A stretch of 49,575 nt of DNA from positions 1 through 49,575 of the forward strand of contig REDT01000180.1 of the NCBI GenBank assembly GCA_007693295.1, in the 5' to 3' direction. A model generated the notes under the pieces. It was not told the DNA's origin and did no database searches. It worked only from the letters and a program-made list of their open reading frames with translations. Positions 1 through 49,575 of the stretch are shown here, one piece after another. Both the position numbers and the translations under genes were made by a program. Position 1 is the first letter of the stretch. Each line of letters starts with the position of its first letter. This stretch comes from Balneolaceae bacterium (lineage in GTDB: Bacteria > Bacteroidota > Rhodothermia > Balneolales > Balneolaceae).

Positions 1-217
1 CGGACTCACCCCCTGTCCCCCTCTCTTCTGCAACTGATGCGCCCGCTAAACGCGGTCTCTCAGTCTTGAAAAGAGGGGGAACTTCGGAATCTGTTCATTG
101 CTCGAATTAAGATATATCTGTTGATCCCGGTAAGGAGTTCCCCCTCTTTACGTGTTTGCCAATCCGCGTCGAGCGGATTAGGCAAGCGCGAAGAGAGGGG
201 GACAGGGGGTGAGTCCG
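1..217. repeat. GC-rich inverted-repeat element, copy 1
   Basis: Positions 1-28 and 190-217 are perfect reverse complements (28 bp, beginning CGGACTCACC). Inside lie two further hairpin-like units, 1-85 and 134-217, each with a pyrimidine arm (TCCCCCTCT type) and a matching purine arm. No coding potential is convincing here. The same unit recurs at 4489-4594 and 4912-4997. It resembles a REP/MITE-type palindromic repeat; it may continue left of the window. Confidence 0.75.
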
Positions 218-399
218 TACTCCGCGCGCAGGCTGATATTTTTAATCCAATTCTAATTCACATCAAATCTTCATTTCTGAATAACCAAAAAGGGTACAGT
301 AAAAAAATGTGGATAACCCTGTTGAAAAGTTGTGGAAAAATAGTTGATTTTTCTATTGACAGCGATTTGAAAATTTTGCTAATTACATATGAGTACAGT
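186..399 (+). repeat. 214-bp perfect direct repeat, copy A
   Basis: This block is identical base for base to 4966-5179. A diverged but collinear tail (400-510 against 5180-5290) follows, ending in the same TGTACTCCGGTAC plus T-run. It contains TGTGGATAA at 308-316 and TGTGGAAAA at 331-339, both matching the DnaA-box consensus TTWTNCACA on the opposite strand. A TTGACA lies just upstream of an ATG at 390. Function unknown. Confidence 0.85.
308..339 (-). promoter_or_regulatory. Pair of DnaA-box-like 9-mers (copy A)
   Basis: TGTGGATAA (308-316) is the reverse complement of the canonical TTATCCACA box. TGTGGAAAA (331-339) is the complement of TTTTCCACA, which also fits TTWTNCACA. The two boxes are in the same orientation, 23 bp apart start to start. 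No dnaA gene is in the window. Binding is inferred only from the consensus match. Confidence 0.45.
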
Positions 400-990
400 T
401 GTTGAGAATGCTACGGCAAGATCGACGATGGGGCTGGAAATTCCGCAGCTCAGTTATATAATGAATCCCAAAAGATGATTTAAATAAATGTACTCCGGTA
501 CTTTTTTTATTTGAGCCAGCTGATTACCCTTTCAGACGCTTGGACGTTCCATGCCCTCTCTTCACGTTTAAAAGTTGATAAGCCATTCACTTCTGCTCTG
601 TGCAAGATTATCATCAGGCATCCGGTCTTGCAACCATAACATTTTTTTCGTCATTGTCTCTTCGAGAGGCAGTGAGAAAAAACCGGATCGTACACTTTTA
701 TTACCACGAAGTCACGATGACACGAAGGATCACAAAGTCATAAATATCTACATTATATACTTCGTGTATTGGTGACTGCCTGTCAGGAATAATTTACAGT
801 TTGAAGCGCTATTTCTCACAATCTCTCAAGGGGAGACACGCCATGGAAAAATTGCCAAATACTTCATGCCTACCCAAATGTTATATCTTCAGGCCGGGCT
901 AAAAAAACCATTTCTAAAATAAAAGTAGATCACTATTTTAGCAGCGACAAATCTATTGGAGCAATCGATACAAATCTCATCCGTACTCTC
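400..990. other. Non-coding stretch before the S9 peptidase
   Basis: Apart from the diverged tail of the direct repeat (400-510) and the MITE-like element (656-837), I see no supported gene here. Very short reading frames are present but show no conserved features. The 838-990 part presumably carries the promoter of the S9 peptidase, but no clear promoter or ribosome-binding site could be picked out. Confidence 0.5.
656..837. repeat. MITE-like element with ~24-bp terminal inverted repeats, copy 1
   Basis: The left arm (656-679, core CTTCGAGAGGCAGTGAGAAA) pairs imperfectly with the right arm (812-837, core TTTCTCACAATCTCTCAAGG). Between the arms is a nested inverted motif of the ACCACGAAGTCACGA / CTTCGTGT kind. 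A related element with the same arm and core motifs lies at 10457-10667. There is no reading frame for a transposase, so it would be non-autonomous. Confidence 0.6.
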
Positions 991-3606
991 ATGAATTATT
1001 CCGCCCGAACTCTTCTGTTATCCCTGTTCATACTTCTGCTGGTTTCATTCTCCTTCACATTCACAGTGCAGGCACAGGATAATGAAAATGGCGAAATAAC
1101 CATCGAAAGCTGGCTGTTGCTTGGCCCGGCAGAGACTCAGCTTCCGCTCTGGCACGACACGCCCAACGTTCGAAATCAAACCTATTCGTTGAGCAACCTT
1201 CTGGATCATGAGCCGGCTGATCAGTCGAAATGGACTCCGGCCGCAGGAGAGAGGGTCCGGTGGTCGGGCGCTAAAACCCTGCAGTGGAGGGCGCAATCAG
1301 GCGAGGAGGCCCCGCTGCTGACCGGTTCACCCGGTGATGCTGCTCCGATGTTTGGATGGGCGGCTTTCTATCTGGAGAATGATCGCTTCACAAAGGCAAC
1401 GGTTACCATTCACAGCCATCATCCGTTTGTGCTCTATGTGAACGGAGAGCAGAAGGGAACGAAGAGCAGCAGTGAAGAGGCAGATTCGGATGCCGGCAGC
1501 CACTCTGCCGAAGTACGGATGCTTCAGGGCAAGCACAGCGTACTGGTGCGGTCGCTCTACAATCCCGAAAACGATGCTCCGTGGAATGTTAAAGCTTCCG
1601 TGAAGTCAGACAACGGGGCGACTATTAAGCCTTCGATCACGCCTCAGCGATTTCTTGATCTCGAAACGATCTCCAATCAGCCGCAACTGGGCAGCCTGGC
1701 CATCTCAGTCGACGGAAGTCTTGCCGCGATGCGGATCAACATGCCCGCACCGCCCGATGGACAGGGCGACTCCTGGCTGGAGATCCGGGAAACCTCCAAC
1801 GGAAACCTCAATCGTGAGTTCAGGGGTGGCAAGGATTTCGGGAGCCTCACATGGGCACCTGAGGGCAAAAAATTTACCTATACGGAATCGGAAGGCGGAA
1901 AAACCTCACTCTGGCTGGCCGATCTTGAAAGCGGATCCCAGCAAAGGCTGCTCCGTGATGTGGAACATTTTGCAGGCTACCGGTGGTCACCCGACGGAAG
2001 CTTTATTCTCTACTCCGTGAGTGAGAGGCCGGAAGCAAACACCACCGGGGTTCGCCTGATTGATGATCTGGAGGAGCGACGGCCCTTGCACTTTAACAGG
2101 AGTTTTATTTACAAGCTGAATGTGCCGGAGGGAACCACCCGCAGGCTTACTGCCGGGCTGCTGACCACATCTCTGCATGATATCAGCCCGGATGGCAAAA
2201 AGGCCCTGATCTCGCGTTCACGCACCGATTATTCGCAGAGGCCCTATTCCGTCACCGAATACAGGGTTCTTACCATCGAAACGCTGGAAACCGATTCGCT
2301 CTTTACCGTGCCGTTTGGCGGCAGCGGAAGTTTCTCACCCGACGGAAGGTCGCTGCTGTTCACGGGCGGCCCGTCGATGTTTGGCGATCTCGGCACAAAC
2401 GTACCGGAAGGAATGGTGGCCAACGACTATGACACGCAGGCTTATCTGTACGACATTTCAAGCCGGAATGTGAAGCCGGTGACCCTGGAGTTTGATCCGG
2501 CGATCAACCAGGCGATCTGGGGCGCTGATTCAAATACGATCTATTTCACGACCACCGACCGGTCGTACCGCAACCTCTACAGATATGATGTTCGCCGTGA
2601 CCGGTTCACAAAAATCGAGACGGTTCCCGATGTGATCAATCAGGTGGATATTGCCCGGAACGGACGCACCGCAATCTACAGCGGAACCGGGATATCGCAG
2701 CCGGTTGCTGCATGGACACTCGATTTGCGGCGCGACCGGTCATTACAGTTGCGAAATCCGGGAGATGAATTTTTCAGTCAGGTACGGTTTGGCCGCGACA
2801 AGGTGTGGTCGTTCACCACGGAAGAGGGAAGGGAGATTGAAGGGTATGTGTACTACCCGCCGGATTTTGATCCCGATAAGAAGTACCCGGTCATTTCCTA
2901 CTACTATGGCGGAACCGTTCCCGTCAGCCGTGATTTTGGCGGACGCTATCCGAAGGAGCTCTATGCTGCAAAAGGATATATTGTGTATGTGATGCAGCCC
3001 AGCGGTGCAACCGGCTTCGGGCAGGAATTCTCGGCGCTTCACGTGAACGACTGGGGCATTATCGTGGCGGATGAAATCATCGAGGGTGTCGGCAAATTTC
3101 TGGATGAACATCCATATGCCGACCGTGAACATGTTGGAGCCATTGGTGCCTCTTATGGCGGTTTCATGACCATGCTTCTGCTGACAAGGACGGACATTTT
3201 CGCAGCGGGTGTGAGCCATGCAGGTATCAGCAATATTGCCAGCTACTGGGGCGAAGGTTTCTGGGGATTCCAGTACAGCGCCATCGCCACGGCGAACTCC
3301 TTTCCCTGGAACCGGGAAGATATCTATATAGGCCAGAGTCCGCTCTACTCTGCCGACCGGGTGACAACTCCGCTGCTTTTCGTGACGGGCATGAGCGACA
3401 CAAATGTACCGCCCGGCGAAAGCCTGCAGATGTACACCGCCCTGAAGCTCCTCGAACGGGAAACCGCTTTTGTTGCTGTGGATGATCAGGACCATCACAT
3501 TGTGGATTATGCCAAGTACAAACTCTGGAAAGAGAGCATTCTGGCTTGGTTCGACAAGTACCTGAAAGTTGAGCCGGAGTGGTGGGAGGAGAAGTACGGG
3601 CAGTAG
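991..3606 (+). CDS. Secreted S9 family prolyl oligopeptidase (DPP IV/acylaminoacyl-peptidase type)
   Basis: The 871-aa protein opens with a signal peptide (hydrophobic residues about 7-27, likely cleavage after VQA). A long middle region has repeated SPDG-type blades (for example around 399 and 452) typical of the S9 beta-propeller that screens substrates. The C-terminal alpha/beta-hydrolase domain holds the catalytic triad: Ser721 in GASYGG, Asp803 in GMSDTN, and His835 in DQDHHI. It should cleave small peptides in the periplasm or outside the cell. About 220 residues before the propeller are not explained by the standard family layout. The ATG at 991 is the only start that keeps the signal peptide; no clear ribosome-binding site precedes it. 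The gene stands alone between repeats. Confidence 0.93.
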   Translation: MNYSARTLLLSLFILLLVSFSFTFTVQAQDNENGEITIESWLLLGPAETQLPLWHDTPNVRNQTYSLSNLLDHEPADQSKWTPAAGERVRWSGAKTLQWRAQSGEEAPLLTGSPGDAAPMFGWAAFYLENDRFTKATVTIHSHHPFVLYVNGEQKGTKSSSEEADSDAGSHSAEVRMLQGKHSVLVRSLYNPENDAPWNVKASVKSDNGATIKPSITPQRFLDLETISNQPQLGSLAISVDGSLAAMRINMPAPPDGQGDSWLEIRETSNGNLNREFRGGKDFGSLTWAPEGKKFTYTESEGGKTSLWLADLESGSQQRLLRDVEHFAGYRWSPDGSFILYSVSERPEANTTGVRLIDDLEERRPLHFNRSFIYKLNVPEGTTRRLTAGLLTTSLHDISPDGKKALISRSRTDYSQRPYSVTEYRVLTIETLETDSLFTVPFGGSGSFSPDGRSLLFTGGPSMFGDLGTNVPEGMVANDYDTQAYLYDISSRNVKPVTLEFDPAINQAIWGADSNTIYFTTTDRSYRNLYRYDVRRDRFTKIETVPDVINQVDIARNGRTAIYSGTGISQPVAAWTLDLRRDRSLQLRNPGDEFFSQVRFGRDKVWSFTTEEGREIEGYVYYPPDFDPDKKYPVISYYYGGTVPVSRDFGGRYPKELYAAKGYIVYVMQPSGATGFGQEFSALHVNDWGIIVADEIIEGVGKFLDEHPYADREHVGAIGASYGGFMTMLLLTRTDIFAAGVSHAGISNIASYWGEGFWGFQYSAIATANSFPWNREDIYIGQSPLYSADRVTTPLLFVTGMSDTNVPPGESLQMYTALKLLERETAFVAVDDQDHHIVDYAKYKLWKESILAWFDKYLKVEPEWWEEKYGQ

Positions 3607-3796
3607 GTTCACCGCGGAGCAGCAAAGGGCGCAGGGTGTGATGAATTGAGATAAGTCCTTGGTGTGTACTTGTGCCGTACTTTGTGTTTTGTGGTTCACC
3701 CGGCTTCAACGGTATCACCCGTTTTCAGAAACACCATCTCCGGTTTTTAGTATGCTACATCAGTCTCCATCCAAAAACCTGATCAAACAGAAACCA

Positions 3797-4466
3797 ATGA
3801 GTAAAGCCCTGATATTCGCCCTCGCAGCCATCATCGCACTTATTCTCATCGCGTTTATGGACTGACCCTGAGCATCAACTCCATCGTGAAATCCGGAATA
3901 GAACAGACCGGCTCAGAAGTGACCGGCACGCCCGTTACGGCAGACCGCGTCTCCATTTCCCCGTTCTCCGGAAAAGGGGAGATCAGCGGCTTCAGGGTCG
4001 CCAATCCCGGGGATTACTCCAACGACTATGCCTTTGATGTAGATGATTTCCAGATCGAGCTGGATATTTTTTCACTCTTCAGTGATGAGATTGTGATTCG
4101 TGAAATTGTTATTTCCGCTCCTTCGATCTGGGTAGAACAGAAGCTGCCTGAAAACAATATTCGAACCATAATGCGGCACATTCAGAATATGATGCCGGGC
4201 GAAGCATCCGATAAAGCGATGGTGATTGAGCGGTTCCGGCTTACGGGGGTTCGGTGGACCTTTACACCGAAGTGGGCGGTGAACGGTCTGCCAGGATTGA
4301 TTTTTCGGATATCGAACTTACGGACCTGGGACGCGGCGGCGGAAGGGCTGCAGTTGAAGAGGTGATCCGTGAGATCGCCGAAAGAGTTGCCGAAGAGGCC
4401 CTTCAGGGCGCAGCCCGAAGCGGCGGTGAGCAAATCCGTGGTACTATCCGGGATCTGTTTGACTGA
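3797..4466 (+). pseudogene. Frameshifted AsmA-like membrane protein (paralogue of 5733-6404)
   Basis: Translation in three successive frames gives a protein collinear with the intact 223-aa paralogue. It begins MSKALIFALAAIIALILIAF from 3797, and the frame is lost near 3860 (stop at 3863-3865). It continues as IVKSGIEQTGSEVTGT from about 3880 and loses frame again near 4247. It then ends with DLYTEVGGERSAR to LFD* at 4466. Two frame changes in a short gene, with the rest well conserved, suggest recent inactivation or, less likely, assembly errors. A GTG at 3886 could start the middle fragment, but it would lack the membrane anchor. Confidence 0.8.
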
Positions 4467-4488
4467 TCAACATCTATTCTTAGTGTTT

Positions 4489-4594
4489 GGACTCACCCCT
4501 CCCATAGGGATCCCTCACGGGGCTGTCCCCCTCTCTTCGCGCCTACCTAATCCGCTCGCCGCTTATTGGCAAACACGTAAAGAGGGGGAACTCC
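4489..4594. repeat. GC-rich hairpin repeat, copy 2 (left partner)
   Basis: The unit starts GGACTCACCCC and ends AGAGGGGGAACTCC, in the same orientation as 1-85. About 22 bp (TAGGGATCCCT motif at about 4505-4516) interrupts the outer arm compared with copy 1. The inner arms (TCCCCCTCTCTTCGCGC against CACGTAAAGAGGGGGAA) pair as a hairpin. Together with 4912-4997 it forms a larger inverted repeat. Confidence 0.65.
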
Positions 4595-4911
4595 ATAGCT
4601 GCTTTTTAGCTCAACCCATAACTGTCCAAAATATTTTTGGAATTAGATAGATGTGGACTCTTGCAGGCCTTCAGCATGGCAAAGTGGCTTCGCCAATATT
4701 TGAGGCGGTGTCCCAAGCTACGTTATTACAAGCTGCTCCATAATAGGGATCATTTCGTGAAAGGGCTGCGAGAGTCCCGACTCGTTCAAGCAAGGGAATG
4801 TACATTTGGCACCGTACGAAATCTGACCATACATTCGAAAAAGCTTAGATTTTTTGCAACTTGAGAAACTGTTCATAGCTCGAATTAAGATACATCTAAG
4901 GATCCAGGTAA
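4595..4911. other. Non-coding stretch between hairpin repeats
   Basis: No reading frame here looks like a real protein. The 75-codon frame at 4637-4864 has no recognisable features and lies inside repeats. From 4867 the sequence is a diverged version of 91-133 (CTGTTCATAGCTCGAATTAAG against CTGTTCATTGCTCGAATTAAG), so the direct repeat begins before its perfect core. Confidence 0.5.
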
Positions 4912-4997
4912 GGAGTTCCCCCTCTTTACGTGTTGTTTCATTCGCCGGTCAGGCGAATCGAAACGGCGCGAAGAGAGGGGGACAGGGGGTGAGTCCG
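4912..4997. repeat. GC-rich hairpin repeat, copy 2 (right partner)
   Basis: The sequence starts GGAGTTCCCCCTCTTTACGT and ends GACAGGGGGTGAGTCCG. It is self-complementary around 4945, where ATTCGCC and GGCGAAT are arms separated by a few bases. It overlaps the start of the second copy of the 214-bp direct repeat. The equivalent unit in copy 1 is 134-217; the loop sequence differs, but the arms compensate each other. Confidence 0.65.
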
Positions 4998-5179
4998 TAC
5001 TCCGCGCGCAGGCTGATATTTTTAATCCAATTCTAATTCACATCAAATCTTCATTTCTGAATAACCAAAAAGGGTACAGTAAAAAAATGTGGATAACCCT
5101 GTTGAAAAGTTGTGGAAAAATAGTTGATTTTTCTATTGACAGCGATTTGAAAATTTTGCTAATTACATATGAGTACAGT
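4966..5179 (+). repeat. 214-bp perfect direct repeat, copy B
   Basis: Identical to 186-399 at a constant offset of 4780 bp. The alignment continues without gaps, but with substitutions, to 5290. The DnaA-box-like 9-mers fall at 5088-5096 and 5111-5119. An ATG at 5170 opens a frame reading MSTVVMNATAELTTELEIPQ; the matching frame in copy A (from 390) reads MSTVVENATARSTMGLEIPQ. Both stop within 30 codons. Confidence 0.85.
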
Positions 5180-5405
5180 GGTCATGAACGCTACGGCAGA
5201 ATTGACGACAGAGCTGGAAATTCCGCAGCTCAATTGTTTGATGATACCCTAAAGTTGATTTAAATAAATGTACTCCGGTACTTTTTTTATGCCTTTCACT
5301 TTCCTCTCTTCGCATTTGATTCACATCAAAACCTCTTTCCCGGATTATTCTTACTAGCGTCTTGTCAATTGTAAATTGTCGGTGACATGTAGAGCTATAG
5401 ATTCT

Positions 5406-5492
5406 GAGGCTGTCCAAAAAGATGCATTTGATTTATGGATGCCTTAATAATTTAAGTTTAGCTGTAGACAAATGTACTTTTTGGACAGCCTC
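5406..5492. mobile_element. Small MITE with GGCTGTCCAAAAAG-type terminal inverted repeats
   Basis: The left arm 5406-5430 (GAGGCTGTCCAAAAAGATGC...) and right arm 5469-5492 (...TACTTTTTGGACAGCCTC) are reverse complements over about 24 bp with a single gap and one or two mismatches. The whole is 87 bp with an AT-rich middle and no frame. The arm sequence is of the kind seen at the ends of DDE-transposase insertion sequences, so this is probably a non-autonomous derivative. No full-length parent is in the window. Confidence 0.65.
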
Positions 5493-5732
5493 CCGGGGGT
5501 GGTTGGAACGGAATTTTCCTGGTAAAATATTGTGAAAAATAAGCATGATCTATTTGAACCACTCCTTGCCGTAGGGATCACTTTGTGGGCAAGCAGGGCA
5601 CTTTAGATATCACCTATTATTCTATTGTTGACATGACAGTAGATATCACCAGGATTGAACCGGAACATCTTTAACCAGAGCTTTGTATACTGTTCAGACG
5701 GTTTTCAATCAAATAAATAAACAAGAAAGGAT
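5493..5732. other. Upstream region of the AsmA-like gene
   Basis: No gene is seen. The 11-mer TAGATATCACC occurs twice as a direct repeat, at about 5612 and 5641, with TTGACA between the copies. AGAAAGG at 5724-5730 is a good ribosome-binding site for the ATG at 5733. The repeated 11-mer could be an operator, but that is only a guess. Confidence 0.35.
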
Positions 5733-6404
5733 ATGAGTAAAGCGATCAAGTATGGTGTAGGTGGATTTTTTGCATTAGCCGTTATCATTGTTTTGGTACT
5801 GCTTTTCAGCATAAATTCAATTGTGAAATCGGGAATTGAGGAGATTGGTACAGAGATGACGGGCACTGCTGTAACCGTAGACCGCGTGCTTATTTCACCT
5901 TTTTCCGGAAAGGGGCAAATCAGCGGGTTCAGGGTGGCTAATCCGGACGATTACAGCAGGGAGTACGCCATAGAAGTGGAAGACTTCTCCATCGAACTAG
6001 ATGTTTTTACACTCTTTTCAAATGAGATAGTGGTCCGTGAGGTCATCATTAACTCTCCTTCAATATTTGTGGAGCAGAAACTTCCCGGTAACAATATTAA
6101 CTCCATTCTCAGCCATTTGCGGAATATAGACGCCGGACAAACCACCGACGCCGAATTGATTATTGAACACTTTGTAATGACCAATGGCGTGACTGATCTC
6201 TACACAGAAATCGGGGGTGAGAGATCGGCAAGAGTTGAGATTTCAACCGTGGAGCTGCACGACCTCGGAAGAGGCGGAGGTCGAAGTGCCGTTGAAGATG
6301 TAATTAAAGAGATTGCAGGAAAGGTGGGTGAAGAGGCCCTTAAAGCAGCTGCAGAAAGCGGAGGAGAGCAGATCCGCGATGCCATCCGGGATCTGTTTAA
6401 CTGA
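5733..6404 (+). CDS. AsmA-like (DUF748-like) membrane-anchored protein
   Basis: The 223-aa protein has one N-terminal membrane helix (about residues 9-29). After it come residues such as TVDRVLISPFSGKGQISGF and VEDFSIELDVFTLF, which match the beginning of AsmA/DUF748-type envelope proteins linked to lipid transport or envelope upkeep. It is much shorter than full AsmA proteins and ends in a glycine-rich and alpha-helical tail (GRGGGRSAVEDV, then GGEQIRDAIRDLF). Family assignment is from motif memory, so function is uncertain. ATG 5733 has the ribosome-binding site AGAAAGG. It is the intact paralogue of the pseudogene at 3797-4466. Confidence 0.7.
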   Translation: MSKAIKYGVGGFFALAVIIVLVLLFSINSIVKSGIEEIGTEMTGTAVTVDRVLISPFSGKGQISGFRVANPDDYSREYAIEVEDFSIELDVFTLFSNEIVVREVIINSPSIFVEQKLPGNNINSILSHLRNIDAGQTTDAELIIEHFVMTNGVTDLYTEIGGERSARVEISTVELHDLGRGGGRSAVEDVIKEIAGKVGEEALKAAAESGGEQIRDAIRDLFN

Positions 6405-6518
6405 TATAGGTCTAATCTTTTACCATGCTTTTATACGGTTTAATCTATTATATTCAATGGGAAGCCTTTTTTTAGAGGTTACCATATTAAATCAAATTAT
6501 CACCAAAAGCCTTTACGT

Positions 6519-8207
6519 ATGTTTCCTTACGGTTATTTTCGTTACGTCTTCTCCTTTACCTGCATAATTATGTTCGGTCTGTTTTTCTCTGCAGGCATGG
6601 TAACCGCTCAGCCGGCAAACTCTGAAAGAGTTTCTGAACTGGACGCCATCTTTAGCAGTTGGGATTCATCCGACACGCCCGGTTGTGCAGTAGGGGTCTC
6701 AAAAGATGGAAGGCATGTTTTGAATCGGGCGTGGGGGATGGCCGACCTGGAACATATGGTACCCAATACACCATCCACCATTTTTGAAGCGGGATCTGTA
6801 TCCAAGCAGTTTGTTTCGGCTTCGGTGATTCTTTTGGCACTTGAAGGTGAACTGTCACTTGAGGATGATATCAGAGATTATGTTCCGGAGATGCCCGATT
6901 ATGGAGATGTGATCACACTGCGCCATCTTATGAATCATACAAGCGGATTGCGGGACTGGGGCAGCGTGACGTCTGTTTCAGGATGGGGGAGAGGTAACCG
7001 TACCCACAATCACGATCATGTGATCGACATTTTGAGTCGCCAAACCCAATTGAACTTCCCGCCCGGCGAACGGTACTCTTACAGCAACTCAGGCTACAAT
7101 CTCTTGGCCATTGTTGTAGAAAGGGTATCCGGTATGCCGTTTGCGGATTACTCCACCCAAAAAATATTTGAGCCTCTTGGAATGACTTCCACACAGTGGC
7201 GTGATGACTATACACGGATTGTGAAAGGGAGAAGTTCAGCTTACAGCGGAAACGCTGGCGGAAACACATTTACGATTAACCGGCCCATCGAAAATGTGCA
7301 TGGTAATGGCGGGCTTCTTACTACTGTAGATGATTTGCTAACATGGAATTATGCACTATCTACAAGTTATTTTAGTGACGAATTTAACCGGGAGCTTCAT
7401 CAGCAGGGAGTACTCAACGGAGGGCGTACAATATCCTATGCGTCAGGGGTTATGATAGACAGTGATCACGGCCAGCCTCAGGTTGTACACACAGGGGCCA
7501 CCAGCGGATACAGGGCGTACCTGAGTTACTACCCCGATCAAAAGCTATCTGTGGCACTGCTCTGTAACGTGACGGGAGCAAATCCCGGTGGACTGGGAAG
7601 CGCAGTCTCAAAAATATTTCTTGGCGAGGATGTCCTTGAATCTGAAGCAGAACAGCAGGAGAGGGTGTCTCTGAGTGAAGAGGAACTCCGCCCAAAAAAC
7701 GGCATCTGGATTGATCCCCGCAACTACCGTCACGTGAAGATTTCATTGGAAAACGGAGACCTTAAAATTGATGGCGGGCCGGCTCTGAATCCCGTTTCTT
7801 CGACAGATTTTCAACTGGGGAATTCGAGTACGACGTATCGTTTTATAAATAGTGAAGAGTCAGAACGTCCATTCATCCATGTTATCAGAGAGGGATACCC
7901 GGAGGAGATTCTTACACCGGTAAATTCTTCGAACCCTGATAACAGCAATCTTTCAATCTATACCGGGACGTTTCAAAGCCCGGATGCCGAAACAGAGCTC
8001 AAAATTGAACTGGAGGGCGACAAACTGGTTGTAAATCGCCGGCCAAACAGTTCATTTGAACTTATGCCCGTTTATGAGGACGCTTTTCTCGCACGGGGTT
8101 TTGAGCTGATCCGCTTTATTCGCAGCAACAACGGACAGATCGCCCAATTTACCTACAGCGGAGGCAGGGTATACGACTTGAGGTTTAACAGAGTGGCTGA
8201 AGAGTAA
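6519..8207 (+). CDS. Secreted serine hydrolase, class C beta-lactamase/PBP-like
   Basis: The 562-aa protein has an N-terminal signal peptide (hydrophobic residues about 9-29, ending VTAQ). It carries the three hallmark motifs of the beta-lactamase/D-peptidase superfamily: Ser93-x-x-Lys96 (SVSK), Tyr188-Ser-Asn190 and His324-Thr-Gly326. HTG in place of KTG is common in class C-like esterases and D-aminopeptidases. Residues from about 380 on form an extra beta-rich C-terminal domain often found in this group. The substrate cannot be told: D-amino peptides, esters or beta-lactams are all possible. The gene is alone on its strand and convergent with fbp. Confidence 0.88.
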   Translation: MFPYGYFRYVFSFTCIIMFGLFFSAGMVTAQPANSERVSELDAIFSSWDSSDTPGCAVGVSKDGRHVLNRAWGMADLEHMVPNTPSTIFEAGSVSKQFVSASVILLALEGELSLEDDIRDYVPEMPDYGDVITLRHLMNHTSGLRDWGSVTSVSGWGRGNRTHNHDHVIDILSRQTQLNFPPGERYSYSNSGYNLLAIVVERVSGMPFADYSTQKIFEPLGMTSTQWRDDYTRIVKGRSSAYSGNAGGNTFTINRPIENVHGNGGLLTTVDDLLTWNYALSTSYFSDEFNRELHQQGVLNGGRTISYASGVMIDSDHGQPQVVHTGATSGYRAYLSYYPDQKLSVALLCNVTGANPGGLGSAVSKIFLGEDVLESEAEQQERVSLSEEELRPKNGIWIDPRNYRHVKISLENGDLKIDGGPALNPVSSTDFQLGNSSTTYRFINSEESERPFIHVIREGYPEEILTPVNSSNPDNSNLSIYTGTFQSPDAETELKIELEGDKLVVNRRPNSSFELMPVYEDAFLARGFELIRFIRSNNGQIAQFTYSGGRVYDLRFNRVAEE

Positions 8208-8232
8208 CCCGGGCAGCGTTCTGAGCTGATCC

Positions 8233-8256
8233 TGATTTTCTTGTGACTGAAAATCA
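8233..8256. terminator. Inverted repeat between convergent genes
   Basis: TGATTTTC (8233-8240) and GAAAATCA (8249-8256) form a perfect 8-bp stem with an 8-base loop. It sits between the stops of the beta-lactamase-like gene and fbp. There is no strong T-run, so termination is plausible but weakly supported. Confidence 0.35.
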
Positions 8257-8272
8257 ATGAGCTATACAGCAA

Positions 8273-10234
8273 TCAATCCTCTTTAACGATACCTGAACGA
8301 AACGCCTTCAGCAGATCTTTCAGGTCGTCGATGCGCTGCTGCATTTCGATGCCATGGTCGGTATCGCAAACCCGGATACGCTTCCTGTTCTGTTCCAGGA
8401 TCTCTGTTTCGGAGTGGATATCCCTGGCCTCCTCAATCGCTTTTTGAGTAGACTGGAAAGAGTGATGAGCCGCCAGCAGCAGGCCGTACGAATTGAAAAT
8501 AAGGGTGTATCCGGCAATCCCGGTTTGTGATTGATAGGCTTTGGCAAAACCGCCATCAATAACCAGGAGTTTACCGCCGGCTTTAAGCGGACTCTCTCCC
8601 TTTTTTACCTTAACCGGTACGTGCCCGTTGATAACATGGCCGCTATCCGGATCCAGGCCGAACTCTTCCAGTATCCGGGAGACAACCTTTTCGTCTGTGC
8701 GAAAATCGTAATAGGGATTCATCTCCTCTTTATGGGTGGCCGGATCCTCAATAAAATAACGCTCAAAAGTGGCCATTTTCGATTTCCCAAATAGCGGAGA
8801 CTGTGCGCCACTCCAGAGATACCAGATGGTATCGCGGCCATACTGCCGTTTTTCAGGGTTTCCGGTTTCGAAATAACCCTGGCGTGCAAGTCGTTCCAGC
8901 CGGTCCATGAACTCCCTGGGACTGTGGTTCACCCCGTCAAAGTTGAAACTGCGAAGTTTTCCGTGGGGAGTCATGGGAATACAGCCGTGATACAACAAAT
9001 TCCCGTTATAGGTCAGGTACATACTCCCTTTGGAATAGAGAAATCGCGTGTGCTCCTGCAGTCGTTCACTATTGGTAAAAGAGAGCCGTAATTTATTCAT
9101 CAACGATCTCTCCTGGTCAGTCAATTGGAAAGGGTTGTCGGGATCTAAGGTGGGGAATTGTGTGTCGATAAGAGGATAGGTGGTTCCATCTATGTTGATG
9201 GTACCCTCCTCTAAATTGATTCTATCAAGCAGCCTTCTGTTTTGCATCTGAAATTGCGGCCGGCGATCAATAATTTGTGCTTCGAGTTTTAACTGAATGA
9301 TGGTAATCGCCTTATGCATCTGTGCCATCAGCTGCAGTTCATTCTCCGTGTGGGATGTCCCGGATGCTTTCGGGCGGAACTGCTCACAGGGATCATCTCC
9401 GTAAACATCCATGGCAAGTGAAACAAGCGGCAGCATGCTAATGGCGTAACCGTTTTCAAGCGTCTCCATATTGGCATACCTCAGTGAAACCCGGATCACA
9501 TTCGCTATACAGGCATCACTGCCGGCAGCGGCACCCATCCAAACCACGTCGTGATTGCCCCACTGAAAATCGACGGAGTGATATTCAAGCAGTTTATCCA
9601 TAATGATATGTGCTCCCGGGCCCCGGTCATACACATCGCCAATAACATGAAGGTGCGCAATGGCCAGGCGCTGAATGAGCCGTGCCATTTCGGTTATAAA
9701 TGCTTCAGAACGTCCCGTCTCTATAATGCTGTCGATAATGCTGCTGTAGTACTCTTGCCGGTTCGTTTGCCCTTCCTGCTCATGGAGCAACTCTTCAATG
9801 ATATAGGCAAAGTCGGGGGGAAGCGCCTTTCGAACCTTGTTTCGGGTATATTTGGAAGAAATAACCCTGCATAGCTTGATTAAATGAAATAGCGTGACCC
9901 GATACCACTCGGCAGGGTTATCAACTTTCTGGAGTATCAGGGGGATTTTCTTCTCAGGATAGTAGATCAGTGTGGCGAGGTTTCTTTTCTCCTGATCGAG
10001 CATGGTATCCTGGAAGATCTCCTCAATCTTTCTTTTAATGGATCCCGAGCCGTTTTTGAGCACGTGCAGAAACGGTTCATACTCTCCATGAATATCAGAG
10101 ATGAAGTGTTCAGTTCCCTTGGGTAACTCCAGAATCGCACTCAGATTGATAATCTCGGTAGATGCAGCACGGATAGAGGGAAACTGCTCTGCAAGAAGCT
10201 CCAGGTATCGCTTTCTTTCTTCAGAAAATGGCAT
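8273..10234 (-). CDS. fbp: Fructose-1,6-bisphosphatase class III
   Basis: It removes the C1 phosphate from fructose 1,6-bisphosphate in gluconeogenesis, the reverse of the PfkA step encoded at 23718. The 653-aa protein shows the metallophosphatase signatures of the class III family: DIHGEY near residue 47, GDVYDRGPG near 200, and GNHD with WMGAAAGSDACI after it. Length fits the family (about 640-670). I chose ATG at 10234 (MPFSEERK) over the TTG 30 bases upstream because it is a standard start. The gene is monocistronic, transcribed towards the beta-lactamase-like gene. Confidence 0.93.
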   Translation of the reverse strand: MPFSEERKRYLELLAEQFPSIRAASTEIINLSAILELPKGTEHFISDIHGEYEPFLHVLKNGSGSIKRKIEEIFQDTMLDQEKRNLATLIYYPEKKIPLILQKVDNPAEWYRVTLFHLIKLCRVISSKYTRNKVRKALPPDFAYIIEELLHEQEGQTNRQEYYSSIIDSIIETGRSEAFITEMARLIQRLAIAHLHVIGDVYDRGPGAHIIMDKLLEYHSVDFQWGNHDVVWMGAAAGSDACIANVIRVSLRYANMETLENGYAISMLPLVSLAMDVYGDDPCEQFRPKASGTSHTENELQLMAQMHKAITIIQLKLEAQIIDRRPQFQMQNRRLLDRINLEEGTINIDGTTYPLIDTQFPTLDPDNPFQLTDQERSLMNKLRLSFTNSERLQEHTRFLYSKGSMYLTYNGNLLYHGCIPMTPHGKLRSFNFDGVNHSPREFMDRLERLARQGYFETGNPEKRQYGRDTIWYLWSGAQSPLFGKSKMATFERYFIEDPATHKEEMNPYYDFRTDEKVVSRILEEFGLDPDSGHVINGHVPVKVKKGESPLKAGGKLLVIDGGFAKAYQSQTGIAGYTLIFNSYGLLLAAHHSFQSTQKAIEEARDIHSETEILEQNRKRIRVCDTDHGIEMQQRIDDLKDLLKAFRSGIVKED

Positions 10235-10689
10235 AAAGACTCTTAATTTATAGCAGTCACTCAATTAATGACCATCAATTATATTTCAATATAGTACAGG
10301 GCCGCCATCTAATCCACCCGGTTTCAGGTCGGATTAACCTAAGTTTGATTAAAGCGAAAGGCTCAGCTTTTCAGAGTCGACGATGACTTTATGGGCGTTG
10401 ATTCTGGTAAATAAATAAATTTTATAGCTCTAAACATTACAAATCATCACCCGACTCCCCTTCGAGGGGTTGTGAGAAAATAATTATTCAAGCATTTAAA
10501 ACACTCCATTTATTTGGCCACAAAGTCACGAGGACCCGAAGTATTGCGAAGGGTATCATTATGATTTCGTTATACTTCGTGTACCCTAGTGGCTTCGTGT
10601 CTTCGTGGTAAAATTTAATGGTCATTATCTTTGATTAAGTATTTTTTCACAGCCTCTCGAAGGGGGACATTCAATAATCTGCTGTATAT
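10235..10689. other. Spacer between nuoH and fbp
   Basis: About 450 bases with no supported gene; the MITE-like element fills 10457-10667. The rest (10235-10456) is AT-rich and presumably carries the fbp promoter, reading leftwards. The missing complex I genes (nuoI to nuoN) are not here. Confidence 0.6.
10457..10667. repeat. MITE-like element, copy 2
   Basis: The left arm at 10457-10480 (CCCCTTCGAGGGGTTGTGAG...) pairs with the right arm at 10642-10667 (TTTTTTCACAGCCTCTCGAAG...). The interior holds nested complementary motifs, CCACAAAGTCACGAGGAC and CTTCGTGTCTTCGTGG. Arms and interior match the element at 656-837. It lies in the spacer between the nuo terminator and fbp and has no coding frame. 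Confidence 0.65.
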
Positions 10690-10724
10690 AAAAAAAGCTC
10701 CTGCCGTACATTCAGCGGGAGCTT
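10690..10724 (-). terminator. Intrinsic terminator of the nuo operon
   Basis: On the minus strand, AAGCTCCCGCTG (10724-10713), a 6-base loop and CGGCAGGAGCTT (10706-10695) form a 12-bp stem with G-U pairs. A run of T follows (10696-10690). It lies about 35 bases past the nuoH stop, in the right orientation to end the operon. Confidence 0.85.
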
Positions 10725-10760
10725 AATCAATTCGTTTAACCTGGTCGTAATTGCTGTAAA

Positions 10761-11765
10761 TCAATTATTAAAGAAGAAAAACAGGATAGCCGCTATCACG
10801 ATAAAGTTAAGAATACTAAGCGGTAACAACCTCGACCAGCACAATTTCATAACCTGATTGTACTTGAATCTTGGAATAGTCCATCTTACCCAGATAAACA
10901 GGAAGACAAAGAATGCGGTTTTAGCTACAAAAACGGTTACATCCAAAATACCTTTCACAACCGGTGAGAGTTCAGGCAGCCAGTAGCCGGCAAAGGGGAG
11001 GTGATAGCTTCCAAAAAAGAAGGTAACCATCAGCATAGAGTTAATAACTACGTGCATGTACTCAGCCAGGAAGAACATTCCAAATTTCATGGAGCTATAC
11101 TCGGTGTGAAATCCGCCAACAAGTTCCTGTTCGGCTTCGACAAGATCAAAAGGAGTACGGTTACTCTCGGCAAAGGCGGCTATAATAAAGATTATGGCTC
11201 CCAGCGGGTTCAAAAACACAAACCACCAGTTCTCCTGTGCAACGGCAATATCAACAACGCTAAGCGAGCCAACAAAGATTACCACTGAAGCTACAGCCAT
11301 ACCCAGCGGGAGTTCGTAACTTACCATTTGCGCAGCCGCGCGCAGCCCCCCCAGTAGAGAGTATTTGCTGTTGGAAGCCCATCCGGCAAGTGTAACCCCG
11401 TATACGCCAAGTGAAGCCACAGCAAGCAGGTAGAGTACACCGGCATTGATATCGGTGGCATATATCCCATCACCAAAAGGAATTACCGCAACGGCCATCA
11501 GGGCTGTTACCACAGGTATTACCGGTGCAACGGTATGAAGAAACCGGTTGCTGGAGGTAGGAGTGACATCCTCTTTAAGCAGAAGTTTTACAACATCGGC
11601 AATAGGCTGAAGCAGTCCAAGCGGTCCTACACGGTTAGGCCCCACACGGTTTTGAATGAAAGCGGCAATACGTCTTTCTGCATATACGGTAATTGCCGCG
11701 GAGTTTAACACCATAAATAGTGCTATACCAAGTATGATGTACGATGTAACGGTGACTTCAGCCAT
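10761..11765 (-). CDS. nuoH: NADH-quinone oxidoreductase subunit H
   Basis: This 334-aa membrane subunit of complex I forms much of the quinone-entry chamber next to NuoB and NuoD. About eight hydrophobic helices are visible. Family motifs include RRIAAFIQNRVGPNRVGPLG (residues 27-46), the acidic loop AESNRTPFDLVEAEQELVGG, and GFHTEYSSMKFGMFF. The length is normal. It is the last gene of the operon, 11 bases after nuoG and just before the terminator. In many bacteria nuoI to nuoN would follow here; they do not. Confidence 0.96.
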   Translation of the reverse strand: MAEVTVTSYIILGIALFMVLNSAAITVYAERRIAAFIQNRVGPNRVGPLGLLQPIADVVKLLLKEDVTPTSSNRFLHTVAPVIPVVTALMAVAVIPFGDGIYATDINAGVLYLLAVASLGVYGVTLAGWASNSKYSLLGGLRAAAQMVSYELPLGMAVASVVIFVGSLSVVDIAVAQENWWFVFLNPLGAIIFIIAAFAESNRTPFDLVEAEQELVGGFHTEYSSMKFGMFFLAEYMHVVINSMLMVTFFFGSYHLPFAGYWLPELSPVVKGILDVTVFVAKTAFFVFLFIWVRWTIPRFKYNQVMKLCWSRLLPLSILNFIVIAAILFFFFNN

Positions 11766-11776
11766 CCCCTAAATTT

Positions 11777-13510
11777 TTATAATTTAACTGTTGTTTTTGT
11801 TTTATCGAGAGTAATGCCCGACTGTTCGTCCATAGCTTCATAGCTCACACCTGAAAACAGATCATTGGCAGCTGCAATCTCATCCATAATCTCACGCCCC
11901 GAAGTATAGGCAAAGTTTTCCATACCTTTATAGGCGGCCAATTCACTCATAAATCTCCATAATGGCAAGCAGTCAATTTTATTCTCTTCGGTTATCCAGT
12001 TATCGAAGCTGGTTCCATATCTGTCAAGCCGTCCTTCAGACATCTCCAGGTCAAGGCGGCGGTTGGAGTACTTAGTCTCTTTAGCGGGAAATGTTCTCTG
12101 AATGCGGCCATCCACATTCACATAGCTTGCAGCATGCTCGGCGGCTGTTGTGATGGGAACAACCAGGTCAGCATTTTTTGTGGTTTCAGAGTGATTGGTG
12201 GCAAACACCGCTACGAACGTATCCTTTAACTTGTCAGTAGTGATTATGCCCCTGTCAGCGAGGTGGTCACTGAGCAGTAACACCACTTTTGCTTTTTCAA
12301 CAGCGGCTGCTATTCCGGCAGCACTCTTCTCTTCAAAGCCAAGCAGCCTGCATCCATTGGCGTTTGGAGCGAGATCGTCAGTAAGCAGAAACCCGTCGCC
12401 TTTTCCTTTCTCAACATGAGGTGTAAATACCGGCGGGTTCATCCCAAGAAGAGACGCGAACTTTGCCAGGATATAATTTTCTTCAACAGACGCGTGAGGA
12501 CTTGCTATGATGGTCACATCTTTTTTATCAACACCGTCAACCTGTTCTGATATTGTAGCTATTGCATTGTTCCACGATGAGTTAACCTGCTCGTTGTCTA
12601 ATTTTTGTAGTGGACGTGATACCCTGTTTTCATTAAATCGTTTATAGGCTTCACGCCCTTCATCCGGCATCCAGTAATCGTTTACCTCTTCATTAAAACG
12701 CGGGGTAATCCGAAGCACGAGATTATCACGTGTCCAGATGTCGATATTACATCCTTTCCCGTTTGAGATGTCAATACTTGGAGTCTGGTTCATCTCCCAA
12801 ACACGCGCCTTGAATCTGAAGTCAGCCGAGGTTAATGCACCTACGGGACAAAGATCTACGGTATTCAGTGAGTAGGGGTCGTCAAACTCACGGCCGGGAG
12901 CTGCGGTGGGGTAGTTTTTATCACCACGTGAGGTAATGGTGAGCTGATGTGTTTTGCTGATCTCCTCGGTAAAACGGGTACATCTGGTGCAATTAATACA
13001 TCTCTCAGCATCGAGCACCACTCGCGGGCCAAGCTGAACTCTTTTTGGCTTGTGAACTTTCTTTACTTCGAAACGGCTGCCTTCAGGTCCGTACTTATAG
13101 GTTTGAATTTGAAGAGGGCACTCACCGGCCTGGTCACAGATAGGGCAGTCGAGAGGGTGGTTAATCAGGATAAGTTCAAGATTATCTTTCTGTGCCCGTT
13201 TAACAAGATCATCGGTCTCCTGAGTCTTTACAACCATGCCATCGGCAATCATGATATTGCATGAGGTTTGAAGCTTTGGAAACCAGCGGATTACGCGTTC
13301 ACCGTCTTCATCTTTTTCATACTCGCCGGTTTCCCGGTCTTTTACCGGCTGGCCAACCTTAACCATACACTGACGGCAATTTGCAGGAGCTGTCATAGAG
13401 GGGTGATAACAGAAAAACGGAACCTCCATTCCCTGATCTTGGATAAACTGGAGAAGACGCTGTTCCCCTTCATATTCGTATCGTTTTCCGTCTATAAATA
13501 CTTCAGGCAT
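11777..13510 (-). CDS. nuoG: NADH-quinone oxidoreductase subunit G
   Basis: This iron-sulfur subunit belongs to the peripheral arm of complex I. Ligands are visible in order: [2Fe-2S] N1b at Cys34, Cys45, Cys48 and Cys84; N5 at His118, Cys122, Cys125 and Cys131; and a [4Fe-4S] N4 set at Cys171, Cys174, Cys177 and Cys221. A molybdopterin-oxidoreductase-like domain follows from about residue 240. At 577 aa it is much shorter than the roughly 900-aa enterobacterial form, and no four-cysteine N7 site is seen. It is separated from nuoF by a 254-bp spacer containing an S23 remnant, unlike the tight packing of the other nuo genes. Confidence 0.95.
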   Translation of the reverse strand: MPEVFIDGKRYEYEGEQRLLQFIQDQGMEVPFFCYHPSMTAPANCRQCMVKVGQPVKDRETGEYEKDEDGERVIRWFPKLQTSCNIMIADGMVVKTQETDDLVKRAQKDNLELILINHPLDCPICDQAGECPLQIQTYKYGPEGSRFEVKKVHKPKRVQLGPRVVLDAERCINCTRCTRFTEEISKTHQLTITSRGDKNYPTAAPGREFDDPYSLNTVDLCPVGALTSADFRFKARVWEMNQTPSIDISNGKGCNIDIWTRDNLVLRITPRFNEEVNDYWMPDEGREAYKRFNENRVSRPLQKLDNEQVNSSWNNAIATISEQVDGVDKKDVTIIASPHASVEENYILAKFASLLGMNPPVFTPHVEKGKGDGFLLTDDLAPNANGCRLLGFEEKSAAGIAAAVEKAKVVLLLSDHLADRGIITTDKLKDTFVAVFATNHSETTKNADLVVPITTAAEHAASYVNVDGRIQRTFPAKETKYSNRRLDLEMSEGRLDRYGTSFDNWITEENKIDCLPLWRFMSELAAYKGMENFAYTSGREIMDEIAAANDLFSGVSYEAMDEQSGITLDKTKTTVKL

Positions 13511-13513
13511 CGT

Positions 13514-13764
13514 TATTGATTGTAGATTTTTGATTGATGATTATTGAATTGCATCGTCCGGGTTCAATAATCATAATTTCTTTTGAGCACTCTTCCTTGT
13601 AATCACAAAGACAGAAGCCAGCTCATGTGCTTCCTTCATTAATGACTCAACTAAACTTTTGTTCGTAATATTAATTCATCTTTATTCATGATAATCTTGA
13701 TTTAATTGAGAATGTTGATAAAAATAATCACAAATCACCAATCAAAAATCAACAATCACCAATC
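13514..13764. repeat. Inverted repeats flanking the S23 remnant
   Basis: GATTGTAGATTTTTGATTGA near the nuoG start (about 13519-13538) is the complement, with few mismatches, of CCAATCAAAAATCAACAATC (about 13738-13757) near the nuoF stop. The two arms frame the decayed gene and about 180 bp. Such arms suggest the whole spacer arrived as a small element. It splits the nuo operon between nuoF and nuoG without breaking a gene. Confidence 0.6.
13571..13689 (-). pseudogene. Internally deleted four-helix-bundle protein gene (S23/23S-rRNA intervening-sequence family)
   Basis: On the minus strand an ATG at 13689 gives MNKDELILRTK, which looks like the start of S23-type proteins. A change of frame then gives SLVESLMKEAHELASVF...RKSAQKKL and a stop at 13573-13571, which looks like the family's C-terminus. 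The normal middle part (about 70 residues) is missing. The 119-bp length is not a multiple of three, in line with decay. The remnant is bracketed by inverted repeats at about 13514-13545 and 13730-13764. Family assignment is by motif recall. Confidence 0.65.
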
Positions 13765-15060
13765 CTAAACTACCGCGTGCGCCGATTTCTTGCACCTTGC
13801 CTCAAACTCATCACGAAACCGGGTAATAGTGTGCCGAACGGGCCAGGCTGCTGCATCAGCCAGGGCGCATATGGTTCGGCCTTCCATCTGGGTTGTGATA
13901 TCCAGTAGGAGGTCAAGATCTTTCACCTCGCCATTTCCGTTTTTGATTTTAAGCATAATTTTTTCCAGCCATCCTGTGCCTTCACGGCAGGGCGTACACT
14001 GCCCGCACGACTCGTGATGGTAAAAGTGAGTGATTCTCCAGAGCATATCCACCATGTCGGTATCTTCGTCCATCACAACCATCCCCGCAGTTCCAAGCAT
14101 GGTTCCGGCGGTTCTGAGTGACTCGCTGTCCATGGTAATTCCTTCAAGCTGATCGGCCCTGAGAACAGGGGTTGATGACCCGCCGGGTATAACGGCTTTC
14201 AATTTCTTACCATTTTTCATGCCTCCGGCCACGTCATGAATCAAATCCAAAATGGGTATTCCGGACGGCAGCTCATATACGCCCGGCCGGTTTACGTGGC
14301 CTGATATGCCGTATAGAATTGGCCCCGGATGATTCTCAGCACCTATACTGCTGAACCAGCCGGCTCCGCGGTTTATTACACTGGGCACATGAGCCAGCGT
14401 TTCAATGTTGTTAATTGTTGTAGGACGTCCCCATAACCCCTTTTGTGCAGGAAAGGGGGGCTTAACACGAGGATATCCGCGCTTGCCTTCAAGAGATTCG
14501 AGCATGGAGGTCTCTTCACCGCAGATATATGCTCCGGCTCCGTATGTGACATGAAAATCGACGCTGTAGTCCGACCCAAATATATTTTTTCCAATCATGC
14601 CCTTATCATAAGCATCCTGAATAGCTTTCTCCATCATCTTGATGTAGGCCAGATATTCACCGCGAATGTAGACGTAGATGGTAGTGATCTGCATGGCATA
14701 GGCTGCTATAAGCGCGCCTTCAATAAATACATGGGGATTGTACTCAAATATCTTCCGGTCTTTAAAGGTGCCCGGTTCAGATTCATCCCCATTGCATGCA
14801 AGGTAGCGCGGACCACCATCGGCAGGGGGCATGAACGACCACTTTAACCCTGCGTTGAAACCGGCACCGCCGCGGCCTCTGATGTTGGCGGCTTTCACTT
14901 CATCAACAACACTCTTTGAATCGGCCCACTTCTTTTTGTCTGTCAATACAGATTTAAGGGCAGAGTAACCGCCGTTTTTGATATAGACATCAATTTTGTG
15001 AATATCTTTCACATTGGGAATCAATACCGGCTCATAATTTTTCCAGTCTGCTGAGCTCAT
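13765..15060 (-). CDS. nuoF: NADH-quinone oxidoreductase subunit F (NADH-binding)
   Basis: This subunit oxidises NADH and passes electrons through FMN into complex I. The 431-aa protein shows the NADH/FMN-binding glycine-rich motif GRGGAGF (62-68), GAGAYICGEETSML (174-187) and the [4Fe-4S] N3 ligands Cys352, Cys355, Cys358 (SCGQCTPC) and Cys398. Length is typical. It lies 6 bases after nuoE. Confidence 0.97.
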   Translation of the reverse strand: MSSADWKNYEPVLIPNVKDIHKIDVYIKNGGYSALKSVLTDKKKWADSKSVVDEVKAANIRGRGGAGFNAGLKWSFMPPADGGPRYLACNGDESEPGTFKDRKIFEYNPHVFIEGALIAAYAMQITTIYVYIRGEYLAYIKMMEKAIQDAYDKGMIGKNIFGSDYSVDFHVTYGAGAYICGEETSMLESLEGKRGYPRVKPPFPAQKGLWGRPTTINNIETLAHVPSVINRGAGWFSSIGAENHPGPILYGISGHVNRPGVYELPSGIPILDLIHDVAGGMKNGKKLKAVIPGGSSTPVLRADQLEGITMDSESLRTAGTMLGTAGMVVMDEDTDMVDMLWRITHFYHHESCGQCTPCREGTGWLEKIMLKIKNGNGEVKDLDLLLDITTQMEGRTICALADAAAWPVRHTITRFRDEFEARCKKSAHAVV

Positions 15061-15066
15061 AATATC

Positions 15067-15597
15067 TTATTTAACTTTTCTTAGCGGCATTTCAATTTCT
15101 TCGTACTCGGGCTCTTCATCCTTTTTAAGCATGTCGATCAATTTATCTGTCTTCTCGACCGTAAGATTATTGATGTACTTGTCGTTGGTGATCTGAAGCA
15201 TTGGCGCATACCCGCAGGCTCCCAGGCACTCAACTTCATTCAGGGTAAACTTGCCGTCCTGTGTTGTTTCACCCTTTTTGATTCCCAGCGTCTTTTCAAG
15301 ATGTTCCAGAATATCATACCCGCCGCAAAGCTGACAGCTCAGGCAGGTACACACATCAAGTACATACTTACCCTTTTTTTCCTTGTAGTACTGCGTGTAG
15401 AACGTAGCCACACCATGTACGTGCGCTTCGGGAAGGCCAAGGGTCTTGGCAACCAGTCGCTGAACTTCAGGCTCAACATGGCCAAACCGGTTTTGTGCAA
15501 CCCAGAGAACCGGCAGGGTAGCCGGCATTACTTCAGGATACTTCGCCTTAATCTTTTCAATTTCTTTTAAATCTTCTTTTGTGAATTCGTATTCCAT
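15067..15597 (-). CDS. nuoE: NADH-quinone oxidoreductase subunit E
   Basis: This thioredoxin-fold subunit carries [2Fe-2S] cluster N1a and pairs with NuoF. Taking the ATG at 15597 (MEYEFTKED), the protein has 176 aa and starts 4 bases after the nuoD stop; an upstream start would overlap nuoD. The expected ligands are Cys83, Cys88, Cys124 and Cys128. Two further cysteines, Cys85 and Cys91, sit in the same stretch (VCTCLSCQLCGG), which is richer in Cys than the usual C-x4-C. The C-terminus is charged. Confidence 0.95.
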   Translation of the reverse strand: MEYEFTKEDLKEIEKIKAKYPEVMPATLPVLWVAQNRFGHVEPEVQRLVAKTLGLPEAHVHGVATFYTQYYKEKKGKYVLDVCTCLSCQLCGGYDILEHLEKTLGIKKGETTQDGKFTLNEVECLGACGYAPMLQITNDKYINNLTVEKTDKLIDMLKKDEEPEYEEIEMPLRKVK

Positions 15598-15601
15598 AAT
15601 C

Positions 15602-16894
15602 TTATTTATCTGCTTCTCCCAATACCGGGTCCATTCCGCCAATTATTACTACCGTGTCGGCAAGCATTTCACCATCCAGCATGTTTTCCAGTATTTGCAG
15701 GTTTGTAAAAGATGGAGCATTAATCTTTAATCTCCACGGATGGCCTGTTCCATCACTTTGAATGTAGTAGCCAAGTTCACCTTTCGGTGATTCTACGGCA
15801 CTGTAAGTCTCTGCTCCATCGGGTGGGCATATGCCGGTATCGGTCATCATGAAGTCGTGAATCATTCCTTCCATCGAGTAGTACACTTCATCTTTTGATG
15901 GATAAGCCTGTTTTGCATTATCGGTTCGTACCGGGCCTTTGGGAAGTTTATCGAGGCACTGACGGATGATGCGAATGCTTTCCGACATCTCTTCCATTCT
16001 AACAAAATAGCGCGCCAGGTTATCCCCCTCGAGACGTGTTGGAACTTCAAACTCAACCTCGCTGTAGCGCGCATATGGATTGAACCTACGGGTATCCATC
16101 GCAAAACCGGTCGCACGAAGCACCGGTCCGGTAGCTCCAAAACGAATTGCATCTTCTGTTTTCAAGACACCAACAGCCTCGTTCCGGTCAATGAAGATCC
16201 GGTTTCTGTCGAGCAGCTTGTGATAGTCTTTGAGTTCATTGGGAAAAGTCTCAATAAACTCTTTGATAGCGCCCATGGCTTCATCGGTAATATCGTTTGC
16301 AACGCCTCCAATACGGGAGTGAGAAACTGTAAACCGATGGCCGGCCAGGCGGTCCATAATATCATAAACTTTTTCTCTCTCTTTAAACGTCCAGATAAAG
16401 AAGGAGATAGCTCCGGCATCCATCACCATGGTTCCAAGCCAGAGAAGATGCGAGGAAATTCGTGCCAGTTCGCAGCCGATCATTCGAATATAGTGGGCAC
16501 GCTCGGGGACTTCAACACCGGAAATTTTTTCTACAGCAATGCAAAGAGCCACATTGTTACTGTAAGGGGAGAGGTAGTCCATACGGTCGGTGTATGGCAT
16601 AAACTCCTGGTAGGTTTTGTTCTCTGCAATTTTTTCCACACCGCGATGAAGATAGCCAATATCGACTTTGGTCTTTTCAATACTTTCACCGTTTAGCTGA
16701 AGCACCAGCCTGAGTACACCGTGAGTGGCAGGGTGCTGAGGCCCCATGTTGAGCACCATTTTGGTTGTAAGCGGATCGCCGTCATCCATCTCCTCAATGG
16801 TGGTGTGTTTATCTTCCAGACTCTGGTAGAGCTTCTGCTGATGCTCTTTGAAGAATGTGGATTTTACCCTCGATTGAATGTCCGTTAATTTCAT
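15602..16894 (-). CDS. nuoD: NADH-quinone oxidoreductase subunit D
   Basis: This 49-kDa-type subunit helps build the quinone site with NuoB and NuoH. The 430-aa protein shows MGPQHPATHGVLRL (about residues 51-64), where the His of the HPATHG loop contacts quinone, and the hydrogenase-like large-subunit fold ending in VIIGGMDPVLGEADK. It is not fused to NuoC, unlike in Escherichia coli. It starts 9 bases after nuoC. Confidence 0.97.
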   Translation of the reverse strand: MKLTDIQSRVKSTFFKEHQQKLYQSLEDKHTTIEEMDDGDPLTTKMVLNMGPQHPATHGVLRLVLQLNGESIEKTKVDIGYLHRGVEKIAENKTYQEFMPYTDRMDYLSPYSNNVALCIAVEKISGVEVPERAHYIRMIGCELARISSHLLWLGTMVMDAGAISFFIWTFKEREKVYDIMDRLAGHRFTVSHSRIGGVANDITDEAMGAIKEFIETFPNELKDYHKLLDRNRIFIDRNEAVGVLKTEDAIRFGATGPVLRATGFAMDTRRFNPYARYSEVEFEVPTRLEGDNLARYFVRMEEMSESIRIIRQCLDKLPKGPVRTDNAKQAYPSKDEVYYSMEGMIHDFMMTDTGICPPDGAETYSAVESPKGELGYYIQSDGTGHPWRLKINAPSFTNLQILENMLDGEMLADTVVIIGGMDPVLGEADK

Positions 16895-16903
16895 AAAATG
16901 GTT

Positions 16904-17416
16904 CTATTCAGTGTCTGGTGTAGTGCCGGGCAGCTCGATGGAGCCTGGTATACCCAGCAGTGGAAATTCTTTTCTGAGTGGAAAGTACCGGAAATCTTCA
17001 GGCATGAATATTCGACGTAAATCGGGGTGATTTCTAAAGTGGATACCGAACATATCGTACACTTCCCGTTCGTTCCAGCTGGCAGAAGGCCAAACCTCGT
17101 AAACAGAATCCACTTCGGGGTTCTCCTCTTCACACCTTACTTTTAAAAATACTCTTGATCCCTCTTTGAATGAGATCATGTTGTAAACCACTTCAAAGCG
17201 CTCCTCAGATGTATAGCGGTCAATTCCGAATAGGTCTGAGAGGTAAATATATTCAAGTTCATCTTTCATGAAATAGCAGATTTCAACAATTGAATCTGCC
17301 TCTACCCGAATAAATGTAATACCTGTGGATTGGTACACTTCAATAACTTCTTTCGAGAACTTCTCTGAAAGTGCATCAACTACTCTTTGCAATGGTTCTG
17401 ATAGTTCTAAACTCAT
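16904..17416 (-). CDS. nuoC: NADH-quinone oxidoreductase subunit C
   Basis: The 170-aa protein is the 30-kDa-type subunit of the complex I peripheral arm. It carries the family signature around WPSASWNEREVYDMFGIHF (129-147) and HPDLRRIFMPEDF. It has no redox centre of its own. It is 4 bases downstream of nuoB and separate from nuoD. Confidence 0.95.
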   Translation of the reverse strand: MSLELSEPLQRVVDALSEKFSKEVIEVYQSTGITFIRVEADSIVEICYFMKDELEYIYLSDLFGIDRYTSEERFEVVYNMISFKEGSRVFLKVRCEEENPEVDSVYEVWPSASWNEREVYDMFGIHFRNHPDLRRIFMPEDFRYFPLRKEFPLLGIPGSIELPGTTPDTE

Positions 17417-17420
17417 ATTC

Positions 17421-17903
17421 TTAGGTATCGAGCATTACGGAGTGCTCAGTTTTAATTTTGTCTTGTATCTTCATCAGGGCGTGAATCACAGCGTCGGGCC
17501 GCGGCGGGCACCCGGAGATGTAGGCATCTACCGGAAGAAAATTGTCAACTCCCTGAACCACACCATAGCACCGGTGCATGCCACCGGTAGACGCGCAGGC
17601 CCCCATAGCGATACACCATTTCGGATCGGGCATCTGATCCCAGATTCTGCGGATTGCATGCGACATTTTGTATGAGCACCAGCCTGCAACGATCATTACA
17701 TCGCTCTGGCGCGGTGAGAAACGCATTACCTCAGATCCAAACCTGGATACATCATAGCGTGGCCCTGCAAATGCCATCATCTCAATGGCACAACAGGCCA
17801 GACCCATGGGCATTGGCCAGGCTGCATTAGCACGAGACCAATTGACAAGGGTGTCAATTTTTGTTGTTAAATAACCTTCACCAAGTGCGCTTTCTAATCC
17901 CAT
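17421..17903 (-). CDS. nuoB: NADH-quinone oxidoreductase subunit B
   Basis: It binds the terminal [4Fe-4S] cluster N2 that reduces quinone. The 160-aa protein shows the ligands Cys37-Cys38 ([10 protein letters not shown]), Cys103 (GACASTGG) and Cys132 (SGCPPRPD). The length is typical. It begins only 2 bases after nuoA. Confidence 0.97.
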
Positions 17904-17905
17904 AA

Positions 17906-18295
17906 TTACAATTGTGTAGCTTCATATTTAATTTTCTTCATATCCCAGTCAAGGGTTCCTACTTTGAGTGTATAAAGCAGACCAATGAATAGTATTACTA
18001 TAAATACTACCATAGCTATAAACGTTCCTGTTCCATGCTCCATAAAACGAACTGCCCATGGATAGATAAATACCACTTCAAGATCGAAAATGATAAACTC
18101 CATGGCCACCAAATAGAAAGCAATTGAGTACCGTTCTTTGGCCTGACCTACGGGATCCATACCGCTCTCGTATGGATTTAATTTGTTTTTATTGGGCCGA
18201 AAGGGTCCAAGCAGCCTGGAGAGCGACATTAAAAGCACTGCCAGCACCAATGCAACGCCAATCAATACCAGAATAGGATAATATTGTTCAAGCAT
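17906..18295 (-). CDS. nuoA: NADH-quinone oxidoreductase subunit A
   Basis: This small membrane subunit of 129 aa has three hydrophobic helices (about 7-29, 68-90 and 93-115). The conserved loop [20 protein letters not shown] (41-60) is followed by [12 protein letters not shown]. It is the first gene of the operon. ATG 18295 gives the normal family N-terminus. Confidence 0.95.
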
Positions 18296-18321
18296 GAAAT
18301 TTCGTCATATTATTTTGATCG

Positions 18322-18351
18322 TAAATTACCGTCAGATTAACGGAATGTCAA
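18322..18351 (-). promoter_or_regulatory. Candidate nuo operon promoter
   Basis: On the minus strand TTGACA (18351-18346) is followed, 17 bases on, by TAATTTA (18328-18322). Read as a Bacteroidetes-type promoter, TTG plus 20 bases plus TAATTTAC approaches TTG-N19-21-TAnnTTTG. It would give a leader of about 20 bases before nuoA. Confidence 0.4.
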
Positions 18352-18832
18352 CGTAATAGCGGCAGGAATATAGCAGGTTTTACATCCAAAATAGAACTGT
18401 TTTTATAAAAAATATGAGTTTCCCATAGGGATCCCTACGTGGCGAGATAAAAGCTAAATTTATTCCGAATGCCTTCGGGCCCCATCGAAGGGGGGCTTTC
18501 ACTCGACAAGACAGGGCATTGGTAGGGTAAGCGGCGGGCATCCGGTTGTGGTGTAGAGCGATGCTCCTTCTGCCCGCCGTCACTAATGCAACGCATTCTT
18601 TTCGTGCCGGCGTGAGACTAAATGCTGCATGGTTGGGATTCTTATACGCCGGCTACCTCAATAAAAACAGTCCTGTCATCTCGACTAAACGAGCGGAGCG
18701 AGTGCATAGAGAGATCTCCCTGCGATGGGGACTAGCTTAATCAACGATTTCCCGATCACGAACACACCCCTAAATCCCCTCTTGCCGTAGGCATCCCTTC
18801 GGGGCGAGAGGGGACTTGTGTACTGTCACCAT
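18352..18832. repeat. Repeat-filled spacer upstream of nuoA
   Basis: No gene is supported in this roughly 480-base stretch. It holds several short palindromic fragments: CCCATAGGGATCCCTACG at about 18423, GTCATCTCGAC with AGAGATCTCC at about 18677-18718, and a hairpin whose arms TCCCCTCTT (18775-18783) and GAGAGGGGA (18806-18814) bracket a TAGGCATCCCTTCGGGG loop. The TAGGGATCCCT motif also occurs at about 4505. These look like dispersed extragenic repeats. Confidence 0.55.
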
Positions 18833-19456
18833 TTAAATCTCATTTCTGCTTAACCACTCTTCAAAATCCGCAGGGGGATATAGAGCAATAGTTGTGATCC
18901 AGTTTGCCACCAGCTGATTGCTTTCAGCACTGGAGAGAGAAGCCATTTTATCTATGGGTTCGGCTTCATCCGATTGAAAGAAAGGCCTTGTTTCAAAATC
19001 TGCAAAAAGATGGCGATACTCCTGTGAGGTATACCACTCAGCGAGGAGCTCTTCCCGGCTGATGTCTTCTGAGTGAAATCTATAGAGTTGATAAGCCGTA
19101 CACCACTGGAGAAACTGTTGTTCGAGCCGCAACCGCTCTTCCTCACTCTCCAAATTTATATAGAATCGATTGAGATCATTCGTTAAACTCTTTCTCTCAC
19201 CGTCTGTTAGCATGGAATACACTGCATCAACCGGCTGTCCAATCCATATCTGCTCATCTTCGCTGCCAAAAAGATGAGTTGTTTGCGGAAGATGATAAAT
19301 TGCGGGATAAAGATGTTTACCACAATGTTCTTCAAGTGAAGCCGGCAATGAAACAGACTCTTTGCCCCGGTCTGGTTTGGTATCTGTTTCACCGCACGAC
19401 TGCAGTGAAAAGAGTAATGTGCTGAGTGCCAGGGCAGAGAGAAAAAATTTTACCAC
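18833..19456 (-). CDS. Unknown lipoprotein, coupled to the PBP gene
   Basis: The 207-aa protein starts with a lipoprotein signal: a hydrophobic stretch at 3-18 then the lipobox LQSC with Cys21 as the lipidated residue. The mature part is acidic and mostly helical, rich in Glu, Trp and Tyr (for example WCTAYQLYRFHSEDISREE), and I recognise no domain. Its start overlaps the end of the class A PBP gene by 7 bases, so the two are probably translated together. That suggests, but does not show, a role near peptidoglycan synthesis, such as a PBP partner lipoprotein. Confidence 0.75.
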   Translation of the reverse strand: MVKFFLSALALSTLLFSLQSCGETDTKPDRGKESVSLPASLEEHCGKHLYPAIYHLPQTTHLFGSEDEQIWIGQPVDAVYSMLTDGERKSLTNDLNRFYINLESEEERLRLEQQFLQWCTAYQLYRFHSEDISREELLAEWYTSQEYRHLFADFETRPFFQSDEAEPIDKMASLSSAESNQLVANWITTIALYPPADFEEWLSRNEI

Positions 19457-21780
19457 CCGATTCTGCCTCTGCGCGGATCTCTATCCTGAGCTGATGCGGG
19501 ATCCTCCGGCATTACAAACCCGGGAGGTTGTGCAAAGGCGTCGGTGCTCCAGGGCGCTTCGGGGTCGCCGGTCACGTTATTGATGAACTGACCAACAATC
19601 GGCAAGGCTGTTCGCGCACCCTGGCCAATACTGCCCGGGCTGTTGGTAGGGAACCTCACTCTTCGGTCTTCACCGCCAACCCAGGAACCCATAACAATGT
19701 GCGGCATCATGGCAACAAACCAGTTATCGGCACTATTCTGAGTGGTGCCGGTTTTACCCGCCACGTCCTGTTGAATATTATATACATTTCTCAGGCGCAC
19801 CCCGGTTCCGTGATATCCATCACCTCCGCGAATCACTCCACGCATCATATCTATCATGATATATGCTGTTTCCGGGCTGATTACCTCCTGGCGGTATTCA
19901 GGGTTATACTCTTGCAGTATATTCCCCTCTCTGTCCTCAATTCGCGTAATGGCAACCGGATCGATATGTACACCCTGATTGGCAAATGTGGTATATGCGC
20001 TAACCAATTCCAGCAGGGAGACTTCAGCCGTACCCAGGGCGATGGAGGGGTAGGCCCGGGTATTTCTCATATTAATTCCAAGATTTTGTGCCATATCCCT
20101 GATTTTTCGTGCAGCGGGGTCAAGCTGATGAAGCTGGTTGGTGCCCGGTGCCCCGGCAATTTCGGGAAGCAGCCGAACCGTAACATTGTTCAAGCTCCTG
20201 GCAAGGGCTTCACGAAGGGGAACCATTTCAGGTCCATCCGGTACCGTGGGATCTTTGGGATTCCACCGGGTTCCGGCCCTGTCGATAAAACTGACCGGAT
20301 ACTTTGAAAAGGTGTGATAGGGCATGTAGCCGTTATCGATGGCTACGGCGTAAACAAACGGTTTGAATGTGGAACCGGCTTGCCTTCGTGACTGATGCAC
20401 GTGGTCGAATTGCTGGGATCCGAAATCCGCCCCGCCAACCCAGGCCAGAATGCTGCCATTATTGGGGTCTATCGCGGTGAAGCTGGCTTGAAGCCTGGTA
20501 CGCGCACGTTTTACCGAATCAACAAATGCGGAGTCCGCTTCCAGGTTTGCAAATACAACAGATTCCTGATCGGTCTCAAATTTGGCGAATCCATTTTTAT
20601 ACCGGTCTGTATCACGGATCATATCCCTTAGAAATCGAGGATACTGTTCCCAGAGTTTATCCATGTATTCACCGCTTCCGCGGGTAGTCCATTCTCCCTC
20701 AAAAATGGGCTGAAATTCTTTCAGATTTTCAGTCACAGAGCGTTCGGCGTGCCTCTGCAGGCGCGAGTCGATGGTGGTGTAGATTACCAGGCCGTCTGCA
20801 AACAGATCGTAACCGTTTTCCAGCGCCCACTCTTGAACGCGCAGGCGAACATATTCACCAAAATAGCGGCTTTCGCGGCCCGAGCGCGATGGCGGCTGAT
20901 AGTTCAGTTCAATGTTTTCCATTCTCAGATTTTGAAAAACCTCTCCACTGATAAAGTCACGGTTATACATCTGGTTCAAAACCACGTTGCGCCTGAATTG
21001 AGCCCGATCCGGAAAAATCCTGGGGTTATATGCATAAACGGCCCTCAGCTGACCAATAAGCGTTGCAGCTTCCGATACAGTAATATCGCTGGCCGATTTG
21101 CCAAAATGAGTTCTGGATGCCTGCTCAATTCCAAAAGCACTGTTACTGAACTCTACCTGATTCAGGTACATTTCGATAATTTCACGCTTGGTGTAGTTAT
21201 TCTCAATCTGGATAGCGGTAATCATCTCTCTGAGCTTTCTGGTAACAGATACTTCAAAACCGATATTCCGGTATAGATTACGAGCCAGCTGCTGGCTGAT
21301 GGTAGAACCACCCTGGAATTTCCCCTGAATCCAATAGTAGGGCAGGCCGATTAACCGCTCACTGTCAATTCCCCAGTGATCGAAAAAGCGATGATCTTCC
21401 GTTGCTATAAGGGCATTGATAATATTTGGAGAAATTTCATCGATGGGTACATAGGTTCTGTTTTGAATAAAATATCTGTCCAGAACTACACCGTCACGGC
21501 TTCGCACTTCTGTTGCAATAGCGGTTTGAGGATTCTCAAGCTCTTCTATAGATGGCAAAGCCTGAGTGAGATAGATAAAGTATCCCACCATTGAGCTGAT
21601 AAGCAGCAGCAGTACAAGCCCGCCATAGAGGAATATCTTTTTACTGTTAAAGTGCGGTTTTTTAGATGATCCGCTTTCGGGAGGAGCACTTTCGCTGTTC
21701 CCCAATAACTTCTTTCTGTATTCCGGATCCTCAAAATAGCGATCCATATCTATGTTATTATTGTCGTCTTTATTGCTCAT
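19450..21780 (-). CDS. Class A penicillin-binding protein (transglycosylase/transpeptidase, PBP1A type)
   Basis: This bifunctional enzyme polymerises glycan strands and cross-links peptidoglycan in the periplasm. The 776-aa protein has a cytoplasmic tail, a membrane helix at 49-71 and a GT51 domain with catalytic Glu128 in TEDHRFFDHWG. GGSTISQQLARN (157-168) follows. The transpeptidase domain has Ser470-x-x-Lys473 (STFK), a downstream SLN motif (RSLNNVTV) and Lys676-Thr-Gly (KTGTTQ). The length is normal. It overlaps the LpxH-like gene by 4 bases upstream and the lipoprotein downstream. Confidence 0.95.
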   Translation of the reverse strand: MSNKDDNNNIDMDRYFEDPEYRKKLLGNSESAPPESGSSKKPHFNSKKIFLYGGLVLLLLISSMVGYFIYLTQALPSIEELENPQTAIATEVRSRDGVVLDRYFIQNRTYVPIDEISPNIINALIATEDHRFFDHWGIDSERLIGLPYYWIQGKFQGGSTISQQLARNLYRNIGFEVSVTRKLREMITAIQIENNYTKREIIEMYLNQVEFSNSAFGIEQASRTHFGKSASDITVSEAATLIGQLRAVYAYNPRIFPDRAQFRRNVVLNQMYNRDFISGEVFQNLRMENIELNYQPPSRSGRESRYFGEYVRLRVQEWALENGYDLFADGLVIYTTIDSRLQRHAERSVTENLKEFQPIFEGEWTTRGSGEYMDKLWEQYPRFLRDMIRDTDRYKNGFAKFETDQESVVFANLEADSAFVDSVKRARTRLQASFTAIDPNNGSILAWVGGADFGSQQFDHVHQSRRQAGSTFKPFVYAVAIDNGYMPYHTFSKYPVSFIDRAGTRWNPKDPTVPDGPEMVPLREALARSLNNVTVRLLPEIAGAPGTNQLHQLDPAARKIRDMAQNLGINMRNTRAYPSIALGTAEVSLLELVSAYTTFANQGVHIDPVAITRIEDREGNILQEYNPEYRQEVISPETAYIMIDMMRGVIRGGDGYHGTGVRLRNVYNIQQDVAGKTGTTQNSADNWFVAMMPHIVMGSWVGGEDRRVRFPTNSPGSIGQGARTALPIVGQFINNVTGDPEAPWSTDAFAQPPGFVMPEDPASAQDRDPRRGRIGW

Positions 21781-22553
21781 ACGATAGTCTCTTTTCCGTA
21801 AGGGGTATTCAGTGGCTGTAAATCATTCACTTCCGCATTCCATTTAACGAGTTTAATTCGTCCATTGGTATAATGTGCAACCAATCGATGATGACAAAAT
21901 GTACCAAGGTTTATATAGCTTCCGCCGGAGAATGTTTCAACTCTTGGAATGTGATCGTGGCCGGAGATAACCAGACTGTAATTACTCTGGGTTAAGAAAT
22001 TTTCCGACCATCTATTCAGCCTCATGGGCTCTATACGAATATTTTCCCGACCCATTTTCGAAAAGGTTTTCATTAAATGAATTCCTGCATCGGGTGGAAG
22101 TATATATTGAAAAAAGTTTGTGAACCACTGACTTCGCAAAAGTTTATGAAACCAGGGCCGGGGTAAATTCAGGCCGGGATCAGATAACCCATCTCCATGG
22201 TGCAGAAAAAATAGCTTTCCGTCAATATTCAATTCAAAAAAATCTTCATTAATTTGAAAACCAATCTCCTGTTCGAAATACCCTTTTGTCCAGTTGTCGT
22301 GGTTTCCCAGTATGTAGGTGGCAGGGCTATTTGTGGAGTTAAAATCTTTAAATACCGAAAGCAGGGATTGCCCGATTTTTGGAGTGTAGTCCGGATATTC
22401 CATCCAGTAGTCAAAAAGATCACCCAGAATATGAAGATGCATTTTATTGTCCATGCAGTAGTGCAAAAGGGAGATCAGGTCGGATTCGATTTTCATATCA
22501 ACCGATTCAGGGAAAGCTCCAAGATGTACGTCTGAAATAAAAAGATGATCCAT
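21777..22553 (-). CDS. lpxH: LpxH-like UDP-2,3-diacylglucosamine pyrophosphatase
   Basis: It is a calcineurin-type metallophosphoesterase, probably removing UMP from UDP-2,3-diacylglucosamine in lipid A synthesis. Visible metal motifs are ISDVHLGAFP (6-15), LGDLFDYW (44-51), GNHDNW (about 83-88), HHGDG (about 117-121) and SGHDHIPRVE (about 197-206). The 258-aa length fits. Being next to PBP and polyprenyl synthase genes agrees with an envelope role. Other related phosphoesterases share these motifs, so the exact substrate is inferred. Confidence 0.82.
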   Translation of the reverse strand: MDHLFISDVHLGAFPESVDMKIESDLISLLHYCMDNKMHLHILGDLFDYWMEYPDYTPKIGQSLLSVFKDFNSTNSPATYILGNHDNWTKGYFEQEIGFQINEDFFELNIDGKLFFLHHGDGLSDPGLNLPRPWFHKLLRSQWFTNFFQYILPPDAGIHLMKTFSKMGRENIRIEPMRLNRWSENFLTQSNYSLVISGHDHIPRVETFSGGSYINLGTFCHHRLVAHYTNGRIKLVKWNAEVNDLQPLNTPYGKETIV

Positions 22554-22572
22554 AAAAACGGGGGGTCTGGAG

Positions 22573-23592
22573 CTACTTATCTCTGGTTACAATAAACTGA
22601 ACAAGTTCTTCAAAATCATGGAGTCCGTTTTGCACCGGCAAATGGTGTAAATCTTCAAGTGCTTTCTCAACGTAACTCTGCATTGTCAGGCGTGCTTCAG
22701 TCAAACCATTGTTATCATGTACAAAACTAACAATTTTATCGATATCTTCAGCAGATTTCTTTCTCTTTTTCATAAGGCGCATAACACTCATTCGTTGCAT
22801 TGCGGGTGCCTTTTCCAAAGCTTTTATCAATGGCAGCGTTACTTTTCTTTCCTGTATATCATTACGTGTGGGTTTGCCAACATCATCAATGCCATAATCG
22901 AACAGGTCGTCCTTAATTTGAAATGCAATGCCGATATTCAAACCGATATCTCTCATTTTGTTGATTATGATTTCGTTATCGGTGGCTGCGATGGCACCAC
23001 ACTGGCAGCAGGCCGAAATAAGGCTCGCCGTTTTTTCAGATATGATCTGAAAATATCTCTCTTCGGTCATATTGAAGAGTTTTGAGGTTTTAAGCTGCCT
23101 TAATTCACCCTCGCTCATCTTTTTTACAGCATCAGAAAGAACGTGAAGAAGCTGATACTCTTTGTGATCGAGCGCAACCAAAAGACCCTTCGATAAGAGA
23201 AAATCGCCCAGCAGTACGCCAGCCTTATTCTTCCATAGCTTGTTAATGCTCAAGAAGTCTCTTCGCATGTCTGCTTCGTCAACAACGTCGTCGTGGATTA
23301 ACGTTGCGGTATGCAGCAACTCAATCATGGTTGCCGCTACGTAGCTTCTCTTATCAATGTCACCAAACATTCTCGCTGTCATGAACACAAGGGTAGGGCG
23401 GATCTCCTTACCTTTCTGCCTGAGCAGGTAATTGATTATTTGATCGAGCAGAAAAACATCACTGCTGATCTCTTCTTTAAAAAATGATCTGAATGTTTTT
23501 AAATAGTCTTGAACAGGTTCCGTAATTTCAGCGAGATTTCGGGTGCCGGTTGTTGAATCTGTTTTTTTCAAAATTGCCTTTTGAGCCATCAA
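22573..23592 (-). CDS. ispB: Polyprenyl diphosphate synthase (octaprenyl/heptaprenyl type)
   Basis: It elongates prenyl diphosphates with IPP, supplying the side chain of menaquinone or ubiquinone. The 339-aa protein has the first Asp-rich motif at Asp101-Asp102-x-x-Asp105 (DDVVDEADMRR) and the second at Asp228-Asp229-x-x-Asp232 (DDLFD). The product length cannot be read from sequence alone. It is the first gene of this minus-strand cluster and divergent from pfkA. The gene symbol reflects best family fit. Confidence 0.85.
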   Translation of the reverse strand: MMAQKAILKKTDSTTGTRNLAEITEPVQDYLKTFRSFFKEEISSDVFLLDQIINYLLRQKGKEIRPTLVFMTARMFGDIDKRSYVAATMIELLHTATLIHDDVVDEADMRRDFLSINKLWKNKAGVLLGDFLLSKGLLVALDHKEYQLLHVLSDAVKKMSEGELRQLKTSKLFNMTEERYFQIISEKTASLISACCQCGAIAATDNEIIINKMRDIGLNIGIAFQIKDDLFDYGIDDVGKPTRNDIQERKVTLPLIKALEKAPAMQRMSVMRLMKKRKKSAEDIDKIVSFVHDNNGLTEARLTMQSYVEKALEDLHHLPVQNGLHDFEELVQFIVTRDK

Positions 23593-23717
23593 TTTGGATA
23601 GTACTTTAAAAATTCAACTTAAAATAAGAATAAAGCGCATTAAATATTTGCGCAAGGAGCAAGGGCTCTTTAGCTTTAGAACTTGTTATAAATCATTTAA
23701 AACGAAACATTACGACA

Positions 23718-24686
23718 TTGAAAACAATTGGAGTTCTAACAAGCGGAGGTGACTCTCCGGGTATGAACGCAGCTTTGCGGGCAGTAGTTCGAACCGCACA
23801 CACTTTAGGGCATAAAGTGATAGCAATAAGATTAGGGTATAAAGGACTCATTGCCAATGATCTCAAAGAGATAAAGGGAGCTGATGTATCCAATATCATG
23901 CAGCGCGGCGGCACGATTCTGAAAACGGCAAGGTGTGATGAGTTTCGCACCCAGGAAGGCAGATCGAAAGCAGCCTCGATTATGAAAAAGCATAAAATGG
24001 ATGCTTTGATCACCATTGGTGGTGATGGAACATTTCAGGGGGCGTCACTTTTGGGTAAAGAGCACGGAGTGAATGTTATTGGAATTCCGGCTACGATTGA
24101 TAATGACCTGGTGGGTACAGATGAGACCATCGGTTACGATACAGCCCTAAATACAGCCATGGAAGCAATCGATAAGATTCGCGATACGGCCGATGCTCAC
24201 GATCGTCTTTTCCTTGTAGAAGTTATGGGGCGCGACGCTGGATTTATAGCACTTGAGACCGGCATTGCCGGTGGTTCAGAACTGATTCTACTGCCGGAAT
24301 CGCTTACTAAATTAGATGAAGTTAAAAACAGTTTAAATAAAGCTTTGAGTGAGCAGAAAAGAAGCACTCTCGTGATTATTGCTGAGGGGGATGAGACCGG
24401 CGGCGCCATCAAGCTTGCTGAAAACCTGAAACCTGACTTCAGTAAGTACGATATGCGTGTCTGTATTCTTGGGCATATTCAGCGTGGCGGCAACCCCACT
24501 GCGCGAGACCGCGTTCTGGCAAGCCGTTTGGGATCAGCTGCGGTAGTGGCACTGGACGAAGGCCATAGTGAAGTGATGGTTGGCGTAGTAAATAACAGGA
24601 TCAAAGTCACACCGCTGAAAATGACTTTTGGAAAGAAAAAGGATATCAACTTCGATCTGCTTGAACTCTCAAGAACTCTTCGATAA
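23718..24686 (+). CDS. pfkA: 6-phosphofructokinase
   Basis: It phosphorylates fructose 6-phosphate in glycolysis. The 322-aa protein shows TSGGDSPGMNAALRA (8-22), GGDGT (101-105) and PATIDND (124-130) with catalytic Asp128. Gly104 in GGDGT points to ATP rather than pyrophosphate as donor, though the Ala at 125 differs from the common Gly. The start is TTG at 23718, since no in-frame ATG lies upstream and the family N-terminus begins here. It is 9 bases ahead of pgi, so upper glycolysis genes are together. Confidence 0.94.
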   Translation: MKTIGVLTSGGDSPGMNAALRAVVRTAHTLGHKVIAIRLGYKGLIANDLKEIKGADVSNIMQRGGTILKTARCDEFRTQEGRSKAASIMKKHKMDALITIGGDGTFQGASLLGKEHGVNVIGIPATIDNDLVGTDETIGYDTALNTAMEAIDKIRDTADAHDRLFLVEVMGRDAGFIALETGIAGGSELILLPESLTKLDEVKNSLNKALSEQKRSTLVIIAEGDETGGAIKLAENLKPDFSKYDMRVCILGHIQRGGNPTARDRVLASRLGSAAVVALDEGHSEVMVGVVNNRIKVTPLKMTFGKKKDINFDLLELSRTLR

Positions 24687-24695
24687 CATACTATT

Positions 24696-25988
24696 ATGAT
24701 TAAAATTGATGCAAACAGTGCCCGTACTTTTTTCTCTGATGATGAATTCAGTTCGGCGCTCAATAAAGCAAAACTTGCTTTTGAAGATGTAGTAAAAGCA
24801 ACCGGGCAGGGCAGTAACTGGCTGGGCTGGAGGCGTATTTTAAACGAGCCTAACGATGCCGAACTGGAAGAGATCAGCCGGCATGCCTATTCAATAAGAG
24901 AAGACGCCGATCTTTTCATTATTTGTGGTATTGGCGGATCGTTTACCGGGGCAAAGGCGATCATTGATGCATTGAACCCTGTTTTCAAAAATAATGGGCC
25001 GGAAATCGTTTATGCAGGCCATCATATGAGCGGGCAGTATCTAGAGCAGCTGATGGACTACCTGAAAACGCCTAAAGAGGATGGTGAACTCAAAAGCGTC
25101 TATTTAAATGTGATCTCAAAATCGGGCTCCACTCTTGAAACGGCACTCGCCTTTCGAACCATTCGAACCTGGATGCATGAAGTTTACGGCAATGATGCCG
25201 TGAAGAGGATTATTGCAACTACCGGGCAGAGCGGCGGTGTTCTGAACGATATCATAAAAAGCGAAGGCTATACGAAATACATTATTCCTGAAGATATTGG
25301 CGGCCGATTTTCGGTGTTAACACCGGTTGGATTGCTGCCTGTAGCCGTTGCCGGAATTGATATACAAACCCTTTATTATGGTGCCGTTTCTGAATTTGAA
25401 AAAAATGAAGAGACACCTGATACTATTTTGGAATATTCAGCCGTGAGATATTCGCTGCATGAGAAAGGATATGCTCTGGATGTGCTCGGTTCGTTTGAAC
25501 CTGCTATGATGGGGTTTGCAGCGTGGACACAGCAACTGCTGGGCGAGAGTGAAGGAAAAGAAGGGAAGGGCCTGTTTCCGGCTACAGCGAGCTACTCGAC
25601 GGATCTTCACAGTTTCGGACAGATGATACAGCAGGGACAAAGAAATCTGATTGAAACACTTTTTGTCATAGAAAAGCCGCTATCCGTCCACAAGGTCGCC
25701 ACGATGAAAGACAACACAGATCAGCTTTCATACCTGGAAGGGAAAACGTTTCATGAAATAAATCAAAGCGCACAGGAAGGCACTATTCAGGCACATCATG
25801 AAGGGGGAGTACCCGTCATTAAAATCATTATTGAAAAGCTTAATGAGCAGCAGCTGGGCCGTTTAATCTACTTCTACGAATTGATGACAGCCGTGTATGT
25901 ATATATGCTCGGAGTTAATCCATTTAACCAGCCGGGAGTGGAAAACTATAAAAAAGCAATGTACCGGCTGCTTGGAAAAGAGGAATAG
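24696..25988 (+). CDS. pgi: Glucose-6-phosphate isomerase
   Basis: It interconverts glucose 6-phosphate and fructose 6-phosphate, the substrate of the preceding pfkA product. The 430-aa protein has the family motifs GIGGSFTGAKA (about 78-88), SKSGSTLETALAF (about 147-159), GGRFSVLTPVGLLP (about 202-215) and a late SYSTDLHSFGQ. It is of the shorter Gram-positive-type length (430-450 aa). It is followed 5 bases later by the deoxynucleoside kinase. Confidence 0.95.
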   Translation: MIKIDANSARTFFSDDEFSSALNKAKLAFEDVVKATGQGSNWLGWRRILNEPNDAELEEISRHAYSIREDADLFIICGIGGSFTGAKAIIDALNPVFKNNGPEIVYAGHHMSGQYLEQLMDYLKTPKEDGELKSVYLNVISKSGSTLETALAFRTIRTWMHEVYGNDAVKRIIATTGQSGGVLNDIIKSEGYTKYIIPEDIGGRFSVLTPVGLLPVAVAGIDIQTLYYGAVSEFEKNEETPDTILEYSAVRYSLHEKGYALDVLGSFEPAMMGFAAWTQQLLGESEGKEGKGLFPATASYSTDLHSFGQMIQQGQRNLIETLFVIEKPLSVHKVATMKDNTDQLSYLEGKTFHEINQSAQEGTIQAHHEGGVPVIKIIIEKLNEQQLGRLIYFYELMTAVYVYMLGVNPFNQPGVENYKKAMYRLLGKEE

Positions 25989-25993
25989 ACTCA

Positions 25994-26629
25994 ATGAGTG
26001 ATGAATTAAAACATAAGTATATCGCTGTAGCCGGAAATATCGGTGCGGGAAAATCTTCTCTAACCGGGCTTTTGGGAAAGAACTTCAACTGGAAAACCTA
26101 CTACGAGTCGGTTGATAACAATCCCTACCTGTCAGACTTTTACGATGATATGAGACGGTGGAGTTTTAATCTTCAAATCTATTTTCTATCCAGCCGGTTT
26201 CGCCACCAAAAAGAGATGCAGCAGGCTATGGTGAATCTTATTCAGGACAGGACCATTTATGAAGATGTGGAGATCTTTGCTAAGAATCTTCACGACATGG
26301 GTTTAATGAGCAACCGGGATTATGAAAACTACTGCACTCTATTCCATGAAATGGTAGCTTATTTGCGACCACCCGACCTGCTGATATATCTTCGGGCAGA
26401 AGTGCCAACTCTCGTAAGACAGATTCAAAAGCGTGGAAGAAATTATGAGAACACTATTCGTATAGAATATCTTGAACGGCTAAACAGCTTGTATGAAGAC
26501 TGGATAGATCGATACGAGCATGAAAAGCTCATTATAGACACTGATAACCTCGATTTTGTAAATAGTGATGAAGATCTTGGAAGAGTGATTGAGATGGTGG
26601 AACACAGGTTGTTCGGGTTATTTAAATGA
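25994..26629 (+). CDS. Deoxynucleoside kinase (deoxyadenosine/deoxycytidine kinase type)
   Basis: It likely phosphorylates deoxynucleosides in salvage. The 211-aa protein shows a P-loop GNIGAGKS (14-21), the DRTIYEDVEIFAKNL segment with the substrate-binding Glu and Asp, and a lid motif KRGRNYENTIRIEYLERLN. The length matches bacterial dNK family members. Whether it prefers dA, dC or dG is not visible. It lies in the pfkA-pgi transcription unit. Confidence 0.9.
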   Translation: MSDELKHKYIAVAGNIGAGKSSLTGLLGKNFNWKTYYESVDNNPYLSDFYDDMRRWSFNLQIYFLSSRFRHQKEMQQAMVNLIQDRTIYEDVEIFAKNLHDMGLMSNRDYENYCTLFHEMVAYLRPPDLLIYLRAEVPTLVRQIQKRGRNYENTIRIEYLERLNSLYEDWIDRYEHEKLIIDTDNLDFVNSDEDLGRVIEMVEHRLFGLFK

Positions 26630-26670
26630 ATTGCTTTCCAAAATTTATCTTTCTATTTTTATAAGCTGTC

Positions 26671-27183
26671 GTGAAAACATCAAATTTAACATTCAATCTC
26701 CAGGAAATCCCGGAAGGGAAAAGCAATCGAAGCATAACTGTATCGAAAGGAGAATTAGAATTTGATGATGATGTTTCACTGCTAGGGGCCGATGTTGAGA
26801 TCCGGTTTTATAAAACAGATCACTTCATCCAGGTAAAATTTGATGTGATTTCTCAGGTCCAATTGGTATGTGACAGATCACTCAAAAAATTTACCCACAG
26901 CGTAGAAGGCTCATATAGTATATTGTTTGAACCAAATCCGGTTGAGGAGTATGAAACCGATAAAGAAGCGGTTCGACAAATTCCGTCAGATGAGTTAACG
27001 GTGTCAATCGGAAAGGAAGTGCGGGATACTATTATGCTCAGGCTGCCTGTACGGCGAATACACCCTGATTTTTTAGATGATGACGGTATACCAACTGAGT
27101 TTGAAACAAAAACATTTGGTACCAGCCAAACAGACGAGGATATTATTGATCCGAGATGGGAAGCTTTGAAGAAACTGAAGTAA
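26671..27183 (+). CDS. DUF177 (YceD-like) family protein
   Basis: This 170-aa protein sits directly before rpmF, the hallmark place of DUF177 proteins; members are linked to 23S rRNA accumulation. Visible features are an acidic composition, the LVCDRSLKKFTHSVEGSY segment near 70 and the conserved acidic end DPRWEALKKLK. It starts with GTG at 26671. A 41-base gap separates it from the dNK gene and 25 bases from rpmF. Confidence 0.85.
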   Translation: MKTSNLTFNLQEIPEGKSNRSITVSKGELEFDDDVSLLGADVEIRFYKTDHFIQVKFDVISQVQLVCDRSLKKFTHSVEGSYSILFEPNPVEEYETDKEAVRQIPSDELTVSIGKEVRDTIMLRLPVRRIHPDFLDDDGIPTEFETKTFGTSQTDEDIIDPRWEALKKLK

Positions 27184-27208
27184 TAATTAATTAATTGAAC
27201 TAAACGAA

Positions 27209-27388
27209 ATGGCGCATCCAAAACGAAAAACGTCAAAAGCACGCAGAAACAAACGACGTTCTCACCATGGCATTACAGAAGTTACACTGGCTGAATGCAC
27301 TAATTGTGGTGCCGTACATAAGTATCATCACGTATGTATGGAATGCGGTTACTACCGTGGCAGACAGGTGCTCAACGTATCTAAATAA
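27209..27388 (+). CDS. rpmF: 50S ribosomal protein L32
   Basis: The 59-aa protein, too short for most gene-finding cut-offs, reads MAHPKRKTSKARRNKRRSHH at its start. It has a zinc-finger set at Cys30, Cys33, Cys43 and Cys46 (CTNC...CMEC). It is the second member of the conserved DUF177-rpmF-plsX order. The stop is TAA at 27386-27388. Confidence 0.96.
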   Translation: MAHPKRKTSKARRNKRRSHHGITEVTLAECTNCGAVHKYHHVCMECGYYRGRQVLNVSK

Positions 27389-27402
27389 AACATTCTCGCT
27401 AT

Positions 27403-28389
27403 ATGATCATTGCTGTTGATGCTGTAGGAGGGGACCACTATCCGAAAAATCCGGTAATTGGTGCTTTAGAAGCAACTAAAGAGGACCCAAAGCTTCAGGT
27501 GATGCTTGTGGGTCCCGAGAAGTTGATTCAAGATGAGCTGAACAATACGGATTATGATAAAAATCGGGTTCACATCCTTCATGCACCCGAAATTATCGGG
27601 ATGGAAGAATCTCCGGCAACAGCCGTTAAATCAAAGCGATCCTCATCTATTACAATTGGGATTTCCGCTCACAAGCAGGGCGAATGCTCTGCATTTGTAA
27701 GTACCGGAAATACCGGGGCACTTTTAGCAGCTTCAACATTTATTTTGGGAAAGCTTGAAGGAGTACTCAGGCCTACCATTGCAGCAACCTACCCTACAAT
27801 TAAAGGGTTAAGCCTGCTGGTTGATGCAGGGGCAAATCTTGAATTGAAGCCCGAGATGTATCTTCAGTTTGCTAAAATGGGCAGTATTTTCTCAGAAGAA
27901 ATATTCGGGATAGACAATCCTACCGTAGGTTTTCTGAATGTGGGTGAAGAGCCCGACAAAGGCACAGAACTTCACAAAGAGGCATTCAAACTGCTCTCAA
28001 AGATGCCCAATTTTCTTGGAAATATTGAAGGCAAAGATATCCTGTTTGGCAAAACCGATATATTCCTCACCGATGGATTTACAGGAAACCTGATCCTCAA
28101 ATTCGGTGAATCAATTCCCGATGTGCTGAAATTTCTTCTCTCCAAAACAATGAAGGAGGATGGTGTAGAACCTGATCTTCAGAAGCTGATCTTCCAGATT
28201 ATTGGAAAGTCTCTGCACACGTTCGATTATGAACGCGTTGGCGGTGTCCCGTTTCTTGGTGTTAACGGCACCAGCCTGGTAGGCCATGGAGGCAGTACTC
28301 CTGCTGCTATTAAGAATATGATTCTAAATGCCGCTCAGTGTGTTGATCACAAAGTAAACAGTAAAATAGTAGCGTCTCTTAATAAATAA
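27403..28389 (+). CDS. plsX: Phosphate acyltransferase PlsX
   Basis: It makes acyl-phosphate from acyl-ACP for phospholipid synthesis. The 328-aa protein begins with IIAVDAVGGDHYPK (DAxGGD motif). It later shows STGNTGALLAAS, DAGANLELKPEMYLQFAKMG and NGTSLVGHGGST. The length is typical. It lies 14 bases after rpmF and 11 before fabH. Confidence 0.96.
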   Translation: MIIAVDAVGGDHYPKNPVIGALEATKEDPKLQVMLVGPEKLIQDELNNTDYDKNRVHILHAPEIIGMEESPATAVKSKRSSSITIGISAHKQGECSAFVSTGNTGALLAASTFILGKLEGVLRPTIAATYPTIKGLSLLVDAGANLELKPEMYLQFAKMGSIFSEEIFGIDNPTVGFLNVGEEPDKGTELHKEAFKLLSKMPNFLGNIEGKDILFGKTDIFLTDGFTGNLILKFGESIPDVLKFLLSKTMKEDGVEPDLQKLIFQIIGKSLHTFDYERVGGVPFLGVNGTSLVGHGGSTPAAIKNMILNAAQCVDHKVNSKIVASLNK

Positions 28390-28400
28390 TACACGTCTTA

Positions 28401-29390
28401 ATGTCTGTAAACCGAGCGATAATTGCGGGTGTGGGTCGATGCCTGCCCGATTACATACTTACAAACGATGAACTCGAAAAGTATGTAGATACAAATGATG
28501 AGTGGATCCGGTCAAGAACAGGTATATCTGAGCGACGAATTTTAAAAGATCCCGATAAAGCCACCTCATATTTAGCTGAGAAAGCAGCCCTTGAAGCTCT
28601 TGAAGATGCCGGTGTAGACGCCTCAGAAATAGACGCAGTTATTCTGGCAACCGTAACCCCCGACTATATGTTTCCGGCCACGGCAGCCCTTGTCCAAAAA
28701 CGTATCGGAGCCACGAAAGCCTTCGCATTCGATTTGTCGGCAGCCTGTTCGGGCTTTCTGTATGCACTTACCACCGGTGGGAATATGATTGAATCCGGCA
28801 GGGCACAAAAAGTGCTGGTTATCGGTGCAGACAAAATGAGCGCGATTGTAGATTATACCGACCGGACAACCTGCGTGATCTTTGGTGATGGCGGAGGGGC
28901 CGTTGTTCTTGAAGCCGGGGATGAGGGAGGTATTATTGACTATGTTCATCATTCAGAAGGTGATGAAGCCTGTATGCTGTATCAGCCCGCCGGCGGATCT
29001 GTGAATCCGGCAAGTTCTGAAACCGTGGAAAACAGGATGCATTTTTTGCGCCAGGACGGCAAGTCTGTATTTAAAAGAGCAACAGAAGGGATGGCCGATG
29101 TCTCTCTTGAAATTATGGAGAGAAATAACCTCACAGCTGATGACATAGCCTGGCTTGTACCGCATCAGGCAAATCTTCGTATAATCGACGCAACTGCTCG
29201 ACGAATGGGTTTGGATAAAGAGAAAGTGATGATTAATATATCACATTATGGAAACACAACAGCTGCTACCATACCGCTCTGTCTGTACGATTGGAAAGAG
29301 AAACTAAACTATGGGGATAACCTGGTGCTTTCCGCTTTTGGCGGTGGCCTAACCTGGGGAGCTGTTTATCTTAAATGGATGAAAAAATGA
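28401..29390 (+). CDS. fabH: Beta-ketoacyl-ACP synthase III
   Basis: It starts fatty-acid synthesis by condensing an acyl-CoA primer with malonyl-ACP. The 329-aa protein has the triad Cys116 (SAACSGFL), His255 (PHQANLR) and Asn285 (HYGNTT). The C-terminal GGGLTWGAVYLKW is also typical. Its stop overlaps the fabD start by 4 bases. Confidence 0.96.
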   Translation: MSVNRAIIAGVGRCLPDYILTNDELEKYVDTNDEWIRSRTGISERRILKDPDKATSYLAEKAALEALEDAGVDASEIDAVILATVTPDYMFPATAALVQKRIGATKAFAFDLSAACSGFLYALTTGGNMIESGRAQKVLVIGADKMSAIVDYTDRTTCVIFGDGGGAVVLEAGDEGGIIDYVHHSEGDEACMLYQPAGGSVNPASSETVENRMHFLRQDGKSVFKRATEGMADVSLEIMERNNLTADDIAWLVPHQANLRIIDATARRMGLDKEKVMINISHYGNTTAATIPLCLYDWKEKLNYGDNLVLSAFGGGLTWGAVYLKWMKK

Positions 29391-30271
29391 ATGCAATTCT
29401 TTTTCCGGGGCAGGGCTCACAAAAAATCGGAATGGCGAAAGAGCACTTTGATTCAGATTCTGCATTTAAATCAAAAATTGAGTATGCCGACCAGATTCTG
29501 GGGTACTCTTTAAGTGAGATTATGTTTAACGGCCCTCAGGAAGAACTCTCGCAAACTCAATTTACTCAACCTGCCATATTTGTTCACTCAGTTGCGCTTT
29601 TTGAAAAACTGGATTTAATACCCGAGATGGTAGCCGGTCACAGTTTGGGAGAGTTTTCAGCTCTTGTGGCTGCTAATGTACTTTCATTTGAAAATGCACT
29701 GAAGCTGGTTTCGCTCAGGGGGAAATTGATGCAGGAGGCCGGGACGCAAAATCCGGGCACAATGGCGGCAATCATTGGCCTGGAAGATGCTGTTGTAGAT
29801 GAAATTTGCAGAGAAGCTGAAAATATCATAAATAAACCTGTGGTACCCGCTAATTATAACTGCCCCGGTCAGCTTGTAATCTCTGGGGATGTTGATGCCG
29901 TTAGTAAAGCTGTTGAACTTGCAAAAGAGAAGGGGAGCCGAATGGCCATGTTGCTTAATGTAAGCGGAGCGTTTCACTCACCGCTAATGAAACCTGCATA
30001 CGAACAGTTCGAATCGAAGCTGAATGAAACTGAATTTTTTGAACCAAACTGCCCCGTATACAGTAACTATACCGCTTTGGCTACCATTGATCCGGAAATC
30101 ATTAAAGAGAATGTGCTCGATCAGCTGATGAATCCGGTTAGATGGACTCAAACTCTATTGAATATGAAAAAAGACGGCGCCGGTAAGTTTACCGAGGTAG
30201 GACCCGGTAAAGTATTGCAGGGTCTGGTAAAAAGAACATTAAAAGAAGTAGAAATAGAAGGTTACGAATAG
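29387..30271 (+). CDS. fabD: Malonyl-CoA-ACP transacylase
   Basis: It transfers malonyl from CoA to ACP. I took the ATG at 29387, four residues inside the longest frame, because it forms the ATGA overlap with fabH and gives the normal start MNAILFPGQGSQ. The 294-aa protein has nucleophile Ser86 in GHSLG and His197 in GAFHSPLM. The next gene, fabG, follows after 2 bases. Confidence 0.95.
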   Translation: MNAILFPGQGSQKIGMAKEHFDSDSAFKSKIEYADQILGYSLSEIMFNGPQEELSQTQFTQPAIFVHSVALFEKLDLIPEMVAGHSLGEFSALVAANVLSFENALKLVSLRGKLMQEAGTQNPGTMAAIIGLEDAVVDEICREAENIINKPVVPANYNCPGQLVISGDVDAVSKAVELAKEKGSRMAMLLNVSGAFHSPLMKPAYEQFESKLNETEFFEPNCPVYSNYTALATIDPEIIKENVLDQLMNPVRWTQTLLNMKKDGAGKFTEVGPGKVLQGLVKRTLKEVEIEGYE

Positions 30272-30273
30272 TT

Positions 30274-31017
30274 ATGGATTTAAAAGGGAAAAACTGCCTG
30301 GTTACAGGCGGAAGCAGGGGAATCGGTAAATCTATTGCACTAACGCTCTCAAAATTGGGTGCAAATGTCGCTATTACTTATTCAAGGTCGGCGGATGCTG
30401 CAAACGAAGTGGTAAAAGATATGGAGGGCAATGGTGTAAAAGGGATGGCACTTCAGGCTGATGCAACCGACTTTTCTAAAGCAGAAGAGGTCGTCTCCAC
30501 TGTTGTTGAGAAATGGGGCTCTCTGGAAGTACTGGTCAACAATGCCGGTATCACCCAGGATAATCTCATTCTGAGAATGAGCGAAGAGAATTGGGACGCA
30601 GTAATTACTACAAACCTTAAAAGTGTTTTTAATTACAGCAAAGCCGTTACAAAGCCGATGATGAGAGCCAGGGGCGGGTCCATTATCAATATCGGGTCGG
30701 TTGTCGGAATATCCGGTAATGCCGGCCAGAGTAATTACTCGGCATCCAAGGCGGGGCTGATAGGATTTACAAAATCCTTCGCTAAAGAGTTGTCAAGCCG
30801 TAATATACGTGCAAATGTCGTCGCACCCGGATATATTTTAACTGAAATGACGGAAAAACTGGACGAAAAGGTACTCAATGCAATTAAGCAAGAAACACCA
30901 CTGGGCCGCGCAGGTGAGCCTGAAGAGGTTTCCAATGTTGTTGCATTTCTAGCGTCCGACCTCAGTTCATATATCACCGGAGAGGTGATTCGTGTGGATG
31001 GCGGAATGGCTATGTAA
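30274..31017 (+). CDS. fabG: 3-oxoacyl-ACP reductase
   Basis: It uses NADPH to reduce 3-oxoacyl-ACP. The 247-aa short-chain dehydrogenase has the Rossmann motif TGGSRGIG (11-18), NNAG (89-92) and the catalytic set Ser142, Tyr155 and Lys159 (YSASK). A 127-bp gap, the largest in this fab cluster, separates it from acpP. Confidence 0.95.
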   Translation: MDLKGKNCLVTGGSRGIGKSIALTLSKLGANVAITYSRSADAANEVVKDMEGNGVKGMALQADATDFSKAEEVVSTVVEKWGSLEVLVNNAGITQDNLILRMSEENWDAVITTNLKSVFNYSKAVTKPMMRARGGSIINIGSVVGISGNAGQSNYSASKAGLIGFTKSFAKELSSRNIRANVVAPGYILTEMTEKLDEKVLNAIKQETPLGRAGEPEEVSNVVAFLASDLSSYITGEVIRVDGGMAM

Positions 31018-31027
31018 CTATTTTTAA

Positions 31028-31046
31028 TGAACCGTAAATAGGTTCA
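31028..31046. promoter_or_regulatory. Inverted repeat in the fabG-acpP gap
   Basis: TGAACC (31028-31033) and GGTTCA (31041-31046) form a 6-bp dyad with a 7-base spacer, just after the fabG stop and about 100 bases before acpP. It could be an operator or a weak hairpin that adjusts acpP expression. The gap is AT-rich and may hold an extra acpP promoter, as would fit the high need for ACP. Confidence 0.35.
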
Positions 31047-31144
31047 CAATATGATGTTATTTTTCAATGAGATGTTGTATTTTCTCATGTCAAAAATTTT
31101 TCTAAACTAACTTACAAACCTTAATTCAAATCGATAGGACTGAT

Positions 31145-31381
31145 ATGTCACAAGACGTCGAAGCAAAAGTAAAATCCATTATTGTAGATAAACTAGGAGT
31201 TGATGAATCAGAAGTAGTAACTGATGCAAACTTCACGAACGACCTGGGTGCAGATTCACTCGATACAGTAGAGCTCATTATGGAGTTCGAAAAGGAATTT
31301 GATCTAAGTATTCCTGATGAAGATGCAGAGAACATTGCAACTGTTGGAGATGCAGTAAAATACATTCAAGGCAAATCGTAG
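31145..31381 (+). CDS. acpP: Acyl carrier protein
   Basis: The 78-aa acidic helical protein has the phosphopantetheine site Ser38 in [12 protein letters not shown]. It carries growing acyl chains for the Fab enzymes encoded around it. It lies 22 bases before fabF. Confidence 0.97.
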
Positions 31382-31403
31382 TAATAACATAAGAGAATGA
31401 CAG

Positions 31404-32648
31404 ATGGCTGAACGGAGAGTTGTAATCACTGGAATCGGTGCATTCACACCCGTCGGAAAGACCGCTCCTGATTTTTGGAACGGTCTTATATCCGGCAAGA
31501 GTGGTGTGAGGCCTATTACCCATTTTGATACAACCAGTTATCCGACCAAGTTTGCGGGCCAGATTGAGGATTACGATTCGAATAATTATTTTGATCGTAA
31601 AGAAGCCAGAAGACTCGATCCGGTTACTCAATATGGCCTTATTACTGCCGAGGAAACCATTCTTGACAGCAAAATCGATCTTGATAAGATAAATAAAGAT
31701 CGGGTTGCTGTATTGGTGGGTACCGGTATTGGTGGGATGAAAACATTCTACGATCAGTCAATTTCTCACAACGAACACGGGCCGAGAGGGGTTACTCCCT
31801 TCTTTATCCCGATGTTAATTCCTGATATGCCTGCAGGCCAGATATCCATTAAGTATGGATTCAGAGGCCCTAACTTTTGTGCTGTCTCAGCATGTGCTAC
31901 AGGCTCACACAATATTGGGCTGGCATACGACTTTATAAAGCACGGCCAGTCGGATATGGCTCTTTGCGGCGGTACGGAAGCCTGCGTCTGGGAAATTGGA
32001 ATAGCCGGTTTCTCATCCATGAAGGCTCTCTCGCGCCGAAATGATGAACCTGAAAAAGCCTCACGGCCATTCGATAAAGATCGCGATGGCTTTGTGCTTG
32101 GAGAAGGCGCATCGATGATGTTTTTGGAGTCGCTCGACTCAGCCCTGGAACGAGGAGCACGAATTTACGGTGAAATAGTCGGTTACGGCTTTAGCGCCGA
32201 CGCCTACCACATAACCGCACCCGATCCTGATGGAAATGGTGTGATACTGGCCTATAACAGTGCGCTAAAAATGGCGGGCATTTCAACAACAGATATTGAT
32301 CACATCAATATGCACGGTACCTCCACACCCCTGGGAGATATTGCTGAAACCAACTCCATTAAAAAAGTTTTTGGTGACCACGCATACAAAATTAACCTCA
32401 ATTCGACCAAGTCGATGACAGGCCACATGCTGGGAGCTGCCGGTGCAGCAGAGTCTTTGGCTACGCTGTTGGCTATCTATCACGGCATAGTTCCACCAAC
32501 CATCAACCTGGATAATCCCGATCCGGAATGTGATCTGAATTACACACCCAACGAGGCTGAAGTTCGGGATGTTAAATATGCCATGAACAATGCGTTCGGG
32601 TTTGGCGGGCACAATACAACCCTGGTATTCAAAAAATTTGAAAATTAA
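31404..32648 (+). CDS. fabF: Beta-ketoacyl-ACP synthase II
   Basis: It elongates acyl-ACP with malonyl-ACP. The 414-aa protein has the Cys-His-His triad: Cys164 (VSACATGSH), His304 (NMHGTSTPLGD) and His341 (GHMLGAAGA). The end NNAFGFGGHNTTLVF is typical. It precedes rnc by 3 bases. Confidence 0.96.
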   Translation: MAERRVVITGIGAFTPVGKTAPDFWNGLISGKSGVRPITHFDTTSYPTKFAGQIEDYDSNNYFDRKEARRLDPVTQYGLITAEETILDSKIDLDKINKDRVAVLVGTGIGGMKTFYDQSISHNEHGPRGVTPFFIPMLIPDMPAGQISIKYGFRGPNFCAVSACATGSHNIGLAYDFIKHGQSDMALCGGTEACVWEIGIAGFSSMKALSRRNDEPEKASRPFDKDRDGFVLGEGASMMFLESLDSALERGARIYGEIVGYGFSADAYHITAPDPDGNGVILAYNSALKMAGISTTDIDHINMHGTSTPLGDIAETNSIKKVFGDHAYKINLNSTKSMTGHMLGAAGAAESLATLLAIYHGIVPPTINLDNPDPECDLNYTPNEAEVRDVKYAMNNAFGFGGHNTTLVFKKFEN

Positions 32649-32651
32649 TTG

Positions 32652-33410
32652 ATGTTGGGAAGGTTCAGAGATTGGTTCAGAAAGAGAAAAATCCAAAGTC
32701 TATCTGAACATTCAGAACGCATTGCCCTTCTTGAAATTCATCTCGGGTTTCCCATTCTTCCTCAACATGTTCATCTTTTCACCAAAGCGCTTCGCCACCG
32801 TTCAATAGTTGATAATGAGAAGTATGAAGCTCATGAAACCTACGAACGCCTTGAGTTTTTAGGAGATGCCGTTCTGGATCTTATTGTCACTGAAATTTTA
32901 TTCAGAGCTTACCCGAAAGAGAATGAAGGGTTCTTAACCAAGCTGAGATCAAAAATTGTAAAGGGTGACACGCTCTCCGAGATGGCGAAAAAACTGAAAC
33001 TGAACGAGGTTCTTGAAGTTGGTCACCGGGCAACCGGCCAGGGAATAGAGCTTTCTAAAAGCGTGCTTGCTGATGTATATGAGGCAATAATTGCGGCCAT
33101 TTATGTTTCTCAGGGATACGACTTTACATTCCGGTTTGTGGAGGCCAACCTTAATGAATTTCTTGATATCAAAATTATTGAGAAAAAGGTAGATAACTTT
33201 AAGAGCCTTTTGATGGAGTATACACAATCGGAAAAAGCACCTCTGCCAGAGTATAGAGTGATCTCCGAAACCGGCCCCGGTCATGATAAAACATTCTCTG
33301 TAGCGGTATATTTGAGTGGTAAAAAGCTTGGAACCGGTAAGGGCAAGAGTAAGAAAGAGGCGGAACAGGTTGCAGCAAAAGATGCCCTGAAAAAGCTTAA
33401 TAAAGACTAA
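32652..33410 (+). CDS. rnc: Ribonuclease III
   Basis: It cuts double-stranded RNA, including rRNA precursors. The 252-aa protein has the catalytic signature ERLEFLGDAVLDLIVTEIL (about 65-83). A C-terminal dsRNA-binding domain ends in GKGKSKKEAEQVAAKDALKK. I chose the ATG at 32652; a TTG directly before it (32649) is also possible. The fab-rnc arrangement is common. Confidence 0.95.
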   Translation: MLGRFRDWFRKRKIQSLSEHSERIALLEIHLGFPILPQHVHLFTKALRHRSIVDNEKYEAHETYERLEFLGDAVLDLIVTEILFRAYPKENEGFLTKLRSKIVKGDTLSEMAKKLKLNEVLEVGHRATGQGIELSKSVLADVYEAIIAAIYVSQGYDFTFRFVEANLNEFLDIKIIEKKVDNFKSLLMEYTQSEKAPLPEYRVISETGPGHDKTFSVAVYLSGKKLGTGKGKSKKEAEQVAAKDALKKLNKD

Positions 33411-33551
33411 ATTAAGACATAAAACAGATAAGGGTTAAACTCAGCTTCATCTAACTGAAATTTCCTTAAAAATCCGGTTGTGTTTTGTAGGTAAACCTTC
33501 GTTTCTTTGAAGCGAAAATGATTGCCCTATGCTTTCGAAAATGGAATTTTC

Positions 33552-34934
33552 ATGCTTGCACATTTACTAAAACCCGAAATTGATGAGTTAATCCGGAAAA
33601 AAGACTGGATTACAATCAAGGAGTCGCTCGACGACGTTCCACCGGTTGATGTTGCAGAACTTCTTGAAGATTTGGAGCCCGAGGTTGCGGTAGTGGTTTT
33701 CAGGCTGCTTAAAAAAAGCAAGGCTGCCGATGTCTTTACCTATTTGAGCAGCGGCAAGGGGCTGGAACTGCTGGAAGTTTTCAGTAAACAGCAGTTGAGC
33801 GATGTGATGAACAACCTGGAGCCCGATGAGAGGGTAGCTCTTATGGAGGAACTTCCCGGCCATCTTACCCAGCGGGTTCTCAGCTCCATGGACTCCGAGA
33901 ATATTGCCCAGGTGAGAAGATTACTCGGATATCCCCCTGAAACTGTGGGAAGGCTCATGACTACAAACTATGTGAAGGTTCGAAAAGACTGGACCATAGA
34001 TGAAAGTTTTAACCACATACGCAAATACGGTAGAAGTGCTGAAACCGTGAACGTAATTTATGTGGTTAACGAACAGGAAAAACTGATCGATGACCTCCGC
34101 TTGAATCAGTTAATTGTTGCAGCCCCCGATTTATTGATAGAGGATATCATGGATGAATCATTTGAAGCTCTCAGTGCTTTTGATGATCAGGAAGAAGCAG
34201 TTCGAATGCTTAGTAAATACGACAGGGTTGCCCTGCCTGTTGTGGATAGCGATGGTGTGCTGGTTGGAATTGTAACTGTGGATGATGTCCTGGATGTTGC
34301 CGAAGAAGAGACCACCGAGGATATGCAGCTGATGGCCGGTATGAGTGCTTTGGATAACTACTACTCTCAAACGGATATTGCTGAAATGGTTCGTAAGAGG
34401 GTAGGCTGGTTGATATTATTATTCCTGGGTCAAATGTTTACGGTAACAGCTATGGCAGGGTTTGAGGATACACTGGCTGCTGCTGCTGTATTGGCACTTT
34501 TTATCCCGATGATTATCTCAAGCGGTGGAAACTCCGGAGCGCAGGCTGCGACATTGATAATCAGGGCCATTTCTACTGATGATATTAAACTCACCGATTG
34601 GCTTTCTGTTTTAAAAAGAGAGTTACTCTCTGGCCTGCTTTTGGGATCTATTTTGGGAATTATGGGTACTGTTGTAATTTCAAGCTGGATGGTACTGAGG
34701 GGAGAACCTTTTTCATATGCAATATTTATGCAGGCCTTAACAGTGGGCTCAAGCTTGGTCGGTGTTGTTATGTTTGGAAATTTTAGCGGATCAATGCTCC
34801 CTTTTATCATGTCAAAACTTGGATTTGATCCAGCTGTAACTTCAGCCCCATTCGTGGCAACCCTTGTCGATGTAACCGGAATTATAATCTACTTTTCAAT
34901 TGCCGTGTTTTTACTAACCGGTGTTGTTCTTTAA
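33552..34934 (+). CDS. mgtE: Magnesium transporter MgtE
   Basis: This inner-membrane Mg2+ channel has about 460 aa with the standard order: a cytoplasmic helical N domain (residues 1-120), a CBS pair (about 125-250, for example VALPVVDSDGVLVGIVTVDDV), and five membrane helices from about 275. The pore-lining region includes PMIISSGGNSGAQAATLIIRA. ATG 33552 was chosen over a TTG 30 bases upstream. The CBS pair usually senses cytoplasmic Mg2+. It is separated from rnc by about 140 bases with no riboswitch that I can recognise. Confidence 0.95.
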   Translation: MLAHLLKPEIDELIRKKDWITIKESLDDVPPVDVAELLEDLEPEVAVVVFRLLKKSKAADVFTYLSSGKGLELLEVFSKQQLSDVMNNLEPDERVALMEELPGHLTQRVLSSMDSENIAQVRRLLGYPPETVGRLMTTNYVKVRKDWTIDESFNHIRKYGRSAETVNVIYVVNEQEKLIDDLRLNQLIVAAPDLLIEDIMDESFEALSAFDDQEEAVRMLSKYDRVALPVVDSDGVLVGIVTVDDVLDVAEEETTEDMQLMAGMSALDNYYSQTDIAEMVRKRVGWLILLFLGQMFTVTAMAGFEDTLAAAAVLALFIPMIISSGGNSGAQAATLIIRAISTDDIKLTDWLSVLKRELLSGLLLGSILGIMGTVVISSWMVLRGEPFSYAIFMQALTVGSSLVGVVMFGNFSGSMLPFIMSKLGFDPAVTSAPFVATLVDVTGIIIYFSIAVFLLTGVVL

Positions 34935-34949
34935 AAACTTTAATTAATC

Positions 34950-35798
34950 ATGAAACAATATCTCGACCTGGTACAAAATGTTTTAGAGAACGGAGTTCGT
35001 AAAGAGAACCGTACCGGAACAGACACCCTTTCCAATTTTGCTGAATTTTATAAAGTAGACCTCTCCAAGGGATTTCCTTTGCTGACAACAAAAAAGGTTT
35101 TCTTCAAGTCCGTTATTATGGAGCTTCTGTGGTACCTGCGCGGTGAAGACCATATAAGATGGCTGCGCGATGAGAATGATGTGCATATCTGGGATGCCTG
35201 GGCTGAAGAAGATGGGTATGTGGGGCCAATCTACCCCGTGTTGTGGAGGCGATTTCCATACCTGAAAGCCGAAGACGGTTCTGCCTATCAAAAACTTGGC
35301 GATACACAGGAGAAGACATGGAGGTATGACGAGTTCGACCAGGTTCAGCGGGCTATTGATATGCTGCGCAAGAATCCCAACAGCCGACGAATTGTGGTCT
35401 CTACATGGCACCCTGGTTTATTGGACGAAATGGCCCTGCCGCCTTGCCATATCATGTATATCTTCAACGTGTCGAATGGGAAACTGAATTGCCATCTCAC
35501 CCAAAGGTCGGGTGATATTGCTCTCGGCATTCCTTTTAACCTGGCCTGCTATTCAGCCCTCACCATGGCTATTGCCCAGGATGTCGGTCTTGAACCGGGC
35601 ACATTTGCACACACTATTGTGGATGCCCATATCTATGAAAATCATATAGACGGTTTGAAAGAGCAGTTGAAAAGAGAACCGAAACCACTTCCAACTCTTG
35701 ATATTACCCGTAAACCGGTAGATGAACTTGAATTCGACGACTTTAAATTGTCGGGTTACGATCCTGATCCGGGTATTAAATTTCCGGTTGCGGTATGA
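34950..35798 (+). CDS. thyA: Thymidylate synthase
   Basis: It methylates dUMP to dTMP using methylene-tetrahydrofolate. The 282-aa protein has catalytic Cys166 in LPPCHIMYIF and the QRSGDIALGIPFNLACYS block that follows. A small insert at about 100-127 makes it longer than the 264-aa Escherichia coli form. The stop overlaps folA by 4 bases, joining the dihydrofolate-producing and -recycling enzymes. Confidence 0.97.
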   Translation: MKQYLDLVQNVLENGVRKENRTGTDTLSNFAEFYKVDLSKGFPLLTTKKVFFKSVIMELLWYLRGEDHIRWLRDENDVHIWDAWAEEDGYVGPIYPVLWRRFPYLKAEDGSAYQKLGDTQEKTWRYDEFDQVQRAIDMLRKNPNSRRIVVSTWHPGLLDEMALPPCHIMYIFNVSNGKLNCHLTQRSGDIALGIPFNLACYSALTMAIAQDVGLEPGTFAHTIVDAHIYENHIDGLKEQLKREPKPLPTLDITRKPVDELEFDDFKLSGYDPDPGIKFPVAV

Positions 35799-36265
35799 AA
35801 AAGATAATTATTGCAGCGCATGATCCGAATCTTGTAATCGGCAAAAATGGCGAATTACCATGGCGTTACAGTGAAGACCTGAAATTTTTCAAGAGGCAGA
35901 CAATGGGATATCCCATCATTATGGGGAGAATCGTATTTGAGGAGCTGAACGAAAAACCACTTCCGGGCCGCGAAAATATCGTCTTGTCAAGATCCAAAAG
36001 CTATGATCATGTTAAATCATTTGAGAATATTGAAGCAGCCCTGCACTATTTAGAGGGCCATGAAAAGGTATTCATAATTGGCGGAGGCACGGTTTATGAA
36101 CAGATGATGGATCGCGTTGATGAACTGATTATCACGGAAATAAAGCAAGAGTATGAAGGAGATACATTTTTTCCGGAGTATCGGGATAAGATTGGGACGA
36201 TATGGAAAGAGAAATGGAGAGAAACTCATCCTGAGTTTGATTTTGTGATCTATAACAGAATATGA
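35795..36265 (+). CDS. folA: Dihydrofolate reductase
   Basis: It regenerates tetrahydrofolate from the dihydrofolate made by ThyA. The 156-aa protein shows IGKNGELPWRYSEDLKFF (15-32), with Asp28 as the likely catalytic acid, IIMGR for cofactor binding, and FIIGGGTVYEQMM. The ATG lies inside the thyA stop (ATGA overlap). Confidence 0.96.
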   Translation: MKKIIIAAHDPNLVIGKNGELPWRYSEDLKFFKRQTMGYPIIMGRIVFEELNEKPLPGRENIVLSRSKSYDHVKSFENIEAALHYLEGHEKVFIIGGGTVYEQMMDRVDELIITEIKQEYEGDTFFPEYRDKIGTIWKEKWRETHPEFDFVIYNRI

Positions 36266-36370
36266 TGATTAGAATAATTTCATATTAAGGGTTTAATCAA
36301 CGATTCTATTAAAGTTAAAAAAGACTAACAGCATCACTGCCCAAAGTTCGGTTATTTTCCAACTAGAAAT

Positions 36371-37468
36371 ATGGGAAATATACCAAACATACATCAGTTT
36401 TATCTCTTAAGTGAGATTTGGCTCTACAATAGTACGAACCAAATCTATTTAATTGCGCTTCTAATAGTGTTTTTATTAGCTGTGTACTATATCTATAAAA
36501 GAAAGAGAGAGAGCAGCTTTGACCTCACCAACAGTGAGCAATACCACTATTTGCAATCTATTGCACGGCATTCAGATACAGCTGATATCATAATTGATTC
36601 TGAAGAAACCATACGGTTCGCAAACGACCGTTTCCTTGAGCTATTTAACCTGAAAGGCGAGAATATTGATAACAAGAAGCTCATGGATATCGCCCTTCCC
36701 GAAGTGATGGTTAAACACATCGAGGGAAGTGACCCCGGTAATGTGAACCACTCTCTCTACATTGATGATGACCACTACGAAGTCAGAATTGTGGCAGTTA
36801 CAAAAAATAGTGGCGAGTTTTTGGGAAAACTTGTCAAAATTAAACATGAACAGCACTCAATTTCTGTGAAGGATGATCATATAACCCAGTGGATGCATGA
36901 TCTGAATACTCCACTGAATGCTATTGCGGGTTACAGTGAACTTCTGGTAAGGGAAAACAATCTCACAAAAATTCAAAAAGAGTACCTCGATACCATACAT
37001 GAGCATTCACACCTGCTTAAAGAGCGTATTGAAAACCTTCTGACCGACCGTGAAATAAATAAGATCTATCAGAATGGAAATGATGTTAAAAAGCGCATAC
37101 GCCATATTTTAATTGCGGACGATGTGCCCATTAACAGAACATTGCTGAGAATTATTCTAAAACGCAACGGATATAAGATCACAGAGGCTGAAAATGGTAA
37201 AGAAGCCCTGGAGTTAGCGAGCGATACTTCCGATTTAGACCTGATCTTAATGGATCTGAGCATGCCGGTTATGGATGGTATTGAAGCCGTAAAGCAGATC
37301 AGGCTTCTCAACAGCACGCAGTCCGGTATTCCCATCATAGCAGTAACAGCAAGCTCGCTCTATAAAAATAAAAGCTCACTTAAAGAGAGAGGTTTCAACG
37401 GCCTGCTAAAGAAACCGTTTAAGGAGCTCGAGCTTTTAAAAATGCTTAAAGAGTTTGAGCTTAACTGA
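36371..37468 (+). CDS. Membrane PAS-DHp-REC protein lacking a kinase ATPase domain
   Basis: The 365-aa protein has one membrane helix (about 24-42), a PAS-like region (about 60-165), a HisKA/DHp-like H-box with His176 in MHDLNTPLNAIAGYSELL, and directly after it a receiver domain (about 245-362). The receiver has Asp250-Asp251, phosphoacceptor Asp295 (LILMDLSMPVMDG) and Lys348 (KKPF). No HATPase_c N, G1 or G2 box is present between DHp and REC, so it cannot autophosphorylate in the usual way. It may be a phosphotransfer, phosphatase or scaffold protein. Its stop abuts the stop of the convergent HD gene with no base between. Confidence 0.8.
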   Translation: MGNIPNIHQFYLLSEIWLYNSTNQIYLIALLIVFLLAVYYIYKRKRESSFDLTNSEQYHYLQSIARHSDTADIIIDSEETIRFANDRFLELFNLKGENIDNKKLMDIALPEVMVKHIEGSDPGNVNHSLYIDDDHYEVRIVAVTKNSGEFLGKLVKIKHEQHSISVKDDHITQWMHDLNTPLNAIAGYSELLVRENNLTKIQKEYLDTIHEHSHLLKERIENLLTDREINKIYQNGNDVKKRIRHILIADDVPINRTLLRIILKRNGYKITEAENGKEALELASDTSDLDLILMDLSMPVMDGIEAVKQIRLLNSTQSGIPIIAVTASSLYKNKSSLKERGFNGLLKKPFKELELLKMLKEFELN

Positions 37469-38725
37469 TTAACCAAGCTGAACTTCTTTTAAATGCACAA
37501 TGTAGGGTTTAACCACCGGTTTGGTTAATGCGATAATATGCTTGGTGTCGGCCGCTTTTGAAAACTCTATAGCCTTATCGTCATCCTCGAGTATCCAGAT
37601 ACTCTCATGTTCATACTTATATGCTTCACTGTAGCTCTGATCGTGATCGATATAGAATGAAGCAGATACGTCATCGCTGGGAAAGCCCGATTTTTTCAGA
37701 TAGGACTTCGTTTTGCTCACGGCCTGATCAACCTGAACCTTAAGGTTTTTCTTTTGAATGAAAGTAGTGGCAAATAGTTTTCGGTTCAGAAAGCGTGTGG
37801 AGAGATCTGCAAGTATAGGATCGTCTGATTTCGACCACTGCTTGATGCAGGTGTAGATATCATGATCATCAAGATCCATGTATTTCTCAAGCATGGATGC
37901 CGTAATCTGTTTTTTGGCTGACGGTTTTCTCCTCAAAAAATAGTCAAGGCTGATGGAGGGAATAGTCAGGGGCTCTCCCTGTTTCACGAGGAAGTTTGCC
38001 CTTTGGATAATCTTTTTTATCAGGGAGTCGGCCGACAGCACGGTTTTATGAAGATATACCTGCATGTACATCAGCCGTCGCGAAAGTATGTAATTCTCGA
38101 TGGCATATATTCCCTTCTTTTCAATAACAACATTCCCGTTAAAGACCCGCATGGTTTTTAGGATCCGGTTAATCCCTACCGAACCTTCCGATACCCCTGT
38201 AAAAAAGCTGTCTCTTTTCAGGTAGTCGAGCCGGTCGATATCGAGCTGGGATGAAATAAGCTGGTGCAGGAATTTCTTTGGATACTGGTCAGTAAAGATC
38301 TCAATGGCTACAGTTAATGCCCCGTCAAACTCATTGTTTAACTCCTCCATAATCCGGAGACTCATCATCTCATGGTTAAAATCGTGTATCAGTGAGTGTT
38401 CGAGCGTATGTGAAAACGGGCCATGGCCTACATCATGCAGAAGTATGGCAATGAGCGTGCCGTTAATTTCGGCATCACTGATTGTGGTGTCTTTCTCCCT
38501 GAGGTTCTTCAGTACTCTTTGTCCCAGTTCAAGAGCGCCGATTGCGTGCGAAAACCTGGAGTGCTCCGCAGCCGGATAAACCAGGTAACCAAGACCGAGT
38601 TGCCGGATACGGCGTAGCCTTTGAACATAGGCGTGATCAATCAGCTTCAGGATTATTCCTTTAGGTATCGAGATGAATCCGTGTACCGGGTCACTGAAAA
38701 TTTTATACTGTTTACTTTTATCCAT
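37469..38725 (-). CDS. HD-domain phosphohydrolase (dGTPase/SAMHD1-like)
   Basis: The 418-aa protein (from ATG 38725, MDKSKQYKIF) begins FSDPVHGFISIP. It continues RLRRIRQLG and EHSRFSHAIGALELG, then has the HD motif LLHDVGHGPFSHTLEH and a later Asp-rich region. This order fits HD superfamily nucleotide hydrolases; dNTP triphosphohydrolase is likely but not proven. The chosen start overlaps the stop of the thioesterase gene by 8 bases; a longer start would overlap it by 38. The two are probably one transcript. Confidence 0.85.
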   Translation of the reverse strand: MDKSKQYKIFSDPVHGFISIPKGIILKLIDHAYVQRLRRIRQLGLGYLVYPAAEHSRFSHAIGALELGQRVLKNLREKDTTISDAEINGTLIAILLHDVGHGPFSHTLEHSLIHDFNHEMMSLRIMEELNNEFDGALTVAIEIFTDQYPKKFLHQLISSQLDIDRLDYLKRDSFFTGVSEGSVGINRILKTMRVFNGNVVIEKKGIYAIENYILSRRLMYMQVYLHKTVLSADSLIKKIIQRANFLVKQGEPLTIPSISLDYFLRRKPSAKKQITASMLEKYMDLDDHDIYTCIKQWSKSDDPILADLSTRFLNRKLFATTFIQKKNLKVQVDQAVSKTKSYLKKSGFPSDDVSASFYIDHDQSYSEAYKYEHESIWILEDDDKAIEFSKAADTKHIIALTKPVVKPYIVHLKEVQLG

Positions 38726-39164
38726 CAGTAAGTGGTCGATATCGAAGTTTATCACGGTTTTGCAGCTCAGGCAGCTTAACGGGGCAATTGGATTTCAAGT
38801 CGAACCAAACACCGGTTGTCTTAGCTACTGCCTTTAGTTCATGATCACTCTTGGAGTAAATGGCCTGAAACCCTTTGATGCTGCTGTTTCCAAACTCTTC
38901 GACAGATGAACCTACCAGCAACACATCGTTAAACCGTGCCGGGTTTATGTAATCGAGCTCCAGATGAACCAAAATAAAACTTTTGCCTGCAGCCATCGAC
39001 TCTTTAAATTCAGGGATCTGTTGTATAAAGTCGATCCTGGCTTCCTCAAGATAGGTGTTGTATACCGAATTGTTGACATGATTGAGTGGATCAAGATCAC
39101 GAAACCGAACTTCGATTTGAGTCCAGTGCGCAAATTGTTCCGGATTGTATATCGGTCTGTCCAT
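38718..39164 (-). CDS. Acyl-CoA thioesterase, 4HBT hotdog family
   Basis: The 148-aa hotdog-fold protein carries the 4HBT signature RFRDLDPLNHVNNSVYNTYL (20-39), where Asp25 is the likely catalytic residue, and a central LEEARIDFIQ helix. It should hydrolyse acyl-CoA or acyl-ACP thioesters; the chain length is unknown. It is upstream of, and overlapping, the HD phosphohydrolase gene. It is divergent from the M42 peptidase gene, so a shared promoter region lies at 39165-39322. Confidence 0.88.
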   Translation of the reverse strand: MDRPIYNPEQFAHWTQIEVRFRDLDPLNHVNNSVYNTYLEEARIDFIQQIPEFKESMAAGKSFILVHLELDYINPARFNDVLLVGSSVEEFGNSSIKGFQAIYSKSDHELKAVAKTTGVWFDLKSNCPVKLPELQNRDKLRYRPLTDG

Positions 39165-39322
39165 ATAGTGTATAGAACTTATGCTTTAGAAACTGAGTTC
39201 CTGAAGGTAATTAGAAAAAATCTCAATGGTGAGTGAATAATTCAGGTAATTATCCTCATTTTGCTTCCGCTACTTGCTTATATTCAACAAAAATTTAAAC
39301 TCAAGATAATCATCTAAATACG

Positions 39323-40399
39323 ATGTTTGATAAGAAAACACACGATTTTTTAGAAACGCTCCTGATAACTCCAAGTCCCACCGGGTATGAATCGGCCGGC
39401 CAACAAGTCTGGAAAGAGTATGTCTCACAATATGCCGACAAGGTTGAGGGCGACGCATATGGATCGGCGGTTGCCAAAATAGACACCAATTCGGATGTTA
39501 TCACAGTGATGCTTGAAGCTCATGCAGACGAAATCGGCATGGTGGTTCAATATATCTCAGATGAAGGGTTCGTTACCCTGAACAGGCTGGGCGGAAGCGA
39601 CTCTACCATTGCTCGTGCAAAGAGGGTATACATTCACAATAAAAAAGGCAGGGTAACCGGCGTTGTGGGTAACACAGCCATTCACCTGCAGGATACCAAA
39701 AACGGAGGAGGCAAACAGCCTTCCTGGAAAGACATCTATGTTGATGTCGGAGTTTCCAGCAGGGAAGAGGCCCTTGAGCTGGTTCAGATAGGCGATCCGG
39801 TAACCTTTACGGATGATGTGGAATTTCTGAATGATGAAATTGTAACCGCAAGAGCGCTGGATAATCGAATTGGCGGATTTGTAATCGCCCAGGTTATGAA
39901 GAACCTGAACAAGAAGAAGAAGAACCTGAAAGTGAATGTAATGGCTCTAAACTCCGTACAGGAAGAAGTGGGAGGGTTTGGTGCAAGAATGATGAGCTAT
40001 CGCCATATGCCCGATGTAGCGATCGTTACAGACGTTACTCATGCAACCGACACCCCGGGAATAAACAATAAGGAACATGGCTCGATAAAACTGGGTAAGG
40101 GGCCTGCCGTACAGCATGGAGGAGCCAACCATCAGAAACTGGTCGAATTTATTGAGAAAACCGCTGCAGATAAAAAGATTGAGCTTCAGCATGAGGCAAC
40201 CAGTGTAAGAACGGGTACAGATACCGATAGCATCTTCTATCAGCGTACCGGTATTCCAAGCGCTTTAGTCTCGCTTCCATTACGCTACATGCACTCACCT
40301 GTAGAAACGGCTTCTTTAAAAGATATTGAAGCTTTAATAGATCTTATGACCGAAACCGTTCTGGCCATGGCTCCGGATCAAACGTTTACGGTTAGCTGA
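39323..40399 (+). CDS. M42 family aminopeptidase
   Basis: This 358-aa cytoplasmic dinuclear-metal aminopeptidase shows ligands at His67 (EAHADEIG), Asp180 (ARALDNRIGG), Glu215 (QEEVGG), Asp237 (VTDVTHATD) and His324 (YMHSP). Glu214 is the likely catalytic base. The protein is of normal length. Some members were once called endoglucanases, but peptidase activity is the established one. It is monocistronic. Confidence 0.94.
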   Translation: MFDKKTHDFLETLLITPSPTGYESAGQQVWKEYVSQYADKVEGDAYGSAVAKIDTNSDVITVMLEAHADEIGMVVQYISDEGFVTLNRLGGSDSTIARAKRVYIHNKKGRVTGVVGNTAIHLQDTKNGGGKQPSWKDIYVDVGVSSREEALELVQIGDPVTFTDDVEFLNDEIVTARALDNRIGGFVIAQVMKNLNKKKKNLKVNVMALNSVQEEVGGFGARMMSYRHMPDVAIVTDVTHATDTPGINNKEHGSIKLGKGPAVQHGGANHQKLVEFIEKTAADKKIELQHEATSVRTGTDTDSIFYQRTGIPSALVSLPLRYMHSPVETASLKDIEALIDLMTETVLAMAPDQTFTVS

Positions 40400-40965
40400 C
40401 TGCACGATCCGGGGTATGGATTTATCCTATTAAATCCTGGATCGGCCTTGGATTCTTTATATTAGAAACCCCTTATACTCCTGCGGGTCAACGAAAAGCT
40501 TATTACGGGATGAATTCCATTCACTGTCACGAAAGCCATCCTTTTCGGGGTACTCCCGGTCAACAAATGGTCTTTCCCGGAACCCCTCGATGATACCTGA
40601 GCGCTGATAAAAAACCGGCCTCGGGGTTCTTTGGCTTCGCCATCATACCCCGGGTTGCAACCCGGGGCTACTCACCTTCAACACCTTCGGTGTTGGGTTT
40701 CGGTGCAGTTATTGGTTGTGAGCTTACACAAGAATTCTTCACGGATCCAAGCGCTGAAGGCGCGCAACAATTCTACGATTCTACGCCGAAGGCACGTATG
40801 AAACCCCTCAAAACCGACGCTGACAGAAACCCGGAAAAACGCCGGGAATGCTGTCAGGTCTACATTTCCACGGTTCCACGGTTCCACTGTTCCACGATTC
40901 GACAATTCTACGCCGAAGGCATCCCTACATTCCACTCTATACCGGGATAGTTCGAATCGCTACGA
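40400..40965. repeat. Repeat-filled spacer after the M42 gene
   Basis: No gene is supported in this 566-base stretch. It holds a perfect 20-bp palindrome CCCCGGGTTGCAACCCGGGG (40648-40667), a tight hairpin AACACCTTCGGTGTT (40680-40694), and the repeated motif AATTCTACGCCGAAGGCA (about 40780 and 40904). A simple-sequence tract of TTCCACGGTTCCAC type lies around 40867-40900. Frames crossing it are low-complexity artefacts. Confidence 0.7.
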
Positions 40966-41976
40966 TCAAAACCCTTCCGGGTTTTTTGATTGCCAGTTCC
41001 AGGCATCGCGGCACATCGTTTCAAGATCACGCGCAGCCTTCCAGTTGAGCTCTTTTTCGGCTTTGGATGGGTCGGCATAGCAGGCTGCCGCATCACCGGG
41101 ACGCCTGTCGGTTAACTGATAGGGTATTTCTACACCGTTCGCTTTTTCAAAGGCTTTTATAACATCCAGTACGCTCGACCCGGTTCCTGTTCCTAAATTG
41201 TACGTTACTACTCCGGGATCAGATTCCAGCTTCTCCAGGGCTTTCAGGTGGCCGATAGCCAGGTCAACCACGTGAATATAGTCTCTTACGCCGGTACCGT
41301 CGTGAGTGGGGTAGTCGCTGCCAAAAACACTGAGCTTTTCCCGTTTACCGACAGCCACCTGTGTAACAAACGGCATCAGGTTATTGGGAATGCCATTGGG
41401 ATCTTCACCAATCTGCCCGGATTCATGAGCTCCAACGGGGTTGAAGTAGCGCAATAGAGCGATATTCCAGTCGGGATCGGATGCGTGAAGGTCTTTGAGG
41501 ATATACTCGATACTCAGTTTCGTAAACCCATAGGGATTCACAAAGGTAACGGGGCTTGATTCAGGAATCGGGTTCACTTCAGGGTCGCCATATACCGTGG
41601 CAGATGAACTGAAAACCATGTTTTTCACACCGGCTTCACTCATTACCTCGCAGAGGTTTACAGTTCCTGATATATTATTTTTATAATAAAGAAGTGGCTT
41701 TTCGACAGACTCTCCAACGGCTTTTAAACCGGCAAAGTGAATCACGCCGTCAAACTCATATTGTGAAAACAGCTTTTGCAGGCCCTCGCGGTCCAGCAGG
41801 TCAATTTCATGGAAATCGGCTTTTCTGCCTGTCAACTTCTCTACCCGGTCGAGAGATGTTCTCTTGCTGTTGCTCAGGTTGTCGATGATCACGACATTAA
41901 AATTCTCGTTTAACAGCTCAAGGGTGGTATGGCTGCCGATAAACCCGGTTCCGCCTGTAATAAGTATATTCTTCAT
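40966..41976 (-). CDS. galE: UDP-glucose 4-epimerase
   Basis: It interconverts UDP-glucose and UDP-galactose for surface polysaccharide. The 336-aa extended short-chain dehydrogenase has the NAD motif GGTGFIGSH (8-16), [10 protein letters not shown] (123-132) and the catalytic Tyr149-x3-Lys153 pair (YGFTK). The signature [20 protein letters not shown] is also typical. It is the last gene of the minus-strand thioesterase-HPt-galE run. A short dyad overlaps its stop (CCCGGAAGGG) but lacks a clear T-run. Confidence 0.95.
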
Positions 41977-41990
41977 CTGATGAATACCGG

Positions 41991-42338
41991 TTATGTTATC
42001 TCATTAAATTCATACAGAACCTGATTGCAGTAGCTATCCATTTCATCTGCCAAATCTGAAAGTTCTTCCGTTGATGCATTGTTTTCCAAAAGGGTTTTTG
42101 CCCTTTCGTACATATCGATAACAGGGTTCAGGTTAAGCATCAGTGCTGCCGGCTTAATTTTATGCCCGGCTCTTCGGAGTTCATCTATATCACGGTCCAT
42201 TACATGCTGTTTGAAGGAGTCTCTGAATTCAGTGAATGATTCTATTGAAGCATGGGCAAACTCCTTTACGTATCCATCGTCGTCATAGAGCATATTTCTG
42301 ACGAGTTGAACATCAACCAACTGTTTATTTGTATCCAT
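41991..42338 (-). CDS. HPt (histidine phosphotransfer) domain protein
   Basis: The 115-aa helical protein has an HPt-type motif with His59 in [15 protein letters not shown], the expected phosphorylated residue, preceded by a helix with [14 protein letters not shown]. Such proteins move phosphate between receiver domains. A PAS-DHp-REC protein (36371-37468) in the same window could be a partner, but they are 5 kb apart and no link is shown. It lies 14 bases before galE and 11 after the thioesterase gene. Confidence 0.82.
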
Positions 42339-42349
42339 AGCCGTCGTTC

Positions 42350-42739
42350 TTAATTGACTGGTTTTGAAATATTGTGAGGAATTGGTCGTCCGTTTTCATC
42401 CAGGTGCACAAATACAATCTTATCAATTCTGATGATGGTTGATTTGGAAAATTTCTCACGGACTTCACATTTTACTGTGATGGATGTTGTACCGAAATCT
42501 ACCGTTTCCATTCCAATTTCGATAATGTCACCAAGTTTGGCAGAACTCACAAAATCTATTTCCGACATGAACTTGGTTGCAATATTGCCCTTGCCCAATT
42601 GGCAAATCACATAAATTGCAGCCTCTTCATCAATCCATGCCAGCACACTGCCGCCAAACAGCGTTCCATGTGCGTTAAGATCTTCTGGTTTAATTAATTT
42701 TCGACTAAAAAAGCGCATTCCGGGATAAATATCAGGCAT
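42350..42739 (-). CDS. Acyl-CoA thioesterase, YciA-like hotdog protein
   Basis: The 129-aa hotdog protein has the YciA/BACH-type signature AHGTLFGGSVLAWIDEEAAI (about 23-42), with Asp38 in the active site, and a second strand KFMSEIDFVSSAKLGDIIEI. It should cleave acyl-CoA. It is the first gene of a likely operon with HPt and galE, and there is no evident functional link among the three. Confidence 0.86.
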   Translation of the reverse strand: MPDIYPGMRFFSRKLIKPEDLNAHGTLFGGSVLAWIDEEAAIYVICQLGKGNIATKFMSEIDFVSSAKLGDIIEIGMETVDFGTTSITVKCEVREKFSKSTIIRIDKIVFVHLDENGRPIPHNISKPVN

Positions 42740-43096
42740 CGGATAAAAATTATAAAGTAAAAGTCAGTGTAACGAGTTTATCGCTTAAAAGTAAATGTAG
42801 ACCTAAAAGATTCCCGATTGTCAATAATCTTCTTAAGCTAAGGTGCACATATTATCTTGATGCCCTTAAGGTAAGTAAAACCTGAATCATATTTTGGGGG
42901 TTTAAGTGAAGATTATGAGGTTATAATCATGGTTAAAGCCGTAGTAGCTAACCCGGAAATCTCGCCAAGACATTTTTCCCCCCAGCAAAGCGAAGTTAAA
43001 ATAAAAGCATAATACGCGCTTAACAGTTCGGTAATGTGCCTTTATTATCATTAAAAAAGTAACTCCAAGACCTATTATCGACAATCAAATAACGGC
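42740..43096 (+). ncRNA. Putative unannotated RNA ending at the 43097 terminator
   Basis: No protein frame is supported here, yet a strong intrinsic terminator follows at 43097-43129 with no plus-strand gene upstream of it. The region contains nested complementary arms: GATTAT (42912-42917) with ATAATC (42924-42929), and flanking TTTAA with TTAAA. GTTAA and TTAAC arms lie further on. The RNA probably starts somewhere between 42780 and 42900. I cannot match it to 6S, tmRNA, SRP or RNase P RNA by eye; the exact start is not defined. Confidence 0.4.
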
Positions 43097-43129
43097 AAAA
43101 AGGGCACCGGTGAAATGGTGCCCTTTTTC
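43097..43129 (+). terminator. Strong intrinsic terminator without an upstream gene
   Basis: AAAAAGGGCACC and GGTGCCCTTTTT form a perfect 12-bp stem (43097-43108 with 43117-43128) with an 8-base loop and a T-run. The nearest gene to the left is transcribed away from it, and parA starts 110 bases to the right in the same direction. It must therefore end a transcript starting in 42740-43096. Confidence 0.85.
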
Positions 43130-43238
43130 TATCTGAAAATCTTTTCTAGTATAATTTGTAACAATTATCCATTATCTGTCTCTTTACGTATATAATGCAT
43201 GGAGATATAGAGCTTCTTAAACAATCACTAATGGCGTA

Positions 43239-43991
43239 ATGAGAAAAATAGCGTTTACAAATCAAAAAGGCGGAGTTGGCAAAACCACCACCACTATTAA
43301 TACCGGGGCAGGGTTGTCGAACCTGGGGTACAAAGTGCTTCTGGTCGATATGGATCCTCAGGCGAATCTCACCTATTCCCTGAAACTTCACTCAAATCGT
43401 ATCGATAAAAATATTTACCACGTATTGAAGAGTGAGGCTACCATTGAAGAGATTGTGATCAAACATAAGTCATTCGATATTATTCCTTCATCGATTGACT
43501 TATCTGGTGCAGAAATGGAGCTTGTTAATATACCTGCCCGGGAGATGCTTTTAAAAGATGCGTTCAAGGAGATTGAAAGCAAATATGATTTTGTACTGAT
43601 CGATTGCCCTCCCAATTTAGGAGTACTTACACTCAATGCGTTTACTGCTGCCAATGAACTTATTATCGTGCTTCAGTCGGAATACCTGGCCTTGCACGGG
43701 TTATCGAAACTGATGGACGTGATACAGGTTGTTCAGAGAAGATTGAATAAAGATTTAAAAGTAGAAGGCATTGTTTGTACGCTTTACGATAATCGAAAAA
43801 ATCTTAACAGAGAAGTAGTAGGCCACATTCGCGACTATTTCGGAGCCAAAGTATTTAATACGGTGATCCGGGATAACGTGGCATTGGCAGAAGCGCCCAG
43901 CCATCATAAAACTATCTTTGAGTACGACGGCGAAAGTAACGGCGCTCATGACTATCAAATGCTCGCAAAGGAAATCAGAAACGGCCATTAA
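43239..43991 (+). CDS. ParA-family ATPase (orphan)
   Basis: The 250-aa protein has the deviant Walker A motif KGGVGKTT (10-17) with the signature Lys10. It also shows LLVDMDPQANLTYSL (about 34-48, A-prime region), LIDCPPNLG (about 116-124, Walker B) and GLSKLMDVIQVVQRR. It is a Soj/ParA-type ATPase, which on the nucleoid forms gradients to position DNA or other cargo. No parB with the usual ParB/Srx domain follows; instead a small RHH-like protein is next. The locus is not near obvious plasmid or replication genes. Confidence 0.92.
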   Translation: MRKIAFTNQKGGVGKTTTTINTGAGLSNLGYKVLLVDMDPQANLTYSLKLHSNRIDKNIYHVLKSEATIEEIVIKHKSFDIIPSSIDLSGAEMELVNIPAREMLLKDAFKEIESKYDFVLIDCPPNLGVLTLNAFTAANELIIVLQSEYLALHGLSKLMDVIQVVQRRLNKDLKVEGIVCTLYDNRKNLNREVVGHIRDYFGAKVFNTVIRDNVALAEAPSHHKTIFEYDGESNGAHDYQMLAKEIRNGH

Positions 43992-43997
43992 ACAATT

Positions 43998-44378
43998 ATG
44001 AATACGAAGAAAAGTTTAGGCCACTTTCCCTTTGGCTCAGATGCTTTGGGAAAATCCGACCTTTCATTTATACCAAATATAAACGGTGTAGCCGACTCTG
44101 AAGCAGATGAAGAGGTTGACTCACTATTCGAGGTTAACGCTATGGATATAGAAAATCGAAAAGGTTCAGCCTCTGACGACTTAATATCGTCTCAGCTCGT
44201 TGAACGGGATGTTCCGGTGCATGAAGAACCGACTCCATCAAAGAAAAAGGTGGCAAGCTACTACCTTGAAGAGTCGCTTATAAATCGGCTTAAAAGTTAC
44301 TCAGACTATAATAAAATTCCATACTCAGCCACGGTAACTCAGGCAATTGAAGAGTTTATCACCGGCAGGGAGTTCTGA
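43998..44378 (+). CDS. Small protein with C-terminal ribbon-helix-helix-like domain
   Basis: The 126-aa protein starts 6 bases after parA and is surely co-transcribed with it. Residues 1-80 are polar, acidic and low in hydrophobics, so probably disordered. Residues 84-122 (KVASYYLEESLINRLKSYSD onward) have the spacing of a ribbon-helix-helix domain: a short strand, a helix, a loop and a second helix ending TQAIEEFITG. By analogy with ParF/ParG-type pairs, it could be the DNA-binding or cargo partner of the ATPase. I cannot exclude another helical fold. Confidence 0.7.
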   Translation: MNTKKSLGHFPFGSDALGKSDLSFIPNINGVADSEADEEVDSLFEVNAMDIENRKGSASDDLISSQLVERDVPVHEEPTPSKKKVASYYLEESLINRLKSYSDYNKIPYSATVTQAIEEFITGREF

Positions 44379-44383
44379 CTGTC

Positions 44384-44548
44384 TCAGCCAATAAACTCTT
44401 CATTTGTACGATAGGATAATTTTTTTTCTCTCTGCTGCTCAAATTCCATTCTCATCTCTTTTCTGTCCAGGTACAGGCCATAGAGAACAACACCCGTGAT
44501 GAATACACCGCTGAGAAGCACTAAAAGTATTACAGATTCTGATAACAT
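44384..44548 (-). CDS. Small single-span membrane protein
   Basis: A 54-aa frame on the minus strand begins MLSESVILLVLLSGVFITGV, giving one membrane helix at about 5-24, followed by a charged helix (DRKEMRMEFEQQREKKL). The ATG is at 44548 and the TGA at 44384-44386, six bases beyond the stop of the convergent RHH gene. The clear helix-then-charged-tail layout makes it a likely real gene. Function unknown. Confidence 0.6.
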   Translation of the reverse strand: MLSESVILLVLLSGVFITGVVLYGLYLDRKEMRMEFEQQREKKLSYRTNEEFIG

Positions 44549-44622
44549 ATTGATTTCGATTCGGTTTAGTTACATTGAAATTACAATTTGTTGAGGCCTA
44601 TCGTTCACGATGCTTTAGGTGG

Positions 44623-45450
44623 TTATGGCTCAATAGATTGCTGTATGAATTCAAGAATCGTCTCTCTGTATTCAGGGTATACGGGCAGGTTATTGTGATT
44701 GCCGTTCTCGATTTCCACCAGTTTTTTAGAGACAGAAGAGGATTTGTTGTAGAGTGTCTCAGCCATTGAAAAAGGGGTGATATCGTCTTTGTTACCACCA
44801 ATTATTAGTAGAGGAACCTCGATATTAGTGACTCGTTCAGAATTATTTTGGTTCCGAATGGCATCATCAATGTCGAATCGAATAAACGGGCGAAGTATCC
44901 AGGGGACCAGGCTTTTGGTCCAGCCATCCACATCAGCTATCGGGCTTTCCAAAATGTATCCTTCAACCACCTCTGTGTCTGCAATAAATGCCGAAAGAAA
45001 AGAACCCATGGAGTGGCCGTGTACAAAAATCGGGCCCGAAGCAGATGCGTCCAGCTCTTTCAGAAACTGAAATGCTGCCTTTGCATCACTCATAACCCCG
45101 GCCACGCTCGGCTCACCGCTGCTTAAACCGTACCCTCTGTAATCAACTAAAAGAAGGTTTACCGGTATTTTTGAATAAGCCTCGATGAGCGGACGCGACT
45201 TTACCATCAAAAACCCGTTTCCTCCCAGGTAGAGCACAGTAGCCACTGCTTTTTCATTTTGCAAAAACCAGCTGTTGAGCTTAACTCCATCATCCGTCTC
45301 CAGCACCTGTTCATGGAATGTGAATTCTGTGAAGTTAAAGGTATCGGGCGTAATTGTGCGGTGGGCATCAAAAACATCGCTCTCCTTAATTTCAATGGTA
45401 CTGCATGCGGTAATCAGCAGAACTGCCGTGAAAAGTAATATCTGTCTCAT
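44623..45450 (-). CDS. Lipoprotein alpha/beta hydrolase
   Basis: The 275-aa protein has a lipoprotein signal ending LITAC (Cys16) and an alpha/beta-hydrolase fold. The oxyanion segment GGNG (77-80), VDYRGYGLSSGEP (102-114) and nucleophile Ser147 in GHSMG are visible. The likely Asp is at 223/224 and the His at 253 (GNHNN). It resembles S33-type esterases anchored to the periplasmic membrane face. The substrate is unknown. It stands alone, divergent from recC. Confidence 0.88.
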   Translation of the reverse strand: MRQILLFTAVLLITACSTIEIKESDVFDAHRTITPDTFNFTEFTFHEQVLETDDGVKLNSWFLQNEKAVATVLYLGGNGFLMVKSRPLIEAYSKIPVNLLLVDYRGYGLSSGEPSVAGVMSDAKAAFQFLKELDASASGPIFVHGHSMGSFLSAFIADTEVVEGYILESPIADVDGWTKSLVPWILRPFIRFDIDDAIRNQNNSERVTNIEVPLLIIGGNKDDITPFSMAETLYNKSSSVSKKLVEIENGNHNNLPVYPEYRETILEFIQQSIEP

Positions 45451-45615
45451 CGTTTTTTTGTTTTTAAAACCTTATCACAAGAAAATACATTCAAATGGCA
45501 GTGAAAATTTTTACACCATCCGGAATTGGGTGTCATAACCTGTCACCCGGTATGGTTAGTTTAAAGCAAACACAGAGAAGCAGGAAACTTTCACAAGAGA
45601 ATGATATAATCAGAC

Positions 45616-48600
45616 ATGATCAAAATCTTTAAAAGCAACCGATTGAGCCGGTTGGCGACACTGTTATCATCTCAGCTGGACGTTTCTGCAAAGCGGGATC
45701 CATTTTATGCGCCTTCTATTGTTGTGCCAAATCTGGATACAGCGCGCTGGCTGCAGCTCACGCTGGCCGAAGAGATGGGCTTTGCCGGCAATCTGAATTT
45801 CATGCTCCCGGCTGAGTGGCAGTGGAAACAGGTACGAAAACTCTATCCGGACCTGCCCGACAAGCTCCCGTCGGATCCTGAACCTATAAAATGGGCTATT
45901 TTTGAAGTATTGATAAATGAACAGGAAATAAAGAGTTTCACCATGCTGAGCCGTTTTATCCGGTCTCAGCCTCCCGAAATGAGAGAAGAGGCTGCGATTC
46001 AGCTTGCACAGCAGCTTGCCTTACTGTTCGACCAATACCTGATTTACAGGCCTGACATGATCATCAGGTGGCAGAATGGGGATATAGGAGAAGGAGATGA
46101 AAAATGGCAGGCAAGGCTTTGGAATATTCTCGATAAGAGATGGAAAGCAATGCGCAGTAATAATTTGTCGCTAAATAAAGCGGAACTTTATAGAGAAACC
46201 CTGAACTCTTTAAACCGGGGGGAGCTGAAGATAGATGGGCCGGTTTATATATTCAACCCGGGTCTCGTTGCCGAACCTATTGTCAGAATGATTGCCAACA
46301 CCGGCAAACAAGCTGACCTGTATATCTGCCTGGTACAGCCGGCTGAAGGGATAGTTGAAGAAGATCATCCATTAATTGCATCACTGGGCCGTGAAGCGCA
46401 ATCCATCATGCAGCTTTATGACATTCCCGGTTCGGTTACCGTAAGCGATTTCAGTGTTGAAAACACTCTCTCACATCTTGAACAAATTCAAAACTCTATC
46501 ATCAGCAATGAATCTTCGATAAATATTGACGTGCAAAACGGAAATGTGACAGGCGTTGAGATTCATTCCTGTCATACTCCACTGCGTGAAATTGAAACGC
46601 TGCACAATTCACTAATGCGGCTGTTTGAAAACGATGACTCTCTTCATCCTGATGATATCCTGGTGATGACTCCGGACCTGAAGATATATCAATCCGCAAT
46701 TCATGCTGTTTTCGGAAGCCGGGAGGAGGGACTGCCTGAAATCCCCTACCATATCGGATCAACGGTATTTACCGGGCAAAATGGGCTCCTTCGTGCTTTT
46801 CTGCATCTTCTTACCCTTCCTGAATCCCGGTATTCATTTTCTGCTGTCATGGATTTTTTCATGATGGAACCGGTTCGCACCCATTTCCGGGTTTCAGAAT
46901 CTGAAGCCTCAACACTTAAAAGCTGGATGGAGCAGAATAATGTCTATTGGGGATTAGATGAAGCCCATCGCGCAGAGTGGGGTCAGCCCGCCGAATATCT
47001 TCAGACCTGGCAATCTGCCCTTGAGCGCGGCTGGCTCGGACAGTGGATCGGTGCAGAAGAGGGAGAGACAGTCGGAGATACGCTGCTGTTTTCAGGGGTG
47101 AGAACGGTTTCAGATCAGAATACCTGGGCTTATTTTTCAAATTTTCTCAGACAGCTTGGCATTCTCAGGGATGAAGCTAAAAGTAAGCGCAGCTGCTTGG
47201 AGTGGGTTGACCGTATAGAAAAATGGCCGGAACTCTTTTTCCCGGAAGAGAGCCTGCAGACAGCCGACGGCCTTGCCATAATGCGCGCTCTGGATTCCCT
47301 TCGGGAAAGTTGCGGTCTTGCCGCCGGCAGAACAGCGATTGGCTACCCTACAGTAAGAAAAGAGATTGAGAATAAGCTTGATCAGCAGGCTTCAGGTACA
47401 GCCGTTTTTACCAGGGGGGTAGCATTTTCTACCATGGTGCCGGTCAGGAGCATCCCGTCAAAAGTGATAGCCCTTATCGGATTAAATGAGGGCACTTTTC
47501 CCAGGAAACCGACTTCGCCCGACTTTGACTTGATGCTTCAATATCCCAGGCCGACAGACAGAAACCGTAAAAACGAAGACCGGAACCTTTTCCTGGAATC
47601 AATTCTTGCGGCTCAGAAGATACACTACTGCAGTTTTATAGGCCGCAGCCCGGTGGATAATGAGCCGGTACCTCCATCACCCATTTTAAGCGACTGGATT
47701 GACTTCCTGTCCAAAGCTTCCGGATTGAAAACTGAAAAACTTGTTCAGAATGAACCTCTCACCGGTTTTTCGCCGGCTGCATTCGTAAACGGTAAAAGCT
47801 ATTCAAAACTTTGTTATGAGGTATCCCGTAAAATTGTAGAACCGCTGCCATTTAGTTCCGGGCTGAAAACCGGTAACCCGCTGCCTTCAGTGAATGCTCC
47901 TGAATTTATCACAATACAGGATCTGGTTTCATTCTATTCCAATCCGGCCAGAACGTTTCTGCGGAACAGTTTTGATGCATATCTGCGGGATGCCGATGAA
48001 GAGAAAGATGAGTTCAGCCTGAGTAACCTGGACCGGCATCTTCTCTTTGAAAAGGTTTTTGGATGGGTTCTTAACGGTATTTCTGACAAGAAAATGAACT
48101 CGATGCTGTTAAAGTCAGGAATTTTACCGGCAGGCTGGCCCGGCGAAAGAATTTTACAGGATATGGAAGAATCCGTTAACGCTACCATACAACAGATCAG
48201 GGATAAAGGGTTTACGCCGGGGCAGCATCGGGAAGAGCTATCGGTTTTGATTGGAGATTTCACCCTAACCGGCTCGATTCAGAGTTATGCAGACCAACGA
48301 TTTCTGGATGTCAATTTATCAGCTAAATCAGGTAAATCACTAATCCAAAGCTGGATAAAATATCTTTTCTACTCTGCTCATTCAGATCGGAAAGATGACG
48401 AGTCCTATTTACTATGCGAAGCCAAAACGGGTGATCCCAAATGGATTCGCTTCGAAAAGCCTCAAAATCCACAAGAACTTTTAAAGAAAATGGTTGAGCT
48501 CTACCGGGACGGACTGCTTTTACCGGAAAAGTTTTTTCCAAAAACATTATATGAGTATGAAAGTAACATGCCCGATGAAGAGAAAGCGTTCAAAAAGGCA

Positions 48601-48768
48601 AAAGAGACGTTTGAAGGGACAGGGAACAGGCACTCTTACCCGGAAAGAGATGATCTGAATATCACCTTTTTGATGGGGGAGGATGCCTCATTTGATTCCG
48701 GCTTTGTAACAGAGAGCTACAGGGAGATCATGCAGCAGATGATGAAACACACCGGGGAGATCAAATGA
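45616..48768 (+). CDS. recC: Exodeoxyribonuclease V subunit RecC
   Basis: The 1050-aa protein belongs to the RecC family that recognises Chi in the RecBCD helicase-nuclease. It begins MIKIFKSNRLSRLATLLSSQ. It also has PSIVVPNLDTARWLQLTLAE, a characteristic start, and FYSNPARTFLRNSFDAYL near residue 775. A mid-protein GLNEGTFPR motif is typical of RecC/AddB-like inactivated helicases. The length is close to the usual 1100. It overlaps recB by 4 bases (ATGA). Confidence 0.92.
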   Translation: MIKIFKSNRLSRLATLLSSQLDVSAKRDPFYAPSIVVPNLDTARWLQLTLAEEMGFAGNLNFMLPAEWQWKQVRKLYPDLPDKLPSDPEPIKWAIFEVLINEQEIKSFTMLSRFIRSQPPEMREEAAIQLAQQLALLFDQYLIYRPDMIIRWQNGDIGEGDEKWQARLWNILDKRWKAMRSNNLSLNKAELYRETLNSLNRGELKIDGPVYIFNPGLVAEPIVRMIANTGKQADLYICLVQPAEGIVEEDHPLIASLGREAQSIMQLYDIPGSVTVSDFSVENTLSHLEQIQNSIISNESSINIDVQNGNVTGVEIHSCHTPLREIETLHNSLMRLFENDDSLHPDDILVMTPDLKIYQSAIHAVFGSREEGLPEIPYHIGSTVFTGQNGLLRAFLHLLTLPESRYSFSAVMDFFMMEPVRTHFRVSESEASTLKSWMEQNNVYWGLDEAHRAEWGQPAEYLQTWQSALERGWLGQWIGAEEGETVGDTLLFSGVRTVSDQNTWAYFSNFLRQLGILRDEAKSKRSCLEWVDRIEKWPELFFPEESLQTADGLAIMRALDSLRESCGLAAGRTAIGYPTVRKEIENKLDQQASGTAVFTRGVAFSTMVPVRSIPSKVIALIGLNEGTFPRKPTSPDFDLMLQYPRPTDRNRKNEDRNLFLESILAAQKIHYCSFIGRSPVDNEPVPPSPILSDWIDFLSKASGLKTEKLVQNEPLTGFSPAAFVNGKSYSKLCYEVSRKIVEPLPFSSGLKTGNPLPSVNAPEFITIQDLVSFYSNPARTFLRNSFDAYLRDADEEKDEFSLSNLDRHLLFEKVFGWVLNGISDKKMNSMLLKSGILPAGWPGERILQDMEESVNATIQQIRDKGFTPGQHREELSVLIGDFTLTGSIQSYADQRFLDVNLSAKSGKSLIQSWIKYLFYSAHSDRKDDESYLLCEAKTGDPKWIRFEKPQNPQELLKKMVELYRDGLLLPEKFFPKTLYEYESNMPDEEKAFKKAKETFEGTGNRHSYPERDDLNITFLMGEDASFDSGFVTESYREIMQQMMKHTGEIK

Positions 48769-49575
48769 AAAGCCTTGACAGCGTATACGATCTCAAGTGG
48801 AGCCCCAGAATGGTAATTGAAGCCAGTGCCGGCACCGGTAAGACCTATACAATTGTAGGAATTTATCTGCGCCTGCTGCTTGAAAACAGGCTCGATATTG
48901 ACCAGATCCTGGTCATGACCTTCACCAACAAAGCTACATCTGAACTCCGGGACCGAATATTAAGAAGACTGCGTGATTGCGCCGACTTCCTGGAGACAGG
49001 AATTGTAGGCAACGATCCATTTTTAAAAGATTTCGGCGAATGGATAAACAGTGAGGGGGATGAGGTTGATGCCCTTAACCGGCTGAAAGCGGCCATTCAC
49101 AATTTTGATGACGGCAGGGTTTTCACCATTCACGGATTTTGCCAGAAAGTTCTTAAGGAAGAAGCCCTGCTTGCCGGAGTTCCTTTTGATATGGAGGTAA
49201 TTCAGAACGACGACCTTCTGCTGCAGGCCGCTGAGGATTTCTGGCGCTCATTTATGAACCGGCATAGCGGCAGTAATGCAGGCAGGTATTACATCAGCAA
49301 ACTTCTTTCCATTGCCAATACACCCGGCGAGCTGATTGGCCGGGAGGGACTGGGCAACCTGTTTGGCAAGGCATCTGCCGATATCGAGGGAGAGGTGTTT
49401 TCCGATCCACTACATTACCTGGAAAAAGTTGTGGCCCTGCGGCTTGAAATATCCGCTCTATGGAAAAATGAAAGGGGGCTGATTGAAAAGGAGCTGTTGG
49501 AGTCTGAATTAAGCGGTTATACAGACAGAAATGTCACCAGCAGGGTAGCCAAAATGGATAAGTTTGCCGGTGACC
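48765..49575 (+). CDS. recB: Exodeoxyribonuclease V subunit RecB (partial, runs off window)
   Basis: The first 270 codons are present, with no stop before the window end. The N-terminal UvrD-like helicase motifs are clear: Walker A ASAGTGKT (20-27), MTFTNKATSELRDR and FTIHGFCQKV. The start ATG lies within the recC stop. The nuclease domain and any recD would lie to the right of the window. Confidence 0.95.
   Translation, partial: MKSLDSVYDLKWSPRMVIEASAGTGKTYTIVGIYLRLLLENRLDIDQILVMTFTNKATSELRDRILRRLRDCADFLETGIVGNDPFLKDFGEWINSEGDEVDALNRLKAAIHNFDDGRVFTIHGFCQKVLKEEALLAGVPFDMEVIQNDDLLLQAAEDFWRSFMNRHSGSNAGRYYISKLLSIANTPGELIGREGLGNLFGKASADIEGEVFSDPLHYLEKVVALRLEISALWKNERGLIEKELLESELSGYTDRNVTSRVAKMDKFAGD

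Follow-up and report, generated by a model that had tools for sequence, protein, structure and literature searches.

A putative DnaA-controlled small structured RNA gene, duplicated in a Balneolaceae genome

DnaA, the initiator of replication, is also known to regulate the transcription of protein genes. At datA and DARS, its boxes form a cluster that is independent of a promoter and is accompanied by IHF or Fis sites, and the boxes of DARS do not all have the same orientation. The rules of DnaA-box recognition were established in phyla other than the Bacteroidota, to which the present host belongs. Small RNAs such as 6S RNA and others in Rfam are typically about 120-200 nt long, with paired 5' and 3' ends and a promoter of their own. 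In E. coli nrdAB, DnaA acts on three boxes upstream of the promoter and either activates or represses transcription, depending on how much of it is present and which nucleotide it carries (PMC8203912); a term search of that paper finds small RNAs unmentioned. Rli55 and AspocR of Listeria are noncoding RNAs controlled by a B12 riboswitch, in which the aptamer stands 5' of the RNA and brings about its termination (PMC8079631).

The window described here is a whole stretch of 49,575 nucleotides from a Balneolaceae bacterium (contig REDT01000180.1). An earlier note on this DNA had reported a perfect 214-bp duplicate, 186-399 and 4966-5179, an alignment that continues without gaps past both cores to 510/5290, and two DnaA-box-like 9-mers per copy, 23 bp apart. 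All of this is confirmed: the offset is 4780, the 23 bp run from start to start, and both 9-mers match TGTGNAWAA. The "diverged tail" that runs to 510/5290 is a structured RNA gene. Positions 391-508 and 5171-5288 are probably DnaA-controlled, replication-coupled noncoding RNA genes and not an origin, with transcription and DnaA binding both predicted from the sequence. The RNA occurs in two classes: class I, to which both window copies belong, has three DnaA boxes of the same orientation upstream, and class II has none. The features of the locus are as follows.

1-217, no strand: MITE-like inverted-repeat element; arms 1-28 and 190-217 are perfect complements (28/28)
186-399, no strand: perfect duplicate tract, copy 1; element end, spacer, promoter and first RNA bases
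308-316, plus strand: DnaA box 1, TGTGGATAA (TTATCCACA on the minus strand); candidate site, near-invariant in 39 class I genes
320-328, plus strand: box 2, TGTTGAAAA, between boxes 1 and 3; weaker and off-consensus in the window, TGTGGAAAA in many relatives
331-339, plus strand: DnaA box 3, TGTGGAAAA; candidate site, matches TGTGNAWAA
356-361, plus strand: putative -35 element TTGACA, copy 1; TTGAC is conserved in class I
377-385, plus strand: putative -10 region TGCTAATTA, copy 1; conserved TGYTAATTA, weak sigma-70 match
391-508, plus strand: class I structured RNA gene, copy 1, about 118 nt; from covariation and covariance model
391-396/490-495, 443-445 with 496-498, and 502-508, plus strand: parts of RNA copy 1 from the alignment, namely P1, the pseudoknot of P3-loop CCG with tail CGG, and the U-run
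4489-4997, no strand: second, longer copy of the inverted-repeat element; ends immediately 5' of the second promoter
4966-5179, no strand: perfect duplicate tract, copy 2; from identity to 186-399
5088-5119, plus strand: DnaA-box array, copy 2; boxes at 5088-5096 (TGTGGATAA), 5100-5108 and 5111-5119 (TGTGGAAAA)
5136-5141 and 5157-5165, plus strand: putative -35 element and -10 region, copy 2; from sequence
5171-5288, plus strand: class I structured RNA gene, copy 2; from covariation and covariance model

Two parts make up the 214-bp tract: some 32 bp (186-217) that belong to a dispersed inverted-repeat element as its right arm, followed by the promoter of the RNA gene. The element end recurs around a dozen times in the genome in near-exact form, several times at contig ends, and the start of the present contig falls inside the repeat of element 1-217. 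The MITE-like elements at 1-217 and 4489-4997 have GGACTCACCCCCTGTCCCCCTCTCTTC arms; they break contigs and are abundant in some relatives too. In DNA comparisons with relatives, conservation is limited to about 302-399 of the tract. The 83 bp at 218-300, which are not conserved elsewhere, are nevertheless identical between the two window copies (83/83), against 49/83 with the third copy on contig C135, and in the RNA body, copy 1 shares 112/120 positions with the C135 copy but 101/120 with copy 2. This pattern points to recent gene conversion or recombination between the window copies; the identity over 214 bp is not explained by selection. Of the causes put forward earlier for the strict identity of the core, gene conversion thus stands and selection falls; the perfect promoter identity is read here as a recent recombination tract and not as the result of selection on the boxes. 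Near the second copy, the window has a long near-perfect hairpin at 5406-5492 (GAGGCTGTCCAAAAAG...CTTTTTGGACAGCCTC), probably another small repeat element. Positions 3797-4466 and 5733-6404 are a paralogous gene pair, of which the latter has a weak match to DUF748 (AsmA-like), just under the cut-off, and the former is split in two reading frames and appears broken.

When relatives are aligned, a conserved promoter-like block is followed by about 118 nt that covary as an RNA. The fold is a four-way junction with an added pseudoknot: a closing stem leads into three hairpins, one of them capped by a UACG tetraloop. In an alignment of 26 sequences, 94.6% of the cells are paired and compensatory changes occur in 21 of the 30 pairs; the covariation is 0.520, compared with 0.282 when shuffled (0/500) and at most 0.115 in slid controls. 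With 48 sequences, 27/30 pairs covary. The pseudoknot, formed by the P3 loop and the tail after the closing stem, was found by eye and has double changes in all five of its pairs (5/5). When it is included, the 78 copies have compensatory changes in 32 of 35 pairs and a covariation of 0.640 versus 0.240 shuffled (slid controls at most 0.120), in an alignment that was fitted to the model and has one spurious row, L102:1513.

No family in Rfam, 6S included, matches the RNA, and the window gives no credible match even at E 10. The RNA is similar to 6S-type small RNAs in size, in its paired ends and in having its own promoter, but 6S is a rod with a central bubble, while the Balneolaceae RNA is a four-way junction with a pseudoknot. 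No sense-strand frame is open through the 121-nt region in both window copies, which, together with the compensatory changes, rules out a peptide gene. Since the genes past the RNA vary and are often convergent, with varied housekeeping genes as neighbours, the RNA does not appear to be an mRNA leader, and a riboswitch or leader for one conserved gene is ruled out by the same variability. The rigid, pseudoknotted fold suggests that the RNA may bind a protein or a ligand rather than act as a simple antisense RNA.

The class I promoter has a fixed order in its 39 copies: TGTGGATAAC(T), GTGGAAAA, TTGTGGRAAA, an AT-rich stretch, TTGAC and TGYTAATTA, and the sequence upstream of the boxes is unconserved. 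These 39 copies have boxes that fit TTWTNCACA, at a position that is conserved with respect to the promoter elements. The three boxes are head to tail with a spacing of 11-12 bp, which places them on the same side of the helix; they precede the TTGACA -35 element and stand some 50-85 bp ahead of the RNA start. Of 37 scored cases, 25 have 27-28 bp between box 3 and TTGAC, and some of the outliers are owed to the search pattern. An automatic promoter and terminator scan flagged neither the -10 region nor the short terminator hairpin in the window, both of which are weak by consensus.

Single 9-mers are common (8 in the window, where about 4.3 are expected). The two-box pattern TGTGNAWAA-N{1,16}-TGTGNAWAA occurs exactly three times in the 3.56-Mb draft genome, in the two window copies and the C135 copy, so that all 3/3 arrays sit at class I RNA genes. 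In 14 genomes, the triple array occurs 17 times, and the covariance model places a class I gene at each of them (17/17); the reversed control gives none. Matches to the array in public genomes are all of Balneolaceae type (eight Balneolaceae MAG contigs, one MAG labelled Bacteroidetes and Rhodohalobacter sulfatireducens WB101). The DnaA of the host genome has the box-reading signature GRDHSTVIHA at its C-terminus. Among the options raised earlier, a DnaA-controlled promoter is well supported by this dedicated array at a nearly fixed position, with a putative noncoding RNA as its product.

The layout has one other place in the genomes. Outside class I RNA genes, it occurs across 16 genomes only at nrdJ, identified by NCBIfam as a B12-dependent ribonucleotide reductase. 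A looser layout, a box followed by TGATTTTTTNNTTG, has 13 matches in the 16 genomes, seven at class I RNA genes and six at nrdJ. A DnaA-box pair in the class I layout is seen at the nrdJ loci L068, L069, L072, L073, L077, L199, L200 and L202-L205. By its upstream sequence, nrdJ is likely a member of the DnaA regulon. In other families of the order, weaker DNA matches of the tract also adjoin nrdJ, on its upstream side, which suggests that the class I promoter may be borrowed from nrdJ. The E. coli nrdAB promoter, like class I, has three DnaA boxes upstream (PMC8203912); nrdAB makes a protein, while the class I product is a putative noncoding RNA and DnaA binding here is predicted. Both TGTGGATAA and TGTGGAAAA are also present upstream of dnaA, at conserved places in seven genomes. 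The dnaA upstream region, where DnaA autoregulation would act, thus has 9-mers in common with the class I array, but most of its boxes are 100-150 bp apart, whereas class I has three in 32 bp, phased and in one orientation.

A covariance model search finds the RNA in 49 of 92 Balneolaceae genomes and 13 of 21 genera; the genomes are drafts, and absences may be missed copies. Among the high-quality genomes, 27/66 are without it, which argues that the RNA is not essential. Outside the family, only marginal matches were found (E 0.002-0.009, one of them within a protein ORF), which are taken as chance, and by this search convincing copies appear only in Balneolaceae. Each genome with the RNA has one to five copies. 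The host genome has four: C255:390-508 and C255:5170-5288 on the window contig, C135:268-386 and C204:16577-16694. Class I comprises 39 copies with upstream sequence, three of them in the host genome, and class II comprises 37, counts that omit L102:1513 (antisense, spurious) and L144 (5'-truncated). On a tree of the RNA sequence only, class I forms one clade, read off a tree of a short alignment, and the box promoter was therefore probably acquired once. The promoters of class II show another repeated motif, a pair of YYTACA sites separated by about 20-30 bp (L101, L103, L147, L154-L156), and several class II transcripts carry AGAGAGAG stretches.

The distinctive feature of class II is at its 3' side. 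A TPP aptamer follows 28 of the 37 copies, 23 found by Rfam (RF00059), at 23-79 nt downstream of the RNA, and five by motif only; these include L125 (on C204), L100-L102, L104, L118, L134, L136, L139, L141-L143, L150-L156 and L160. None of the 39 class I copies, the window copies included, has a TPP aptamer downstream. The host genome has just two TPP aptamers: one is fused to the class II RNA on C204, and the other is a canonical riboswitch on a separate contig, 5' of an outer-membrane-receptor-like gene. The 3' domain of class II matches the TPP riboswitch (RF00059), but most class II copies have no thiamine gene following. From its position, the TPP aptamer of class II is read as replacing a simple terminator. 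The nearest precedent for a metabolite aptamer and a noncoding RNA in one transcript is Rli55/AspocR (PMC8079631), although there the aptamer lies 5' of the RNA, while in class II it lies 3' of the RNA domain and in the window copies it is missing.

The aptamer raises the alternative that the whole RNA is a cis-acting riboswitch or leader for some ligand and not a free noncoding RNA. The junction with its pseudoknot is indeed aptamer-like, and a TPP aptamer placed after the class II RNA recalls tandem riboswitches. This reading is nevertheless unlikely, since class I has its own terminal U-run and variable, often convergent downstream genes, most class II copies are not followed by a same-strand ORF of at least 70 aa, and several of them have an intrinsic terminator 25-70 nt past the aptamer. 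A little less likely still is that the boxes serve chiefly to titrate DnaA or to reset the nucleotide it carries, as at datA or DARS, with the RNA gene incidental. Tight clusters of predicted high-affinity boxes, in one to five copies per genome, would suit such a role, but three boxes per copy would titrate little, the boxes are all in one orientation, against the DARS layout, and across 14 genomes every array accompanies an RNA gene, with a spacing from the -35 element that is mostly constant (27-28 bp in 25/37 scored cases). The DnaA-titrating site proposed earlier is accordingly judged unlikely.

A part of the replication origin, or a sequence derived from it, is very improbable, even though AT-rich sequence lies downstream of the boxes and the dnaA upstream region has the same box types. 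In two relatives with single-contig genomes, the RNA gene is separated from dnaA by 497 kb in a total of 3.49 Mb and by 1.28 Mb in a total of 3.75 Mb, and dnaA has its own conserved set of boxes; the RNA genes are several per genome and have varied housekeeping genes as neighbours. These distances and copy numbers are not those of an oriC, near dnaA and one per chromosome, and leave the earlier suggestion of an origin-related sequence unsupported. Least probable is an ordinary dispersed or mobile repeat with incidental 9-mers. Such a reading holds for 186-217, the end of a multi-copy inverted-repeat element, but is refuted for 302-508 by the base-pair covariation and the fixed boxes. The earlier note had taken many genome copies with unconserved boxes as the mark of such a repeat; beyond the first 32 bp, the tract has just three related copies in the genome, all with boxes in place, and it is kept in other genera without the repeat.

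The mechanism proposed for the DnaA-controlled RNA gene is a prediction throughout, from its transcription and the binding of DnaA to the direction of control and to what the RNA does and acts on. DnaA most likely binds the three-box array cooperatively and sets the rate of the promoter. It would probably act as an upstream activator tuned by the level of DnaA-ATP/ADP, as at the promoters of ribonucleotide reductase genes, which would tie production of the RNA to replication. Activation is favoured because the array is placed where an upstream activator would touch RNA polymerase, its boxes recur at roughly every helical turn, and its spacing from the -35 element is constant in most copies; repression at high DnaA-ATP is a possible alternative. 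More tentatively, the two classes may be one RNA family with two inputs, DnaA in class I and a 3' TPP aptamer without an adjacent target gene in class II, the RNA being a trans-acting effector that would link replication state or coenzyme status to a common target.

This small structured RNA gene of the Balneolaceae is previously undescribed. In the open-access literature, nothing was found linking Balneolaceae with riboswitches, nor any DnaA-controlled noncoding RNA promoter, nor an orphan TPP aptamer within a noncoding RNA. If the reading is true, control of a dedicated noncoding RNA by DnaA would be new, as would a 3'-fused TPP-sensing RNA. Class II, in which a TPP aptamer is present but mostly no gene follows, suggests that free RNAs may use metabolite aptamers as modules. 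The array, conserved across genera in a layout common with ribonucleotide reductase, would mean that the replication-coupled regulon of these bacteria reaches RNA.
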